The position numbers and the translations under genes were made by a program. Positions 1 through 64,000 of a stretch of 64,000 bases of DNA are shown piece after piece. Location of the stretch: positions 1 to 64,000 of the forward strand of contig SHWB01000006.1 of NCBI GenBank assembly GCA_009691025.1. The letters are read 5' to 3'. The stretch's first letter is position 1. Each line of letters starts with the position of its first letter. The DNA is from Alphaproteobacteria bacterium (GTDB lineage Bacteria; Pseudomonadota; Alphaproteobacteria; UBA6615). Under the pieces are notes generated by a model that searched no databases, had not been told where the DNA came from, and saw only the letters and a list, made by a program, of their open reading frames with translations.

Positions 1-1353
1 GTAGACCGCCGCATCCGCTTTCTGGCGCACCACGACGCGCTGACGGCGATGGCGAACCGCCCTTCCCTGATCAAAAGACTGGAAATGGCTCTTGCCGTCC
101 TCACGGCGCGAGGCGGCGGCCTCGCCTTGCACTTCATCGACCTCGACTACTTCAAGGAGGTCAATGACACAGTCGGCCACGGCGGTGGCGACTTCCTGCT
201 GACGGCCGTCGCACAGCGACTGCGCGCCGCGGTCTGGGCCGAAGACTTGGCGGCACGGCTCGGCGGCGACGAGTTCGTCGTGGTCCAGACAGGGTTGCCC
301 CACAAGGACTAGGCCGCGATGTTTGCCGAGCGTCTCCGTACGGCAGTGGTAGAGCCGATCCTGTTCAACGGAAAGGAAATTCAAGTTGCGGCCAGCGTCG
401 GCGTCGCATTGGCGCCAGAACACTGTGCCACGCCGGAGCGGCTGATGAAGAGCGCGGATCTGGCACGGTACAGGAGCAAGGCCGGCGGCCGCAATTGTGT
501 CCGATTCTTCCAGCCGTAAATGGACGCGGACCTGCAGGCCCGAATCGTGCTCGAGCGCAGGGCTCGCTATGCCGTGCTTCACGAGGAATTCCTGCTGCAT
601 TACCAGCCGATCTACGAAACGGAGGAACACAATCTCATTGGGTTCGAGGCGCTGGTCCGGATGACCGCGGAAGATGGATCTCTCGTTCCACCGCTGACGT
701 TCATTCCCGTGGCGGAGGAGATGCGGCTCATCGACAAGATCGGGCGGTGGGTGTTGAGAGAGGGCTGCCGGACCGCGATGACCGGGCCCGTCCATTTGAC
801 GGTGGCAGTCAACCTGTCGCCCGCGCAGTTCCTGACGGGAAGCGTCAGCGAGATGGTTGCCGAGGCCCTGAAGGATTCGGGCCTTCAGGCGAACCGTCTT
901 GAGCTGGAAATCACCGAGACCCTGCTGCTAGGCAACTCTGAAGCCATCATGGTGGAGCTGCGGGCGCTGAAGGCAACGGGCGTGTCCATCGTGATGGACG
1001 ATTTTGGCACCGGCTATTCCAGCCTCAGTTATCTGTGGCGATTCCCATTCGACAAAATCAAGATCGACCGCAGTTTCATGCAGGCATTAGATGGCTCTGA
1101 CCGCGATGCCGAGACGGTGGTGAAGACCATCATCGCTCTCGGACGCGAGTTAAAGATTCAGGTGACTGTCGAAGGTGTTGAAACCGCGAGTCAGGCGGCC
1201 TTTCTCGATAAGGTCGGCAGCGATCAGGCCCAGGGGTTTTTCTTCGGCCGTCCCGGCCCCGCCTCGGAGGTTGGTGCCAGTATCCTTGCCGATTCCGAGC
1301 AGCAGCGCGCCCGCACGAGCAAGGCCGAGGCCGAATTGCGCCTCGTCAAGTAA
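1..1353 (+). pseudogene. GGDEF-EAL cyclic-di-GMP protein, interrupted by two in-frame stops; 5' end outside window
   Basis: Remnant of a cyclic-di-GMP turnover protein. The frame is open from base 1 and gives the start of a GGDEF domain (HHDALT, FIDLDYFKEVND, RLGGDEF). It is cut by TAG at 310-312 and TAA at 517-519. After each stop the same frame continues with expected family sequence (AAMFAERL; then MDADLQARI leading into EAL). The EAL part is complete, with FEALVRM, DDFGTGYSSL, KIKIDRSF and EGVET. The I-site arginine is replaced by W (WAED ahead of the GGDEF motif). Relatives usually have Glu at both stop positions, so GAG>TAG and GAA>TAA are the simplest changes (inference). The EAL part from ATG 520 (277 residues) could still be made as a free phosphodiesterase. 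Base-calling error is the main alternative. Confidence 0.85.
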
Positions 1354-1603
1354 ACCGGCAGGGATCTTCTCCCGGCCCATGCCACGAGACCAGACTGCCG
1401 TGCTGGTGGACCCGCTGTTGGCGGTCAGCGTGTCCGGACGCCTCCGCCACGATGCCGGACGGTGCTATGATCATGTTTCGTCGCCGCGCCGCGGCCTGAG
1501 AGAGTCTTAGTTCGGCCCATTACCTCCGCGACACGGAACCATGCCGCGATCGATTCGTTCGAAGGCGTGTAGCGGCAAGTTGCGAGCGAGGGAGCCTGGC
1601 CCG

Positions 1604-2107
1604 ATGTCGAATACGTCAGATCGTTCAATTCCGGCCATGCCTCCGCGCAACGTGATGTCGCCGGTGCCGCGGCGCCCGCGTACCGATGCCGATTTTGCAC
1701 CCGCGCGGCCGCAGGACCGACGCATGATCGTCGGCCGGGAAATCCGCCTGAAGGGCGAGATCACCGACTGCGACCTGCTGGTCGTCGAGGGCACCATCGA
1801 GGCCTCGATCGTGGCGCGTGCGCTGGAAATCGCCATTGGCGGCAGCTACACCGGTTCGGCGAATGCCGAGGAGGCGGAGATCGCCGGACGCTTTTCCGGT
1901 GAGTTGAGCGTCTCCGGGCTCCTGCGGGTCACTGCGCGCGGTCGTGTCGACGGGACGATCCGCTACGGCCGCCTCGAAGTGGCGGCTGGCGGGACACTCG
2001 CCGGGACGCTGTCCGTGCTGCCGCCGCCGGCGGAGGAATCCGGGACGATCGTCGAGTCGGACACCACGACCGACACCGCCTCCACGCCGCCACCGGAAAC
2101 GGCCTGA
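1604..2107 (+). CDS. bactofilin family polymer-forming cytoskeletal protein
   Basis: Bactofilins self-assemble into filaments under the inner membrane and scaffold cell-shape or wall enzymes. The 167-residue product has a disordered Pro/Arg-rich N-terminus (about 1-40), then a right-handed beta-helix core starting MIVGREIRLKGEI and continuing with regular hydrophobic/Gly repeats (VVEGTIEA, AEIAGRFSGEL, VTARGRVDGTI, VAAGGTLAGTL). It ends in a Thr/Pro-rich tail. Length and architecture match the family. ATG 1604 is chosen because AGGGAG lies 9 bases upstream; an in-frame ATG at 1541 has no good ribosome site. The gene stands alone between a pseudogene and the DJ-1-like gene, so the context gives no specific partner. 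Confidence 0.85.
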   Translation: MSNTSDRSIPAMPPRNVMSPVPRRPRTDADFAPARPQDRRMIVGREIRLKGEITDCDLLVVEGTIEASIVARALEIAIGGSYTGSANAEEAEIAGRFSGELSVSGLLRVTARGRVDGTIRYGRLEVAAGGTLAGTLSVLPPPAEESGTIVESDTTTDTASTPPPETA

Positions 2108-2133
2108 ACGCCGCGCCGGCGATCGGCCGCGAA

Positions 2134-2162
2134 TTGACATCGGGCAGGCCGCTGCCTACATT
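2134..2162 (+). promoter_or_regulatory. candidate sigma-70 promoter
   Basis: TTGACA (2134-2139), a 17-bp spacer, then TACATT (2157-2162). It lies in the intergenic gap after the bactofilin gene and about 200 bp before the DJ-1-like gene, which it would serve with a long leader. The assignment rests on consensus matching only. Confidence 0.4.
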
Positions 2163-2357
2163 CCCGGCTATCTCAACACGCCGATGGTTGTTGGGACCCA
2201 CGGGTGACGTTGCCGCGTTTGCGGCCGTCCGGCCAATTTGCCGACAGTGTACCGACACGAAACCGTAGGCGAAGGTCGACACACTGCGTGTCCAGCCCCG
2301 GATGGCCAGCGGCCCTCCGCCCGGGCTTTCATGCGCCAAAGAATGCCAGGAGAGTCC

Positions 2358-2915
2358 ATGACCAGCCCCGTGCTTCCCGTCGCCCTGCTCGTCGCGCCAG
2401 GATTTGCCGAGACGCATTTCACCGATGCCCAGAAGGCCCTGCTCGGCGGTGGCAACAAGATCCGCGTCGTGACCACCGAAGGCAGCCTCGTCCAGGGCTG
2501 GCACGAGGAGGCGTGGGGCCATCATTTCATGGTCGATGCCAACCTCGCCGACGTGCTGTCGTCCGACTATTCCGGCCTCATCGTCCCGGGCGGCAGGCGC
2601 AGCATCGAGGCGCTGGTCGAGAGCCCGCACGCGCGTCGCGTGGTCAAGTCCTTCATCGACACCGGCAAGCCCGTGCTGATGATTGGCGAGGCGCTGTTGC
2701 TGCTGGTGCGCGCCGAAGTCGCCTCCAGCCGCCGCGTCGCCGCGCCGGCCGCCCTCGGCGACGAGCTGACGGGTGCCGGCGCGACGGTCGAAGGCGAGGC
2801 GCTGACGCGTGACGACAACCTGCTGACGCTCGCCGGCGACGACGGCGTGCGCGAGGCTGTCGGCGCCTTCATCAACCTGATGCACGGCGACGACGCGACC
2901 CGCGAAGCCGCCTGA
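2358..2915 (+). CDS. DJ-1/PfpI (ThiJ) family protein lacking the usual nucleophile
   Basis: The 185-residue protein has the DJ-1/PfpI fold pattern: PVALLVAPGFAE at the start, IRVVTTEG, then YSGLIVPGG and KPVLMIGEALLLL. Active relatives carry AICHG at the nucleophile elbow (glyoxalase, deglycase or protease-like). Here the matching residues read MIGEA, so Cys is Gly and His is Glu. Catalysis by the standard mechanism is therefore unlikely, and a binding or structural role is possible. The acidic residue region near the start (GFAETHF) is kept. ATG 2358 follows CAGGAGAG at good spacing; upstream in-frame starts are weaker. The methyltransferase pseudogene converges on it from the other strand. 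Confidence 0.8.
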   Translation: MTSPVLPVALLVAPGFAETHFTDAQKALLGGGNKIRVVTTEGSLVQGWHEEAWGHHFMVDANLADVLSSDYSGLIVPGGRRSIEALVESPHARRVVKSFIDTGKPVLMIGEALLLLVRAEVASSRRVAAPAALGDELTGAGATVEGEALTRDDNLLTLAGDDGVREAVGAFINLMHGDDATREAA

Positions 2916-2934
2916 CGCCTCTGCGCGGAGCGGC

Positions 2935-4050
2935 TCAATCGCTCCGCCGCAGCCCGAACAGGTCGCTCGCCACCGGCTTGCCGTATTCCGTCCGCAGCGT
3001 CGTCTGGCCGGCTTCCAGCACGCTGAATCCGTCCGCCTCGGCCAGCGTGCGGACATGGCCGCGAGCGTGGACATATCGCCCGTTATGCGCGAGCCGCCAG
3101 GCCGCCCCTGGCGGCGGCGCCTCCCATCGCTCGGTGGTGAAGACCAGCACGCCGCCGGGGCGCAACACCTTGCCGATGGTGGCGAGTTCCGGGGCGAGAT
3201 CGCCGATATAGACGAACACGTCGGCCGCGACCGCGGCGTCGTAATCGCGCGCGCGGAAGCGCCGTGATCGTGTCGATAGGGGCTACGTGCAGCGCCTCGT
3301 AGAATCCGCGCGACCGCGCCTTCGCCAGCATCTACGCCGACAGGCCGACGCCGACGATGCTGGCGCATTGGTCGCGGATCGCGATGCCGGCGAGGCCGGT
3401 GCCGCAGCCAAGGTCGAGGACCGCCAACCCCCCGCTGCCGCCGGTCGCCCGCCGCAGCGCCTCGGCCACCTTTTCCGGTGCGCGGTAGTCGAGATGGTCG
3501 ACGAGAACCTGCTCGAACGTGTCGGCGTACCAGTCGAAGAACGGTCCGATTTAATCGTCCGGCCGCGCGCCGGCACCGGTGCGGCCTCCAGCGCCGCCAG
3601 CATGAAGGCCGGGCCGCGGCTGGTTGGCGCAAGCTCCGCGCAGCGCCGCTAATGGGCGACGGAGCCTTCGCGATCGCCGAGGCGCGCGCGCAGATTGCCC
3701 ATCAGCCAGTGCGCCTTGAGACATCCAGGGTCGGCGGCGAGCGCGCGCATCAGCAAGCGATGCGCACGTCGGTCGTCGCCGTGGAACAGCAGTGTTGCGG
3801 CAACGGATGCGGACGCCACTGCGTCCAGCGCACGGGCTTTGCGCATGCTGTCCGCGGCCTCGGAGGACCGGCCGAGCCGGTGCTGTACGACGGCAAGCCC
3901 GCGCCACGCCGCGGCGCTTCTCGGCCATGCCTCGACGGCGGCGCGGAAGCGGATTTCCGCCTCGCCGGTTCGACCCGCGCGTTCTGCGGCGACGGCGTTC
4001 AGGAAGAGATCGACGGCAGCCGTCACGGGCGCCGCAGCGCCCGCCGGCAT
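2935..4050 (-). pseudogene. TPR-methyltransferase fusion, broken by stops and frameshifts
   Basis: Read from 4050 downward, the first part is a tetratricopeptide region (AVEAWPRSAAAWRGLA, ALAADPGCLKAHWLMGNL) that ends at a stop after SVAH (about 3649). It is followed in the same frame by RRCAELAPTSRGPAFMLAAL. The rest is a class I SAM methyltransferase read in another frame (FFDWYADTFEQVL, VLDLGCGTGLAGIA), with TAA just before it and TAG after GVGLSA. Near 3255, at a (CG)5 run, the frame shifts again to VFVYIGDLAPEL and VLRPGGVLVF. This TPR-plus-methyltransferase layout is a known alphaproteobacterial family. Three stops and two frame changes make it non-functional as one protein. It lies directly downstream of the small Tat-type gene, probably once in one operon. 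Confidence 0.85.
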
Positions 4051-4054
4051 GGCG

Positions 4055-4267
4055 TCAGCAGCCCGGCCGGGGCTTGCCCTTGCCGGGCGGCGGACAGGGG
4101 CTCGGTGCAACCTTGGCATTGGCGGTGCGGTCTAGGCGGACGATGGTCGGCGCGGCATAGGCCACGGCCGCGGCCGCGGCAAGACCGAGTTTCTCCAGCG
4201 CACGCCGCCGCGATAGGGCGGTCGCCTCCGCCTCCGGCGTGGGAACGGTCGTCGGTAGCTCGCTAAT
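4055..4267 (-). CDS. small twin-arginine-signal protein with an apparent ATT start
   Basis: The 70-residue product has the layout of small Tat-exported proteins: a short polar start, a twin-arginine region (SRRRALEKLGLAA), a hydrophobic Ala stretch (AAAAVAYAAP), then a short tail rich in Pro, Gly, Lys and two Cys (APSPCPPPGKGKP). A strong ribosome site GGAGAGGA lies 6 bases before codon 4267-4265, which reads ATT rather than ATG, GTG or TTG. An in-frame ATG exists further upstream but would put about 25 residues before the usual start. The gene may be silenced by an ATG>ATT change, or may use a rare start. Function is unknown. The TPR-methyltransferase remnant follows after 4 bases. Confidence 0.6.
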   Translation of the reverse strand: MSELPTTVPTPEAEATALSRRRALEKLGLAAAAAVAYAAPTIVRLDRTANAKVAPSPCPPPGKGKPRPGC

Positions 4268-4365
4268 CTGGCTTCCTCTCCGGCCTACCGGCCAAGGCCG
4301 GCACATCTCCTCGCCAGAGAACATACCATGATCCGGCGCACCTTGCAGCCCTATGGACGCGATCC

Positions 4366-4396
4366 TTGCTACTCGACCGTCAACCTTCGGTAAAAT
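4366..4396 (+). promoter_or_regulatory. candidate promoter for mmcB
   Basis: TTGCTA (4366-4371) and TAAAAT (4391-4396), separated by 19 bp, lie 20 bases before ATG 4416. The spacer is longer than ideal, so this is a tentative call. Confidence 0.3.
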
Positions 4397-4415
4397 AGCC
4401 TCCGGACGGCCTCCC

Positions 4416-4867
4416 ATGACACTGATTCCGCCACAGCCACAAGCCGTCACCTGACGCGTCAGGTGACGGGCGGCGTCTGCCGTGCACTGGTTGCCCCCGA
4501 CCACATGGTGCTGACCGAATTTACCCCGCCGGACGGCAGGCGCGCCGATGTGATCGGCCTCGGCCCGACCGGCGAACTGGTCATCGTCGAGGTGAAGGTC
4601 TCGATCGCTGACCTGCTCGGCGACAACAAATGGCCGGACTACATGGCCTATTGCGATAGGCTGTACTTTGCCGCGCCGCCGGGCTTCCCGCACGAGCGCC
4701 TGCCGGCCAAATGCGGCGTGTTCGTCGCCGACGCCTGGGGAGCGGAGGAATTGCGCGCGGCACCCGAGCTGCCGATCCATGCCAGCCGGCGGCGGGCGCT
4801 GCTGCTGCGCTTCGCCCGTCACGCCGCCCGGCGCCTGCACGATTTCGTCGATCCGAGCCCCGTCTGA
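4416..4867 (+). pseudogene. mmcB: MmcB-type DNA repair protein, frameshifted near its 5' end
   Basis: MmcB is a predicted nuclease-fold protein linked to mitomycin C tolerance in Caulobacter. The body of the gene is intact: TEFTPPDGRRADVIGLGP, ELVIVEVKVS, DNKWPDYMAYCDRLYF, GVFVADAWGAEEL, RRALLLRFARHAARRL. The likely start ATG 4416 reads MTLIPPQPQAVT and then hits TGA at 4452-4454. Removing five bases (4451-4455) joins it exactly to RQVTGGVCRAL in the downstream frame. The five extra bases complete a 26-bp perfect palindrome. Translation might restart at GTG 4463, losing about 16 N-terminal residues, so partial function cannot be excluded. The gene converges with hldE. Confidence 0.75.
4444..4469. 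repeat. 26-bp perfect palindrome at the mmcB frameshift
   Basis: Half-site CCGTCACCTGACG (4444-4456) is followed with no spacer by its exact reverse complement CGTCAGGTGACGG (4457-4469). It lies inside the coding start of mmcB, not in a spacer. The five bases 4451-4455 that break the frame are the ones that make the palindrome perfect. Confidence 0.95.
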
Positions 4868-4874
4868 CTCCGCC

Positions 4875-6347
4875 TCAGCGCGCCATACGGGAGATGGTGG
4901 CGGTGGTCGAATGGCCGTCCTCGAGGCGAGCCAGCACCACCGTGCCGCCCCAGCCCTGCACCAGCTCCGCGCCGACCACGCGGTCGAGCGTGTAGTCGGC
5001 GCCCTTCACCAGCACGTCGGGCCGGACCTCGCCGATCAGCTCCAGCGGCGTGTCCTCGGCGAATACCACCACCGCGTCGACCGCGGCCAGCGCGGCGAGG
5101 ACGCGAGTGCGCGACGCCTCGCCCTGGACGGGCCGGCTCGCGCCCTTGAGCCGGCGCACCGAGGCATCGCTGTTGACTGCAACCACCAGCCGGTCGGCGC
5201 TGGCCCGGGCCTGCTCGATCAGCGAGACATGGCCCGGATGCAGCAGGTCGAAGACGCCGTTGGTGAAGGCGACGCGCAAGCCGGCGGCGTGCCAGGCGGC
5301 CGCCCGCGCCGCCGCGGCGCCGCGCGAGAGCACCTTGTCCTCGCCGCGATGCGGGGCGGCCAGGGCGCGCGCCAGCTCGTCGCGGTCGACCGTCGCGGTG
5401 CCGACTTTCCCGACGACGATGCCGGCGGCGACGTTGGCGACCCGCGCGGCATCGAGCGGCGAGAGCCCGCCGGCGAGGCCCGCCGCCAGGGTCGCCACCA
5501 CCGTGTCGCCGGCACCCGACACGTCGAACACCTCGCGCGCCTCGGCCGGCAGGTGGATTGCGGCGCCGTCGGCCGGCACCAGCGTCATGCCCTCGGCGCC
5601 GCGCGTGGCGAGCACGGCGCCGACGCCGCTGGCGGCGATGAGCCGCCGCGCCGCCGCCTCGACCGCCGCGTCGCCCTGCGTCGGCATCCCGGTGGCGATG
5701 GCCAGCTCGGCGCGGTTCGGCGTGACGATATCGGCGCCGCGATAGCGGCGGTAGTCGCTGCCCTTGGGGTCGACGATGACGGGCAGCGCGGCCGCCCGGG
5801 CGGCCGCGATCAGCCGCTCCAGCGCGACGATTGTGCCGGCCGCGTCGGCCAGCACGCCCTTGCCGTAGTCGGACAGCACGAGCGCGGCGGCGCCGGGCAG
5901 TTCGGCCAGCGCGCGCCGCACGATGTCCTCCTGCAGGGCGGCGGCCGGCAGGTCGGTGCGCTCCTCGTCGACGCGCAGCAATTGCTGCGTGCCGGCGATG
6001 AAGCGTGTCTTGATCGTCGTCGGCCGCCCCGGCACCGTCGCCAGCGCCGGCGCGCCGTCGACGCCGCGCGCCAGCAGCGCGCGGATCTCCGCTCCCGCGC
6101 CATCGTCGCCGATCGCGGCGACCAGACGCGGCGCGGCGCCCAGCGTGGCGAGGTTGTGCGCGACATTGCCGGCGCCACCCAGCATCGCCGGCATCCGCTC
6201 GGCCTTCAGGACCGGGATCGGTGCCTCGGGCGAGATGCGCTCGACGGAGCCGTAGACGAAACGGTCGAGCATGACGTCGCCGACGCAAACGATCTTCGCA
6301 CCGGCGAAGGCGGCAAGGCGGCTGGACAGTTCGGCGGTAGGCGTCAT
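4875..6347 (-). CDS. hldE: bifunctional heptose 7-phosphate kinase / heptose 1-phosphate adenylyltransferase
   Basis: HldE makes ADP-heptose for the lipopolysaccharide inner core in the cytoplasm: it phosphorylates D-glycero-beta-D-manno-heptose 7-phosphate, then adenylylates it. The 490-residue protein has an N-terminal ribokinase-type domain (about 1-320; GDVMLDRFVYG, GGAGNVAHNLATLG, VFDVSGAGDTVVATLA with the catalytic Asp). A C-terminal nucleotidyltransferase domain (about 345-490) carries FTNGVFDLLHPGHVSL with the HxGH motif and KGADYTLDRVVGAE. Length and domain order match the family. The gene is intact, unlike many neighbours, and implies that a heptose-containing LPS core is still made. 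It ends 8 bp from the mmcB remnant. Confidence 0.95.
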   Translation of the reverse strand: MTPTAELSSRLAAFAGAKIVCVGDVMLDRFVYGSVERISPEAPIPVLKAERMPAMLGGAGNVAHNLATLGAAPRLVAAIGDDGAGAEIRALLARGVDGAPALATVPGRPTTIKTRFIAGTQQLLRVDEERTDLPAAALQEDIVRRALAELPGAAALVLSDYGKGVLADAAGTIVALERLIAAARAAALPVIVDPKGSDYRRYRGADIVTPNRAELAIATGMPTQGDAAVEAAARRLIAASGVGAVLATRGAEGMTLVPADGAAIHLPAEAREVFDVSGAGDTVVATLAAGLAGGLSPLDAARVANVAAGIVVGKVGTATVDRDELARALAAPHRGEDKVLSRGAAAARAAAWHAAGLRVAFTNGVFDLLHPGHVSLIEQARASADRLVVAVNSDASVRRLKGASRPVQGEASRTRVLAALAAVDAVVVFAEDTPLELIGEVRPDVLVKGADYTLDRVVGAELVQGWGGTVVLARLEDGHSTTATISRMAR

Positions 6348-6528
6348 GTCTGGGAACCCTTGCGGACCGATTGCCCGCGGAACTAATAATTACGCCGATT
6401 GGACCGGATTCGCACCTCCGGAGCGGCCATAGAGGAAATCGGCCTGCACCTCGCGCCCACCCGCGTCGCGCATTCCGGAACGCACGGCCAACAGATTCGA
6501 CGAGGCACAACTGCTGGCCATCAAGCAG

Positions 6529-6846
6529 GTGTTCGGCACCCGCTCACGCGGCCATTATGCCGTCGACCTTAGATTCTCGCTGCCCGTGCTGCGTCTCTAC
6601 CTGGTAATGCTGATTGGGTGCGAGCGGCGGACGGCGGAACGGCGTAGACGCGACCGGCGCAGCCATCCTCTGACAACGGCCGGTAACCTCTTCGCCACGT
6701 TGCTGTTCCTCGCGGTGCTCGCCGTACCGCTGCTGATCACGGCCTATGCGGTGAAATCGGGTGTGGGCATTGACCTGCTGGAGAATTCCGGTGCGCATGA
6801 CATGATCGAGGAATTGCGCCGCCAGTTCATACTCTTGCTGTACTGA
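6529..6846 (+). CDS. small predicted membrane protein of unknown function
   Basis: The open frame gives about 105 residues from GTG 6529 and is open further upstream to 6433 without a clear start. The N-terminal part is basic (RRTAERRRRDRRS). It is followed by one strong membrane segment (NLFATLLFLAVLAVPLLITA) and an acidic C-terminal stretch (IDLLENSGAHDMIEELRR). No family was recognised with confidence. It ends 3 bases before the O-antigen ligase remnant and probably belonged to the same transcript, which suggests an envelope role (inference). The missing start suggests it may also be eroded. Confidence 0.45.
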   Translation: MFGTRSRGHYAVDLRFSLPVLRLYLVMLIGCERRTAERRRRDRRSHPLTTAGNLFATLLFLAVLAVPLLITAYAVKSGVGIDLLENSGAHDMIEELRRQFILLLY

Positions 6847-6849
6847 CCG

Positions 6850-8313
6850 ATGGCGATGGCGCATCTTGTTCGCAGCCTTGGTTGCCGTGGTTGCCTTGTC
6901 GCCACTGCCCTTCGGCGCCAACCGCGCGTGGTCCTGGAGCCTGCTGGCGCTCATTGCCGGAGCGATGCTGGTCGCCCGGGCGCTTGCCGTCTGGCGCGGC
7001 GGGATGCGGCTGCCACTGGCCCGTCTCTACCGCGTCCCGCTCCTTTCTCTATGGCGGGTCGCTGGCGTGGTTCCTGGTGCAGGCCGCGCCGTGGACGCCG
7101 CAGGCTTGGCATCACCCGTTCTGGGCCGAGGTCGCCGCGGCGCTGGCGGCGGTGGCGGGAGGAATTCAGGCGGGGGCGGCGCCCGAGGTCCGTAGTGCGC
7201 AGCTTGGATCCGATGGCGTCGGTTACCGGCGTCATGCGCCTTGGCGCCTATGCCGCCCTGTTCTGGATCGCACTCGTGGTCGGTCGCGATGCGGCGCGCG
7301 CGCACACGCTGCTTTGGACGCTCGCCGGCGCGGCCGGTCTTTATTCCGCCTATGGTCTGGTGGTATTCTGGAGCGGCAACCAGACGATCCTCTGGCACGA
7401 GAAATGGGCCTACGGCGACGCTCTCACGTCCACCTTCGTCAATCGAAACAGCCTCGCCGCCTGGGCGGGTCTGGGCGCCGTCGCCGCGCTTGCGCTTGTC
7501 TGGGAGGAGATTGTGCGAGCGACAGGGATCGAGCGAGGGCTGTTTCGTATCGTCGGTCAGCTGAGGGGCCGGGCCTTTCTGTCGATTGTCGTGTTGCTGG
7601 TGATGGGTGCCGCCTTGTTGTTCTCCCATTCCCGCGGCGGGCTGCTCGCCACGATGGTGGGTGTCGCGGTGCTCGTGCTGGCCCTTGCCGTCAACGGGCG
7701 CGGCCGGCTGCGGAGCATTGCGAAATTTGGGGCTGTCGTGTTGCTGGCGGGCGGGGCGCTCTTTGTCGCCAGCGGTCAGGGAACCGCCTCACGCATCCAT
7801 GAACCCGACATTACCGGCAGTGGTCGGCTGAACTTGTGGCGGGTGACGGTCTAGGCGGTAGCCGATCGGCCATGGCTGGGCACCGGCCTCGGCACCTATG
7901 CTGGCGTGTTCCATCTCATGCGGGGCGAGAATTTCGACCAACGGCAGATCGGGGTGAACGCGCACGCGGCCGCCCAGGCGCACAACAGCTACCTCGAACT
8001 GGCGCTGGAGGGCGGTCTGCCCTCGGCGATCGCCCTCCACGCGGCGCTGGCCTGGCTCATCGCCTTTACCATCGGCGGCGTCGCGAGGCGGCGTGTCGAT
8101 GGTTTCGTACCAGTCGTGACGCTCGCGGACTCGGTCCTGCTCGCAGTGCATGCTCTTGTCGATTTCAGCCTGCAGATACCCGCGATCGCCGCGACCTGGG
8201 CGATCTTGCTTGGGATCGGTTGTCCCCAGTCGCTGTCGTCACGTGTACGCGATGGCGAACGCGACGAACGCCCTAACGGCCAAAGGTCCAGGCAAGATCG
8301 AATTTGGCCCTGA
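6850..8313 (+). pseudogene. O-antigen ligase / polymerase (Wzy-WaaL type), broken
   Basis: Membrane protein of the O-antigen ligase superfamily, which joins or extends O-antigen in the periplasm. Pieces lie in three frames. The first membrane segments (ALVAVVALSPLPFGANRAWSW) are in the frame starting near 6866. SLAWFLVQAAPWTPQAWHH is in a second frame to about 7190. The bulk (GAYAALFWIALVVG, STFVNRNSLAAWAGLG, ALLFSHSRGGLLATM) is in a third. This last frame stops at TAG 7852-7854 inside the signature LWRVTV*AVADRPWLGTGLG, then runs on with AQAHNSYLELALEGG to 8313. Relatives have Glu at the stop, so GAG>TAG is the simplest change. Two frame changes and a stop make it non-functional. Confidence 0.85.
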
Positions 8314-8839
8314 GCGTGGGGGAGCCGGACTGCACCTCGCGCATTGGCGCTAGTCCGCGCGACTGGCGTACCAGTGCCACCATCTCCTGCGGCCATCACA
8401 GCATCGCCAACTCCGCCTGGCGCGCGAACACTGCCTTCGTGGCTGCCGACAGATGCGTCCAGTTAGCAAGCGCGAGCGCAAGTCGTGGCCTGACCAGACG
8501 GCGAGTCCGCGAGCGAGAAACGCGACGCTGCGGTGCAGTCGCGCCGCATCGACAGTCTGTGCATTTCCTCCGGCGCGAGGCGACGGGCGCGGCGCCAGCG
8601 CTAACTCGACGGCGCCGAGGCTGGTTGCAAGATGCGGAGCGTCCTGCCAGGCAAGCGCCTTGCGCCGGCTCGAGGCCGCCAGCCGAAGCCCCTGAACCGG
8701 CACGGCGTCGGCATTCGGGCCAAGCGCCCCGATCGTCGCGTCGAAGGGGCCGGCGATCAGTCCGGCCGCCAGGCGCGGCACGGCCAGCCAGACGAGCGCG
8801 ATGCCGGCGGCGAGAGCGCGGAGGGACGCGACGAGAGGC
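8273..8839 (-). pseudogene. conserved hypothetical protein, frameshifted and stopped
   Basis: Read from about 8839 downward: a hydrophobic leader (ALAAGIALVWLAVPRLAAGL), then GLRLAASSRRKALAWQDAPHLATSLGAVELALAP and ARLHRSVAFLARGLAVW. After a frame change it reads RLALALANWTHLSAATKAV, a TGA after ARQAELAML, then WPQEMVALVRQSRG and a final stop at 8273. The alternating Ala-rich helices resemble a small TPR-like secreted or anchored protein of the kind found beside O-antigen ligase genes (inference). It begins just after regA and overlaps the end of the ligase remnant by 41 bp. Not functional as read. Confidence 0.55.
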
Positions 8840-8849
8840 CGGCCGGCGA

Positions 8850-9428
8850 CTATTCCTTCGGCGCGTGCTTGGCGAGGATGCGCTGCAGCGTGCGACGGTG
8901 CATGTTGAGGCGTCGCGCCGTTTCGGAGACGTTACGGTCGCACTGCTCGAATACCCGTTGAATGTGCTCCCAGCGTACGCGGTCGGCCGACATCGGCCGA
9001 TCCGGTGGCGGCGGCAGCGGCCGCGCATTGGCCAGCAGGGCCGTGGCGACGCTGTCGGCATCGGCCGGCTTCGGCAGATAATCGACGGCGCCGGCCTTCA
9101 CGGCCGCGACCGCCGTGGCGATGTTGCCGTAGCCGGTGAGCATGATGACGCGGATGTTGGTGCGCGCGGTACGCAAGGCCTCGACCACGTCGAGGCCGCT
9201 GCCGTCGCCCAGCCGCAGATCGACGACGGCATAGCGCGGCGGCTCGGCGCGCGCCGCCGCCAGCCCCTCGGCCACGCTTTCGGCGGTGGCTACGATGAAG
9301 CCGCGCCGCGCCATCGCCTTGGCGAGCCGGGTGCGCAGGTTGTGCTCGTCGTCGACGATCAGCAGGGTGCGCTCGCGCTCCGGCAGCTTGGCGTCGATGA
9401 CGATCTCGGGCATGTCGACCTGGGTCAT
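8850..9428 (-). CDS. regA: redox response regulator, RegA/PrrA/ActR family
   Basis: DNA-binding partner of RegB, controlling redox-dependent genes such as those for respiration or fixation. The 192-residue protein has a receiver domain (about 18-135) with LLIVDDEHN, phospho-Asp in YAVVDLRLGDG, Thr in VIMLTGYGN and Lys in YLPKPAD. A short Pro-rich linker follows (LPPPPDRP), then a Fis-type helix-turn-helix at the end (NVSETARRLNMHRRTLQRIL), diagnostic of RegA. The start ATG at 9428 overlaps the regB stop as ATGA, so the two are translationally coupled. The receiver and HTH are complete. Confidence 0.93.
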   Translation of the reverse strand: MTQVDMPEIVIDAKLPERERTLLIVDDEHNLRTRLAKAMARRGFIVATAESVAEGLAAARAEPPRYAVVDLRLGDGSGLDVVEALRTARTNIRVIMLTGYGNIATAVAAVKAGAVDYLPKPADADSVATALLANARPLPPPPDRPMSADRVRWEHIQRVFEQCDRNVSETARRLNMHRRTLQRILAKHAPKE

Positions 9429-10810
9429 GTCCGGGTCCCCTGTTGGCCTGAAGCCGTCTCGAGCGTGGCGCGTGGCCACACGATGTCCACTTCCGCGCCG
9501 GCCGGCCGGCTGTCGGTGGCCCGGGCGTTGCGGCAGGACAGGCGCCCGCCCGTCTCCGCCAGCAAGGTCTGGGCGATGAAGATGCCGAGGCCGAGATGTT
9601 CGCCGCCGCGGCTGGAAATATAGGGCTCGCCGATGACGTCGAGCACCGCCGGGGCGAAGCCGCGCCCGTCGTCGCGCACCGTCACGCGCACCGTATGCGC
9701 ATACCAGGCCAGCGTCACCCACACGTCGCGTCCGGCGAACTGCATGGCATTCTGCAGGATGTTGCCGACGCCGTGCAGGAATTCCGGGCTGTGGCGGACC
9801 ACCGGCTCCGGCGTGCCATCCTGCGGCGCCTTCTCGACGGTCAGGCGCACCCGTTCATTGCGATGCGGCCCCGCCGCGGACTCCACGAGGACCGAAAGCG
9901 GCATCGCTTGCCAGGGTTCGCCATCGCCGACGCCGGCCGCGTCCGGCCGGCGCCCAAGCTCGGCGAGAATCTCGCGGCAGCGGTCGGATTCGGCATGCAG
10001 CATGCGCAGATCCTCGGCGATCGGGTCGTCCGCCGGCACCTCGCGCAGCAATTCCTTGGTGGTCACGGCGATGGTTGACAGCGGGCTGCCCAGCTCGTGC
10101 GCGGCCGCTGCGGCCAGCGCCCCCAGCGCCGAAACGCGCTGCTCGCGCGCCAGAGCCAGTTGCGTGGCCGCCAGCGCGTCCTGCATCTGCCGGCCCTGGT
10201 TGGCGACGCTTGCCGCATAGGCGGCGAGGAAGACGGTGCCGATGGCCACCGCTGCCCAGGTGCCGGCGACGTAGAGGTTGGGCAGCGCCGGGCCGCTCTC
10301 CGCGCCCCAGGGCAGCGGCAGATAGCGCCCCGCGAGCCCACTGGCGCAGGCGATGACCAGCGCGCACAGCGCCGCCGTGGCGCGCCGCGACAGCACCGTC
10401 GCCGACACCGCCACCGGTCCCAGCACCAGCAGGGCGAAGGGGTTGGTCAGGCCGCCGGTGAGATACAGCAGGGCGGCGAGTTGCAGGACGTCGAAGCCGA
10501 GATAGGCCGCCGCCTCGGCGTCGCCCAGCCGGCCGCTCGGTGGATGGCGGAAGGCCAGCGCGAGGTTGAGCAGGACCGAGGCCGAGACGGCGGCCAGCGC
10601 CGGGACGATGGGCAATTCCCAGCCCAGCCCGTAACGGACGACGACCAGCGCCGTGACCTGCCCGGTGATGGCGATCCAGCGGATGGCGGTCAGCGTGCGC
10701 AGGCTGACGCGCCCGGCACGACTGCGCCGCGGCTGGACCTCGGCGCGCGGGGCGCCATATTGTCCCGCGAGCCCGGCCCGGGGCAGTTCGGTCCCGTCCG
10801 CCGTCGTCAT
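9425..10810 (-). CDS. regB: redox sensor histidine kinase, RegB/PrrB/ActS family
   Basis: Membrane histidine kinase that senses redox state and phosphorylates RegA. The 461-residue protein has about six N-terminal membrane segments (50-220), including the quinone-site motif LTGGLTNPF. The H-box is AAAAHELGSPLSTI, followed by N-box VGNILQNAMQF, G-box VRDDGRGF and GLGIFIAQTLL. A cysteine in SDRCREIL lies exactly 40 residues after the H-box His, the same spacing as His225/Cys265 of Rhodobacter RegB, so the redox-active Cys appears conserved. It is divergent from the ABC exporter genes, with about 75 bp between starts. Confidence 0.93.
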   Translation of the reverse strand: MTTADGTELPRAGLAGQYGAPRAEVQPRRSRAGRVSLRTLTAIRWIAITGQVTALVVVRYGLGWELPIVPALAAVSASVLLNLALAFRHPPSGRLGDAEAAAYLGFDVLQLAALLYLTGGLTNPFALLVLGPVAVSATVLSRRATAALCALVIACASGLAGRYLPLPWGAESGPALPNLYVAGTWAAVAIGTVFLAAYAASVANQGRQMQDALAATQLALAREQRVSALGALAAAAAHELGSPLSTIAVTTKELLREVPADDPIAEDLRMLHAESDRCREILAELGRRPDAAGVGDGEPWQAMPLSVLVESAAGPHRNERVRLTVEKAPQDGTPEPVVRHSPEFLHGVGNILQNAMQFAGRDVWVTLAWYAHTVRVTVRDDGRGFAPAVLDVIGEPYISSRGGEHLGLGIFIAQTLLAETGGRLSCRNARATDSRPAGAEVDIVWPRATLETASGQQGTRT

Positions 10811-10884
10811 GGTTGCGGGTGTCGTTCCGTCCGTCGGGGCTGACCTGTTGCCAACCCCTTGTCATGGCCGGAATATCCCCGCCG

Positions 10885-11625
10885 ATGCAGGTTGTCAAAG
10901 TCGACCGGTTGAGCAAGCGCTACGGCGAGGTCGTCGCCGTCGACGGGATTTCGTTCACCGTCGAGGCCGGCACCTGCGTCGGGCTGCTCGGCGGCAACGG
11001 CGCCGGCAAGACGACGACCATCGCCATGATGCTCGGCCTGCTGCTGCCCAGCGCCGGCACGGTGGAGGTGCTGGGCGCCGACATGGCGCGCCAGCGTTGG
11101 CGCGTGCTCGACCGCATGAACTTCTCCTCGCCCTATGTCGAGCTGCCCAACCGGCTGACGGTGCGGGAGAATCTCGCCGTCTATGGTGGCCTGTACGGCG
11201 TCGACGACGTGCCGGGGCGGATCGCGCGGCTGGCCCGCGATCTCAACCTCGAAGCCTTCGTCGACCGTCCGGTCGGTCGCCTCTCGGCCGGCGAGAAGAC
11301 GCGCGTGGCCCTGGCCAAGGCGCTGCTTAACGAGCCGGCGGTGCTGCTGCTCGACGAGCCGACGGCCTCGATCGACCCCGACACCGCCGACCGCCTGCGC
11401 AGCTATCTGGAGCTGTTCCGGCGCGAGACCGGCGCCTCCATCGTGCTCGCCTCGCACAACATGAGCGAGGTCGAGCGGCTGTGCGACGAGGTGCTGATGC
11501 TGCGCGCCGGCAAGCTGGTCGACCGTGGCGTGCCGGCGGAACTGGTGTCTCGCTACGGGCGCAGCACTCTCGAGGAGGTCTTCCTCGACATTGCCCGCGA
11601 CCGCCGCCGCGAGGCCGCGGAATGA
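10885..11625 (+). CDS. ABC-2 exporter ATP-binding protein
   Basis: ATPase of a two-gene exporter. The 246-residue protein carries Walker A (GGNGAGKTTTIAMM), signature (GRLSAGEKTRVALAKALL), Walker B (VLLLDEPTASIDP) and H-loop (VLASHNMSEVERL), in the CcmA/NodI-like class. ATG 10885 gives the usual start MQVVKVDRLSKRYGEVVAV; an in-frame ATG at 10864 is possible. It overlaps the permease gene by 4 bp (ATGA), so the pair is coupled. The substrate is unknown. The class moves drugs, lipids or polysaccharides. Confidence 0.9.
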   Translation: MQVVKVDRLSKRYGEVVAVDGISFTVEAGTCVGLLGGNGAGKTTTIAMMLGLLLPSAGTVEVLGADMARQRWRVLDRMNFSSPYVELPNRLTVRENLAVYGGLYGVDDVPGRIARLARDLNLEAFVDRPVGRLSAGEKTRVALAKALLNEPAVLLLDEPTASIDPDTADRLRSYLELFRRETGASIVLASHNMSEVERLCDEVLMLRAGKLVDRGVPAELVSRYGRSTLEEVFLDIARDRRREAAE

Positions 11626-12461
11626 CCGCCGAACCCCTGCCTCCCGCCGTTGCCGTGCGGTCGCGCGGCAGCGCCAGGCGGCGCATCGGCGCCATGTTCA
11701 TGCGCCACTGGTTCCTGCTGCGTGGCTCCTGGCCGCGCATCCTCGAACTGATCTACTGGCCGACCATCCAGATGGTGCTGTGGGGCTTCATCACGCTCCA
11801 CTTCCAGCAGAATTCCTCCTGGGTGGCGCAGGCCGGCGGGGTACTGATCTCCGGCGTGCTGCTGTGGGACATCCTGTTCCGCGGCCAGCTCGGCTTCACC
11901 ATTTCGTTCCTAGAGGAGCTGTATTCGCGCAACCTCGGCCAGCTCTTCGTGACGCCCATCCGGCCGTGGGAGCTGGTGGTGGCGCTGATGGGGGCGAGCC
12001 TCGTGCGCGTCGGCATCGGCTCTACCTCGGCGGCCATCCTCGCCTCCTTCATCTTCGGCTATTCGATCTTCGATCTCGGCCTGCCGCTGGCGGCCTTCTT
12101 CCTCAACCTGATGATGTTCGGCTGGGCCGTCGGCATCGCCGTCATCGCCGTGTTGCTGCGCGTCGGCCTCGGCGGCGAGAGTCTCGCCTGGCTGGTGATC
12201 TTCCTAGTCGCCCCGGTCAGCGCCATCTACTTCCCGGTCGAGGCCCTGCCCGACTGGATCGAGTGGCTGGCCTGGTGCCTGCCGCCGGCCTACATCTTCG
12301 AGGGCATGCGCAGCGTGCTGTTCGGCCAGGGCTTCCGCTGGGACTGGCTGCTCGGCGCCACGTTGCTGAACATCGCCTGCATGGTGGCGGTGACGGCGCT
12401 GTTCCTGTGGTCATTCGAGGTCGCCCGCCGCCAGGGTCTGCTGCTGCGGACGGGGGAGTAG
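11622..12461 (+). CDS. ABC-2 type exporter permease
   Basis: The 279-residue integral membrane protein has six predicted membrane segments and ABC-2 family patterns (LIYWPTIQMVLWGF, LFVTPIRPWELVVALMGASL, APVSAIYFPVEALPDWIEWLAWCLPPAYIFEGMR). It starts ATGA-coupled to the ATPase gene and forms the channel half of that exporter. It ends 2 bp before the convergent cobT stop. The membrane topology and the EGMR loop near the C-terminus are typical of the NodJ/drug-exporter group. The substrate cannot be inferred. Confidence 0.9.
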   Translation: MTAEPLPPAVAVRSRGSARRRIGAMFMRHWFLLRGSWPRILELIYWPTIQMVLWGFITLHFQQNSSWVAQAGGVLISGVLLWDILFRGQLGFTISFLEELYSRNLGQLFVTPIRPWELVVALMGASLVRVGIGSTSAAILASFIFGYSIFDLGLPLAAFFLNLMMFGWAVGIAVIAVLLRVGLGGESLAWLVIFLVAPVSAIYFPVEALPDWIEWLAWCLPPAYIFEGMRSVLFGQGFRWDWLLGATLLNIACMVAVTALFLWSFEVARRQGLLLRTGE

Positions 12462-12463
12462 CC

Positions 12464-13501
12464 TCACCCCGCCTTACCGCTGACCCGCGCTTCCTCGAAG
12501 GTCGCCATGCCGCGATGGCATTCGACGGCGGCGCGCACGAGCTGGAGTGCCAGCGCGGCGCCCGAGGCCTCACCGAGGCGCATGCCGAGGTCGAGTAGCG
12601 GCTTCTGGCCGATCTTTTCGCATAAGGCGCGATGCGCCGGCTCGGCCGAGAGATGCGCCACCCTGCAATGGTCGAGGGCGCGCGCATCCATGGCATACAG
12701 CACGGACGCCGCCGCTGTAGCGGCATAGCCGTCGAGCAGCACCGGCACGCGGGCCAGCCGCGCCGCCAGCACGGCGCCGACGATGGCCGCCAGCTCGCGC
12801 CCGCCAAGGGCCGCCAGCACCTTCAGCGGGTCGCCCAGCGCGGCCCGGTTGGCGAGGAGCCCGCCTTCGACGGCGGCGATCTTGGCCGCCAGCGCGGCGC
12901 CGTGCACGCCGGTACCCGGACCCACCCAGGCGCCGGCATCGCCGCCCCACAGCGCCGCGCAAAGCGCCGCCGCCGATGTTGTGTTGGCGATGCCCATCTC
13001 GCCCAGCGCAAGCAGGTCGATGCCCGGCTCGACGGCCGTCATGCCATAGGCGATGGCGCCGGCGCAGTCGGCCTCGCTCATCGCCGGGCCCCGCGTGAAA
13101 TCGTCGGTCGGATTGTCGAGCGCCAGCTCGTAGATGCGCAGATCGGCGTCGGCGACGCGGCAGAGCTGGTTCACGGCGGCGCCGCCGACGATGAAGTTTT
13201 GTACCATCTGCGCCGTCACGCTGGCCGGATAGGCCGAGACGCCACGCGCGGCGACGCCGTGATTGCCGGCGAAGACGGCGACGCGCGGGTGCTTCACCTG
13301 CGCCGGATGCCGGCCCTGCCAGGCGGCCGCCCAGTGCGCCAGTTCCTCCAGGCGGCCGAGCGCGCCCGCCGGCTTGGTCAGCGTCGGCTCGCGCGCGTCG
13401 GCGGCGGCGGCGGCCTCCGCGTCCGGCCCCGGCAGATCGGCGATATCGGCGCGGAGGGCGGCGAGGTTGGGGAGCGCGCGGGGCGCCGTCTGGTCGGTCA
13501 T
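12464..13501 (-). CDS. cobT: nicotinate-nucleotide:dimethylbenzimidazole phosphoribosyltransferase
   Basis: Cytoplasmic enzyme that makes alpha-ribazole phosphate, the lower-ligand donor for B12 nucleotide-loop assembly (called CobU in Pseudomonas denitrificans). The 345-residue protein shows KPAGALGRLEELAHW, VFAGNHGVAARGVSAYP, QMVQNFIVGGAAVNQL, LLALGEMGIANTTSAAAL and VGPGTGVHG, all family hallmarks. Start ATG 13501 (MTDQTAP) is used; ATG 13507 is 6 bases upstream in frame. It is divergent from cobS with a gap of about 100 bp that probably holds both promoters. The gene is intact and of normal length. Confidence 0.95.
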   Translation of the reverse strand: MTDQTAPRALPNLAALRADIADLPGPDAEAAAAADAREPTLTKPAGALGRLEELAHWAAAWQGRHPAQVKHPRVAVFAGNHGVAARGVSAYPASVTAQMVQNFIVGGAAVNQLCRVADADLRIYELALDNPTDDFTRGPAMSEADCAGAIAYGMTAVEPGIDLLALGEMGIANTTSAAALCAALWGGDAGAWVGPGTGVHGAALAAKIAAVEGGLLANRAALGDPLKVLAALGGRELAAIVGAVLAARLARVPVLLDGYAATAAASVLYAMDARALDHCRVAHLSAEPAHRALCEKIGQKPLLDLGMRLGEASGAALALQLVRAAVECHRGMATFEEARVSGKAG

Positions 13502-13603
13502 CGGCATCCGGCTGGCGGGAGGAGGCCCCGGCGGGGGCTTGGCAAGAGCGGCCAGCGTGCTATAGCCCGTAGCCATGCGGCGCAACAACGGCCGGACCCT
13601 GTC

Positions 13604-14392
13604 GTGAATGACATCGTTGCCGGCCTCGCGCGCGACCTCGCCACCGCGCTCGCCTTCCTGACCCGCCTGCCCTCCGGCGAGGCGCCCGACCGCGTCGGGC
13701 CGCTCGTGCGTGTCGTCTGGGCCTTCCCGGTGGTCGGCGCGGCGCTGGGCGTCGGCGCTGCCGCCGTCCTGGGCATGGCTCTCTGGTTTGGCCTGCCGGC
13801 CCTCGCCGCCGCCATGCTGGCCGTGGGCGCCATGGTGCTGGCGACCGGCGCTCTGCACGAGGACGGCCTCGCCGACATGGCCGACGGCCTCGGCCTCACC
13901 GACCGAGCCCGCGCGCTGGAGGTCATGCGCGAGGGGCCTGTTGGTGCCTGGGGCGTGCTCGCCCTGATTTTCTCGGTGGGGCTGCGGGTCGCAGCGCTGG
14001 CCGACCTCGCCACTCTCGATCCGCTGCTGGCCGGTGCGGCGCTGGTTGCCGCCTGCGCGGCGAGCCGTGCGCTGCTGGCGCCGGCGATGGCGCTGGTTCC
14101 GCCGGCCCGCGCCGACGGGCTGGGCGCCACTGCCGGTGCGCCGGGCAGTACGGCCGCCTGGCGCACGGTGGGCATCGGTGCCGGGCTTGCGGCCCTGTTC
14201 CTGATCGGTCATATCGGCCTCGGCGTGGTCGTTGTGCTGGCGCTGGCGGCGGCCGTCGCGGCGCTGGTGCTGCGGCAGGCCGAGCGCTGCTTTGGCGGCC
14301 AGACCGGCGACGTGCTGGGGGCCGCCCAGCAGGCCGCCGAGACGGCTGCACTTCTGGCAACGGCGGCGATCGCCGCCGGGGGCATCGCATGA
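13604..14392 (+). CDS. cobS: adenosylcobinamide-GDP ribazoletransferase (cobalamin synthase)
   Basis: Inner-membrane enzyme that joins adenosylcobinamide-GDP and alpha-ribazole (phosphate), the last joining step of B12 (CobV in P. denitrificans naming). The 262-residue protein is strongly hydrophobic, with a set of membrane segments and the family motif LHEDGLADMADGLG containing the acidic metal-binding residues. FLTRLP near the start and RQAERCFGGQTGDVLGA near the end are also typical. The best start is GTG 13604 (VNDIVAGLARDL), with CCGGA about 10 bases upstream. It overlaps cobC by 4 bp (ATGA). Confidence 0.93.
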   Translation: MNDIVAGLARDLATALAFLTRLPSGEAPDRVGPLVRVVWAFPVVGAALGVGAAAVLGMALWFGLPALAAAMLAVGAMVLATGALHEDGLADMADGLGLTDRARALEVMREGPVGAWGVLALIFSVGLRVAALADLATLDPLLAGAALVAACAASRALLAPAMALVPPARADGLGATAGAPGSTAAWRTVGIGAGLAALFLIGHIGLGVVVVLALAAAVAALVLRQAERCFGGQTGDVLGAAQQAAETAALLATAAIAAGGIA

Positions 14393-15066
14393 CGCAGAGG
14401 ACGCGGTGGTGGTGGGTCCGCCATGCTCCGGTGACGGGGGTCGACGGCCGCATCTACGGCAACAGCGACCCCGAGGCGAACACCGCCGACCCGCCGACCT
14501 ACGCGGCGCTAGCCCGCCTGCTGCCGAAGGACGCGCTGCTGGTGACCAGCCACCTCAGGCGCGCCATCCAGACCGCCGCGGCGATCCGCGATGCAGGCCT
14601 CGCCCTGCCCGAGCCGCTGGTCGAGCGCGATCTCGGCGAGCAGCATTTTGGGGACTGGCAGGGCCGCAAGCGCGAGGAGGTGTGGGCCGAACTGAACCCG
14701 CGCCACCTGTTCTGGCTGCAGCCGGCGCTGGGCCGGCCGCCGGGAGGCGAGACCTTCGTCGAGATGGTTCAGCGCGTCGCCCTGACAATCGACCGGCTGA
14801 ATATCGACCATGCTGGCCGCGACATCGTCGTCGTGGCGCATGGCGGCACCATCCGCGCCGCGCTGGCCCACAAGCTGCGCCTCGATCCCGAAGTGGCTCT
14901 GGCCTGCCAGGTCGACAATTGCTCGCTGACGCGGCTCGATCATTTCGCGCCGACCGAGAGCCACCCCGAAGGCGCCTGGGCGCTGTTCCATTTCAACTAT
15001 CGCCCGGCCGAGAAGCCCGGGGTGGAGCCCGACCGCACCGCCATGCTAGCATTGCTGCCGCGCTGA
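14389..15066 (+). CDS. cobC: histidine phosphatase, probable alpha-ribazole / cobalamin-5'-phosphate phosphatase
   Basis: The 225-residue member of the histidine phosphatase superfamily has the catalytic RHA in WWVRHAPV, LLVTSHLRRAIQTA, VERDLGEQHFGDWQGR, and the second catalytic His in VVVAHGGTIRAAL. Position directly after cobS (ATGA overlap) supports removal of the phosphate from alpha-ribazole phosphate or from cobalamin 5'-phosphate. Its stop lies 1 base before the cobalamin riboswitch, so cobT/cobS/cobC appear to be a separate unit from the riboswitch-controlled genes. Specificity is inferred from context. Confidence 0.85.
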   Translation: MTQRTRWWWVRHAPVTGVDGRIYGNSDPEANTADPPTYAALARLLPKDALLVTSHLRRAIQTAAAIRDAGLALPEPLVERDLGEQHFGDWQGRKREEVWAELNPRHLFWLQPALGRPPGGETFVEMVQRVALTIDRLNIDHAGRDIVVVAHGGTIRAALAHKLRLDPEVALACQVDNCSLTRLDHFAPTESHPEGAWALFHFNYRPAEKPGVEPDRTAMLALLPR

Positions 15067-15067
15067 A

Positions 15068-15215
15068 ACAGGGAAGTCCGGTGACGGCCCGCGCGGGACC
15101 GATGCCGGCGCTGCCCCCGCAACTGTAAGCGGCGAGGTCCGCGGGCGTGAACCCACTGGTGGCGCAAAGCCACCGGGAAGGGGCCCCGGATCGATGACCC
15201 CGAGCCAGGAGACCT
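15068..15215 (+). promoter_or_regulatory. cobalamin (AdoCbl) riboswitch
   Basis: The conserved core is present in order: GGGAAGTCCGGTG at 15071-15083, CTGCCCCCGCAACTGTAAGC at 15111-15130, a stem with CCACTGGTGGCGCAAAGCCACCGGGAAGG split around 15153-15181, and the B12 box GAGCCAGGAGACC at 15202-15214. It lies between the cobC stop and the cobU start. A GGAGGAA ribosome site 30 bases further down is the likely expression platform, so translational control is likely. No clear U-rich terminator was seen. It should repress cobU-cobW-cobN-cobO when B12 is plentiful. Confidence 0.95.
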
Positions 15216-15258
15216 CTTCGGCGCGCTGTTTTGTCCGTTCCGCGGGCGGAGGAACCAC

Positions 15259-15816
15259 GTGACGAAGACTTCGAGGCGTTGGCCGCCGGAAGGCGGATTG
15301 CCGGCTCTAACCCTGGTGCTCGGCGGTGCCCGCTCAGGCAAGAGCTGCCATGCCGAAGGGCTGGTCGAAGCGGCCTCCGGCGCGCGCCGCGTCTATGTTG
15401 CGACCGGCACGGCGGGCGATGGCGAGATGGCGGCACGCATCGCCGCTCATCGCGCCCGTCGCGGCGCCGGCTGGTCGACCGTCGAGGCGCCGCACTATCT
15501 CGTCGCCGCGATTTCCCGCGCCGCCGCGCCCGATGCGGCGGTGCTCGTCGATTGCCTGACGCTGTGGCTGTCGAACCGGTTGCTGGCCGGCGCCGACCTC
15601 GACGCCGCGCGCCGCGGCCTGCTCGAGGCGCTGGCGGCGGCGCGCGGGCCGGTGGTCTGCGTGGCCAACGAGGTCGGCCTCGGCATCGTGCCAGACAATG
15701 CGCTTGCCCGCGCCTTTCGCGATGCGGCGGGCCGTCTCAACCAGGACGTGGCGACGGCCGCCGACCGTGTCGTCTTCGTCGCGGCGGGCCTACCGCTAGT
15801 CCTCAAGCCCGCCTGA
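15259..15816 (+). CDS. cobU: adenosylcobinamide kinase / adenosylcobinamide-phosphate guanylyltransferase
   Basis: Bifunctional cytoplasmic enzyme that phosphorylates adenosylcobinamide and then transfers GMP to it (CobP in P. denitrificans). The 185-residue protein has the P-loop VLGGARSGKS, the guanylylated-His region IAAHRARRG, LVDCLTLWLSN and VANEVGLGIVPDN. GTG 15259 follows GGAGGAA at 5 bases and is the first gene after the riboswitch. Length is close to the usual 170-185 residues. cobW follows after 11 bp. Confidence 0.95.
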   Translation: MTKTSRRWPPEGGLPALTLVLGGARSGKSCHAEGLVEAASGARRVYVATGTAGDGEMAARIAAHRARRGAGWSTVEAPHYLVAAISRAAAPDAAVLVDCLTLWLSNRLLAGADLDAARRGLLEALAAARGPVVCVANEVGLGIVPDNALARAFRDAAGRLNQDVATAADRVVFVAAGLPLVLKPA

Positions 15817-15827
15817 CCGGAGTAGCC

Positions 15828-16862
15828 ATGCGCCGCATCCCCGCCACCGTCGTGACCGGCTTCCTCGGCGCTGGCAAGACCAGCCTGATCCGCAGCCTCG
15901 TCGAGAATGCCGGCGGGCGGCGGATGGCCTTCCTCATCAACGAATTCGGCGAGTTAGGCGTCGACCGCGAGCTGCTGACCGGTTGCGGCATGGAATCCTG
16001 TACTGAGGACGATGTGGTGGAACTGACGAACGGCTGCCTGTGCTGCACGGTGGCCGACGATTTCCTGCCGGCGATCGCGAAGCTGCTCGACCGCGCCGTT
16101 CCGCCCGAGCACATCATCATCGAGACCTCCGGCCTCGCGCTGCCGAAGCCGCTGGTGAAGGCCTTCGGCTGGCCGGAGGTGCGGGCGCGCGTGACGGTCG
16201 ACGGCGTCGTCGCCGTGGTCGACGCGCCCGCCGCTGCCGCCGGCCGCTTCGCCGACGACCCGGCGGCGCTGGCCACCGCGCGCGCCGCGGACCCGTCGCT
16301 CGATCACGAAAGCCCGCTGGCCGAACTGTTCGCCGACCAGCTCGCCTGCGCCGACCTCGTCGTGCTCAACAAGGCCGACCTGCTCGATGCGGCGGCTATG
16401 CTGGTCCTGTCGCGCGACGTCGCGGCGCGCCTGCGGCCCGGGGTGAAGACGGTGACGGCGCGCCATGGCCGCCTCGCCGTCGAGGTGCTGCTGGGGCTCG
16501 GCGCCGCGGCGGAGGACGATCTGGCCGCGCGCCAGAGCGTTCACGACGCCGAGGACGAGCACGGGCACGACGATTTCGACAGCTTCGTTCTGGCGCTGCC
16601 CGACATCGCCGACCCCGACGCCTTTGCCCGCCGCATTGCCGGCGTCGCCGCGACGCACGATGTCCTGCGCATGAAGGGCTTCCTGGCCGTGCCGGGCCGC
16701 GCGCGCCGCCTCGTCGTCCAGGGCGTCGGCAACCGCGTCGACCATTACTTTGACCGCGATTGGCGCGACGGCGAGCTGCGCGCCGGCCGCCTCGTCGTGA
16801 TCGGCCGCGCCGGCCTCGACCGCCCCGCCATCGCCGCCGCGCTGGGCGGCAGCGAGGCCTGA
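15828..16862 (+). CDS. cobW: CobW-type GTPase metallochaperone
   Basis: G3E-family GTPase thought to deliver cobalt for corrin-ring chelation. The 344-residue protein has Walker A GFLGAGKTS, INEFGELGVD, the metal-binding motif NGCLCCTV (CxCC), IIETSGLALPKPL and the guanine-specificity motif NKADL. A His/Asp-rich patch (DAEDEHGHDD) precedes the C-terminal CobW_C domain (about 230-344). ATG 15828 has GGAG upstream. It is followed after one base by cobN, supporting a joint role in metal insertion. Confidence 0.95.
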   Translation: MRRIPATVVTGFLGAGKTSLIRSLVENAGGRRMAFLINEFGELGVDRELLTGCGMESCTEDDVVELTNGCLCCTVADDFLPAIAKLLDRAVPPEHIIIETSGLALPKPLVKAFGWPEVRARVTVDGVVAVVDAPAAAAGRFADDPAALATARAADPSLDHESPLAELFADQLACADLVVLNKADLLDAAAMLVLSRDVAARLRPGVKTVTARHGRLAVEVLLGLGAAAEDDLAARQSVHDAEDEHGHDDFDSFVLALPDIADPDAFARRIAGVAATHDVLRMKGFLAVPGRARRLVVQGVGNRVDHYFDRDWRDGELRAGRLVVIGRAGLDRPAIAAALGGSEA

Positions 16863-16863
16863 C

Positions 16864-19800
16864 GTGCATCTGCTCGCCGCCGCACCGGGACGCATCGACG
16901 ACGGCGGCGAGGCGATCGATCTCGGCCAGACGCCGGGCGAGATCGTGGTGCTGACGGCGGCAGATAGCGAGGTCGCCTGTCTCGCCGCCGCGCAGGCGCG
17001 ACGCCTCGCTGCCAGTTCGGCGGCGCCGGTGCTGCGGCTGGCCAATCTGCTGCGCCTCGCCCATCCGCTGTCGGTCGACCTCTACGTCGAGCGCATTGTG
17101 CGTCCCGCACGCCTCGTCGTCGTGCGGCTGCTGGGCGGGCGCGGATACTGGCCCTACGGCGTCGACGAGATCGAGGCCGCCTGCCGCGAACGGGGGATCC
17201 CCGCCGCCTTCCTGCCGGGCGACGACCAGCCCGACGCGGCACTGTCCCGTGCCACGACGGTGGCAGCGCCGGACGCGTTCCGCCTGTGGCAATACCTGGT
17301 TCACGGCGGTATCGTGAATGCGGAACACTTTCTCGCCTTTGCCGCGACGCTGGCAGGCCGTGATGACGAATGGCGCGAGCCGGCGCCGCTGTTGCGCGCC
17401 GGATGGTGGCGGCGAAGCGACGTCCTCGCCCTTCGATACGCCGGCTACCGGCTGGCTCCTCAGGGTGAGGACTACGGGGAAGAATCGGTACGGCACAGCC
17501 GCCGCGAAAAGGAACCTCATCCTGAGGAAGCCCGGAGGGCCGTATCGAAGGACGAGGTTCCGTCGATCGCCGCCCGCCCCCGCGCCGTCGTCGTGTGCTA
17601 CCGCGCCCTCGTGCAGGCCGGCGACATGGCGGCGATAGACGCGCTCGTCGCGGCGCTGGAAGCGGAAGGCATCGACGCCGCAGCGATGTACGTGCAGAGC
17701 CTGCGCGATCCCGGTTGCGCGGCCTTCGTGACGGAAGCCCTGGCGGCAGGGCCGCCCGACATCGTGCTCAACGCCACTTCGTTCGCGGTGGCGCGCCCCG
17801 GCGCGCCAGAGGCGGGGCCGTTCGCGGCCTCGGACTGCCCGGTGCTGCAGGTGGTGCTGGCCGGCTCCGGCGCGGCGGCATGGCGAGATGGTGCCAATGG
17901 CCTCGCCGCGCGAGACATCGCCATGAACGTGGCGCTGCCGGAGGTCGACGGGCGCATCCTCTCCCGCGCCATAGCCTTCAAGGATGCGGCGCGGCGTGAC
18001 ATGGCGACCGAGGCCGACATCGTCGCCCATGTGCCGGTCGCCGATCGCGTCGCCTTCACCGCGCGGCTGGCAGCGTCCTGGTGCCGGCTGCGGCGGAAGG
18101 CGGCAGGCGAACGGCGCATTGCCATCGTGCTTGCCAACTACCCCAACCGCGACGGCCGCATGGGCAATGGCGTCGGCCTCGACGTGCCGGCGAGCACAGT
18201 CGGTCTTCTCGCCGACCTGGCGAACGCGGGGTATCGCATCGAGGGCGTGCCGGAAGACTGCGACGCGCTGATGGCGGCGCTGGCGGCGGGCCCGACCAAT
18301 GCCGGCATCGCCGGGCGCCGCGACGGCGAGCGGCTGATGCTGCCCGATTACGAAATCTTCCTCGGCGCTCTGCCGCCGGTGGTCCGCAATGCCGTGAGCG
18401 AGCGCTGGGGGCCGCCGACGGGCGACCCTTTCTTCCGGCCTGGCGAACTCGATTGCGGTGCCTTCGCCGTGCCGGCGCTGGTCTTTGGCAATGTTGCCAT
18501 CGTCCTGCAGCCGGCGCGCGGCTACAACATCGATCCGGCCTCGAGCTACCACGATCCGGCGCTGGTACCGCCCCACGGCTACCTCGCGGTTTACGCTTGG
18601 CTGCGCGACACCTTCCGCGCGGACGCCGTCGTCCACATGGGCAAGCACGGCAATCTGGAATGGCTGCCGGGCAAGGCGGTGGCACTGTCGGAGGCCTGCT
18701 TCCCCGAAGCAGCGCTCGGGCCCTTGCCTAACCTCTACCCGTTCATCGTCAACGATCCCGGCGAGGGCACGCAGGCCAAGCGGCGCGCCGCCGCCGTCAT
18801 CGTCGACCATTTGACGCCGCCGCTGGCTCGGGCCGGCGCGCAGGGCGGCGTACCGGAGGTCGAGCGCCTCGTCGACGAATACTGGGAGGCGGCGAATCTC
18901 GACCCGCGCCGCCTGCCGCTGCTGAGCAAGCGGATCGCCGAGGCGATGGTGGAGAGTGGCCTCGACCGCGATCTCGGCCTGCCGCCGGGCACACCGGTGG
19001 CCGACGCTCTCGGCCGGCTCGACGCCTGGCTGTGCGAGCTGAAGGAACTGCAGATTCGCGACGGGCTGCACGTCTTCGGCCGCTCGCCCGAGGGCGCGGC
19101 GCGCGACGAGATGCTGGCGGCGATGGTGCGCCTGCCGCGCGGCCCAAAGGCGGCGGACGCATCCTTGCCGCGCGCGCTGGCGGCCGATCTCGACCTTGAT
19201 CTCGACCCGCTCGCCGCCGATGCAGAGGCGCCGTGGACCGGCCAGCGCCCTGCCGGTCTCGACGGCTACGAAGGTGTCTGGCGCAGTGCCGGAGACACGG
19301 TCGAGCGCATCGAGGCGCTGGCGCTCGACCTGATCGCGGGCCGGCGCGCGGCGGAACCCGGGTGGCCACGAACGACCGCCGTGCTGGCCGAGATCGAGGC
19401 ACGCCTGCGTCCGGCCATCGCCGCGAGCGGCGCGGCGGAGACGGCGGCGCTGCTGGCCGGGCTAGACGGCCGCTTTGTCGCCCCGGGCCCGTCAGGCGCG
19501 CCGACGCGCGGGCGGCCCGAAGTGCTGCCGACCGGGCGTAACTTCTTCTCGGTCGATGTCCGCGCGGTGCCAACTCCGGAGGCGTGGGAATTGGGCTGGC
19601 GTTCGGCCTCTCTGCTCGTCGAGGCGCATGCGCAGAAGCACGGCGACTGGCCGCGCGCGATGGCGTTGTCGGCCTGGGGTACAGCCAACATGCGCACCGG
19701 CGGAGACGATATAGCCCAGGCGCTGGCGCTGCTCGGTGTGCGCCCGCTGTGGGAAGACGCGACGCGGCGGGTGATTGGATTCGAGGTGATGCCGGTGTCG

Positions 19801-20760
19801 GTCCTCGGCCGGCCGCGCGTCGATGTCACCCTGCGGGTTTCCGGCTTCTTCCGTGATGCCTTTGCCAGCCTGATCGAGCTGTTCGACAGCGCCGTCGCCG
19901 CCGTCGCCGCGCGCACCGACGAGGCGCCGCGCGACAACCCGGTGGCGCACTGCGTCGCAGTGGAGGCAGCGGCGCTGACGGCCGAGGGCGTCGAGCCCGG
20001 CATGGCACGACGTCAGGCGAGCTATCGCGTCTTCGGCTCGCCGCCGGGCGCCTATGGCGCCGGCCTGCAGGCGCTAATAGACGAGCGCGGCTGGGACAGC
20101 CCCGCCGATCTGGCGAAGGCCTATCTCGCCTGGGGCGGTTACGCCTACGGTGCCGGCGCGGCGACGGGCGGCGGCGGTGGCTACGGCGCGCCGGCCGCGC
20201 GCGCCTTCGCCCGCCGCCTCACCGCCGTCCAGGCCGTCATCCACAACCAGGACAATCGCGAGCACGATCTGCTCGACAGCGACGATTACTACCAGTTCGA
20301 AGGCGGTCTCGTGGCCACCGTCGAACATCTGTCAGGCCGCCGGCCGACCGCCTGGCACAACGACCATTCGCGCCCCGAACGGCCGCGCATCGGCACACTG
20401 GAGGACGAGATCTCGCGCATCGTGCGGGCGCGTGCGGCCAACCCGAAATGGATCGCCGGCGTGATGCGCCACGGCTACAAGGGCGCCTTCGAGATGGCGG
20501 CGACGGTCGACTACCTCTTCGCCTTCGCCGCCACCACCGGCGCCGTACGCGACGACCAGTTTGACCGCGTCTACGCCGCCTATCTGGAGGACGATGCCGT
20601 GCGCGACTTCATCGCTGACTCCAATCCGGCGGCGCTGCGCGAGATGGCGCAACGCTTCCTCGAAGCCATCGACCGGGCCCTGTGGACACCACGCGCCAAC
20701 AGCGCCCGAGACCGCCTCACGGGGCTGGCGGCACAACGGGCATCCAGGGTGGAAGCATGA
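16864..20760 (+). CDS. cobN: cobaltochelatase large subunit CobN, with an in-frame REP insertion
   Basis: CobN is the corrin-binding subunit of the ATP-dependent cobaltochelatase; the ATPase subunits CobS/CobT are not in the window. The 1298-residue protein is slightly longer than relatives. Family motifs include DYEIFLGALPPVV, the chelatase motif MGKHGNLEWLPGKAVALSE (about 593-612) and, near the C-terminus, GVMRHGYKGAFEMAATVDYLF. At about residues 181-237 a stretch of foreign composition (LRYAGYRLAPQGEDYG, REKEPHPEEARRAVSK) is encoded by two inverted REP-like palindromes. It sits just before the conserved VVVCYRALVQAGD and keeps the frame. Start GTG 16864; the end overlaps cobO by ATGA. Confidence 0.95.
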   Translation: MHLLAAAPGRIDDGGEAIDLGQTPGEIVVLTAADSEVACLAAAQARRLAASSAAPVLRLANLLRLAHPLSVDLYVERIVRPARLVVVRLLGGRGYWPYGVDEIEAACRERGIPAAFLPGDDQPDAALSRATTVAAPDAFRLWQYLVHGGIVNAEHFLAFAATLAGRDDEWREPAPLLRAGWWRRSDVLALRYAGYRLAPQGEDYGEESVRHSRREKEPHPEEARRAVSKDEVPSIAARPRAVVVCYRALVQAGDMAAIDALVAALEAEGIDAAAMYVQSLRDPGCAAFVTEALAAGPPDIVLNATSFAVARPGAPEAGPFAASDCPVLQVVLAGSGAAAWRDGANGLAARDIAMNVALPEVDGRILSRAIAFKDAARRDMATEADIVAHVPVADRVAFTARLAASWCRLRRKAAGERRIAIVLANYPNRDGRMGNGVGLDVPASTVGLLADLANAGYRIEGVPEDCDALMAALAAGPTNAGIAGRRDGERLMLPDYEIFLGALPPVVRNAVSERWGPPTGDPFFRPGELDCGAFAVPALVFGNVAIVLQPARGYNIDPASSYHDPALVPPHGYLAVYAWLRDTFRADAVVHMGKHGNLEWLPGKAVALSEACFPEAALGPLPNLYPFIVNDPGEGTQAKRRAAAVIVDHLTPPLARAGAQGGVPEVERLVDEYWEAANLDPRRLPLLSKRIAEAMVESGLDRDLGLPPGTPVADALGRLDAWLCELKELQIRDGLHVFGRSPEGAARDEMLAAMVRLPRGPKAADASLPRALAADLDLDLDPLAADAEAPWTGQRPAGLDGYEGVWRSAGDTVERIEALALDLIAGRRAAEPGWPRTTAVLAEIEARLRPAIAASGAAETAALLAGLDGRFVAPGPSGAPTRGRPEVLPTGRNFFSVDVRAVPTPEAWELGWRSASLLVEAHAQKHGDWPRAMALSAWGTANMRTGGDDIAQALALLGVRPLWEDATRRVIGFEVMPVSVLGRPRVDVTLRVSGFFRDAFASLIELFDSAVAAVAARTDEAPRDNPVAHCVAVEAAALTAEGVEPGMARRQASYRVFGSPPGAYGAGLQALIDERGWDSPADLAKAYLAWGGYAYGAGAATGGGGGYGAPAARAFARRLTAVQAVIHNQDNREHDLLDSDDYYQFEGGLVATVEHLSGRRPTAWHNDHSRPERPRIGTLEDEISRIVRARAANPKWIAGVMRHGYKGAFEMAATVDYLFAFAATTGAVRDDQFDRVYAAYLEDDAVRDFIADSNPAALREMAQRFLEAIDRALWTPRANSARDRLTGLAAQRASRVEA
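17422..17559. repeat. pair of inverted REP-like palindromes inside cobN
   Basis: Element a (17422-17472) has arms GTCCTCGCCCT and AGGGTGAGGAC. Element b (17513-17559) has arms AACCTCATCCT and AGGACGAGGTT and is oriented opposite to a. Both share the core TTCGATACG and CTCAGG of a dispersed alphaproteobacterial REP family. The pair, with flanks of about 168 bases, is translated in frame within cobN. Related pairs lie at 45712-45800 and 60595-60715. Confidence 0.85.
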
Positions 20761-21365
20761 CCGCGACCGACGACGACGCCCGCTGGGCCGAGAAAAAGAA
20801 AAAGCAGAAGGCCGCCCGCGACCGCATGCTGGCGACGAAAACGCGCGAGAAGGGATTGCTCGTCGTGCATACCGGTACGGGCAAGGGCAAGACTACGGCG
20901 GCGATGGGCCTCGTCATGCGAGCGCTCGGCCACGGCTTCCGAGTCGGTATCGTGCAGTTCGTCAAGGGCAAGTGGGAGACCGGCGAGCGCGCCATCCTCG
21001 ATCGCTTCCCCGAGTTGGTGACGATCCGTGTGATGGGCGAGGGCTTCTCCTGGGACTCCCAGGACCGCCAGCGAGACATCGCCGCGGCGCGCGCCGCCTG
21101 GGCGATGGCGCAGGAGCTGCTGGCCGACCCTTCCTATCGCCTGATCGTGCTGGACGAACTCAACATCGTGCTGCGCTACGAGCATCTGCCTGTCGACGAG
21201 GTGGTGGCCGTGCTGGTCGCGCGCCGCCCCGACCTGCACGTCGTCGTCACCGGCCGCAACGCCCCCGATTACCTGATCGAGGCCGCCGACACGGTGACGC
21301 TGATGGACGCCCGAAAGCACCATTTTCGCGCCAATGTGAAGGCCCAGCAGGGCATTGAGTTCTGA
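20757..21365 (+). CDS. cobO: corrinoid adenosyltransferase (CobA/CobO type)
   Basis: Transfers the adenosyl group of ATP to cob(I)yrinic acid a,c-diamide in the cytoplasm. The 202-residue protein has a Lys-rich N-terminal helix (EKKKKQKAARDRML), the P-loop HTGTGKGKTTAAMG, IVQFVKGKW, VLDELNIVLRY and VTGRNAPDYLIEAAD, all typical of the family. ATG 20757 overlaps the cobN stop (ATGA), which supports membership of the riboswitch-controlled run. Length is normal. The next gene starts 47 bp downstream. Confidence 0.96.
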   Translation: MTATDDDARWAEKKKKQKAARDRMLATKTREKGLLVVHTGTGKGKTTAAMGLVMRALGHGFRVGIVQFVKGKWETGERAILDRFPELVTIRVMGEGFSWDSQDRQRDIAAARAAWAMAQELLADPSYRLIVLDELNIVLRYEHLPVDEVVAVLVARRPDLHVVVTGRNAPDYLIEAADTVTLMDARKHHFRANVKAQQGIEF

Positions 21366-21412
21366 GTGCCTGAACGGGTATCCCGCCAAGACGTTTAGGG
21401 AGGACTCCGGCG

Positions 21413-22126
21413 GTGGAGTATCATCCGGCCATGGAAAATCTCGTCCGCCTCGCCGTCGCGACGCTGCTGCTCGGCGCCGTCGCGACCCAGCCCGCCCTCG
21501 CGGCCGACCGCGACACGACCGAAGAACTGGTGCTGCGCGCCGAAACCGCGGTGCGAGCGATGGTGCGCGATGAACATATCGGCAAGCAGATCACCACCCG
21601 CCTGCCGCATGCGCGCGCGGTGGTGGTGTTCCCGTCTCTCTATCGCGGTGCCTTCATCCTCGGCGGCGAGGGGGGCGACGGTGTGCTGGTAGCGCGCGAC
21701 GGCGGCGGCAAATGGGGCGGTCCGGCCTTCGTGCGGCTGATCTCGGCCTCGATTGGCCTGCAGATTGGCGGCCAGGTCGCCGAGGCGATGCTTCTCGTGA
21801 TGACCGATTCGGCCCTCGAAGCCCTGCTGGCGGACAAGGTGAAGCTCGGCGCCGATATCGCCGTCACCGTCGGACCTGTGGGCGCCGGCGCGGCGGCCGG
21901 CACCTCGACCGCCGTGCAGGGCGCCGATGTGTGGGCGTTCTCGCGCGCCAAGGGGCTGTTCGGCGGCGGCGCGCTCGTAGGCGGCGTGCTCGAACAGCGC
22001 GACGCGTCGAACGCGGCCTATTACGGTGGCGCGACCGGCGCGCGCGAGATCGTAGCCGGCACGGTGCGGCCGAACGCCCAGGCCGACGGGCTGCGTGCCA
22101 TCATCGCCGATGCCGGCGCGCGCTGA
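21413..22126 (+). CDS. secreted SYLF (Ysc84-type) lipid-binding-domain protein
   Basis: SYLF-domain proteins bind phosphoinositide-like lipids in eukaryotes; the bacterial role is unclear. The 237-residue product has a signal peptide (hydrophobic [18 protein letters not shown], cleavage before AD) and SYLF signatures: [63 protein letters not shown] and [13 protein letters not shown] 21413 is chosen because AGGGAGGA lies 8 bases upstream; ATG 21431 has no such site. It sits between cobO and cobQ with a 17-bp overlap into cobQ, so it is co-transcribed with B12 genes although no B12 role is known. Confidence 0.85.
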
Positions 22127-23615
22127 TCGCGGCTGTGCCGCCGCGCTGATGCTTCAGGGCACGGGCTCCGACGTCGGCAAGTCGTTGCTGGTCGCCGGCC
22201 TCTGCCGTGCCTTCGTGCGGCGCGGCCTGCGCGTGCTGCCATTCAAGCCGCAGAACATGTCCAACAATGCCGCGGTCGCCGCTGGCGGCGCGGAGATTGG
22301 TCGCGCCCAGGCGCTGCAGGCGCGGGCCTGCCGGGTCGCGCCGACTGCAGACATGAACCCGATCCTGCTGAAGCCGCAATCGGAGACCGGCGCGCAGGTG
22401 ATCGTGCAGGGCCGCGTCGCTGGCACCGCCGACGCCCGGGCGTGGCAGAAAGCCAAGGCCGGATATCTTCCGGCGGTACTCGAAAGCTTCTCGCGGCTGA
22501 CGGCGGATTCCGACCTCGTGCTGGTGGAAGGCGCGGGCAGTCCGGCGGAGATCAATCTGCGCGAAGGCGACATCGCCAATATGGGCTTCGCCACGGCGGC
22601 GGGCGTGCCGGTAGTGCTGGTCGGCGACATCGAGCGCGGCGGCGTCATCGCCCAGCTTGTTGGCACGCATGCGCTGCTGGCGGAATACGAGCGCGCGCTG
22701 GTCGGCGGATATGTTGTCAACAAGTTCCGCGGCGATCCGCGTCTCTTCGACGACGGATTGATGGCGGTCACGCAGCGGACCGTCTGGCCGTCGCTGGGTG
22801 TCGTGCCGTGGTTCGCCGGGGCGGGCCTGTTACCGGCCGAGGATTCGACCTCGCTCGATGGCCGCGCGCTGGCTGTTCGGCGCGACGGGCCGATCCGCGT
22901 CGTCGTGCCGCGCCTTCCGCGCATCGCCAATTTCGACGATCTCGACCCGCTCGCCGCCGAGTCCGATGTGACAGTCGAACTGGTGCAGCCTGGCCGCGCT
23001 ATGCCCCACGATTTCGACCTGATCGTCCTGCCTGGATCGAAGGCGACGATTGCCGATCTCGCCGCTCTGCGAGCCGAGGGCTGGCATCACGATATCGTGG
23101 CGGCGCACCGGCGCGGCGCCTCGGTGCTCGGCCTGTGCGGCGGTTACCAGATGCTCGGCGCTCGCATCGCCGATCCCGACGGCAGCGAGGGCTCGCACGG
23201 AGCGGCGCGAGGCCTAGGCCTGCTCGCGGTACGCACGATCCTCGGCGGCGACAAGACTCTGACGACGGCGTCGGGCACCGCGACCGGCATGAATGTACCG
23301 GTTACAGGATACGAGATGCACATCGGCACGACGCGCGGCGCCGATTGCGCGCGGCCCTTCGCGATCCTGGAAGACGGCCGGCACGACGGCGCGCGCTCGC
23401 TCGACGGCCGGATCGCCGGCACCTACCTACACGGCGTGTTCGCCGCGGACGATTTCCGCGCCGCGTTACTGGAAGGATTGCGCGCCGGCCGAGCGCCGGG
23501 ACCGGCCTGGGAAGAGCGCATCGAAGCGACGCTCGATGCGCTCGCCGACCACCTTGCCCGCCACCTAGACCTCGAGCGAATGATGGCCATCGCGCGCCGC
23601 TACACGGGGGCGTAG
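22110..23615 (+). CDS. cobQ: cobyric acid synthase (adenosylcobyrinate amidase)
   Basis: Amidates four carboxyl side chains of adenosylcobyrinic acid a,c-diamide using glutamine and ATP. The 501-residue protein has the N-terminal dethiobiotin-synthase-like ATPase ([49 protein letters not shown]). The C-terminal class I amidotransferase has nucleophile Cys in [11 protein letters not shown] and His in [11 protein letters not shown] 22110 is the likeliest start and overlaps the SYLF gene. ATG 22149 would remove 13 residues and leave the P-loop close to the end. The stop overlaps the convergent cbiB stop by 16 bp. Confidence 0.94.
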
Positions 23616-24613
23616 CTCAGCGCCGCCAGCGCGCCGACGGCCGCCGCCTGCAGCAGGCAGGCGACGACAAGGACGAACAGCGCGCGGCGAATGTCGCCGG
23701 CCTCGGCACGGGCGCTGAACTCGCCGCCGAGCCATGGCTCGGCGCTCGCCGCGCCGTGGTAGCTGCGCGGACCCGACAAGGCGACGCCGATGGCGCCGGC
23801 CATCGCCGCCTCAGGACGGCCGGCATTGGGCGAGCGGTGACGGTGCCCGTCCCACCACCAGGTACGCAGCGCCGCCCAGGGCCGCCCGCCCGGCACGAAG
23901 ATGGCGGCCAGCACGATGAGGGCCGCCGCCATCCGCGCCGGCACGAACATCGCCGCGTCGTCGAGCCGCGCCGCCACGGCGCCGAAGGCGGCGTGCCGCG
24001 CCGTGCGGTGGCCGACCATGCTGTCCATGGTGTTGATGGCCTTGAGCACGAACAGGCCGGGCAGGCCGAGGACGAGGTACCAGAGAACGGGCCCCACCAC
24101 GCCGTCGGCGAAATTCTCTGCCGTGCTCTCGATGGCGGCGCGGGCGACGGCATGGCTGTCGAGACGGTCGGGGTCGCGGCCGACGATCCGCCCGACGGCG
24201 GCGCGGGCGGCGGACAGCCCGTCGCGCCGCAAGGCGCGGGCGACCGCTGCTACGTGGTCGAACAGGCTGCGCTGGGCGACCAGTATCGCGACCAGCAGCA
24301 GTTCCGCGGCCCAGCCCCAGGTGACGAGGCGCGCCGCCGCGACGATGGCCAGCCCGGCACCCCAGGCCAGCGCCGTCACGGCCAGAGCCACGACCAGCCC
24401 GAGCACGAAGCGCGTGCGCGCGCCGCGCTGCGGCCGGTTGAGTCGGCGGTCGAGCCAGAAGGTCAGGTTGCCGGTCAGCGCCACGGGGTGCGGGATCGCG
24501 CGCCACAGCCAGGGCGGGTCGCCGACCAGCGCATCCAGCGCCAGCGCGCCGAGCAGGACGAGCGGCAGGGCCACGCCGGCGACGGAAAGGGTACTGCCGA
24601 GCATTGCGTTCAC
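23600..24613 (-). CDS. cbiB: adenosylcobinamide-phosphate synthase (CbiB)
   Basis: Membrane enzyme that attaches the aminopropanol phosphate linker to adenosylcobyric acid (CobD in P. denitrificans naming). The 337-residue protein has several membrane segments and the family signatures [50 protein letters not shown] and [15 protein letters not shown]. Start GTG 24613 (ATG 24604 also possible), with GAGG just upstream. It is divergent from cbiX across about 120 bp containing a 9-bp hairpin (CTCTCCGCC with GGCGGAGAG near 24632-24654). Confidence 0.93.
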
Positions 24614-24735
24614 AGTACCTCATAAATCGCCCTCTCCGCCCCGCTGGCGGAGAGGCGTATATTACGGCGCCGACCCGTCGTCTTGGCGGGGGCCAGCGGA
24701 CGTGGTGTATTGCCCTCCCCACCGGGAGAGCGGTC

Positions 24736-25851
24736 TTGTCCGACGACCACGCCATTATGATCTGCGGCCATGGCAGCCGCGACGAGGCCGCCGTGGCGGA
24801 GTTCGCCGCGCTGGCCACCGGCCTGCGCCGGCGCCTGCCGGGGCGGATGGTCGAGTACGGCTTCCTCGAATTCGCCCGGCCGGTGATCGCCGATGGTCTC
24901 GACGCGCTGGTGCGGCAGGGCGCGCGACGCATCTTCGCCGTGCCGGGCATGCTGTTCGCCGCCGGCCACACCAAGAACGACATTCCCTCGGTGCTCAACA
25001 CATGGCTGGCGCGCAACCCGGGGATCGCACTGGATTTCGCCCGCGATCTCGGCCTCGACGCCAAGCTGCTGCAGGCTGCCGCCGCGCGCATCGAGGCCGC
25101 CATCGCGGCGGCCGACGCGGCCGGACCCGTCGTGCCGCGTCACGAGGCGCTGCTCGTCGTCGTCGGCCGCGGCGCGTCCGACCCCGACGCCAACTCCAAC
25201 ATCGCCAAGGTGATGCGCTTCCTGTGGGAAGGCATGGGCTTCGGCTGGGGCGAGGTGGCCTATTCCGGCGTCACCTTCCCGCTCGTCGCGCCGGCGCTGG
25301 AGCGCGCGGTGCGGCTTGGCTTCCGGCGGATCGTCGTGTTCCCGTACTTCCTATTCACCGGCGTGCTGGTCGGCCGCATCTACGAGCACACCGACCTCGT
25401 CGCGGCGGACCATCCGCAGGTGCAGTTCGTCAAGGCGCCCTACCTCAACGATCATGCACTGGTGGTCGAGACCTTCGTCGACCGGCTTGACGGCATCGAG
25501 AGCGCCGATAATGCGATGAACTGCCGGCTGTGCAAGTACCGCGAGCGTATCGTCGGCTTCGAGGCCGAGATAGGCCTGCCGCAGCGCAGCCACCATCATC
25601 ACGTCGAGGGCATCGGCACCGGCGGGACGCCCGAGCCGCACAGCCATGACCACGGGCATAGTCATGCGCACGCGCACGACCACGCGCACGGTCACGCGCA
25701 CGGTCACGCGCACGGTCACGCGCACGGTCACGCGCACGGTCACGGGCATGCTCATGGACACGACGATGGCCACCATTATCCCTATCCGCATGCCGATCAT
25801 CCGCTGGGGCCGTTGACGCTGGCACGGATGAAGCGCGGCGGGCGATCGTGA
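24736..25851 (+). CDS. cbiX: long-form sirohydrochlorin cobaltochelatase with Fe-S motif and His-rich tail
   Basis: CbiX inserts cobalt into sirohydrochlorin, the committing step of the cobalt-early B12 route. The 371-residue protein has two chelatase halves: MICGHGSRDEAAVAEF with the catalytic His near the start and a second domain with LLVVVGRGASDPDANSN. Then come MNCRLC (MxCxxC, the 4Fe-4S site of long-form CbiX) and a long tail made of HSHDHG and (HAHG)n repeats before a short end (HPLGPLTLARMKRG). TTG 24736 follows GGGAGAG at 5 bases; no ATG or GTG is well placed. The GTGA overlap with cobH shows coupling. Confidence 0.93.
   Translation: MSDDHAIMICGHGSRDEAAVAEFAALATGLRRRLPGRMVEYGFLEFARPVIADGLDALVRQGARRIFAVPGMLFAAGHTKNDIPSVLNTWLARNPGIALDFARDLGLDAKLLQAAAARIEAAIAAADAAGPVVPRHEALLVVVGRGASDPDANSNIAKVMRFLWEGMGFGWGEVAYSGVTFPLVAPALERAVRLGFRRIVVFPYFLFTGVLVGRIYEHTDLVAADHPQVQFVKAPYLNDHALVVETFVDRLDGIESADNAMNCRLCKYRERIVGFEAEIGLPQRSHHHHVEGIGTGGTPEPHSHDHGHSHAHAHDHAHGHAHGHAHGHAHGHAHGHGHAHGHDDGHHYPYPHADHPLGPLTLARMKRGGRS
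25681..25740 (+). repeat. five perfect 12-bp tandem repeats coding (HAHG)5
   Basis: CACGCGCACGGT is repeated five times without change, within a longer His-coding stretch (about 25640-25790) of the cbiX tail. The unit is a multiple of three, so slippage would change tail length without breaking the frame. Confidence 0.97.
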
Positions 25852-26483
25852 GCGAACCCTGGCGCATCGCGCCGGAGGAGATCTACCGGCGGTCCTTCGC
25901 CATGGCGCGCGCCGAGGTTTCGCTCGACGGCCTGCCGGCCGAGCTTGCCGAGTTGGCTCTGCGTCTCGTTCATGCGGCGGGCGATCCCGGCGTGGTCGCC
26001 GACCTCGCGGCGAGCCCCGGCGCGGTCGAGGCGGCGCGCAAGGCTCTGGCCGGCGGTGCGGCGCTGCTTGTCGATGCGCGCATGGTCGCCGCCGGAATCG
26101 ACCGGGCGCGCCTGCCCTGCGGCAACGACATCCTCTGCACGCTAGACCTCGGCACGGTTCCGGCGCTGGCGATGCATCTCGGCACAACGCGCGCCGCCGC
26201 GGCGGTAGAAATGTGGCCTCCCTTCCTCGACGGCGCGGTCGTCGTCATCGGCAATGCGCCGACTTCGCTCGCCCGTTTGCTCGCCGGCCTCTACGAAGGC
26301 TGGCCCGCCCCTGCGGCGATTCTCGGCTTTCCAGTCGGCTATGTAGGCGCGGCCGAAGCCAAGGACGCCCTGATGGCGCGCGCGGCGCCGGCCTGGATCG
26401 CCACGCGCGGCCGCCGTGGCGGCAGCGCGCTGGCCGCCGCCGCCGTCAATGCGATCGCCCGGCTCGATTCCGGCGACGCATGA
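25848..26483 (+). CDS. cobH: precorrin-8X methylmutase
   Basis: Moves the C-11 methyl group to C-12 to form hydrogenobyrinate or cobyrinate. The 211-residue protein shows IYRRSFAMARAE, the catalytic His in RLVHAAGDPG, VDARMVAAGI, NAPTSLARLL and PAAILGFPVGYVGAAEAKDAL. It starts at GTG 25848, overlapping the cbiX stop (GTGA), and overlaps cobL by ATGA, so it is in the middle of a tightly coupled five-gene run. The equivalent enzyme in the anaerobic pathway is CbiC; sequence alone does not decide which substrate (with or without cobalt) is used. Confidence 0.95.
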   Translation: MSEPWRIAPEEIYRRSFAMARAEVSLDGLPAELAELALRLVHAAGDPGVVADLAASPGAVEAARKALAGGAALLVDARMVAAGIDRARLPCGNDILCTLDLGTVPALAMHLGTTRAAAAVEMWPPFLDGAVVVIGNAPTSLARLLAGLYEGWPAPAAILGFPVGYVGAAEAKDALMARAAPAWIATRGRRGGSALAAAAVNAIARLDSGDA

Positions 26484-27715
26484 CCGTCGCCGGCCATAAC
26501 GGCGCCTGGCTTGCCGTCGTCGGGCTCGGCGAGGACGGGCTGGCAGCCCTCGCGCCGGCGGCGCGCACGCTGGTTGACACCGCCGAGGTGCTGGTCGGCG
26601 GCCGGCGACACCACGCCCTCGTGCCCGGCCACCCCGGCGAGCGGCTGGCCTGGCGCGTGCCGCTGCGCGACACCATGGCCGACATAGCGGCGCGGCGCGG
26701 CCGGCGCGTCACCGTGCTGGCCACCGGCGACCCCATGGCCTACGGCATTGGCACGACGTTGGCGCGCTATTTCGCGGCGGAGGAGATGGTGGTGCTGCCG
26801 GCGCCGGGTGCGTTCAGTCTTGCCGCGGCTCGGCTCGGCTGGTCGCTCGGCGACGTCGCCTGCCTGACGCTGCACGCCCGCCCGCTGTCCCTGCTCGCAT
26901 CGTGGCTGACGCCTGGCGCTAGGTTGCTCTTGCTGGCCGATGATGGCGGCACGGCGGCGCAAGTCGCCGCGCAGCTGAGCGCTGCCGGCTGGGGGCCGAG
27001 CCGCATCGTCGCGCTCGCCCATATGGGCGGGCGGGAGGAGACCCGCCGCGAGGCCAGTGCCGCGGCGTGGAACGGCGCGCCGACCGCCGATTTCGTGACG
27101 CTTGCGGTGACATGCCTGCCGGGCCCGGAAGCACGTCCCCTGGCGCGCGTGGCCGGGCTGCCGGACGACGCCTTCGCGCATGATGGCCAGCTCACCAAGC
27201 GCGCCGTGCGTGCCGCCACGCTTGCCCGCCTGCAGCCGCTTCCGGGCCAGCATCTGTGGGATATCGGCGCCGGCTGCGGCTCGATCGCAATCGAATGGCT
27301 GCGCGTTGCGCAGAACGCCGACGGCAGGGGTGCCACGGCCGTCGCCGTGGAACGCGATCCCGGCCGGCGCGCGCTGATCGCGCGGAACGCGGCAACACTT
27401 GGCACGCCGTTCCTCGACATCGTCGGCGCCGACAGCGAGGAAGCACTCGCTCGGCTGGGCCAGCCGGATGCCGTCTTCATCGGCGGCGGCATCTCCGCAG
27501 CGCTGGTCGAACGGGCCGTCACCGCGCTGAAGCCGGGCGGGCGCCTTGTCGCGAATGTCGTCTCGGTCGAAGGCGAGGCTGTCGTCCTCGCCGCGCGCGT
27601 CCGGCACGGCGGCGACCTCGCCCGACTCTCCGTGGCGGAGGCCACAATGGCCGGCACCCGCACTGTCTGGCGCGCGCTTGCGCCGGTGACGCAATGGGCG
27701 CTGGCGAAGCCATGA
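26480..27715 (+). CDS. cobL: precorrin-6Y C5,15-methyltransferase / decarboxylase (CbiE-CbiT fusion)
   Basis: Two-domain SAM enzyme that methylates C-5 and C-15 and removes the C-12 acetate carboxyl. The N-terminal CbiE-type domain (about 1-200) has WLAVVGLGEDGLAAL, VLATGDPMAYGIG and VLPAPGAFSLAAARLGW. The C-terminal CbiT-type Rossmann domain (about 225-411) has LWDIGAGCGSIAIEWLR, AVAVERDPGRRALI and FIGGGISAAL. The 411-residue length matches aerobic CobL fusions. It is coupled by ATGA overlaps to cobH upstream and cobI downstream. All SAM-binding motifs are intact. Confidence 0.95.
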   Translation: MTVAGHNGAWLAVVGLGEDGLAALAPAARTLVDTAEVLVGGRRHHALVPGHPGERLAWRVPLRDTMADIAARRGRRVTVLATGDPMAYGIGTTLARYFAAEEMVVLPAPGAFSLAAARLGWSLGDVACLTLHARPLSLLASWLTPGARLLLLADDGGTAAQVAAQLSAAGWGPSRIVALAHMGGREETRREASAAAWNGAPTADFVTLAVTCLPGPEARPLARVAGLPDDAFAHDGQLTKRAVRAATLARLQPLPGQHLWDIGAGCGSIAIEWLRVAQNADGRGATAVAVERDPGRRALIARNAATLGTPFLDIVGADSEEALARLGQPDAVFIGGGISAALVERAVTALKPGGRLVANVVSVEGEAVVLAARVRHGGDLARLSVAEATMAGTRTVWRALAPVTQWALAKP

Positions 27716-28416
27716 CAGGCACGCTCCATGGCATCGGCGTTGGCCCGGGCGATCCCGAGCTGATGACGCTAAAGGCCGCGCGGCTTGTCGCCGCCTGTCC
27801 GGTCGTGGCATGGCCGGCGCCGCTGGAGGGCGACAGCTTCGCCCGTCGCATCGCAGCCGCGCACATCCGGGTCGATGCGACTGAGATCGCCATCCGTATG
27901 CCGCTCGCCGCCGACCGCTTCCCCGTCGCTGCCGTCTACGACGAGGCCGCGGCGGCGATCGGCGGCCACCTCGCTGTCGGTCGCGACGTCGCCGTGCTGT
28001 GCGAGGGCGACCCCTTCCTCTACGGCTCGTTCATGTACCTGTTCGCGCGGCTGGCCGACCGCTGGCCGACGCGGATCGTGCCGGGAGTCACCTCTCTGGC
28101 GGCCTGCGCGGCAGCGGCACGACAACCGCTCGCTGCCGGCAACGACACTCTCTGCGTGATCCCGGCGCCGCTCCCGGATTCCGTGATCCGCGCCCGCCTC
28201 GACGGCTGCGATGCCGCTGCCATCATCAAGCTGGGCCGCCATCTGCCGCGCGTGCGCGGCGTGCTGGAGGCGGCCGGGCTGCTAGGGCGCTCGACCTATG
28301 TGGCGCATGCCAGCCTGCCCGATGCGCGCGTCGCGCCGCTGGCCGAGATCGACGATGCGCCGGCGCCGTATTTTTCGATGATACTAGTACACCGTACTGC
28401 CGGAGTGCCGGCATGA
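27712..28416 (+). CDS. cobI: precorrin-2 C20-methyltransferase
   Basis: Adds the C-20 methyl group from SAM to precorrin-2 (or cobalt-factor II, when called CbiL). The 234-residue protein shows the class III tetrapyrrole methylase pattern: LHGIGVGPGDPELMTLKA at the start, AVLCEGDPFLYGSFMYLF, IVPGVTSLAACAAAA and AAIIKLGRHLPRVRGVL. The ATGA overlap with cobL and with the cbiG-cobJ fusion places it in the same transcript. Length is normal and there is no interruption. Confidence 0.94.
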   Translation: MTGTLHGIGVGPGDPELMTLKAARLVAACPVVAWPAPLEGDSFARRIAAAHIRVDATEIAIRMPLAADRFPVAAVYDEAAAAIGGHLAVGRDVAVLCEGDPFLYGSFMYLFARLADRWPTRIVPGVTSLAACAAAARQPLAAGNDTLCVIPAPLPDSVIRARLDGCDAAAIIKLGRHLPRVRGVLEAAGLLGRSTYVAHASLPDARVAPLAEIDDAPAPYFSMILVHRTAGVPA

Positions 28417-30239
28417 TGAACATCCCACATCCTGCGCTGGTGGCGTTGACGGAAGGCGGCGCGGTGCTGGCCCGCCGCCTCGCCCTCGCCTTGCCGGGCG
28501 CGCGCGTGCATGGCCGCGCCGGACGTGTCGCCGTTGCCGACATCGCCTTCGCCGAAACGACCGAGCATCTGCGCGCGCTCTTCGCCGCCGGCACGCCCAT
28601 CGTCGGATTCTGTGCCGCCGGCATCCTCGTGCGGGCGCTGGCGCCGTTGCTGGCGGACAAGGGCGACGAGCCGCCGGTGCTCGCCGTCGCGGAGGATGGG
28701 TCGGCAATCGTGCCCCTGCTCGGCGGCCATCGCGGCGGCAACGCGCTGGCGCGGCGGATCGCGGCGATCACCGGCGTAGCGGCGGCGATCACCACGGCGA
28801 GCGATGTCGCGCACGGCGTCGCCCTCGACGAGCCGCCGCCCGGCTGGACGCTGGCGACGCCGGCGCGCGTCAAGGACGCGGCGGCAGCGCTGCTGGCCGG
28901 ACGCGGCGCGCAGGTGACGGTTGAGGCGGGCACGGCCGGCTGGCTCGACGGGTTGCCGCGCGCGGCCAAGGAAGCGACGGAGGCGGTGCGTATTCTCGTC
29001 ACCGACCGCGCCGATGCCGGCGGGTACGGCGCGCTGGTCTATCATTCGCCGGTGCTTGCTCTGGGCATCGGCTGCGAGCGTGGCGCCGAACCCGATGCGG
29101 CGTGCGAACAGGCTCTTGCGGCACTGGCCGATGCCGGCCTGTCGCCGCATGCGGTCGCCGTGGTCGTCTCGCTCGACCTCAAGGAAGACGAGCCCGCCGT
29201 GCATGCAGTGGCCGCGGCGCTCGGCGTGCCGGCCCGCTTCTTCGACGCGGCTCGCCTGGAGGTCGAGCGGCCGCGCCTTGCCAAACCGTCGGACATCGTC
29301 TTCCGCGCGGTCGGCGCGCATGGCGTCGCCGAGGCCGCCGCGCTCGCCGCGGCCGGACCGAAAGGCACTCTTGTCGTTACCAAGCAGGTCGGCCGGCGCG
29401 TGACCTGTGCGATCGCGCGCGGCCCGGAACTGGACGCAGAAGCGACCGGCCGCCCGCGCGGCAGCCTCGCCGTCGTCGGCCTCGGGCCTGGCGATGCGCG
29501 CTACCGCACGCCCGCCGCCGACGCGGCGCTGGCCGCCGCCACCGATATCGTCGGCTATGCTGGCTATATCGCCCTGCTCGGCGCGTCCTTCGTTGCCGGC
29601 AAGGCGCTGCATCCCTTCGCCCTGGGCGAGGAGGAGGCGCGCTGCCGGCACGCCCTCGCGCTGGCCGCGACCGGTCGTGCCGTGGCCCTGCTGGCGAGCG
29701 GCGATCCCGGGGTCTATGCGCTGGCGACGCTGACGCTCGAACTGGCGACAGATTCGGGCGAGCCCGCCTGGGGTCGGATCGCCCTGACGGTCGAGCCCGG
29801 CGTCTCTGCCATGCAGCTCGCCGCGGCCCGCTCCGGTGCGCCGCTCGGCCACGATTTCTGCGCCATCTCGCTCTCCGACCTGCTGACGCCCTGGCCGGCT
29901 ATTGAGCGGCGCCTGCGTGCCGCCGCTGAGGCCGATTTCGTCGTCGCCCTCTACAATCCGGCGAGCGGCGTGCGCCGTCGCGGCCTCGCCATGGCGCGTG
30001 ACATCCTGCTCGCGGCGCGCGGGCCGGAGGTGCCGGTCGTCGTCGCCCACAACCTCGCGCGCGACGGCGAGGCGGTACGCGTCGTCGCGCTCGGCGCTCT
30101 CGACCTCGACGCGGTGGACATGATGACGGTGCTCATCGTCGGCGCGACGTCGACACGGCAGGCCGGCGGGCGCGTCTGGACGCCGCGCGGTTACCCGCTC
30201 GGCAATGATGCGCCGCGGCGCGCGGAGGGCGGCTTTTGA
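28413..30239 (+). CDS. cobJ: CbiG-CobJ fusion: cobalt-precorrin-5A hydrolase plus precorrin-3B C17-methyltransferase
   Basis: Single 608-residue protein. Residues about 1-200 form the CbiG N-terminal and middle regions ([38 protein letters not shown]). About 215-335 is the CbiG/CobE C-terminal domain ([51 protein letters not shown]). About 350-600 is a SAM methylase ([72 protein letters not shown]), i.e. CobJ/CbiH. CbiG opens the lactone in the cobalt-early route, so this fusion couples ring contraction with lactone hydrolysis. Coupled by ATGA to cobI and by TTGA to cobM. Confidence 0.94.
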
Positions 30240-31000
30240 CGGTGCACTTCATCGGCGCCGGGCCGGGCGCGCCTGATCTCATCACCGTGCGCGGGCTTCG
30301 CCTGGTCGAGCGGTGCCCGGTGTGCCTATACGCCGGCTCTCTGGTGCCGCAGGCCATCGTCGCGGCGGCGCCTCCCGGAGCGCACGTCGTAAATACCGCG
30401 CCGCTGCACCTCGACGAGATCGTTGCCGAGATCGCCGCCGCGCATGCCGCCGGCCACGACGTCGCACGCCTGCATTCTGGTGATCCGTCGATCTACGGCG
30501 CCATCGCCGAGCAGATGCGCCGGCTCGATGTGCTGTCCATCCCCTATGACGTGGTGCCGGGCGTGCCGGCCTTCGCCGCCGCCGCCGCCGCGCTGAAGAC
30601 CGAGCTAACCTTGCCCGGCATCGCCCAGACGGTGATCCTCACGCGCACGGCGGTGCGGGCCTCGGCCATGCCGCCGGGCGAAGAGTTGTCGCGCCTCGCC
30701 GCCAGCCACGCGACGCTGGCCATTCATCTCTCGGTCAACAATCTGGCGCCCGTCGTCGCCGATCTGTTGCCGCACTATGGCGCGGGGTGTCCGGTCGTCG
30801 TGGCCCACCGCGTCTCATGGCCGGACGAGGCGTTCGTGACCGGCACGCTGGCCGATATCAGGGTGCGCGTGAAGGAGGCGGGCTTCACCCGCACGGCCCT
30901 TATCCTGGTTGGACCGGTGCTGGCGCCGGACGGGTTCGCCGACAGCCGCCTCTACGCCGCCGACCACACGCATGTGCTGCGGCCGGCGCGGCGCGACTAG
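30236..31000 (+). CDS. cobM: precorrin-4 C11-methyltransferase
   Basis: SAM-dependent C-11 methylation of (cobalt-)precorrin-4. The 254-residue protein has [70 protein letters not shown] and LAIHLSVNN, typical of CobM/CbiF. Start TTG 30236 overlaps the cobJ stop and has GGAGGG upstream; GTG 30242 is an alternative. It ends the cbiX-cobH-cobL-cobI-cobJ-cobM run, with its TAG sharing the CTAG tetramer with the stop of the convergent ankyrin gene. Confidence 0.95.
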
Positions 31001-31575
31001 CGAGCGCCTTTCTGGCGCAGCAGGCGCATGAGGGGGGACGAGCGGCCCTGCTCGGCCCATTGCAGCACGGTGTGGCCGGTGTAGTCGTTGTGGTTCACAT
31101 TGGCGCCGGCCTCGATCAGCGTCCGCGCGGCGGCGGCCGCGCCCTTGCCGGCGGCACCGATCAGGGGCGTCGCGCCCTCGGCATTCTCGTTGTTTATGTT
31201 GGCGCCGCCGTCGATCAGCGCGCGCACGACCACATCATGATCGTTGGCAGCGGCATACCACAGCGCCGTATTGCCCATCTTGTCGCGTTGGTCGACCAGA
31301 GACTTGTAGGTGAGCAGCAGCCTGACCGCGTCGAGATGGCCCGCCGTCGCGGCCCAGATCAGCGCGGAGCGACCGTCGTCGTCGGACGAGTTCACAGGCG
31401 AGCCACGCACCAGCAGGGACCGCGTCTCGTCGGTGCGGCCGAGGAACGCGGCGATATGCAGCGGGTTGGGCTTGAACAGCGATATCTCGGCCCTGGCCGG
31501 GCCGGCGATCGGCGGCACGAAGAGGAGCGCGGCGAGGATGGCGCAAATCGACAGGCGGCTGGATCGTCGCATCAT
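30997..31575 (-). CDS. secreted ankyrin-repeat protein
   Basis: The 192-residue protein has a signal peptide ([20 protein letters not shown], cleavage before EIS) and then about four ankyrin repeats: [61 protein letters not shown], and [21 protein letters not shown] with a final [12 protein letters not shown]. It is probably periplasmic and mediates protein-protein contact. Two adjacent ATGs at 31575 and 31572 follow GGGAG. It sits between cobM and cobK on the cobK strand but is a non-B12 gene, so its relation to the cluster is unclear. Confidence 0.9.
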
Positions 31576-31625
31576 GACTCCCTCGCGCGCGGTGCAGCGG
31601 CGTCTCGCCCGACCATGTTGGGAAG

Positions 31626-32411
31626 TTAGGCCACGATGTCGAGCCCGCATTGCTCGCCCACCCAGTATACGGCTTCGGCGAGGTCGGCAACGCGCGGTCC
31701 GGGCGGCGGCGGCGGCCGGCGAATCATTGCCACCGGCAGGCTGAGCGCCCGCGCCGCCTCCAGCTTGGCGATTGTCGCCGTCCCGCCGGAGGCGCGCGTC
31801 ACCACCACGTTGATGGCGTGATCGAGCAGCAGCCGTCGCTCGCCATCGAGGTCGAAGGGCCCGCGTCCGGTCACCACGGTGCAATTGTCCAGCGGCACAG
31901 GCGCCGTCGGCGGATCGACTTGGCGGACGAGGAACCACATGCCGGCGAGCGGCGCGAACGGGGCGAGGTCGCGTGGACCGAGGGTGAGGAAAGCCCGCCG
32001 GCCGAGGGCGGGAAGTCGGGAAGCCGCCGCCGCCGCGTCGTCGACCTCGTGCCAGCAATCGTCAGGGCGGGGCGTCCAGGCCGGCCGTTCGAGCACGAGG
32101 CGCGGCACGCCGGCGACGTCGCACGCGGCGGCGGCGTTGGCCGAGATCCGGATGGCGAAGGGGTGGGTAGCGTCGACGACAGCGTCCACGGCTCTGCCGC
32201 GCAGCCATTCCGCCATCGCCTCGGCGCCGCCGAAGCCGCCGACGCGCAGCGCGCCCTCCGGCAGGCGCGGATCGCGCGTGCGGCCGGCGAGCGAGGTGAT
32301 CACGCGCAGGCGCGGGCCGAAGGTCGCGGCCAGTGATGCGGCCAGCGCCAGCGCCTCGCCGGTGCCTCCGAGCAGCAGCAGAAGCGGTGTGCACCCGGCA
32401 TCCGCGGTCAT
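31626..32411 (-). CDS. cobK: precorrin-6A / cobalt-precorrin-6A reductase
   Basis: NAD(P)H-dependent reduction of the corrin macrocycle. The 261-residue protein has LLLLLGGTGEALALAASLA, VITSLAGRTRDPRLPEG, VVDATHPFAIRISANAAAAC, AFLTLGPRDLAPFAPL and VVVTRASGGTATIAKLEAA, all typical of CobK/CbiJ. ATG 32411 begins 2 bases after the cbiD stop, so the two are one unit reading away from cobA. Length is normal. Confidence 0.94.
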   Translation of the reverse strand: MTADAGCTPLLLLLGGTGEALALAASLAATFGPRLRVITSLAGRTRDPRLPEGALRVGGFGGAEAMAEWLRGRAVDAVVDATHPFAIRISANAAAACDVAGVPRLVLERPAWTPRPDDCWHEVDDAAAAASRLPALGRRAFLTLGPRDLAPFAPLAGMWFLVRQVDPPTAPVPLDNCTVVTGRGPFDLDGERRLLLDHAINVVVTRASGGTATIAKLEAARALSLPVAMIRRPPPPPGPRVADLAEAVYWVGEQCGLDIVA

Positions 32412-32413
32412 GG

Positions 32414-33517
32414 TCAGGCGCGTCCCAGTAGAGCGCCAGCGCGGTCGAACACGACGACGTCGACGGCGATGCGGCCAGGCAGCGCGGCCTGAACTGCGTC
32501 GCGGGCCCGCCGCGCGACGGAGCCGGCCAGTGCCGGGGCACGGTCACCGGCCGCTGCCAGCACGGCGCCGGCACCGGGTGCGGCGCGCGCCGCCGCAACG
32601 CTGGCGGCAGGCGCCCCGGCGGCGTCCAGCAGATCGGCCAGTGCGACGATGTCGACCGATGAGCGCGCCGAGTGCAAATCGAGTGCGCCTTGCGCCAGTT
32701 TCGCCAGCTTGGCGAAGCCGCCGGCAACTGTGAGGCGCTCGACCGGATGGCGCGCCAGATATTTGATCATGCCGCCGGCGAAATCGCCCATGTCGATCAG
32801 CGCGGTCTCCGGCAAGCCGTAGAGCGTCTGCACGGCCGCTTCGGAGGTACGGCCGGTGGCCCCGGCGATGTGGGCATGGCCCTGCGCACGCGCGACATCG
32901 ATGCCACGGCGGATCGAGGCGATCCAGGCGGCGCAGGAATAGGGCACGACGATTCCGGTGGTGCCGAGCACGGAGAGGCCGCCGACGATGCCGAGGCGCG
33001 GGTTCATGGTGCGCCGGGCGACCTCGTAGCCGCCGGGAATGGAGACCGTCACCAGCAGGTCGGGCCGCGCGTCGGCGCCCTCCGCGGCGTCGCGCAGGGC
33101 GGCGGCGATCATGGTGCGCGGCGCGGGGTTGATGGCCGGCTCCCCTACACCGAGCGGCAGGCCGGGCAGCGTCACCGTGCCGACGCCCTCGCCGGCGGCG
33201 AAGGCGATGCCGCTGCCGGGAGCGGTCTGCGTCACCGTCGCGCGCACTTCGAGCCCATGCGTATCGTCCGGGTCGTCGCCAGCATCCTTGACGATGCCGG
33301 CCGTCGCGGCGCCGCCGTCGAGGCGCGTCGTGGCCAGCGGGAATCGCGCGACGAGGCCGCGCGGCAGCCGCACGGTCGCCAGGCTCGGGAAGCGCCCGGT
33401 CAGCAGCGCGGTGGCGGCGGCACCGGCGGCGGCGGCGGCGCAGGCGCCTGTCGTCCAGCCACGGCGCAGCGTGCCGGCCGGCCGGCGTCCGGCATCCTCG
33501 GATTCGGCGGCGATCAT
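32414..33517 (-). CDS. cbiD: cobalt-precorrin-5B C1-methyltransferase
   Basis: CbiD methylates C-1 in the cobalt-early route and replaces CobF, which was not found. The 367-residue protein has the hallmark LRRGWTTGACAAAAAGAAA near the N-terminus, INPAPRTMI, VSIPGGYEVARRTMNPRLGI, GGLSVLGTTGIVVPYS and MIKYLARHPVERLTVAGGFAKLAKL. It is upstream of and coupled to cobK. Its start is 74 bp from the divergent cobA start, a gap that probably holds both promoters. Confidence 0.95.
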   Translation of the reverse strand: MIAAESEDAGRRPAGTLRRGWTTGACAAAAAGAAATALLTGRFPSLATVRLPRGLVARFPLATTRLDGGAATAGIVKDAGDDPDDTHGLEVRATVTQTAPGSGIAFAAGEGVGTVTLPGLPLGVGEPAINPAPRTMIAAALRDAAEGADARPDLLVTVSIPGGYEVARRTMNPRLGIVGGLSVLGTTGIVVPYSCAAWIASIRRGIDVARAQGHAHIAGATGRTSEAAVQTLYGLPETALIDMGDFAGGMIKYLARHPVERLTVAGGFAKLAKLAQGALDLHSARSSVDIVALADLLDAAGAPAASVAAARAAPGAGAVLAAAGDRAPALAGSVARRARDAVQAALPGRIAVDVVVFDRAGALLGRA

Positions 33518-33591
33518 GGCGCCAGTCTAGCGCATGCGCGGGCGCCATGCCCGCCGGTGCCGCGGAGGACGAAATGCGTTAGCTTCGCGCC

Positions 33592-34434
33592 ATGGATCGT
33601 CCCGGACCGAGTTTCGCGCTGCCAGACATGGCGCCCGGCGAGGTATGGCTCGTCGGCGCCGGCCCCGGCGACCCCGCGCTGCTGACCGTCGCCGCCTGGC
33701 ATGCTCTGAGCATGGCCGACGTAGTAGTCTACGACGCGCTGGTCGATGCGCGCGTGCTGGCACTGGCGCGGAAGGGCGCGACGCTGGATTACGCCGGCAA
33801 GCGCGGCGGGCGGCCCTCGCCCACGCAGCCGGACATTTCGCGCCGCCTCATCCGCCATGCGCAGGCGGGGTTGCGCGTGCTGCGCCTCAAGGGCGGCGAT
33901 CCCTTCGTGTTCGGCCGCGGCGGCGAGGAGGCGCTGGCGCTGGTCGCGGCCGGCGTGCCGTTCCGCGTCGTGCCGGGCGTCACGGCGGCGGTCGGTGGCC
34001 TCGCCTATGCCGGCATCCCGATGACCCATCGCGACCTCAACAGCGTCGTCGCCTTCGTCACCGGCCACAATATCAACGGCGCCGTTCCCGACGGGCTCGA
34101 CTGGGAGGCGCTGGCCAAGGGAGTCCCGGTGCTGGTGTTCTACATGGCGCTCAAGAACTTGCCCGACATCTGCGCGAGGCTGTGCGCCGCTGGCCGACGC
34201 GAGGACGAGCCGGTGGCGATCGTCGCGCGCGCGACTCTGCCCGACCAGTGCGTCGTGGTGACGACGCTGGCCGGGGCGCCAGCGGCGGCGATAGGTGTCG
34301 AGCCGCCGGCCGTCGTGGTGGTCGGTGAAGTCGTACGGCTGCGCGCGGGTCTCGACTGGCTCGGCGCGCTGGCCGGACGCGCCCTCGATGCCGATCCGCT
34401 CGGCCACGGCCTGACGCGCGCCGCCGGCACATGA
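33592..34434 (+). CDS. cobA: uroporphyrinogen-III C-methyltransferase
   Basis: SUMT makes precorrin-2 from uroporphyrinogen III, the branch point to B12 and siroheme. The 280-residue protein has VWLVGAGPGDPALLTVAAW, VVYDALVD, LRLKGGDPFVFGRGGEEALAL, VVPGVTAAVGGLAYAGIPMTH and FVTGHNINGA. It lacks any CysG dehydrogenase/ferrochelatase domain, so precorrin-2 oxidation to sirohydrochlorin for CbiX must come from elsewhere. ATG 33592. It overlaps cobB by ATGA. Confidence 0.96.
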   Translation: MDRPGPSFALPDMAPGEVWLVGAGPGDPALLTVAAWHALSMADVVVYDALVDARVLALARKGATLDYAGKRGGRPSPTQPDISRRLIRHAQAGLRVLRLKGGDPFVFGRGGEEALALVAAGVPFRVVPGVTAAVGGLAYAGIPMTHRDLNSVVAFVTGHNINGAVPDGLDWEALAKGVPVLVFYMALKNLPDICARLCAAGRREDEPVAIVARATLPDQCVVVTTLAGAPAAAIGVEPPAVVVVGEVVRLRAGLDWLGALAGRALDADPLGHGLTRAAGT

Positions 34435-35768
34435 GCGCACCCGGACTGGTGCTCGCCGCGCCGGCCTCGGGCAGCGGCAAGACCGTGCTTACGATGGTGC
34501 TGGCCCGCCATTTCGCGCGGCAGGGCCTGCGCGTGGCGCCGGCCAAGGTCGGGCCCGACTACATCGATCCGGCCTTTCTGTCTCGCGCGGCCGGGCGTCC
34601 GGCGGTCAACCTCGATCCCTGGGCGATGCGGCCCGGCACGCTGGCGGCGCTGGTCGCGGCACTCGGCGCCGATGCCGATCTCGTGCTTGTCGAGGGCGTC
34701 ATGGGGCTGTTCGACGGGGCGGCGGCCGACGGCCGCCTCGATGCCGGCTCGACCGCCGATCTGGCGGCGATTACAGGCTGGCCGGTGGTGCTGGTGGTCG
34801 ACGCGACCGGAATGGCGGCGAGCGTCGGTGCGCTGGTCGCCGGCTTCGCCCGGCATCGCCCGGATGTGACTATCGCCGGCGTCGTCTTCAACCGCACCGG
34901 CAGCGCCGCGCACCGCGACCTGCTGGCGACCGCAGTCGCTGCCGCCTGCCCCGAGGTGGAACTGCTCGGCGACGTGCCGCGCGATGCGACGCTCGGCCTG
35001 CCGTCGCGCCATCTCGGCCTTGTGCAGGCGGCCGAGCATGTTGATCTAGACGCCCGCCTCGACGCCGCCGCCGCGCGTCTCGGCGAGACACTCGACCTCG
35101 CCGCTCTGCGGGCTCTGGCGCGTCCGGCGAGGGATTTCTCCGCGCCGAATCCGGCGCCGCCCGTGGCGCCGCCCGGCCAGCGCATCGCCCTGGCGAGCGA
35201 CATCGCTTTCGCCTTCGCCTATACGGCGCTGATTGATGCGTGGCGACGGGACGGCGCTGAAATCATCCCGTTCTCGCCGCTGGCCGACGAGGCGCCGGAC
35301 GCCAAGGCCGACGCCGTCTTCCTGCCGGGTGGATATCCCGAATTGCATGCCGGAAGGCTGGCAGCGGCCGGCGGGTTTCTCGCCGGGCTGCGGGGCTCTG
35401 CGGCGCGCGGGGCCGCCGTCTATGGCGAATGCGGCGGCTACATGGTGCTGGGCCGTTTCCTCATAGACGCCGAGGGCAACCGGCACGCGATGGCCGGGCT
35501 GCTGGCGCTGGAGGCCAGCTTCGCAGCTCGCCGCCTGTCGCTCGGCTACAGGCGGGCGCGGCTGACGGTCGATGGCCCGCTGGGACGGGCGGGTGTCGCC
35601 TTTCGCGGCCACGAATTCCATTACGCGACGGTGACGGCGGAAGGCCCGGGCACGGCACTGTTCGTGGTCGCGGACGCCGCCGGGCACCAGCGCGGCGCGG
35701 CCGGCCTCGTCGCCGGCCGCGTTGCCGGCTCCTTCCTGCATCTGGTAGACCGGGCCGCCGGGGAGTGA
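34431..35768 (+). CDS. cobB: cobyrinate a,c-diamide synthase
   Basis: Glutamine-dependent amidation of the a and c side chains (CbiA in the anaerobic route, CobB in the aerobic one). The 445-residue protein has the ATPase part ([42 protein letters not shown]) and the amidotransferase part ([10 protein letters not shown], nucleophile Cys in [11 protein letters not shown], His in [11 protein letters not shown]). Start ATG 34431 is coupled to cobA. It is the last B12 gene of the cluster. The YcgN-like gene starts 2 bases later and may share its transcript. Confidence 0.95.
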
Positions 35769-35770
35769 CC

Positions 35771-36310
35771 ATGGCCCAAGCGCCGTTCTGGAAGACCAAG
35801 CGTCTCGACGAGATGAACGAGGCCGAGTGGGAAAGCCTGTGCGACGGCTGCGGCCTGTGCTGCCTGCACAAGCTGGAGGACGAGGACACGGGCGAGATCG
35901 GCTATACCGACGTCTCCTGCCGCCTGCTCGACCTTGATACCTGCCGCTGCGGCGACTACGCCAACCGCAGCACGCGCGTGCCCGACTGCGTGAAGGTGAC
36001 GCCGCAGAATGCCGGCGCGCTCACCTGGCTGCCGGGTAGCTGCGGCTACCGGATGCTGGCCGAGGGCCGCGCGCTGGCCTGGTGGCATCCACTGGTCTCT
36101 GGCGACCCGGAGACGGTGCACGCCTCCGGCGTCTCGCTGCGCGGGCGCGCCGTCAGCGAGGACGACATCGATGATGTGCGCGACCACGTCGTCGCCTGGC
36201 TCAATTCGCGCCTCGCCGCCGGCCTCGCCACGCCGGGCAGCGGCAGGCGCGTTGGCGGAAAATACCGGGCGAAGACGAAAGCCGCAACCAAGCGGTGGAC
36301 CGCATCGTGA
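35771..36310 (+). CDS. YcgN/YkgJ-type cysteine-cluster protein (UPF0260)
   Basis: The 179-residue protein belongs to the conserved UPF0260 family, whose function is not established; the invariant cysteines suggest metal or Fe-S binding. Cysteines occur as [15 protein letters not shown] (CxxCxxCC), [23 protein letters not shown] and PGSCGYRML. The N-terminal [16 protein letters not shown] is also typical. ATG 35771 follows GGGGAG. It starts 2 bases after cobB and overlaps the DapA-like gene by 4 bp. It ends in a basic tail ([13 protein letters not shown]). Confidence 0.92.
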
Positions 36311-37220
36311 CCGACGCCATCGAGGCCCCGCGCGGCGTGTTCGCCGCCAACCTGACGCCGCTCGGCGCCGACGGAGCGCCCGACCGCGTCCGCTTCGTCG
36401 CCCATGCGCGCTGGCTGCTGGCCAATGGCTGCGACGGCGTGGCGCCTCTCGGCACCACCGGCGAGGCCAATTCTCTGTCGGTCGATGAACGGCTGGATCT
36501 CATAGAGGCGCTGGGCGAGGCAGGAATTACGGGTTCGCAGCTTATCGTCGGCATCGGCTGCACCGCGATACCCGACACGGGCGGCTGGCCAGGGCGGCAC
36601 TCGCCATCGGCGCCGGCGGCTGCCTGATGCTGCCGCCCTTCTATTACAAGGGCGCGAGCGAGGATGGGCTGTTCGCCGCCTTCGCCGATACGATCGAGCG
36701 CACCGGCGACGACAGGCTGCGCCTCTACCTCTACCACATCCCCCAGATGAGCGGCGTGCCGCTGACGCTGCCGCTGATCGAGCGGCTGGTGAAGGACTGG
36801 CCGAGCATCGTTGTCGGCATGAAGGACAGCTCCGGCGACTGGCATAACATGAACGCGACGCTGTCCGCCCTTCCCGGTTTCCGGCTTTTTCCCGGCACCG
36901 AGGAGTTCCTGCTCGCCGGGCTTCGCCGCGGTGCGGTCGGCTGCATTTCGGCGACCACCAACGTCACCTGCACACAGGCCCAGCGCGTCTTCACCAACTG
37001 GCGTGGCGCGGACGCCGACGCCCTGCAGGAGCATCTCACGGCGCAGCGCAAATCCTTCGACGGTCTGCCGGAGATCCCGGTGCTGAAGGCGTATCTCGCC
37101 CGCGCCCGCGGCGATGCCGTCTGGTGTGCCGTGCGGCCGCCCTTCCTGCCGGCGAGCGAGGCGGCAATGGCGACTCTCGATGGCCGCTTTGCCGCCGCCT
37201 CGTTCAGCCTCGCCTCCTAA
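36307..37220 (+). pseudogene. dihydrodipicolinate synthase (DapA) family lyase/aldolase, single frameshift
   Basis: DapA-family TIM barrel of the N-acetylneuraminate lyase/DHDPS group. The first part (GVFAANLTPLGADGAPD, GVAPLGTTGEANSLSVDERLDL, IVGIGCTAIPDT) is in one frame from GTG 36307, which overlaps the previous stop as GTGA. Near 36576-36582 the frame changes and continues with RLARAALAIGAGGCLMLPPFYYKG, LYLYHIPQMSGVPL and the Schiff-base Lys in IVVGMKDSSGDW, through to 37220. One lost base (original reading about DTARLARAALA) explains the break. Because the rest is perfect, recent inactivation or a base-calling error are both possible. The substrate is unknown; it is probably not the housekeeping DapA. 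Confidence 0.8.
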
Positions 37221-37226
37221 TAGGAT

Positions 37227-38162
37227 TCACGCTGCCGCGACGGCGCGCGCCCGCGCGCGCCGGGCGCCGAGATTGACCAGCGTGACGCCGCCGAACACCA
37301 GCGCCGTCGCCACGGCGATCCACCAGCCGGGGCGCTCGCCGAACACGATGGCGGCGAAGGCGACGCCGAAGATCGTCACCAGATAGGCGCACTGGCTGAA
37401 CACCACCGCGCCGGCGAGCTTCACGATCACGAAGAAGCAGACAAACGCGAAGGCCGAGGCGAGGCCGAAGCCTGCCAGCACCGCGTTGTGCATCGAGGAC
37501 TCCTGCCAGATAGGGTGGAAGGTGCCGGTGGCGAGCGCGCCGATGAAGGTACCGATGGCGCCCGCATAGAGCATGCCGCAGGCGAGCGACAGCGGGTCGG
37601 CGCCGGCGGGCCATAGCCGCTCGGCCCATACATTACCGATGGCGTAGAGTACCGGGGTGAGGAAGGCCAGCGTCGCGAAGGGCACCATCGCCGGGCCCGG
37701 CAGGTTGCCCTTCGGCAGCACCAGCGCCGCGGCTCCGGCGAGGCCCAGCGCGATGCCGGCGGCGCGCAGCCGGTCGAAGCTCTCGCCGCCCGTCGCCAGC
37801 GACAGCAGGTAGGTCAGCACCGGCACGGTGGTCAGCACCACCGCCATGTTGGCGGCCGGGATGAATCCGGTGACGTACACCATGTTCACATTGGGGATGG
37901 CGATGCCGATCAGCCCGACCACGATGTAATACAGTAGCGCCGGTCTGGTCAGTGGTGGCAGCCGGCCGCGCGCGAGGCCGACCGCGAGCAGCACGGTCGC
38001 GGCGATGAAGGTCTGCCAGAAGGTGACGCCTGAACCGGACAGGCCGGCCGTGGCGAGATATTTGGAAATCGTCGTTCCGCCGCCCCAGATGGCGCCGGAG
38101 ACGACGAGAAGGAACAGTGCCGAGGGCGGTACGGCGGCCCGTCCGGCCGCGGCGACGGTCAT
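37227..38162 (-). CDS. EamA/DMT-family permease (copy 1)
   Basis: The 311-residue protein has ten predicted membrane segments in two EamA repeats: AIWGGGTTISKYLA, VNMVYVTGFIPAANMAVVLT, ALGLAGAAALVLPKG; then LACGMLYAGAIGTFI, AYLVTIFGVAFAAIVFGERPGWW. EamA proteins are exporters or exchangers of small metabolites. It shares many of these motifs with the second copy at 38530-39459, so the two arose by duplication. A 42-residue peptide gene and a strong hairpin lie between them on the same strand. It converges on the DapA-like remnant with a 6-bp gap. Confidence 0.92.
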   Translation of the reverse strand: MTVAAAGRAAVPPSALFLLVVSGAIWGGGTTISKYLATAGLSGSGVTFWQTFIAATVLLAVGLARGRLPPLTRPALLYYIVVGLIGIAIPNVNMVYVTGFIPAANMAVVLTTVPVLTYLLSLATGGESFDRLRAAGIALGLAGAAALVLPKGNLPGPAMVPFATLAFLTPVLYAIGNVWAERLWPAGADPLSLACGMLYAGAIGTFIGALATGTFHPIWQESSMHNAVLAGFGLASAFAFVCFFVIVKLAGAVVFSQCAYLVTIFGVAFAAIVFGERPGWWIAVATALVFGGVTLVNLGARRARARAVAAA

Positions 38163-38208
38163 GGCGAACCCCCATCAGGCCCGGCGGTATTGCCTTCCGT
38201 CGGGAGAC

Positions 38209-38253
38209 GGGGATGCAGCGGGCGGCGGAGTATCCGCCGCCCGCTGCATCCCC
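38209..38253. repeat. 21-bp perfect hairpin with 3-nt loop
   Basis: Arm GGGGATGCAGCGGGCGGCGG plus A (38209-38229), loop GTA, then the exact reverse complement (38233-38253). A second short hairpin (CCGTC/GACGG) abuts it. It lies between the peptide gene and EamA copy 1 on the minus strand, where a terminator or processing signal would be expected. Neither side has a T-run, so it is not a classic intrinsic terminator. Confidence 0.9.
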
Positions 38254-38310
38254 GGCAAGAGTCGGGTAGTGCGCGCGCCGCCGCCGGGCGCAGCGGGCCG
38301 AAAAGCTCGA

Positions 38311-38439
38311 CTACTTGCAGAACTGAACGCTGCAACCGACGCAGAGCGCCTTGTTTTCCATACTGTCTAGGGCCTCGTCTGTCAGCGCGTCGGCCGGGTG
38401 CTCGGCTTTGGCCACGGTGGCCGTCTCCTCGGTGTGCAT
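38311..38439 (-). CDS. 42-residue peptide with Cys-rich C-terminus (possible RiPP-type precursor)
   Basis: Small gene on the minus strand with GGGAG about 10 bases before ATG 38439. The peptide has a polar acidic N-terminal region (MHTEETATVAKAEH), a segment ADALTDEALDSMENKA that resembles the LTDEEL-type end of some RiPP leader peptides, and a short C-terminus ALCVGCSVQFCK with three Cys (C-x2-C-x4-C). It lies between two same-strand EamA permease genes. No maturation enzyme is visible nearby. A metal-binding microprotein is an equally good reading. Codon use and the ribosome site support translation; function is unknown. Confidence 0.6.
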   Translation of the reverse strand: MHTEETATVAKAEHPADALTDEALDSMENKALCVGCSVQFCK

Positions 38440-38529
38440 TGTCGTTCTCCCACTCCGGACGGCCCAGACTGGCTGCGGACAGGCGATGCTATTACATCCG
38501 CCGATGCAGGAAAATCACTTGCGGGAACG

Positions 38530-39459
38530 TCACGCAGCCGTCGGCGCGGCCCTCACCAGCGCGCGACGACGGCCGATGTTGACGAGCGCGACGCCCGCGA
38601 AGACCGGCACGACGGGGGCGGCGAACCACGGCCCCGGCCGCTCGCCGAAGACGATGGCGGCGAAGACGACACCGAAAATGGTGATCAGGTAGGCGACCTG
38701 GTTGAAATAGACCGCGCCGGCCAGCCGCAGCAGACCGAAAAATCCGATGAAGGCCAGCGCCGAGATCGCGCCGTATATGGCGAGCACCATGTTTGGCAGG
38801 CTCGCCGCCTGCCAGATCGGGTGTAAACCACCGGTAACGATGGCGACCGTGCCGGCGCCGAGGGCGGCGACGTACAGCATGCCGCAGGCCAGCGCGAGCG
38901 AATCGGTGCCGGGCGGCCGGCGCCGGTCGGCGAAAACATTGCCGGTGGCGTAGAGCAGCGGCGTGGCGAAGGCGGCGATCGCGTAGGGCAGTATGGCGGG
39001 ATCGGTCAGGCCGCCGCGCGGCAGCACCAGCAGCGCCGCGCCGCCGAGCCCCAGCGCGAGGCTGGCGATGCGCAGTCGGTCGGCGCGCTCGTGCCCGATG
39101 GCGACCGCGATCAGGTAGGTGAACAGGGGCGACAGCGTGAGCGCAACCGCCATGGTGCCGCCGGGAATATGACGGGTGACGAACACCATGTTCATGTTCG
39201 GCACGGCGAGTCCTGCGATGCCGGCGATAGCGTAGTAACCTAGCGCGAGGCGGTCGACCGGCGGCAGGCGCCGCCGCAGCACAGTCACGACCAGCAGGAC
39301 CGTCGCGGCGCTCGACATCTGCCAGCAGGTCACGCCCGGGGCGGGCGGGCCGGCGACCGAAACGTACTTGGCGACCGTGGCGCCGCCGCCCCAGATGGCG
39401 CCGAGGCCGGCCAGCAGGGCCGGAGCATACCAGATCGGTACTGGGCGGGCAGGGAGCAT
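38530..39459 (-). CDS. EamA/DMT-family permease (copy 2)
   Basis: The 309-residue protein has ten predicted membrane segments and paired EamA domains: AIWGGGATVAKYVSV, PNMNMVFVTRHIPGGTMAVAL, LGLGGAALLVLPRGG; then LACGMLYVAALGAG, VAYLITIFGVVFAAIVFGERPGPW. Clearly paralogous to the copy at 37227-38162 (same positions for WGGG, NMV, LACGMLY, HPIWQ, FGERPG). It probably exports small hydrophobic or amino-acid-like metabolites, but the substrate is not evident. It is first in the minus-strand run with the peptide gene (91 bp downstream). Confidence 0.92.
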   Translation of the reverse strand: MLPARPVPIWYAPALLAGLGAIWGGGATVAKYVSVAGPPAPGVTCWQMSSAATVLLVVTVLRRRLPPVDRLALGYYAIAGIAGLAVPNMNMVFVTRHIPGGTMAVALTLSPLFTYLIAVAIGHERADRLRIASLALGLGGAALLVLPRGGLTDPAILPYAIAAFATPLLYATGNVFADRRRPPGTDSLALACGMLYVAALGAGTVAIVTGGLHPIWQAASLPNMVLAIYGAISALAFIGFFGLLRLAGAVYFNQVAYLITIFGVVFAAIVFGERPGPWFAAPVVPVFAGVALVNIGRRRALVRAAPTAA

Positions 39460-39610
39460 GACGGGGGCCGGCGGAAAGGGCGCGGAGTTTCGCCCTGTGA
39501 AGCCTCGCCCGCAAGGCCCCCGCCTTGCGTGGTCGATTCCTCTAGACTTGCGGTACGCGGTGGCACGGCCCCGCTGTCCACAGGTGCAACCAACGACAAG
39601 GACCAGTCAG

Positions 39611-40495
39611 ATGCCCGATAGCTACGGAATTCTCGGTCTCGGCAATCTCGGCGGCGGCGTCGCCAAATGCCTGCTCGGCAAGGGCGCGAGCCTGACCGGC
39701 TGGGATCCTCTGCCGGAGAAGCTTTCCGCCTTCACCGCCGCCGGCGGCAAGCCGGGCAATGGAGCTACGGGCGTCATCCAGGCGGTCGATGTGGTGCTGC
39801 TGTCGTTGCCTTCGGCCGCCGCGCTCGACAGCGTCGTCGCCGACGTGCTGGCCGTCGGCAAGCCCGGCCTGGTCGTTGTCGAGACCTCGACGCTGCCGCT
39901 CGCCATCAAGGAAGCGGCGCGCGACAGGCTCGCCGCGCGTGGCATCCACATGCTCGATTGCACGGTCTCCGGCGCGGCGCGCCAGGCCGAGACCGGTACT
40001 CTGGCCATGCAGATGAGCGGCGATGCGGCGCTATGCGAGCGTATTCGTCAGCTCGTCGCGGGTTTCACCAGCTCGGCCACCTATGTTGGCAAATTCGGCA
40101 TGGCCATCCGGCTGAAGCTGATCATCAACATGATGGGCGCGGTGATGATCGAGCTGACCAGCGAGGCGTTCCTGCTGGCCGAGAAGGCAGGGGTAGACGC
40201 CGGCACCTTCGTCGACGTCATCAACAAGAGCGCGGTGGGCTCGCGCATGTTCGAGATCCGCTCGCATGCCATGAAGGCGCGCGAATACGACGACCCGGGG
40301 GAGATGACCGCCGGCCTCGGCATCGGCGTCAAGGACAACCACGTGATTAGGGACTTCGCCGAAAGCCTCGGCGCGCCGCTGCCCCTCTTCAACACCGCCT
40401 TTACCTATTTCGAGGCGGCCATGGCGCGCGGCTGGGCCGGACGGGACATCAGCTGCATTTCCGAGGTGCTGCGCGGCATGGCCGGGGCGCGCTAG
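39611..40495 (+). CDS. NAD(P)-binding 2-hydroxyacid/3-hydroxyisobutyrate dehydrogenase-like oxidoreductase
   Basis: The 294-residue protein belongs to the beta-hydroxyacid dehydrogenase family. It has N-terminal Rossmann fold GILGLGNLGGGVAKCLLGKG, VVLLSLPSAAALDSVV, substrate loop DCTVSGAARQAETGTL, catalytic Lys in GKFGMAIRLKLIINMMGAV and the C-terminal helical domain (VIRDFAESLGAPLPLFNTA). The glycine loop is GxGxxG. ATG 39611 has AAGGA upstream. The substrate is not predictable; related enzymes act on 3-hydroxyisobutyrate, tartronate semialdehyde or ulosonate precursors. It is divergent from EamA copy 2. Confidence 0.9.
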   Translation: MPDSYGILGLGNLGGGVAKCLLGKGASLTGWDPLPEKLSAFTAAGGKPGNGATGVIQAVDVVLLSLPSAAALDSVVADVLAVGKPGLVVVETSTLPLAIKEAARDRLAARGIHMLDCTVSGAARQAETGTLAMQMSGDAALCERIRQLVAGFTSSATYVGKFGMAIRLKLIINMMGAVMIELTSEAFLLAEKAGVDAGTFVDVINKSAVGSRMFEIRSHAMKAREYDDPGEMTAGLGIGVKDNHVIRDFAESLGAPLPLFNTAFTYFEAAMARGWAGRDISCISEVLRGMAGAR

Positions 40496-40625
40496 GCGGG
40501 GGGCTGACAGGCGGGCGGCGCATGGCGTCGGCGTTCAGGAAACGCTTGCCGCTGCCGTCCGCCGGGGCCTATCAGGCGGGGCACGGCGGCACCGCCATAC
40601 CGTGCGTCTTCCGGCGAGCCTCCAG

Positions 40626-41861
40626 ATGCCCCCTCCCGACGCGCCCGTGGTCGATGCCAGCCGTCTCGCGATGCTGCTGGCGCTGCTGGTCGGCACCTCG
40701 CAGATGTCGACCTCGACCTATGTGTCATCGATGCCGGCGCTGCCGGCGGCACTCGACACCGACGCCGCGACGGTGCAGCTCACCCTGACGCTGTTTCTCG
40801 CCGGCTCGGCCCTCGGCAGCCTGATCTGGGGCTCGCTCGCCGACCGCTTCGGCCGCCGGCCCGTGCTCTTTGCCTGGTTCGGCCTGTTCATTCTCGCCAC
40901 GCTCGCCTGCGCGCTGTTGCCGGCGATCTCATGGCTGATCGCCGGGCGCTTCCTGCAGGCGGTCGGCTCGTCGGTGTCATGGGTGCTGTCGCGTGCCGTG
41001 GTGCGCGACCTCTACCGCCGCGACGAGGCGGCGCGCGTGCTGGCGCTGATTGCGACGGCCTTCGCCATAGCGCCGGTCATCGGCCCGGTGATCGGCGGCC
41101 ACATCGCAACCTGGTTCGGCTGGCGCTGGACCTTCGCCTTCATCGGCATCGTGGCGGGCGCCATCGCCCGCGTGGTGCCGCGCCTGCTGCCGGAGACGTT
41201 GAATCAGCCGGCCCCGACGGCCACCGACCCGCGCCGCATCGCCACGAATTTCGCCACGCTGCTGCGTCATCGCGCCGTCATAGGCTATTGCGGCGCGATG
41301 GGAAGTTCCATGGCGGAGATGTTCGCCTTCGTCACCGCCGGCCCGTTTGTTCTGATGGGCATCGTCGGCGTCAGTGCCGAGGGCTATGGCTGGCTGAGCG
41401 CCATCGTCGCGTTGGCCTTCATGCTCGGCAGCCGGCTCTCGGCCCTGTCCGTGCGCCGGCTCGGCCATGCCCGCGAGATCGTCTTCGGAATCGCCATCCA
41501 GGTGCTCGCCGGCACCAGCCTTGCGCTGGCTCTCGCGGCGGTGGTGCCGCTCGCCGGCGTGACGGGCATCGTGGCGACGATCGGTCCCGCCGCCCTGTGG
41601 CTGATCGGTGTCGCCTTCTTGCGGACGGCCGCGGCGGCCGGCGCGGTCGAGCCCTTCGGGCACATGGCCGGCGCCGCCTCCTCGGCGAGCAATTTCCTGC
41701 AGATGGCGGTCGACACGCTGGGCAGCCTCACCGTTTCGCTGCTCGAGGACGGCACCGCAGTGCCGCTGGCCGCCGCCATGCTCGGCGCCGCGACGCTGAC
41801 GGCGGTGTCGTTCTACGTCGTGGTACGGCCGCGCCGTGAGCGCGCGCGCGCGGGGGCCTGA
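40626..41861 (+). CDS. MFS drug-resistance-type transporter, Bcr/CflA subfamily
   Basis: The 411-residue protein has twelve predicted membrane segments. The 2-3 loop motif GSLADRFGRRPVLF, QLTLTLFLAGSALGSLIWG, GRFLQAVGSSVSWVLSRAVVRDLY and IGPVIGGHIATWFGWRW are typical of Bcr/CflA efflux proteins. ATG 40626 is taken as start; GTG 40602 is possible. Its stop is directly followed by the next ATG (TGAATG), so it is coupled to the TSUP gene, followed in turn by a second, broken Bcr/CflA gene. The substrate is unknown. Confidence 0.9.
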   Translation: MPPPDAPVVDASRLAMLLALLVGTSQMSTSTYVSSMPALPAALDTDAATVQLTLTLFLAGSALGSLIWGSLADRFGRRPVLFAWFGLFILATLACALLPAISWLIAGRFLQAVGSSVSWVLSRAVVRDLYRRDEAARVLALIATAFAIAPVIGPVIGGHIATWFGWRWTFAFIGIVAGAIARVVPRLLPETLNQPAPTATDPRRIATNFATLLRHRAVIGYCGAMGSSMAEMFAFVTAGPFVLMGIVGVSAEGYGWLSAIVALAFMLGSRLSALSVRRLGHAREIVFGIAIQVLAGTSLALALAAVVPLAGVTGIVATIGPAALWLIGVAFLRTAAAAGAVEPFGHMAGAASSASNFLQMAVDTLGSLTVSLLEDGTAVPLAAAMLGAATLTAVSFYVVVRPRRERARAGA

Positions 41862-42608
41862 ATGCTCGATCTGATGCCCCCCGGCCTGTTCGACGTGGCT
41901 TTCGCCATCGCCTTCGGCGCTACGTTCCTGACCGGCGTGATGCGTGGTTTCGCGGGCTTCGGCGCCGGCATGGCGCTTATACCGGTCTATGGCCTCTTCT
42001 GGGGGCCGATCATCGCCGCGCCGATCCTGATCCTGATCGAGATACCGGCGACCCTGCAGATGCTGCCCCGCGTATGGAAGGCGATCGACTGGCGTGCCGC
42101 AATGTTGCTCGGCATTCCGGCCGTGATAGGAGCCCGCTTAGGCGCCGAAATGCTGGTTGAACTGCCGGCCGACCTGATGCGCCAGGCGACCTCGGTGCTG
42201 GTGCTGATCGCCGTCGTCGCGCTGTGGTTCGGTTGGCGCTATCGCGGCCGCCGGCCGGCGACGCTGACGGCCGGCGTCGGCGCCACGACCGGGCTGCTGG
42301 CGGGCGCGACGGGCATCGGCGGGCCGCCGGTCATCCTCTATCAGCTCTCCGCCGACGGACCGGTCGAGCGCCACCGCGCTACGCTCATTGGGTTTTATGT
42401 GCCTCTCGAAGCCGCGCTGGTGACGTTCTATCTGATGTTCGGCCTGTTCACGGCCGACGTGCTGTGGCGATCGGTGCTGTTGGCGTTACCGTTCATGGGC
42501 GGCATCGTGGTCGGCCAGCACCTGTTCGGCGTAGCCGACGAGACCGCCTTCCGCCGCGTAACCCTGCTGTTCCTCGGCACGGTCGCGCTATACGCGTTGT
42601 TTGCCTGA
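41862..42608 (+). CDS. TSUP (TauE/SafE) family anion permease
   Basis: The 248-residue membrane protein has two halves of four segments. Motifs are GVMRGFAGFGAGMALIPVYG in the first half and GLLAGATGIGGPPVILYQLS in the second. TSUP proteins move sulfite, sulfoacetate or similar organosulfur anions across the inner membrane. It starts immediately after the MFS stop and ends 8 bp before the broken MFS gene, suggesting one operon of three transporters. Sulfur specificity is not shown by the sequence. Confidence 0.9.
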   Translation: MLDLMPPGLFDVAFAIAFGATFLTGVMRGFAGFGAGMALIPVYGLFWGPIIAAPILILIEIPATLQMLPRVWKAIDWRAAMLLGIPAVIGARLGAEMLVELPADLMRQATSVLVLIAVVALWFGWRYRGRRPATLTAGVGATTGLLAGATGIGGPPVILYQLSADGPVERHRATLIGFYVPLEAALVTFYLMFGLFTADVLWRSVLLALPFMGGIVVGQHLFGVADETAFRRVTLLFLGTVALYALFA

Positions 42609-42616
42609 CCCATGGC

Positions 42617-43823
42617 ATGCGCACGCCCGGCCCGGCACTCCTCGTCTGCGGCGTCACACTGCTGGTGATGTTCGAGCCGATGACGATCGACATGTACCTG
42701 CCGGCGCTGCCGACGATGGCGGTCGACCTCGGCGGCGATGCGGAGACGCTGCGGCAGACGCTGTCGGTCTACATCCTCGGATTCGGCGCGGCGCAGATTT
42801 TCTACGGACCTCTGTCCGATGCCGTCGGCCGCCGCCCGGCGCTGTTCGACGCCGGCGCGCTCTACGCCGTTGCGTCGGTCGCCTGCGCGGTGGCGTAGAG
42901 CGCCTCGATGCTGATCTTCTGGCGCTTCGTACAGGCACTCGGGGCGGCCGGCGGGCCGGTCGTCGGCCGCGCCGTGATCCGCGACTTCTACGCGCGCGAG
43001 CGCGCCGCCTCGATGCTGGCCTGGGTGGCGACGGTGATGGCGCTGGCGCCGGTGGCCGCCCCGGCGCTCGGCGGTGCGGTGGTCACGGTGTTCGACTGGC
43101 TGGCGATCTTCTGGATCCTCGCCGGCTTCGGTGTCGCCGCGCTGCTCGCGGTCGCCATGCTGCTGCCTGAGAGCAACGTCCATCGTGATGCGCGCGCGCT
43201 GCGCCCCCACGCCTTCTTCGGCAATTTCCGCACGCTGCTGGCGAGCCGCAGCTTTATGGACTTCGGGCTCGGCGCGGTGTTCCTGTTCAACGGCCTGTTC
43301 GCCTTCTTCACCCAGGGACCGTTCGTGCTGGTCGACCAGATGGGCCTGACGCCGGTCGAATTTGGCCTCGCCTTCGGCGCCGTCTCCCTGCCGATCATCC
43401 TGGGTGCGCAATACGCGGCGCGTCGCGTCGCCCGTGTCGGGCTCTGAACGCATCTGCCGCGCGGGCACGCTGCTCGCCGCCGATGCCGGGCTGTGGTTGC
43501 TGTTCGCCTGGCTCACCGGCTGGTGGACACCGCTGACTCTGCTCGGCGGGGTGATGGTCTATTTCGCCGACATGGGTCTGGCCCAGCCCGTGCTGCAGGC
43601 TGGCGCCATCTCGCCTTTCCCGCGCTTCGCTGGCGCCGCCCCCTCGCTGGTCGGGGTCGGCCAGTATTTCGCCGCCGGCGGCATGGCTCTCGCCGTCGAC
43701 CTGCTGCCGCTGCCGGCCGGCGTCAAGCTCGCCGCGCTGATGGCGAGCGGCGGGATCTGTGCGGCCGCGTCGTTCGGGTGGCTGGTGTGGCGCCCGTACC
43801 GCAAGGTGGGCAGTGCCATCTAG
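42617..43823 (+). pseudogene. second Bcr/CflA-type MFS transporter, stop plus frameshift
   Basis: From ATG 42617 the frame reads MFEPMTIDMYLPALPTMAVDL and GPLSDAVGRRPALF, then TAG at 42896-42898. It continues in the same frame with MLIFWRFVQALGAAGGPVVGRAVIRDFY and AMLLPESNVHRDA. After VARVG (about 43441) one extra base shifts the frame: dropping C 43442 joins GSERICRAGTLLAADAGLWLL and the remaining membrane segments to the stop at 43823. The product would have been about 400 residues with twelve segments. Two independent lesions argue against a simple sequencing error. Its TAG overlaps the convergent penicillin-binding protein stop. Confidence 0.88.
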
Positions 43824-45643
43824 TTCGCGGCGTTCATGAAATCGCGCCACAGCCTGGCCGGTAACCCGCCGCCGCTGACGCCATCGAGCGGCGCGTTGTC
43901 GTCGCGGCCGATCCAGACGCCGGCGACAAGACCAGGCACGAAGCCGATGAACCAGGCGTCGCGGTAATCCTGGCTGGTACCGGTCTTGCCGGCGGCGCCG
44001 GGGATCGCCGCGGCGACCCGTCCGGTACCCGAGAGGACGACCTCGCGCAGCATGCTCGTCATGGCGGCGGCCGTGCCGGCGTCGAGCACGCGACCGGGGC
44101 CGGCACTGCGCGACCCGGCACGCCACAACACGTCGCCCGAACGGCCGCGCACCTCGGCGATGGCGCGCGGCACGATCCCGGTGCCGCCATTGGCGATGGC
44201 CGCATAGGCGCCGACCAGTTCGACCAGTGTCACCTCGCTGACGCCCAGCGCCAGCCCCGCCGTCGGTTCCAGAGCGCTGGCGATGCCCAGGCGTCGCGCC
44301 GTGCCGACGATGCGCGCCGGACCGACCTTGAGCGCCAGGCGCACCGAGGCCGAGTTGAGCGAATGGGCCAGCGCCGTGCGCAGATCGACCGTGCCGCGGT
44401 AGCGGCCGTCGAAATTGCCGGGCGACCAGCCGTCGATGGTGATCGGCGCATCGAGCACCGGGCTGTCCGGGCCGAGCCCCGCTTCCAGCGCCGCCAGCCA
44501 GACGATCGGCTTGAAGGCCGAGCCGGGCTGGCGCAGGGCCTGGGTGGCGCGGTTGAAGCGGCTCGCCCGCCAGTCGCTGCCGCCGACCATGGCGCGCACC
44601 GCGCCGTCGGGCGTCATCGCCACCAGCGCAACCTCGGCGCCGTCCAGCTTCGTGCGCGCGACGATGCCCTCGGCGGCACGCTGCAGGCGCGGGTCGAGCG
44701 TCGTCTCGACCGTCAGATCGCCCTGGCCGGCATAGGCGGCGGCGCGTTCCAGCGCCCAATCGGCGAAATGGCGGCCGATGCCGGCGACGGCGCCGGTTGC
44801 CGCAGGCCGGCCGGCATGGCGGCGCGCCGCGGCGGCGGCATCGTCGGCGCCGATGAAGCCGGCCTCGACCATCGCCTGCAGGACGACGAGCGTGCGGCTG
44901 TGGGACGCGGCCGGATTGGTGGCCGGGTTCCAGCGCGACGGGGCGCGCAGCAGCCCGGCCAGCAATGCCGACTGGTAGAGGTCGAGCCGCCGCGCCGTGG
45001 TGTCAAAATAGGCGCGTGCGGCGGCCTCCACGCCCCAGTTGCCGGCGCCGAAATAGACCCGGTTGAGGTAGATGGTCAGCAGTTCGTCCTTGCTGAACCG
45101 CGCCTCCAGCCAGAAGGCCAGCAGCAGCTCCTTGATCTTGCGCTCGTAGGATCGCTCGGCCGTCAGGAACAGGTTCTTGGCCAATTGCTGGGTCAGCGTG
45201 CTGCCGCCCTGCGCGACTCGGCCGGCGCGCAGATTGGCGATGGCGGCGCGCAGGATGCCGCGCCAGTCGAGGCCGGGATGTTTGAAGAAGCGGCGGTCCT
45301 CGATGGCGACGATGGCCTGGGCGAGATGCGGCGGCAGTTCCGCCGCCGTCAGGCGTTCGCCGTAGAGGTCGCCGAAGGTGGCGAGGCGGCCGCCGGAGCG
45401 GTCGAGCAACACGATGCCGGGCCGCCGCGTCTTCGCCTGATCCGTTGCAAGGTCGCCCGTGGTCGGCAGATCCCAGGCGAAATACGCGACGACGAGGCCG
45501 AGCGCCACGCCGCCCCAGATCGCCGCCACCGCAAGCCATTTGGCGATATGGCCCAGACGCGGCCACAGCCAGCGGCGCGGTGCCGGCGACGGCTTCGCCG
45601 CCGTCCGCGCACCGCCGCGCGCCGTCGCCCGCTTTGTCGCCAT
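43820..45643 (-). CDS. class A penicillin-binding protein (transglycosylase/transpeptidase)
   Basis: Bifunctional peptidoglycan synthase anchored in the inner membrane. The 607-residue protein has a basic N-terminus, one membrane segment (IAKWLAVAAIWGGVALGLVVA) and a GT51 domain (about 90-260) with IVAIEDRRFFKHPGLDWRG, QGGSTLTQQLAKNLFL and RVYFGAGNWG. The transpeptidase domain (about 320-590) has SxxK in RQPGSAFKPIVW, SxN in AHSLNSASVRL and KTG in AGKTGTSQDYRDAWF. All catalytic motifs are present. It lies downstream of gyrB on the same strand, separated by a REP pair. Confidence 0.95.
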   Translation of the reverse strand: MATKRATARGGARTAAKPSPAPRRWLWPRLGHIAKWLAVAAIWGGVALGLVVAYFAWDLPTTGDLATDQAKTRRPGIVLLDRSGGRLATFGDLYGERLTAAELPPHLAQAIVAIEDRRFFKHPGLDWRGILRAAIANLRAGRVAQGGSTLTQQLAKNLFLTAERSYERKIKELLLAFWLEARFSKDELLTIYLNRVYFGAGNWGVEAAARAYFDTTARRLDLYQSALLAGLLRAPSRWNPATNPAASHSRTLVVLQAMVEAGFIGADDAAAAARRHAGRPAATGAVAGIGRHFADWALERAAAYAGQGDLTVETTLDPRLQRAAEGIVARTKLDGAEVALVAMTPDGAVRAMVGGSDWRASRFNRATQALRQPGSAFKPIVWLAALEAGLGPDSPVLDAPITIDGWSPGNFDGRYRGTVDLRTALAHSLNSASVRLALKVGPARIVGTARRLGIASALEPTAGLALGVSEVTLVELVGAYAAIANGGTGIVPRAIAEVRGRSGDVLWRAGSRSAGPGRVLDAGTAAAMTSMLREVVLSGTGRVAAAIPGAAGKTGTSQDYRDAWFIGFVPGLVAGVWIGRDDNAPLDGVSGGGLPARLWRDFMNAAN

Positions 45644-45711
45644 GCGATCCGTCTAGGCGTCCGACTCGCGGCGGGACAAGGCGGCGGGACACGATGGGCG
45701 CGTTCTTCGCC

Positions 45712-45800
45712 GACCCCATCCTTCGGCAGGCTCGGGATGAAGTCTCGGGGAAAACCGTTCCCTGGCCGCCTCACCCTGAGCTTGTCGAAGGGCGAGTGGC
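45712..45800. repeat. REP-like palindrome pair between gyrB and the PBP gene
   Basis: Element a (45712-45744) has arms near CATCC and GGATG around CTTCGGCAGGCTC. Element b (45768-45800) reads CCTCACCCTGAGCTTGTCGAAGGGCGAG in two halves and is inverted relative to a. It belongs to the same dispersed family as 60595-60715 and the pair inside cobN. It lies just after the gyrB stop. Confidence 0.8.
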
Positions 45801-45807
45801 CTCGTCC

Positions 45808-49537
<3,730 letters not shown>

Positions 49538-49541
<4 letters not shown>

Positions 49542-50656
49542 ACGCGCATCGGCATCAGGACGTACAGCGCGCTGTCGTCGGCGGTATCGCGCACGATCGT
49601 GGGCGAGGCCGGATCAGACAGCACGAAGCGCGCCTCCGCCCCCCCGATATGCTGCGTGATGTCGAGCAGATAGCGGGAGTTGAAGCCGATCTCCATCGCC
49701 TGGGAATCGTAGCTGATCTCCAGCTCCTCGGTCGCCGTGCCGGCGTCCGGGCTGGTCGCCGACAGCGTCAGGCTGCCTGGGCCGACGGCCAGCTTGATCG
49801 CGCGGCTCTTCTCCGTGGAGATGGTCGAGACGCGGTCGACGGCGGCCGAGAAGGCGTGGCAGTCGACATCCATCACCTTGTCGTTGTTGGACGGGATGAC
49901 GCGCTCGTAGTCGGGGAAGGTGCCGTCGATCAGCTTGGAGGTCAGCACGGCATTGTCGAAGGCGAACCGGATGCGCGTCTCAGACAATTCGACCTCGACC
50001 CGGTCGGCGCTCTCGTCGATCAGCTTGCGCAGTTCCTGCACCGCCTTGCGCGGCACGATGACGCCGGGCATTTCGGCGGCGCCTTCCGGCATCGCCACCT
50101 CGACGCGGGCGAGGCGATGGCCGTCCGTCGCCACCGCGCGCAGCGCGCGGGCGCCGTTGCCGCCGGTCGTGTGCAGGTAGATACCGTTAAGGTAGTAGCG
50201 CGTTTCCTCGGTGGAGATGGCGAAGCGCGTGCGGTCGATCAGCCCGCGCAACTCGCCGGCGGCGAGCACGAAGCGGATCGGCAGCTCGCCGCCGCCGATG
50301 GTCGGGAAATCCTCGACCGGCAGCGCCTGCAGGGCGAAGCGCGAACGGCCCGCGCGCACCGTCACGCGGCCCGAGGCGGCATCGCTCTCGATCGCCACGT
50401 CGGACCCGTCGGGCAGCTTGCGCACGATGTCGTAGAGCGTGTGCGCCGGCGCGGTGGCCCGCCCTGTCTGGCCGACATCGGCGGCGACGCGCTCATCGAT
50501 CGACAGATCCATGTCGGTTGCGGTAAGCGCCAGCACGCCGTCGCGCGCCTCTATCATCACATGGGCGAGAATGGGGATCGTGTTGCGCCGCTCGACGACG
50601 CTCTGCACGTGGCCGAGCGCCTTGAGGAGGGTGGCGCGCTCGATGGTCAGCTTCAT
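49538..50656 (-). CDS. dnaN: DNA polymerase III beta subunit (sliding clamp)
   Basis: Ring-shaped processivity clamp. The 372-residue protein has the start MKLTIERATLLKALGHVQSVVERRNTIPIL (split), ATDMDLSIDERVAADVG, YYLNGIYLH, ATDGHRLARVEVAMPEGA, IPSNNDKVMDVD and the C-terminal LMPMRV. ATG 50656 matches the family start; the open frame upstream is not homologous. It is transcribed away from dnaA's end with its own candidate promoter in a 320-bp gap, so dnaA and dnaN are probably not one transcript. Confidence 0.97.
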
Positions 50657-50976
50657 CGCTCGTCCCGGATCGTGAGTCATGGCCGGCCGGCTGGCCGCCA
50701 TCCGTGCCGCGTCGTCACCGATGCGAAAAGGGGGGTCGGGAGGCGGGCCGAACGCCCTGTCGCACGGCGCCGCGAAGCCGCGGCGACCGTTCGTTCCGGC
50801 CCCTGCGCGAGACTGCGCCGATGGCCGGCTCGAACGATCGTAAATTGTAGCAGAGATTCGCGGAGTCGACAGGGAATTCGCAACCCTTGAGGCGCAAAAA
50901 AACGATTTGAGGCCAATAACTTGCCGGGAGGTTTTCGGCGCCGCGACAGTCGCCCCGCCGGGGGCGCCAGGCAGCC
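50657..50976. other. dnaA-dnaN intergenic region
   Basis: 320 bp without a gene. The half next to dnaN is GC-rich with no visible motif. The part around 50833-50930 is AT-richer and carries the candidate dnaN promoter, two GANTC sites and an A7 run (near 50896). A short GC hairpin CGCCCC/GGGGCG lies at about 50951-50966, close to the dnaA stop. Confidence 0.7.
50844..50872 (-). promoter_or_regulatory. candidate dnaN promoter with two GANTC sites
   Basis: On the minus strand a -10 TACAAT (50849-50844) lies 17 bp from CTGTCG (50872-50867), a weak -35. GATTC/GAATC at 50855-50859 and GAGTC/GACTC at 50863-50867 fall in the spacer and -35. GANTC is the CcrM methylation site of alphaproteobacteria, so methylation-sensitive control is possible. 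Confidence 0.4.
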
Positions 50977-52413
50977 TCACATTTCGAGCATGCGGCGCAG
51001 CAGTTCGACATCCTCGGAGAAGCTCGCATCGGTCGAGCGCAACTCCTCGATCTTGCGCACCGCGTGCATCACCGTGGTGTGGTCGCGGCCGCCGAACTTG
51101 CGCCCGATCTCTGGCAGCGAGCGCGAGGTGAGCTGCTTGGCGAGGTACATCGCCACCTGGCGCGGCCGGGCCACGGCGCGGGCGCGGCGGGCCGAGTGCA
51201 TGTCGGCGAGGCGGATGTTGAAGTGCTCGGCGACGCGCTTCTGGATCTCCTCGATCGTCACGCGGCGGTCGTTGGCGCGCAGCAGGTCGTGCAGCACCTC
51301 CTGCGTCGTCTCCAGCGTCACCGGCCGGCCGACCAGCGTGGCATGGGCGAGGATGCGGTTTAGCGCCCCCTCCAGCTCACGCACATTGGAGGTGATCTTG
51401 TGGGCGAGGAACTCCAACACTTTCGGCGGAATGCCGACGTCCGAGGTCTCGCCCTTGGCCTGCAGGATGCCCAGCCGCAACTCGTAGTCGGTCTGGTGGA
51501 TGTCGGCGACGAGGCCGCAGCCGAGGCGCGACTTGAGGCGCTCATCCATGCCGTCGAGGCCGGAAGGCAACTTGTCGGCCGACACCACGACCTGCCGGTT
51601 CTCGTCCACCAGCGCGTTGAAAGTGTGGAAGAACTCCTCCTGGGTGGAGTCCTTGCCGGCGATGAACTGGATGTCGTCGATCATCAGGACGTCGACGGAG
51701 CGGAACTGCTCCTTGAAATCCATGATGGTCTTGTACCGGAGCGCCCGGATGAACTGGTACATGAACTTCTCGGCCGACAGGTACAGCACCGTGCGGCCGG
51801 GGGCGCGCTCCAGGATATGCCAGGCGATGGCGTGCATCAGGTGGGTCTTGCCCAGCCCGACGCTGCCGTAGAGAAACAGCGGGTTGAATGGCACCTTCGG
51901 TGCCTCGGCGACGCGCCGCGCGGCGGCATGGGCCAGCTCGTTGGAGCGGCCGACGACGAAGGAGTTGAACTTGAAGCGCGGGTCGAGCGTCGCCTGCAGG
52001 CGGTCGACCGCTTCCAGCACGGCCTGGCGGCCCGGAGCCTCGTCATTGGCGGAGCGGGATACTTCCGAGGTGCGCAAGGGCAGGGTGCGGGTCGGCCGGG
52101 TAACCAGCGGCGGCGCGCCAGCCGGCCGGATTGCCGTCGGAGTGGGCTCGACGATCACCTCGACGGCTTCGATATGCGTGTCCTCGTCGCGCCACAACTC
52201 TGCGAGGCGATCGGCGTAATTGGTCTCGATCCAGTCGCGCATGAGGCGGGTCGGCACGGCGACGCGCACGCGGCCGCCGATCACCTCAGCCAGCGTCAGC
52301 GGTTTGAGCCAGGAGTTGAATGCGGCATCGCCGACATCGGCGCGCAGGCGCGCTCGGACGCGCTGCCATTGCTCGAGAATCGCGCTGTCCCCGCTACCCC
52401 AGTAATCATTCAT
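50977..52413 (-). CDS. dnaA: chromosomal replication initiator DnaA
   Basis: ATP-dependent initiator that binds DnaA boxes at the origin. The 478-residue protein has domain I (LEQWQRVRARLRADVGDAAFNSWLKPL), a variable linker (about 85-130), AAA+ domain III with Walker A YGSVGLGKTHLMHAI, Walker B VDVLMIDDIQFIAGK and sensor SRLGCGLVADI. Domain IV ends with the box-binding helix EIGRKFGGRDHTTVMHAVRKI. ATG 52413 (MNDYWGSGD) matches family length; an upstream in-frame start at 52461 would add 16 unrelated residues. It is preceded by a 726-bp gap that may hold origin or control sites. Confidence 0.97.
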   Translation of the reverse strand: MNDYWGSGDSAILEQWQRVRARLRADVGDAAFNSWLKPLTLAEVIGGRVRVAVPTRLMRDWIETNYADRLAELWRDEDTHIEAVEVIVEPTPTAIRPAGAPPLVTRPTRTLPLRTSEVSRSANDEAPGRQAVLEAVDRLQATLDPRFKFNSFVVGRSNELAHAAARRVAEAPKVPFNPLFLYGSVGLGKTHLMHAIAWHILERAPGRTVLYLSAEKFMYQFIRALRYKTIMDFKEQFRSVDVLMIDDIQFIAGKDSTQEEFFHTFNALVDENRQVVVSADKLPSGLDGMDERLKSRLGCGLVADIHQTDYELRLGILQAKGETSDVGIPPKVLEFLAHKITSNVRELEGALNRILAHATLVGRPVTLETTQEVLHDLLRANDRRVTIEEIQKRVAEHFNIRLADMHSARRARAVARPRQVAMYLAKQLTSRSLPEIGRKFGGRDHTTVMHAVRKIEELRSTDASFSEDVELLRRMLEM

Positions 52414-53139
52414 CGCGCCGCCCGCTCCGGATGTCCTGACCACACTGAACCTCACCCGCATTGCAGGCCGTGGGGATCACCCGGCACAGACACTCTGCGC
52501 GCGCCCCCCCCCGACCACCGCCGCCGCTGCCCACAACCGCGACGGTGTTACCCGAAATCGGTTGCGTCTCCCGCTCGAGGCGCAACCATCAGACTGCGTC
52601 AAGACCTTCTTTCACAACCGCTACGCGCGCCTGCCTTCACCCACGCCAGACTGCCGGATAACGCTGGGTAAAGTAACTTCAAGACCCGCCACCCTAGATG
52701 CGGCCACCGGATTATTCGATGACCTCAGGTATTACAACGCATTTACTCAAGGTAAATTACTGCGAACCTTAGACCGCGCCGGAGATTTTTTATTATCTCT
52801 TAGACGTCTATGCCAGCCGCCTCTACTGTATTTTTGAGTGTCTGTCCAGCATTTGAGTTTTATTGTAAGCGACTGCCGGACCAACGGCGCCAGCCAAGAT
52901 ACAACCGTGCTCTTCACCCCGCAACAGGACACATGCAGAACGGTACGATTGCGGAATGGCGCGCCGCGGCGCGCAGGGCACTGGTATGGCCGGATATTTT
53001 TCCGACAGAGCCAGTCGGCCGCCCGGGGCCCGGCACGGATTGCCTGTGAATCATGTGAACAAAGTCGGACAGGCCGAAAACAGAGCTTGCCCGCCCGCTT
53101 CCCGCACGGCACCGGCCGACCCGCCCAACGGCAGGGAAT
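52414..53139. other. dnaA-rpsT intergenic region with AT-rich patch and DnaA-box-like sites
   Basis: 726 bp with no convincing gene. 52660-52870 is markedly AT-richer than the rest of the window (runs such as GATTTTTTATTATCTC). DnaA-box-like 9-mers, each one mismatch from TTWTNCACA, are TCTTTCACA at 52608-52616 and two directly abutting copies on the minus strand at 53045-53053 (TGATTCACA) and 53054-53062 (TTGTTCACA). A weaker TTATCCGGC lies on the minus strand near 52660. It is a candidate replication-origin or dnaA autoregulation region. Confidence 0.45.
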
Positions 53140-53403
53140 TCAGCCCAGCTTCTTGATCTGTGCTGAGAGCCGCGACAGCTTGCGAGACGCCGTGCGCTTG
53201 TCCATGACGCCGCGACCTGCGCCGCGCTGCATCTCGGGCTGCGCGTCGCGCAGGGCTGCGGCGGCGGCGGCCTTGTCGCCGCCGGCGATCGCTGCTTCGA
53301 CCTTCTTGACGAAGGTACGCACGCGGCTGACCCGCGCGCCGTTGACGTCGGTCCGGCGGGCGTTCGTGCGAATGCGCTTCTTTGCTGACTTGTGATGCGC
53401 CAT
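53140..53403 (-). CDS. rpsT: 30S ribosomal protein S20
   Basis: Primary 16S rRNA-binding protein of the small subunit. The 87-residue basic protein reads [21 protein letters not shown] at the start (split here as [21 protein letters not shown]), with an Ala-rich helix ([17 protein letters not shown]) and [23 protein letters not shown] at the end. Length is standard. A good promoter lies 40 bp upstream. Its place next to dnaA is typical of alphaproteobacteria. Confidence 0.98.
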
Positions 53404-53442
53404 GGTGCGCCCACGCGGCTCCGGTTCGCTTGCGAGGCGCGC

Positions 53443-53471
53443 CTTCTACGCCGCCCCCGCCCAAGCGTCAA
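53443..53471 (-). promoter_or_regulatory. rpsT promoter
   Basis: On the minus strand TTGACG (53471-53466), a 17-bp spacer and TAGAAG (53448-53443) lie 40 bp before the rpsT ATG. Consensus and position both fit. Confidence 0.6.
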
Positions 53472-53491
53472 GCATTGCGGTCCGCGACTTG

Positions 53492-54265
53492 CTAGCCATT
53501 CTTGAAGGTTGGCTGGCGCTTCTCGATGAAGGCGGCCATGCCTTCCTTCTGGTCGGCGGTGGCGAAGCAGGCGTGGAACACGCGCCGCTCGAACCGCACG
53601 CCCTCGGAAAGCGTCGTCTCGTAGGCGCGGTTGACGGATTCCTTGGCCAGCATGGCGATTGGCAACGACATGCGGGCGATCTTCTCCGCCGTCTTCAGCG
53701 CGTCCGCGACGAGATCGGCGAGCGGCACGATGCGCGAGACGAGGCCCGAGCGTTCGGCCTCGGCGGCGTCCATCATGCGTCCGGTGAGGACCATCTCCAT
53801 CGCCTTCGACTTGCCGACGAAGCGCGTCAGGCGCTGGGTGCCGCCGGCGCCGGGAATGACGCCCAGCGTTATTTCCGGTTGGCCGAAGCGGGCATTGTCG
53901 GCAGCGATGATGAAGTCGCACATCATCGCCAGTTCGCAGCCGCCGCCCAGCGCATAGCCGGCGACCGCGGCGACGACCGGCTTGCGCGCCCGTGCCACGC
54001 GCTCCCAAGAGGTGATGAAGTCCTCCGCATAGGCCGAAACGAAGGTCTTCGGCGCCATTTCCTTGATATCGGCGCCGGCCGCGAAGGCCTTGTCGGAGCC
54101 GGTGATGACGATACAGCCGATCGCCTCGTCGGCCTCGAAATCGTCGAGCGCGCGGGCGAGTTCGTCCATCAGCGGCGTGCACAGCGCGTTCAGCGCTTTC
54201 GGGCGGTTGAGGCGGACGAGACCGACATGGCCGTGGGTCTCGACCTCGATGTTTTCATAGGCCAT
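53492..54265 (-). CDS. enoyl-CoA hydratase
   Basis: Hydrates trans-2-enoyl-CoA in beta-oxidation. The 257-residue crotonase-fold protein has oxyanion-hole motif [26 protein letters not shown] with the first catalytic Glu, and [17 protein letters not shown] with the second catalytic Glu. [11 protein letters not shown]-type sequence ([16 protein letters not shown]) and KESVNRAYE follow. Both catalytic glutamates are present, so it should be a true hydratase rather than a crotonase-fold isomerase. ATG 54265. It lies between rpsT and a small secreted protein, a common alphaproteobacterial arrangement. Confidence 0.95.
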
Positions 54266-54322
54266 CGGGTGCTCCTGTCGTGTCGTGGGGAAGCCCGAGA
54301 CGTGGCGCGGATCGCGCGCCTG

Positions 54323-54712
54323 TCAGCCGGGCGAGAGGAAGAAGCGGACGACGGGCGGCGTGCCGCCGGCGATGTCGATCGCCAGCACCTCGCCCTCGCG
54401 CTGCCAGCGCAGATCGCCCCGCGGCGCCCAGCCGAGCGCCGGCAGGGCCTGCGCGTAGAAGGCGGCGACGCTGCCGCGGTCCGTGCTGCCGCTGGCGCTG
54501 GTTTCGACGACCCGGCCGCCGGGCTTGTCGAACATCATGGCTGCGTCGGCGTGCTTGGTCAGCCCGGGCGCCAATGGCAAATCGTCGACATCGCGCAGGA
54601 ATGTTCCCTGGGCATCCGCCGCGCCGCCCGCCAGACCCGAAGCGACAAGTCCGGCCACTAGAAGCCGGCGGATCGCCGAAATCCGGGTGCGGGGGCGAAG
54701 GTGAGGCGTCAT
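54323..54712 (-). CDS. secreted hypothetical protein
   Basis: The 129-residue product has an N-terminal signal peptide (basic start, RRLLVAGLVASGLAGGAADAQ, cleavage after ADA) and a small globular part with LPLAPGLTKHADAAMMFDKPGGRVVET, FYAQALPALGWAP and VRFFLSPG. The FYAQALPALGW pattern resembles a conserved alphaproteobacterial secreted family found beside this enoyl-CoA hydratase. No function is known. It is 17 bp downstream of mutM on the same strand and may be co-transcribed. Confidence 0.8.
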   Translation of the reverse strand: MTPHLRPRTRISAIRRLLVAGLVASGLAGGAADAQGTFLRDVDDLPLAPGLTKHADAAMMFDKPGGRVVETSASGSTDRGSVAAFYAQALPALGWAPRGDLRWQREGEVLAIDIAGGTPPVVRFFLSPG

Positions 54713-54729
54713 GCCGGCCCGTGCTTATC

Positions 54730-55581
54730 TCACCGTTGCCGGCGGGGGCAATAGAAAGTCGACCGCCCGGCCTGGACCAGCCGTCGCACACTACAGGTGG
54801 TGCCATCGCAGTCGGACAGAGGGTCACCACAGCGTCCGCCCGCGCGGCCGTAGACGGCGAAGCGGGTCTGGAAATAGCCCAGTTCGCCATCCGCGTGGCG
54901 GAAGTCGCGCAGGCTTGATCCGCCGGCCTCGATCGCGTCTTCCAGCACGCGGCGGATCGCCGGCACCAGCCGCTCGGCGCGCACGCCGACGACCGTATGG
55001 GCGCTGCGGCGAGGCGAGATGCCGGCCCGGAACAGCGCCTCGCTGACATAGATGTTGCCGAGGCCAGCCACCGTCTTCTGGTCGAGCAGGGCGGCCTTGA
55101 CCGGGGTGTGCTTGCCGGCCAGCGCCGCCGACAGCACGGCCGGGGTGAAGGCGGCGTCGAGAGGTTCGGGGCCGAGGCCGGCGAGCATGCGGTGGCCGGC
55201 GAGGTCGGCGGCGGCGACGAGGTCGACGAATCCGAAGCGGCGGGAGTCGTTGAAGCGGATTTCGGCGCCGTCGTCGGTGGCGAAGACCAGGTGGTCGTGG
55301 CGTTCGGGCGGCGGCGGTGTCGTGCCCGGCGCATAGACGCGCATCCGCCCGCTCATGCCGAGATGCAGGATCATCGTCTCGCCATTGTCGAGACGGAACA
55401 GCATGTACTTGGCGCGCCGGTCGATGGCCTCGACGCGCCGCCCGGTCAGGTGCTGCACGAAGCCGATCGGCACGGGAAAGCGCAGGCGACGCTCGCGCAC
55501 CTCGACGCGCGCCAGGCGCCGGCCGAGCAGCGCCGTCGCCAGCCCGCGACGCGTGGTTTCGACTTCGGGAAGCTCGGGCAT
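54730..55581 (-). CDS. mutM: formamidopyrimidine-DNA glycosylase with altered zinc finger
   Basis: Removes 8-oxoguanine and formamidopyrimidines from DNA. The 283-residue protein starts at the required MPELPEVETTRRGL (catalytic Pro2, Glu3). It has RRAKYMLFRLDNG with the catalytic Lys, HLGMSGRMR, the H2TH stretch LLDQKTVAGLGNIYVSEALF and RRLVQAGRSTFYCP. The C-terminal zinc finger is unusual: the cysteines read C-GDPLSDCDGTT-C-SV...FY-C-PRRQR, so the last ligand, normally CPxCQ, is Arg. ATG 55581 is fixed by the conserved start. Zinc binding and DNA binding may be weakened. Divergent from ubiE. Confidence 0.95.
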   Translation of the reverse strand: MPELPEVETTRRGLATALLGRRLARVEVRERRLRFPVPIGFVQHLTGRRVEAIDRRAKYMLFRLDNGETMILHLGMSGRMRVYAPGTTPPPPERHDHLVFATDDGAEIRFNDSRRFGFVDLVAAADLAGHRMLAGLGPEPLDAAFTPAVLSAALAGKHTPVKAALLDQKTVAGLGNIYVSEALFRAGISPRRSAHTVVGVRAERLVPAIRRVLEDAIEAGGSSLRDFRHADGELGYFQTRFAVYGRAGGRCGDPLSDCDGTTCSVRRLVQAGRSTFYCPRRQR

Positions 55582-55697
55582 GCGGGCGGGCTCGCGGTAG
55601 GGCCGTCCGGTGTACAGCCGCCGCCCTCCGCAGGCAATCGCTCGCCCCTTCGTCGAAACCGGTCTAGTTTCGCCTCTCCCGCCAGAGGAGGATGTGC

Positions 55698-56450
55698 TTG
55701 GCCGTAGTAACAACGCATTTCGGTTTCCGCGACGTGCCGGCCGGCGAGAAGGCCGGGCTGGTTGGCGACGTTTTTCGCCGGGTCGCGCGCCGTTACGATC
55801 TGATGAACGACCTGATGAGCCTCGGCGTCCACCGGTTGTGGAAGGCGGCGCTGCTCGACCGGCTGGCCCCGCGCGCCGGCGAGCGCGTGCTCGATCTGGC
55901 GGGCGGTACCGGCGACATCGCCTTCGCCATCCACCGTGCCACGGCCGGCGCGGCCCGCATCCTGGTCTGCGACATCAACGAGGCGATGCTCGGCCGCGGC
56001 GTCGACCGCGCGGCCGAACGCGGGCTGCTGCCGGGCGCCGGCCTGGCATGGCTAGCCGGCGACGCCGAGGCGCTGCCCCTCGCCGATGCCAGCGTCGATG
56101 CCGTCACCATTGCCTTCGGCCTGCGCAACGTCACGTATGTCGACCGCGCGCTGGCCGAGGCGCGGCGCGTTCTCGTCCCGGGCGGGCGGTTCTTCTGCCT
56201 GGAATTCTCGCGCGTCGTGCTGCCCGGCCTCGACAAGGTCTACGACGCCTGGTCGTTCGGTGCGCTGCCGCGGCTCGGCGCCGTCGTGGCGCGCGACCGC
56301 GCGGCCTACGAATACCTCGTCGAAAGCATCCGCCGCTTTCCGCCGCAGGAGGAATTGCTGGCGCTGATGGCAGATGCGGGTATCGCGCGCTGCCGCGTGC
56401 AGAACCTGTCCGGCGGTATCGCCGCGATCCATTCCGGCTGGCGGCTGTAA
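55698..56450 (+). CDS. ubiE: ubiquinone/menaquinone biosynthesis C-methyltransferase
   Basis: SAM-dependent C-methylation in quinone synthesis at the inner membrane. The 250-residue protein has THFGFRDVPAGEKAGLVGDVF, YDLMNDLMSLGVHRLWK, VLDLAGGTGDIAFAI, CDINEAMLG, AFGLRNVTYVDRALAEARRVL and NLSGGIAAIHSGW. Start: AGGAGG at 55686-55691 is 6 bases from TTG 55698 (MAVVTTHFGF), whereas ATG 55692 directly abuts the ribosome site. TTG is therefore preferred, and it also matches family length. It is divergent from mutM. Confidence 0.95.
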   Translation: MAVVTTHFGFRDVPAGEKAGLVGDVFRRVARRYDLMNDLMSLGVHRLWKAALLDRLAPRAGERVLDLAGGTGDIAFAIHRATAGAARILVCDINEAMLGRGVDRAAERGLLPGAGLAWLAGDAEALPLADASVDAVTIAFGLRNVTYVDRALAEARRVLVPGGRFFCLEFSRVVLPGLDKVYDAWSFGALPRLGAVVARDRAAYEYLVESIRRFPPQEELLALMADAGIARCRVQNLSGGIAAIHSGWRL

Positions 56451-56558
56451 TTACCATCCGGCTCTTGCCCGGCACCGGCTTGCGGGCTATGTAATCACAG
56501 TGCGGTTGCGTAGTTTTCTCGCCAATCACGGCGCGCGCCGCCCGGAAAGGGTCCGCCG

Positions 56559-57764
56559 GTGCTGCACGGCAAGCGCATCCTGCTGATCGTCGGCGGCGGC
56601 ATCGCCGCCTACAAATCGCTCGGGCTGGTGCGCCTGCTGCGCGAGCGCGGCGCGCGCGTGCGCGCCATCCTCACCGCCGCCGGGGCGGAATTCGTGACAC
56701 CGCTGTCGCTGTCGGTGCTGACCGGCGACAAGGTCTATGGCGAGCTGTTCTCGCTCACCGACGAGGCCGAGATGGGCCATATCGAGCTGTCGCGCGACGC
56801 CGACCTGCTCGTCGTCGTCCCGGCGACCGCCGACCTTCTGGCCAAGATGGCGGGCGGCCTTGCCGGCGATCTCGCCACGACAGCCATGCTGGCCACCGAC
56901 AAGCCGGTGATCGCGGTACCGGCGATGAATGTGCGGATGTGGCTGCACGCCGCGACCCAGGCCAACATCGAGACGCTGTCGGTGCGCGGCATCGGCTTCG
57001 TCGGTCCGGTCGACGGCGACATGGCCTGCGGCGAATTAGGCCCCGGCCGCATGGCCGAGCCGGCCGATATCCTGGCTGCCGTCGAGGCGCACTTCAACAC
57101 CGCCGCCCCGCTGGCGGGACGGCGGGCCCTTGTCACCAGCGGCCCGACGCACGAGCCGATCGACCCGGTGCGCTACATCGCCAACCGCTCCTCCGGCCGC
57201 CAAGGCTACGCCATAGCCGCGGCTCTCGCCCGGCTCGGCGCGTCCACTACGCTGGTCTCCGGCCCGACGCGGCTCGCCGACCCGGCCGGCGTGACCGTCG
57301 TGCATGTCGAGACGGCGCGCGAGATGCTGGCGGCCTGCGAGGCGGCGCTGCCGGCCGATGTTGCGGTCTGCGCCGCCGCCGTCGCCGACTGGCGGCCGGC
57401 GGAGGCCGCCGGCCAGAAGCTCAAGAAAAGCTGCGGCGCGGCGCCGACGATCGCGCTGGCCGAGAATCCCGACGTGCTGGCGACCCTGGCCGGCCTCGGC
57501 AACAGCCGCCCGCGTCTCGTCATCGGCTTCGCCGCCGAGACGGAGAAGATCGTCGAGCACGCCGTCGCCAAGCGGGCGCGCAAGGGCTGCGACTGGATCC
57601 TCGCCAACGACGTGTCGGAGGGCAGTGGCACCTTCGGCGGCGCCGACAACACCATTCATCTCGTCAGCGCCGAAGGGGTCGAGGACTGGCCTTGCCTGAG
57701 CAAGGACGCGGTCGCCGAGCGCCTCGCCGGCTGTATTGCGGCGGCGCTGGGTACCGCCGCATGA
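56559..57764 (+). CDS. coaBC: phosphopantothenoylcysteine decarboxylase / phosphopantothenate-cysteine ligase
   Basis: Bifunctional coenzyme A enzyme. The N-terminal flavoprotein CoaC (about 1-180) has [39 protein letters not shown], the PAMN loop ([12 protein letters not shown]) and the Cys flap [15 protein letters not shown]. The C-terminal CoaB (about 185-400) has [38 protein letters not shown] and [11 protein letters not shown] 56559 has GGAAAGG 8 bases upstream. It overlaps dut by ATGA, a linkage seen widely in proteobacteria. Confidence 0.96.
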
Positions 57765-58234
57765 GCGAGGTCGCCGTGTCCGTCGTGCGCCTGCCGCACG
57801 CCGCCGATATGCCGTTGCCGGCCTATGCGACGGCGGCGGCGGCCGGCATGGATCTGTGCGCGGCCGTCTCCCTGCCGCAGACGATTGCGCCCGGTGCGCG
57901 GGCGCTGGTGCCTACCGGCCTCGCCATTGCGCTGCCCTACGGTCACGAGGCGCAGGTACGTCCGCGCTCCGGCCTCGCGCTGCGCCACGGCGTCACCGTG
58001 CTAAATACGCCGGGCACCATCGATGCCGATTATCGCGGCGAGGTTGCGGTGGTGCTGGCCAATTTCGGCAGCGAGCCCTTCACCGTCGAGCGCGGCATGC
58101 GCATCGCGCAGCTAGTCGTCGCGCCGGTGACACGGGCGCGCTGGGCCGAAGTCGGAGAATTGCCGTCCAGCGGCCGCGGCGGAGGCGGCTTCGGCTCGAC
58201 CGGGCTTGCCGGCGGCGCGGCACCGGGCCGGTGA
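57761..58234 (+). CDS. dut: dUTP diphosphatase
   Basis: Hydrolyses dUTP to dUMP, keeping uracil out of DNA. The 157-residue trimeric-type dUTPase shows the five motifs: [43 protein letters not shown] with the catalytic Asp, [13 protein letters not shown] and the C-terminal [11 protein letters not shown] arm. ATG 57761 is coupled to coaBC. A short extra tail (LAGGAAPGR) follows motif five. The Rrf2 gene begins 7 bp later. Confidence 0.96.
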
Positions 58235-58241
58235 CGCAACG

Positions 58242-58697
58242 ATGATCCGTCTGTCGCGCAAGACATTGTTAGCCATCGAGGCCGTTGTCGACGTCGCCTT
58301 CCATGCCGGCACCAAGCCGGTGCAGTCGAGCGAGATCACGCGCCGCCAGGGCATCCCGCGCCGCTATCTGGAGCAGGCGCTGCAGCAATTGGTGCGCGCC
58401 GGCATCCTCGGGGGCGTGCGCGGCCCGCGCGGCGGATACCGGCTGTCGCGCGAACGCCGGCGCATCTCCGTGGCCGACATCGTGCGCGCCGTCCGCGCGA
58501 TGGAGACGGCCTCCGACCCGGTCGAGGAGCCCGTCGGCTCACCGATCGGCCAGTCGGTGGTGCAGCCACTCTGGGCCGAGCTGCAAGAGGAGTTCATGCA
58601 GCGCCTCGACGCGATCAGCGTGCAGGATCTGTGTGGCCGCGCCCGCGACGCCGGCATCGAGAGAGAGGGCGCCGAGCGCCTAGACTTCACCATCTGA
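58242..58697 (+). CDS. Rrf2-family regulator without the Fe-S cysteines, beside cysK
   Basis: The 151-residue winged-helix protein has SRKTLLAIEAVVDVAFH, RRQGIPRRYLEQALQQLVRAGIL and VRGPRGGYRLSRERRRISVADIVRAV, the Rrf2 DNA-binding pattern. IscR, RirA and NsrR carry three clustered Cys after this region; here the segment METASDPVEEPVGSP has none and only one Cys occurs later (QDLCGRARD). A cluster-free Rrf2 next to cysK resembles CymR, which controls cysteine genes with CysK in Bacillus (inference by analogy). ATG 58242. It is probably co-transcribed with or regulates cysK. Confidence 0.88.
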   Translation: MIRLSRKTLLAIEAVVDVAFHAGTKPVQSSEITRRQGIPRRYLEQALQQLVRAGILGGVRGPRGGYRLSRERRRISVADIVRAVRAMETASDPVEEPVGSPIGQSVVQPLWAELQEEFMQRLDAISVQDLCGRARDAGIEREGAERLDFTI

Positions 58698-58728
58698 GGC
58701 GTTCTGCTAGGATCGCCTCGACCATCGG

Positions 58729-58751
58729 CGACTCGTCTAAGAGACGGGTCG
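58729..58751. repeat. hairpin in the cysK leader
   Basis: CGACTCGTCT and AGACGGGTCG form a 10-bp stem (one G-T pair) with loop AAG, ending 17 bases before the cysK ATG and just ahead of its ribosome site GGGGAGAGAC. It could be an Rrf2 operator half-site region or an attenuating leader hairpin. Confidence 0.55.
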
Positions 58752-58767
58752 CTTCGGGGAGAGACAG

Positions 58768-59744
<977 letters not shown>

Positions 59745-59748
<4 letters not shown>

Positions 59749-60554
59749 GCGACGCGCGCATGGACCTCACCGAGCAGCAATTTCACCGCTACGCCCGTCA
59801 CCTAATTCTCGACGAGGTTGGCGAGGAGGGGCAGGAACGGCTGCTGGCCTCGCGCGTGCTGGTGGTCGGCGCCGGCGGCCTCGGCGCGCCATTGCTGATG
59901 TACCTCGCGGCGGCCGGCGTCGGCACGCTCGGCATCGTCGACGACGACACGGTCGATCTGTCGAACCTGCAGCGCCAGGTGATCCACCCGACCTCGTCGG
60001 TCGACCGCCTCAAGGTCGAGAGCGCGGGGGCGACCATCGCCGCGCTCAATCCCGACATCGAGGTCGAGGCGCATCCGTTCCGGCTGACGGCGACGAACGC
60101 CGCCGCGCTGGTGGCGCGATACGACGTCATCGCCGACGGCTCGGACAATTTCCCCACGCGCTATCTGCTCAACGACGCCGCCTGGCTTGCCGGCCGCACG
60201 CTGGTTAGCGCCGCCATGCTGCGCTTCGAGGGCCAGCTCACCACCATCCGCCGCGACCGCGAGAGGCCCACCGCCTGCTGGCGCTGCCTGTTTCCCGAGC
60301 CGCCGCCGCCCGGCCTCGTGCCGCGCTGCGAGGAGGCGGGCATCCTCGGTGCGCTGGCCGGCGTCATGGGGTCGATGCAGGCGACGGAAGTGCTGAAGGA
60401 GCTGCTCGGCCTCGGCGACTCGATGGCCGGCAGGCTGCTGCTCTACGACGCGCTGGGCCCCACCTTCCGCGTCCTCGTGGTGCCGCGCGATCCCGGCTGC
60501 GCGCTGTGCGGCGCGCACGCGACCATCGCCGACCTGTCGCTGCACGCGGCGTAG
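59745..60554 (+). CDS. moeB: MoeB/ThiF-type sulfur-carrier adenylyltransferase
   Basis: E1-like enzyme that adenylates the C-terminal Gly of a sulfur carrier (MoaD or ThiS). The 269-residue protein has [20 protein letters not shown], the ATP loop [51 protein letters not shown], and two zinc pairs CWRC and CALC. There is no C-terminal rhodanese domain. MoeB and ThiF cannot be separated by sequence alone; no moaD or thiS is adjacent. Start GTG 59745 overlaps the cysK stop; ATG 59760 is an alternative. Confidence 0.9.
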
Positions 60555-60594
60555 GTCCGAGCCGTTGCTCGAGGCGGCAGAGAGGATGCGCGCC

Positions 60595-60715
60595 CCTCGC
60601 CCTTCGACAGGCTCAGGGTGAGGATCGTGGGGGAATGGCGCCGCCACCGGCGCGTTGCATGCCGGGCATGCTGCAACGTTCATCCTCATCCTGAGCCTGT
60701 CGAAGGATGAGGATG
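60595..60715. repeat. REP-like palindrome pair
   Basis: Element a (60595-60623) reads CCTCGCCCTTCGACAG then GCTCAGGGTGAGG. Element b (60681-60715) has 12-bp arms CATCCTCATCCT and AGGATGAGGATG around GAGCCTGTCGA and is inverted relative to a. It lies between the MoeB gene and the hydroxyacid dehydrogenase remnant, whose 3' end is 44 bp away. This is the best-preserved copy of the family in the window. Confidence 0.9.
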
Positions 60716-60758
60716 TCGACGCGGCGCAACCTCCGCGATCAATACGTAACACGTCAAA

Positions 60759-61745
60759 TCAGAACATCGTCTCCAGCACCCGGTCGGGCGGGGTGTGGCC
60801 GTCGGTGAAGGTGCGGATGTTGACGATCACCTTCTCGCCCATGTCCTGGCGCGCCACGACGCTGGCCGAACTCATGTTCGGCAGCAGGACGACGGACTCG
60901 AGCTTCACCAGCCGCGTATCGACCGCCGGCTCGTGCTCGAACACGTCGAGGCCGGCGCCGGCGATGCGGCCGGCGACCAGCAGGTTGGCCAGCGCGCGCT
61001 CGTCAATCACCTCGCCGCGCGAGGTGATTGACGATGGTGGTGTGCGGGCGCAGCAGTTCGAGGCGGCGGCGCGACAGCAGATGATTGGTTGCCGTCGTGC
61101 GCGGGCAGTTGACCGAGACGATATTGACGCGCGCCAGCATCTGGTCGAGCGACGACCAGAAGGTCTCCTCCAGATCGCGCTCGGTCTCGTCCTGCACGCG
61201 GCGGCGGTTGTGATAGTGGATGGCGAGTCCGAAGGCGCGGGCGCGGCGCGCCACGGCGGTGCCGATGCGGCCCATGCCGACGATGCCTAGGCGCTTGCCG
61301 CCGATGCGGTGGCCGTTCATCAGCGTCGGTGCCCAGCCACGCCATCCACCCGCGCGCAGCAGCCGCTCGCCGGCGGCGAGGCGGCGCGGCACGGCAAGGA
61401 TCGCGCCATCGTCATGTCGGCGGTATCCTCGGTCAGCACACCGGGCGTGTTGGTAACGGTGATGCCCCGCTTGCGCGCCGCCGGCAGGTCGATGTTGTCG
61501 ACGCCGTTGCCGTAATTGGCGATCAGCTTCAGGCGCGAGCCGGCCTGCGCCACGAGGTCGGCGTCGATGCGGTCAGTGATGGTCGGTACCAGCACGTCCG
61601 TATCGGCCATCGCGGCGGCGAGTGCGCCGCGATCCATGGGCGCGTCGGTCTCGTTCAGGCGCGTGTCGAACAGCCCCATCATGCGGGCCTCGACCGCCTC
61701 GGGCAGGCGGCGGGTGACGACTACGGCCGGCTTCGCGGACGGCAT
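60759..61745 (-). pseudogene. D-2-hydroxyacid dehydrogenase, two frameshifts
   Basis: NAD(P)-dependent dehydrogenase of the glyoxylate/hydroxypyruvate reductase type. It reads from ATG 61745: VVVTRRLPEAVEARM, LKLIANYGNGVDNIDLPAARKRGI, NTPGVLTEDTADMTMA. Near 61404 one base is missing and the frame moves to VPRRLAAGERLLRAG, LGIVGMGRIGTAVARRA, SLDQMLARVNIVSVNCP. At 61026 one extra G shifts it again: removing it restores VNTSRGEVIDERALANLL, then GAGLDVFEHEP with the catalytic Glu/His region. Both lesions are single bases. The second completes a perfect 14-bp inverted repeat. Confidence 0.88.
61001..61033. repeat. 14-bp-arm perfect inverted repeat at a frameshift
   Basis: Arm CGTCAATCACCTCG (61001-61014), loop CCGCG, arm CGAGGTGATTGACG (61020-61033), a perfect match. 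The single extra base G 61026 that breaks the dehydrogenase frame is required for perfect pairing; without it the arms would be imperfect. Confidence 0.95.
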
Positions 61746-61858
61746 GAACGATCCCGGGCACGATAGGGTGTCGACGATCATGCGGACGGCTCCGGGCCGG
61801 TGCAAGCGGCCGACCGGCTTGACCGACGCGGCCGGCAGGGGTTAGCGCGGAGCCAGCC

Positions 61859-62377
61859 ATGAGACTAGCCCGCGTCCTGCCCGCCATCCTCGCCGTCTTC
61901 CTGCTGCTAGGCGCGCTGCCGTCGCAGGCGCAGACGGCGGCCGTGGGCCCAGGCACCACCGGCCTCAAGCTGCCGCGCTTTGTGTCGGTCAAGGCGCGCG
62001 CCGGCGAGGTGAACCTGCGCACCGGCCCCGGCACGCGCTATCCGGTCGAGTGGGTGCTGATGCGACCGCGCTGGCCACTGGAAGTGATCGCCGAGTACGA
62101 GGCGTGGCGCCAGGTGCGGGCACGGGACGGCACCACCGGCTGGGTACACCACACGATGCTGTCGGGCGACCGCATGGCCATCGTCGCGGCGGCGCGCATC
62201 GAATTGCGACGCGAACCCTCCGCCGGCGCCGCCACGGTCGCGATGGCCGAAGACGGCGCGGTCACCGAGCTGCGCGAATGCGAGGGCAAATGGTGCCTCC
62301 TGTCCGCCGCCGGCGTCGCCGGCTGGGCGCCGCGCGACGCGCTCTGGGGCGTCTATCCGGACGAAGACGTGAAATAG
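61859..62377 (+). CDS. secreted SH3-domain protein
   Basis: The 172-residue protein has a signal peptide (RVLPAILAVFLLLGALPSQAQ, cleavage after AQA) followed by two bacterial SH3-like units: VKARAGEVNLRTGPGTRYPVEW with WRQVRARDGTTGWVH, and RIELRREPSAGAATVAM with WCLLSAAGVAGWAPRDALWGVYP. It is a periplasmic protein probably binding peptidoglycan or other envelope parts. This family usually sits divergent from a D-2-hydroxyacid dehydrogenase gene in alphaproteobacteria, as here. ATG 61859 follows GGAGCC. Confidence 0.9.
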   Translation: MRLARVLPAILAVFLLLGALPSQAQTAAVGPGTTGLKLPRFVSVKARAGEVNLRTGPGTRYPVEWVLMRPRWPLEVIAEYEAWRQVRARDGTTGWVHHTMLSGDRMAIVAAARIELRREPSAGAATVAMAEDGAVTELRECEGKWCLLSAAGVAGWAPRDALWGVYPDEDVK

Positions 62378-62395
62378 GCCGCCCGGCACGAGAGA

Positions 62396-62986
62396 TCAGT
62401 CGAAATCCTCGGCCAGCGCGGCCCTCACATCCTCCGGCATCACCGCCATGTGGCCGTAATTGGGGTGCGTGAAGCCGATGACGATTTCGGTACCCGGCGC
62501 GCGAAAGTCGTCCGCATCGGCATCGCTGAAGGAGAAGCGGATGAACTGCACCGAGCTGGCCTTGCCCTTCTCGTCGGTGCGGTCGGCATCGGCGTCGGCC
62601 GTGCCGATCACCCGCTGGGAGCCGATGCGTAGGAAGGCCGTGTGCTCGACGCCGCCGAGCCGCGCCAGAACCGCCGGCCGGCGCAGCGGGTCGTCGATCT
62701 CGAACATCACCGTAGCCACCAGCTCGCGGCCATGCGGGACCAGTGGGTTGTAGGCTTCAAGCTCGCCGGGAACCTGCGCCGGGCCGCCGCGCTCGACGCG
62801 CAGCATCTCCTGCACCTGGTACCACATGGTTTGCCAGCACTCGAAATGGAAGGTAGCGAAGGGGCCGACCTCCATCCGGCGGCGGCGTTTCAGCGCCATC
62901 AACTCCGTGCGCTTTTCATGCCGTATCACCTCGTAGGCCAGGGCGTCGAGGATGTCCGCCAATTCGACACTGTGTCGCTTCGCCAT
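62396..62986 (-). CDS. DUF3501 family protein
   Basis: The 196-residue protein matches the DUF3501 family: SVELADILDALAYEVIRHEKRTELMALKRRRRM, VGPFATFHFECWQTMWYQVQEMLR, AYNPLVPHGRELVATVMFEIDD and FIRFSFSDADADDFR with GFTHPNYGHMAVM. Function is unknown. The family is nearly always next to a rubrerythrin and an Fe-S (CCG-domain) gene, and the Fe-S gene is here 11 bp upstream. A role with that complex in oxidative or redox metabolism is inferred from context. ATG 62986 gives the conserved start MAKRHSVEL. Confidence 0.88.
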   Translation of the reverse strand: MAKRHSVELADILDALAYEVIRHEKRTELMALKRRRRMEVGPFATFHFECWQTMWYQVQEMLRVERGGPAQVPGELEAYNPLVPHGRELVATVMFEIDDPLRRPAVLARLGGVEHTAFLRIGSQRVIGTADADADRTDEKGKASSVQFIRFSFSDADADDFRAPGTEIVIGFTHPNYGHMAVMPEDVRAALAEDFD

Positions 62987-62997
62987 GAGTCTGTGCC

Positions 62998-64000
62998 TCA
63001 GGTCCGGTCGTTCAGGCCGAAGGCCGCCGCCAGCAATTCGACGGGGTGCCAGGAGCGCGTCGGCACGGGCGGCGTCTCGCCGTCCTTCGTCGCGGCGGCG
63101 GCGATCTCCATGCCCTGCAGGATATGCTCGGCTGCCAGCGGACATTCGGACACGACAAAGGGCCGTGCCGCCTGCAGCGCCTGCCGTGCCACCGGCCGGC
63201 CGACCTTGATCGCGGTGTCGAAATTATCCTTCATCACGCCCCACGAGCCGCCATGGCCCGAACAGCGCTCTATCACCTTCACATCGGCATCGGCGGCGAG
63301 GCGCAGCATCTCGGCTGCCTTCTGGCCGAAATTCTGCGCCCGTCCGTGGCAGGCTAGGTGCAGCGTTACCGGCCCCGGCAGCGGGCCGATGGCGGGCAGG
63401 CCTTCCTTGCGGGCGATGTCGACGATGTATTCGGAGATGTCGCGCGTTGCGGCCGCCAGCGCCTTTACGTCGTCATTGTCCGGGCAGAGCAGAGGCCATT
63501 CACTTTTCAGCATCAATGCGCAGCTTGGCACCAGCGCGACGATCGTCCTGCCGGCATCGACGGCAGGACGCAACGTGCGGGCCACCTCCGCCGCGGCCTC
63601 GGACACCTTAGCGACATTGCCCTGTTCGAGCTGCGGCATGCCGCAGCAGCGCGGATAGGCGACCTCCGTCGCGACGCCGAGATGGGCGAGCACGCGGCGG
63701 GCCAGCACACCGATTTCGGGGTTGTTCCAGTTGACGAAGCACGTGGCGTAGATCACCGCCTCTCGGCCGAAGCCCGGCGCGGCGGCGTTGGCCGCGGGCA
63801 CCTCGTCGCGAGCCCGCGTGGCGAAGGTGCGGCCGTGGAATTTCGGCAATTCGGCGCGGCGGTCGACGCCGGCCACGCTTTCCAGGACGCCGCGGGTCAG
63901 CGAATTGTCGCGCGCGGAGACCCAGTTGACGAGGCCGGGCGCCAGCTTAGCCAGCGCCCCGTTGCGGTCGGTCTCGGTCAGTTGGCGGGCCGTGAATGGC
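62998..64000 (-). CDS. CCG-domain Fe-S (heterodisulfide reductase-like) protein, 5' end outside window
   Basis: C-terminal 333 residues of an Fe-S oxidoreductase. The frame is open to the window edge (RQLTETDRNGALAKLAPGL, WVSARDNSLTRGVLESVAG), so the start and any N-terminal 4Fe-4S ferredoxin domain are missing. Two cysteine-rich CCG-type units are visible: VIYATCFVNWNNPEIG with YPRCCGMPQLEQGNVA and LVPSCALMLKSEWP; then LACHGRAQNFGQKAAEM with IERCSGHGGSWGVM and VVSECPLAAEHI. Such units hold Fe-S centres in GlpC/HdrD-like proteins. Operon partner of DUF3501; electron donor and substrate are unknown. Confidence 0.88.
   Translation of the reverse strand, partial: PFTARQLTETDRNGALAKLAPGLVNWVSARDNSLTRGVLESVAGVDRRAELPKFHGRTFATRARDEVPAANAAAPGFGREAVIYATCFVNWNNPEIGVLARRVLAHLGVATEVAYPRCCGMPQLEQGNVAKVSEAAAEVARTLRPAVDAGRTIVALVPSCALMLKSEWPLLCPDNDDVKALAAATRDISEYIVDIARKEGLPAIGPLPGPVTLHLACHGRAQNFGQKAAEMLRLAADADVKVIERCSGHGGSWGVMKDNFDTAIKVGRPVARQALQAARPFVVSECPLAAEHILQGMEIAAAATKDGETPPVPTRSWHPVELLAAAFGLNDRT

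Follow-up and report, generated by a model that had tools for sequence, protein, structure and literature searches.

An inverted REP pair translated in frame inside an alphaproteobacterial cobN gene, and recurrent insertions at two CobN sites

The cobN gene of an alphaproteobacterial MAG (G000; 1.67 Mb, 27 contigs, 61% complete) was found to contain two inverted REP units which are translated as part of the cobaltochelatase protein. The window, namely the whole stretch of 64,000 nucleotides analyzed here, has this gene at a position well inside a 97-kb contig. The presence of the REP pair in cobN, together with its multiplicity in the genome, is far beyond chance. Very probably, a mobile composite palindrome was inserted neutrally into a permissive connector of CobN. 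The same connector and a second loop of CobN were found to carry inserts of unrelated repeats in other Alphaproteobacteria.

The translated REP pair in CobN

The features in the window are as follows, where R1 is the covariance model and the E values for the cobN units were computed over the window.

16864..20760, + strand: cobN, cobaltochelatase subunit CobN (uninterrupted ORF, 1298 aa)
17422..17562, + strand: REP-derived coding segment, residues ~187-233 (codon map), predicted to be disordered
17424..17470, + strand: REP unit 1, in frame, residues ~187-203 (VLALRYAGYRLAPQGED); R1 63.1 bits, E 6e-18, and codon map
17471..17514, + strand: spacer of the REP pair, 44 nt, translated too (comparison of 17 REP pairs)
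17515..17557, - strand: REP unit 2, inverted, residues ~218-231 in the cobN frame (PHPEEARRAVSKDE); R1 56.5 bits, E 9e-16
45769..45797, - strand: REP of the short type, which shares the outer stem but has no inner hairpin, outside cobN; R1 28.1 bits
60595..60623, + strand, and 60684..60712, - strand: short-type REP pair, outside cobN; R1 33.1 and 30.6 bits

A single open ORF contains both REP units, and the remainder of the gene is intact. CobN residues 1-1291 give a full-length match to TIGR02257 (1526 bits, cut-off 822), and the protein is 57-67% identical to 57 other CobN proteins over 1190 residues. When aligned with the solved CobN structure 9uk9, it matches in two blocks (query residues 1-186 and 237-1290), between which 9uk9 has only 14 residues. 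The arms of the palindrome (17424-17440 and 17541-17557) are 94% paired. The first-pass annotation had claimed a REP pair translated in frame in cobN, and the R1 scores, the single open ORF, and the multicopy nature of the family bear this out.

Of the 98 aligned CobN proteins, 69 have a connector of 29 residues (G of LLRAG to Y of YRAL). The connector has 65 residues in the window CobN, 67 residues in one other sequence (L039, described below), and at most 38 residues in all the rest. The net gain is 36 residues, while the REP DNA (17422-17562) encodes about 45-47 residues; thus, about ten native connector residues have been lost. The earlier estimate of about 56 added residues was too high. 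Two residues found in at least 90% of the relatives, P184 and W198 (in the numbering of L014, a relative without the insert), are missing from the window CobN, and their absence could be costly. The insert was correctly placed just before a conserved block, which reads P-V-A-x-x-x-F-Y-R-A-L.

An AlphaFold2 model of window CobN residues 1-1190 (58 sequences) has a pTM of 0.81, with a pLDDT of 37-45 for residues 188-230 and above 90 for the domains on either side. The best Foldseek match of this model is the CobN structure 7c6o (E 3e-73). In the model of L014 (47 sequences, pTM 0.85), the connector has a pLDDT of about 90-96 and a short helix at residues 191-195. Judging from these models, the insertion site (site A) is a link between domains, ordered in the relatives and probably replaced by a disordered segment in the window CobN. 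A surface loop had been supposed at first, and this holds only in part: the segment links two N-terminal domains and is predicted to be ordered in the relative and disordered in the window CobN.

Has the REP segment acquired a function? It might have been co-opted as a flexible hinge or interaction peptide, or as an RNA hairpin slowing translation between the domains. The strand from 17400 to 17580 (181 nt) folds at -54.3 kcal/mol against -38.1 kcal/mol in shuffles (z -4.99, 0 of 200), and this strong hairpin in the coding strand would suit such a role, as would the replacement of an ordered native connector and the recurrence of inserts between the domains. However, the codon composition of the segment differs from that of the remainder of cobN (GC3 of 0.66 versus 0.84 for the whole gene), the segment is not conserved across lineages, and the same place is occupied by unrelated repeats. 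I regard co-option as distinctly unlikely.

The REP family in the source genome

The cobN REP region has 43 BLAST matches in G000, and about 60 units of the family were found at 42 sites with the covariance model. The units (46 nt, with a 15-bp model stem) are short imperfect palindromes, multicopy and dispersed. There are 17 inverted pairs including that of cobN, 13 of which are in the +/- order and four in the -/+ order, and the start of the cobN spacer (GGGGAA...) is similar to the spacers of other pairs. Of the 55 units tabulated, only three have a GATACG variant, namely both cobN units and one of the remaining 53, which fits the arrival of the two cobN units as a pair.

ORFs overlapping the REP sites were listed from the DNA surrounding the REPs, and Pfam was run on 20 of them. 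The sites are mostly extragenic; apart from cobN, conserved genes are overlapped only upstream, as judged from these 20 ORFs. A clear internal coding REP in a conserved protein was found at one of the 42 sites, that of cobN, and the genome search proposed by the first-pass annotation gave no other clear internal copy among these sites. REP units were also observed in the N-terminal extensions of three ORFs, which encode an ABC transporter (L166:2858-4993), a beta-eliminating lyase (L167:3097-4299), and a zinc dehydrogenase (L172:2355-3482). The Pfam domains of all three begin downstream of the REP, and the idea of many other coding REPs in G000 was therefore rejected. These three overlaps probably result from mis-set start codons, and it is possible that the REPs lie in 5′ leaders.

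How easily can such a pair be accommodated in an ORF? Averaged over the 16 REP pairs outside cobN, 1.7 of the six frames are open (about 28% of random frames), and the chance of an insertion passing both the frame and stop filters is about 9%. Thus, no special mechanism is needed, only selection against the remaining insertions.

The first-pass annotation had assigned REPs at 45.7 and 60.6 kb to the same family. The elements at 45.8 and 60.6-60.7 kb are indeed related, but their match to R1 is confined to the outer stem (28-33 bits), the 22-nt inner hairpin being absent. They thus form a short subtype distinct from the element in cobN.

Y1_Tnp (PF01797) was found neither in G000 nor in G006 (99% complete, with at least 150 REP matches) nor in the single-contig genome G051. 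Three RAYT-like genes were found in other genomes, where the window-type REP is absent nearby. A resident RAYT as the mobiliser therefore found no support.

Insertions at two sites of CobN

None of the readable CobN sequences from relatives in the same GTDB family has the insert at site A, though most of these relatives have the REP elsewhere; the empty site for the window cobN is known at family distance. This pattern agrees with the first reading of the segment as an in-frame insertion, and the same residues were not seen in the CobN of relatives lacking the REP family.

Among the 97 other aligned CobN proteins, a comparable insert was found in one, L039 of Rhodospirillales bacterium Ww62 (genome G060, with 32 REP matches), which belongs to a distant clade. 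Its connector contains units of the same REP family as the window cobN, at 2882-2927 (+ strand, 65.9 bits) and 2942-2984 (- strand, 55.2 bits) and keeps the native YWPG...LEDLPW. G063, a close relative of Ww62, has an empty site (LEDLPHSEGRPVAAITF). In the CobN tree, the window groups with its own family, while L039 and G064 are in a separate, fully supported clade. Thus, the REP inserts of the window and L039 are independent. Their common descent was rejected, since the clades are separate, the close members are insert-free, and the retained connector residues differ. A locus of Magnetospirillum sp. UT-4 (L081:9910-10059) was found to contain three units that belong to the REP family of the window, indicating that the REP family extends well beyond the window's own taxonomic family.

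Other repeats have entered the same connector. G064, from the same small clade as L039, has a connector that is 65 residues longer due to an unrelated palindromic repeat of the CCCTCTCC/GGGGAGGG type, which has dozens of copies in its own genome. The cobN of G257 is in two halves, at the ends of two contigs that break off exactly in the connector, and the 27-nt contig ends are mutually inverted. The 18-mer CCCCCTCACCCTGATCCC occurs 36 times in this genome with at most one mismatch, and the reversed control does not occur. The G257 connector is probably interrupted by a third repeat type, as judged from the contig ends, the insert itself being absent from the assembly. A contig of G353 ends at the cobN connector. 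In an even sample of 385 members of the class, 123 matched the connector query; among these, an insert interrupts the match within a single contig in the window genome alone, and G257 has it split across two contigs. In the order of G060, two of 35 have a connector insert.

It is conceivable that a misassembly or a binning error joined the REP pair into cobN. The source is a MAG in 27 contigs with 61% completeness, the consensus of a MAG may err at a repeat, and repeats break the assembly at the same connector in G257. However, the repeats and spacer (134 nt) keep the reading frame and are bordered on both sides by unique cobN sequence, the rare GATACG variant is common to both units, and the unrelated assembly of L039 has an equivalent insert. 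Such an artefact is very unlikely.

A few other cobN records deserve mention. In two relatives the gene looks broken, which suggests pseudogenes or assembly errors: G018 (C14:31355-35142) has TGA stops and cobN matches spread over several frames, and in G005 (C3:189366-193143) cobN is divided between two ORFs that overlap (frames of 950 and 612 aa). The L060 contig is titled Mesoflavibacter sp. (Bacteroidota), but the tree nests its CobN with that of Pacificispira (Alphaproteobacteria), so that the record is probably misnamed.

A second insertion site (site B) was found near residue 800, preceding W-R-T-x-G-D-T-V-E-R. The inserts here are 29 residues long in Magnetospirillum sp. UT-4 (L081), 39 residues in another Magnetospirillum sp. 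(L075), and 40 residues in Roseospira navarrensis (L111), and all three are strong palindromes recurring in their own genomes. At the same site, G147 and G235 have inserts of 126-127 residues, which are a tandem repeat and a low-complexity sequence, respectively. The in-frame insert of G147 (L225, C72:3903-4282; 126 residues) consists of about seven SPINDNDGDGGRPAVK-like units. Since these two inserts are non-palindromic, the site B loop seems to be generally permissive. In the 98-protein alignment, there are five inserts of at least 25 residues, all of which are palindromes. A general rule that all large CobN inserts are palindromes fails beyond this alignment, with G147 and G235 as the counterexamples.

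Are the connector and the residue-800 loop preferred targets for palindromic repeats, beyond mere tolerance? At least six palindromic-repeat insertions of several unrelated types are found at two sites of a protein of ~1250 residues, in separate lineages. However, the purging of insertions elsewhere in CobN means that tolerance alone yields such clustering, and the second loop takes non-palindromic inserts too (the tandem repeat of G147 and the low-complexity insert of G235). Hotspots in this sense seem improbable.

The neutral insertion favored here would have proceeded as follows. A mobile composite palindrome (two ~46-nt inverted REPs and a short spacer), inserted by some enzyme, would have entered the part of cobN encoding the connector that joins the N-terminal domain (residues ~1-182) to the domain starting at ~238. 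The survivors would be the insertions that keep the frame, are free of stops, and lie in a tolerant place, and part of the native connector may have been lost during or after the insertion. The REP peptide would be a neutral disordered passenger of a CobN that still works. Such a filter of frame, stops, and tolerance would lead to unrelated palindromes in the same connector and residue-800 loop of other Alphaproteobacteria. A bolder and rather doubtful proposal is that CobN has two landing sites at which unrelated palindrome families were repeatedly domesticated as coding sequence across Alphaproteobacteria, so that large changes in the length of this protein would stem mainly from selfish palindromes, which may also alter its inter-domain hinge.

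Protein-coding palindromes are a route for selfish DNA to add protein sequence. CobN offers a natural series: a single protein in which two tolerant sites have received several unrelated repeats, with the site left empty in close relatives. This series allows one to test whether inserts of this sort affect the enzyme or are neutral. It also gives a warning that such repeats may break assemblies within conserved genes.

Comparison with known repeat classes

Within open-access papers, no account was found of unrelated repeats having entered two sites of CobN repeatedly and independently, and a literature search with the repeat sequence itself gave chance matches only. REPs translated in frame have already been published for free-living bacteria, Alphaproteobacteria among them (PMC3733652, in the part available); thus, the cobN insert is ordinary in kind, and its recurrence is the unusual part. 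According to that part of the paper, many free-living species have GTAG and CGTC REPs within ORFs. Intragenic REPs are listed for E. litoralis and S. alaskensis, for instance, which weakens the first-pass claim that such insertions are rarely reported in free-living Alphaproteobacteria. The CGTC REPs are most frequent in Alphaproteobacteria and have no dedicated transposase, and the inserts may be neutral because of their location in flexible linkers or loops (PMC3733652).

Like the cobN REPs, the intragenic GTAG and CGTC REPs are short palindromes, mostly inverted dimers, that are in frame within proteins (PMC3733652). The hallmarks of a CGTC REP are a terminal CGTC tag, an 8-9 bp stem, a 4-5 nt loop, and a CCA tail (PMC3733652). 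The consensus of the window-type unit (CCTCGCCCTTCGAGACG...CTCCTCAGGGTGAGG) has no terminal GTAG tag, and, compared with this text description, its CGTC is internal, its stem is longer, and the CCA tail is absent. Thus, the cobN REP differs from the REPs described in that part of the paper in being neither GTAG-tagged nor terminally CGTC-tagged.

Rickettsia palindromic elements (RPE) are likewise palindromic families in frame within alphaproteobacterial proteins, and the cobN REP pair is of this kind, an in-frame translated palindrome within a conserved protein. RPE-4 and RPE-6 of R. conorii are CGTC REPs (PMC3733652). R. conorii has many coding RPE copies, whereas only one of the 42 REP sites is clearly internal in G000, a free-living-type host. 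REPIN/BIME elements share the inverted REP pairs with a spacer and the multicopy nature, but they have a RAYT, whereas the window genome and its repeat-richest relatives lack Y1_Tnp. The ORF-carrying small mobile sequences of enterobacteria are also small mobile repeats that are intragenic and translated, but the repeats and the hosts are different (PMC2759123, in the part available).

The closest parallel to the recurrence is recB of two Xanthomonas species, in which different REPs lie at about the same site (PMC3733652). The same part of that paper makes no mention of CobN. Compared with the two Xanthomonas species, the recurrence in CobN extends over several genera, with repeats of several unrelated types.
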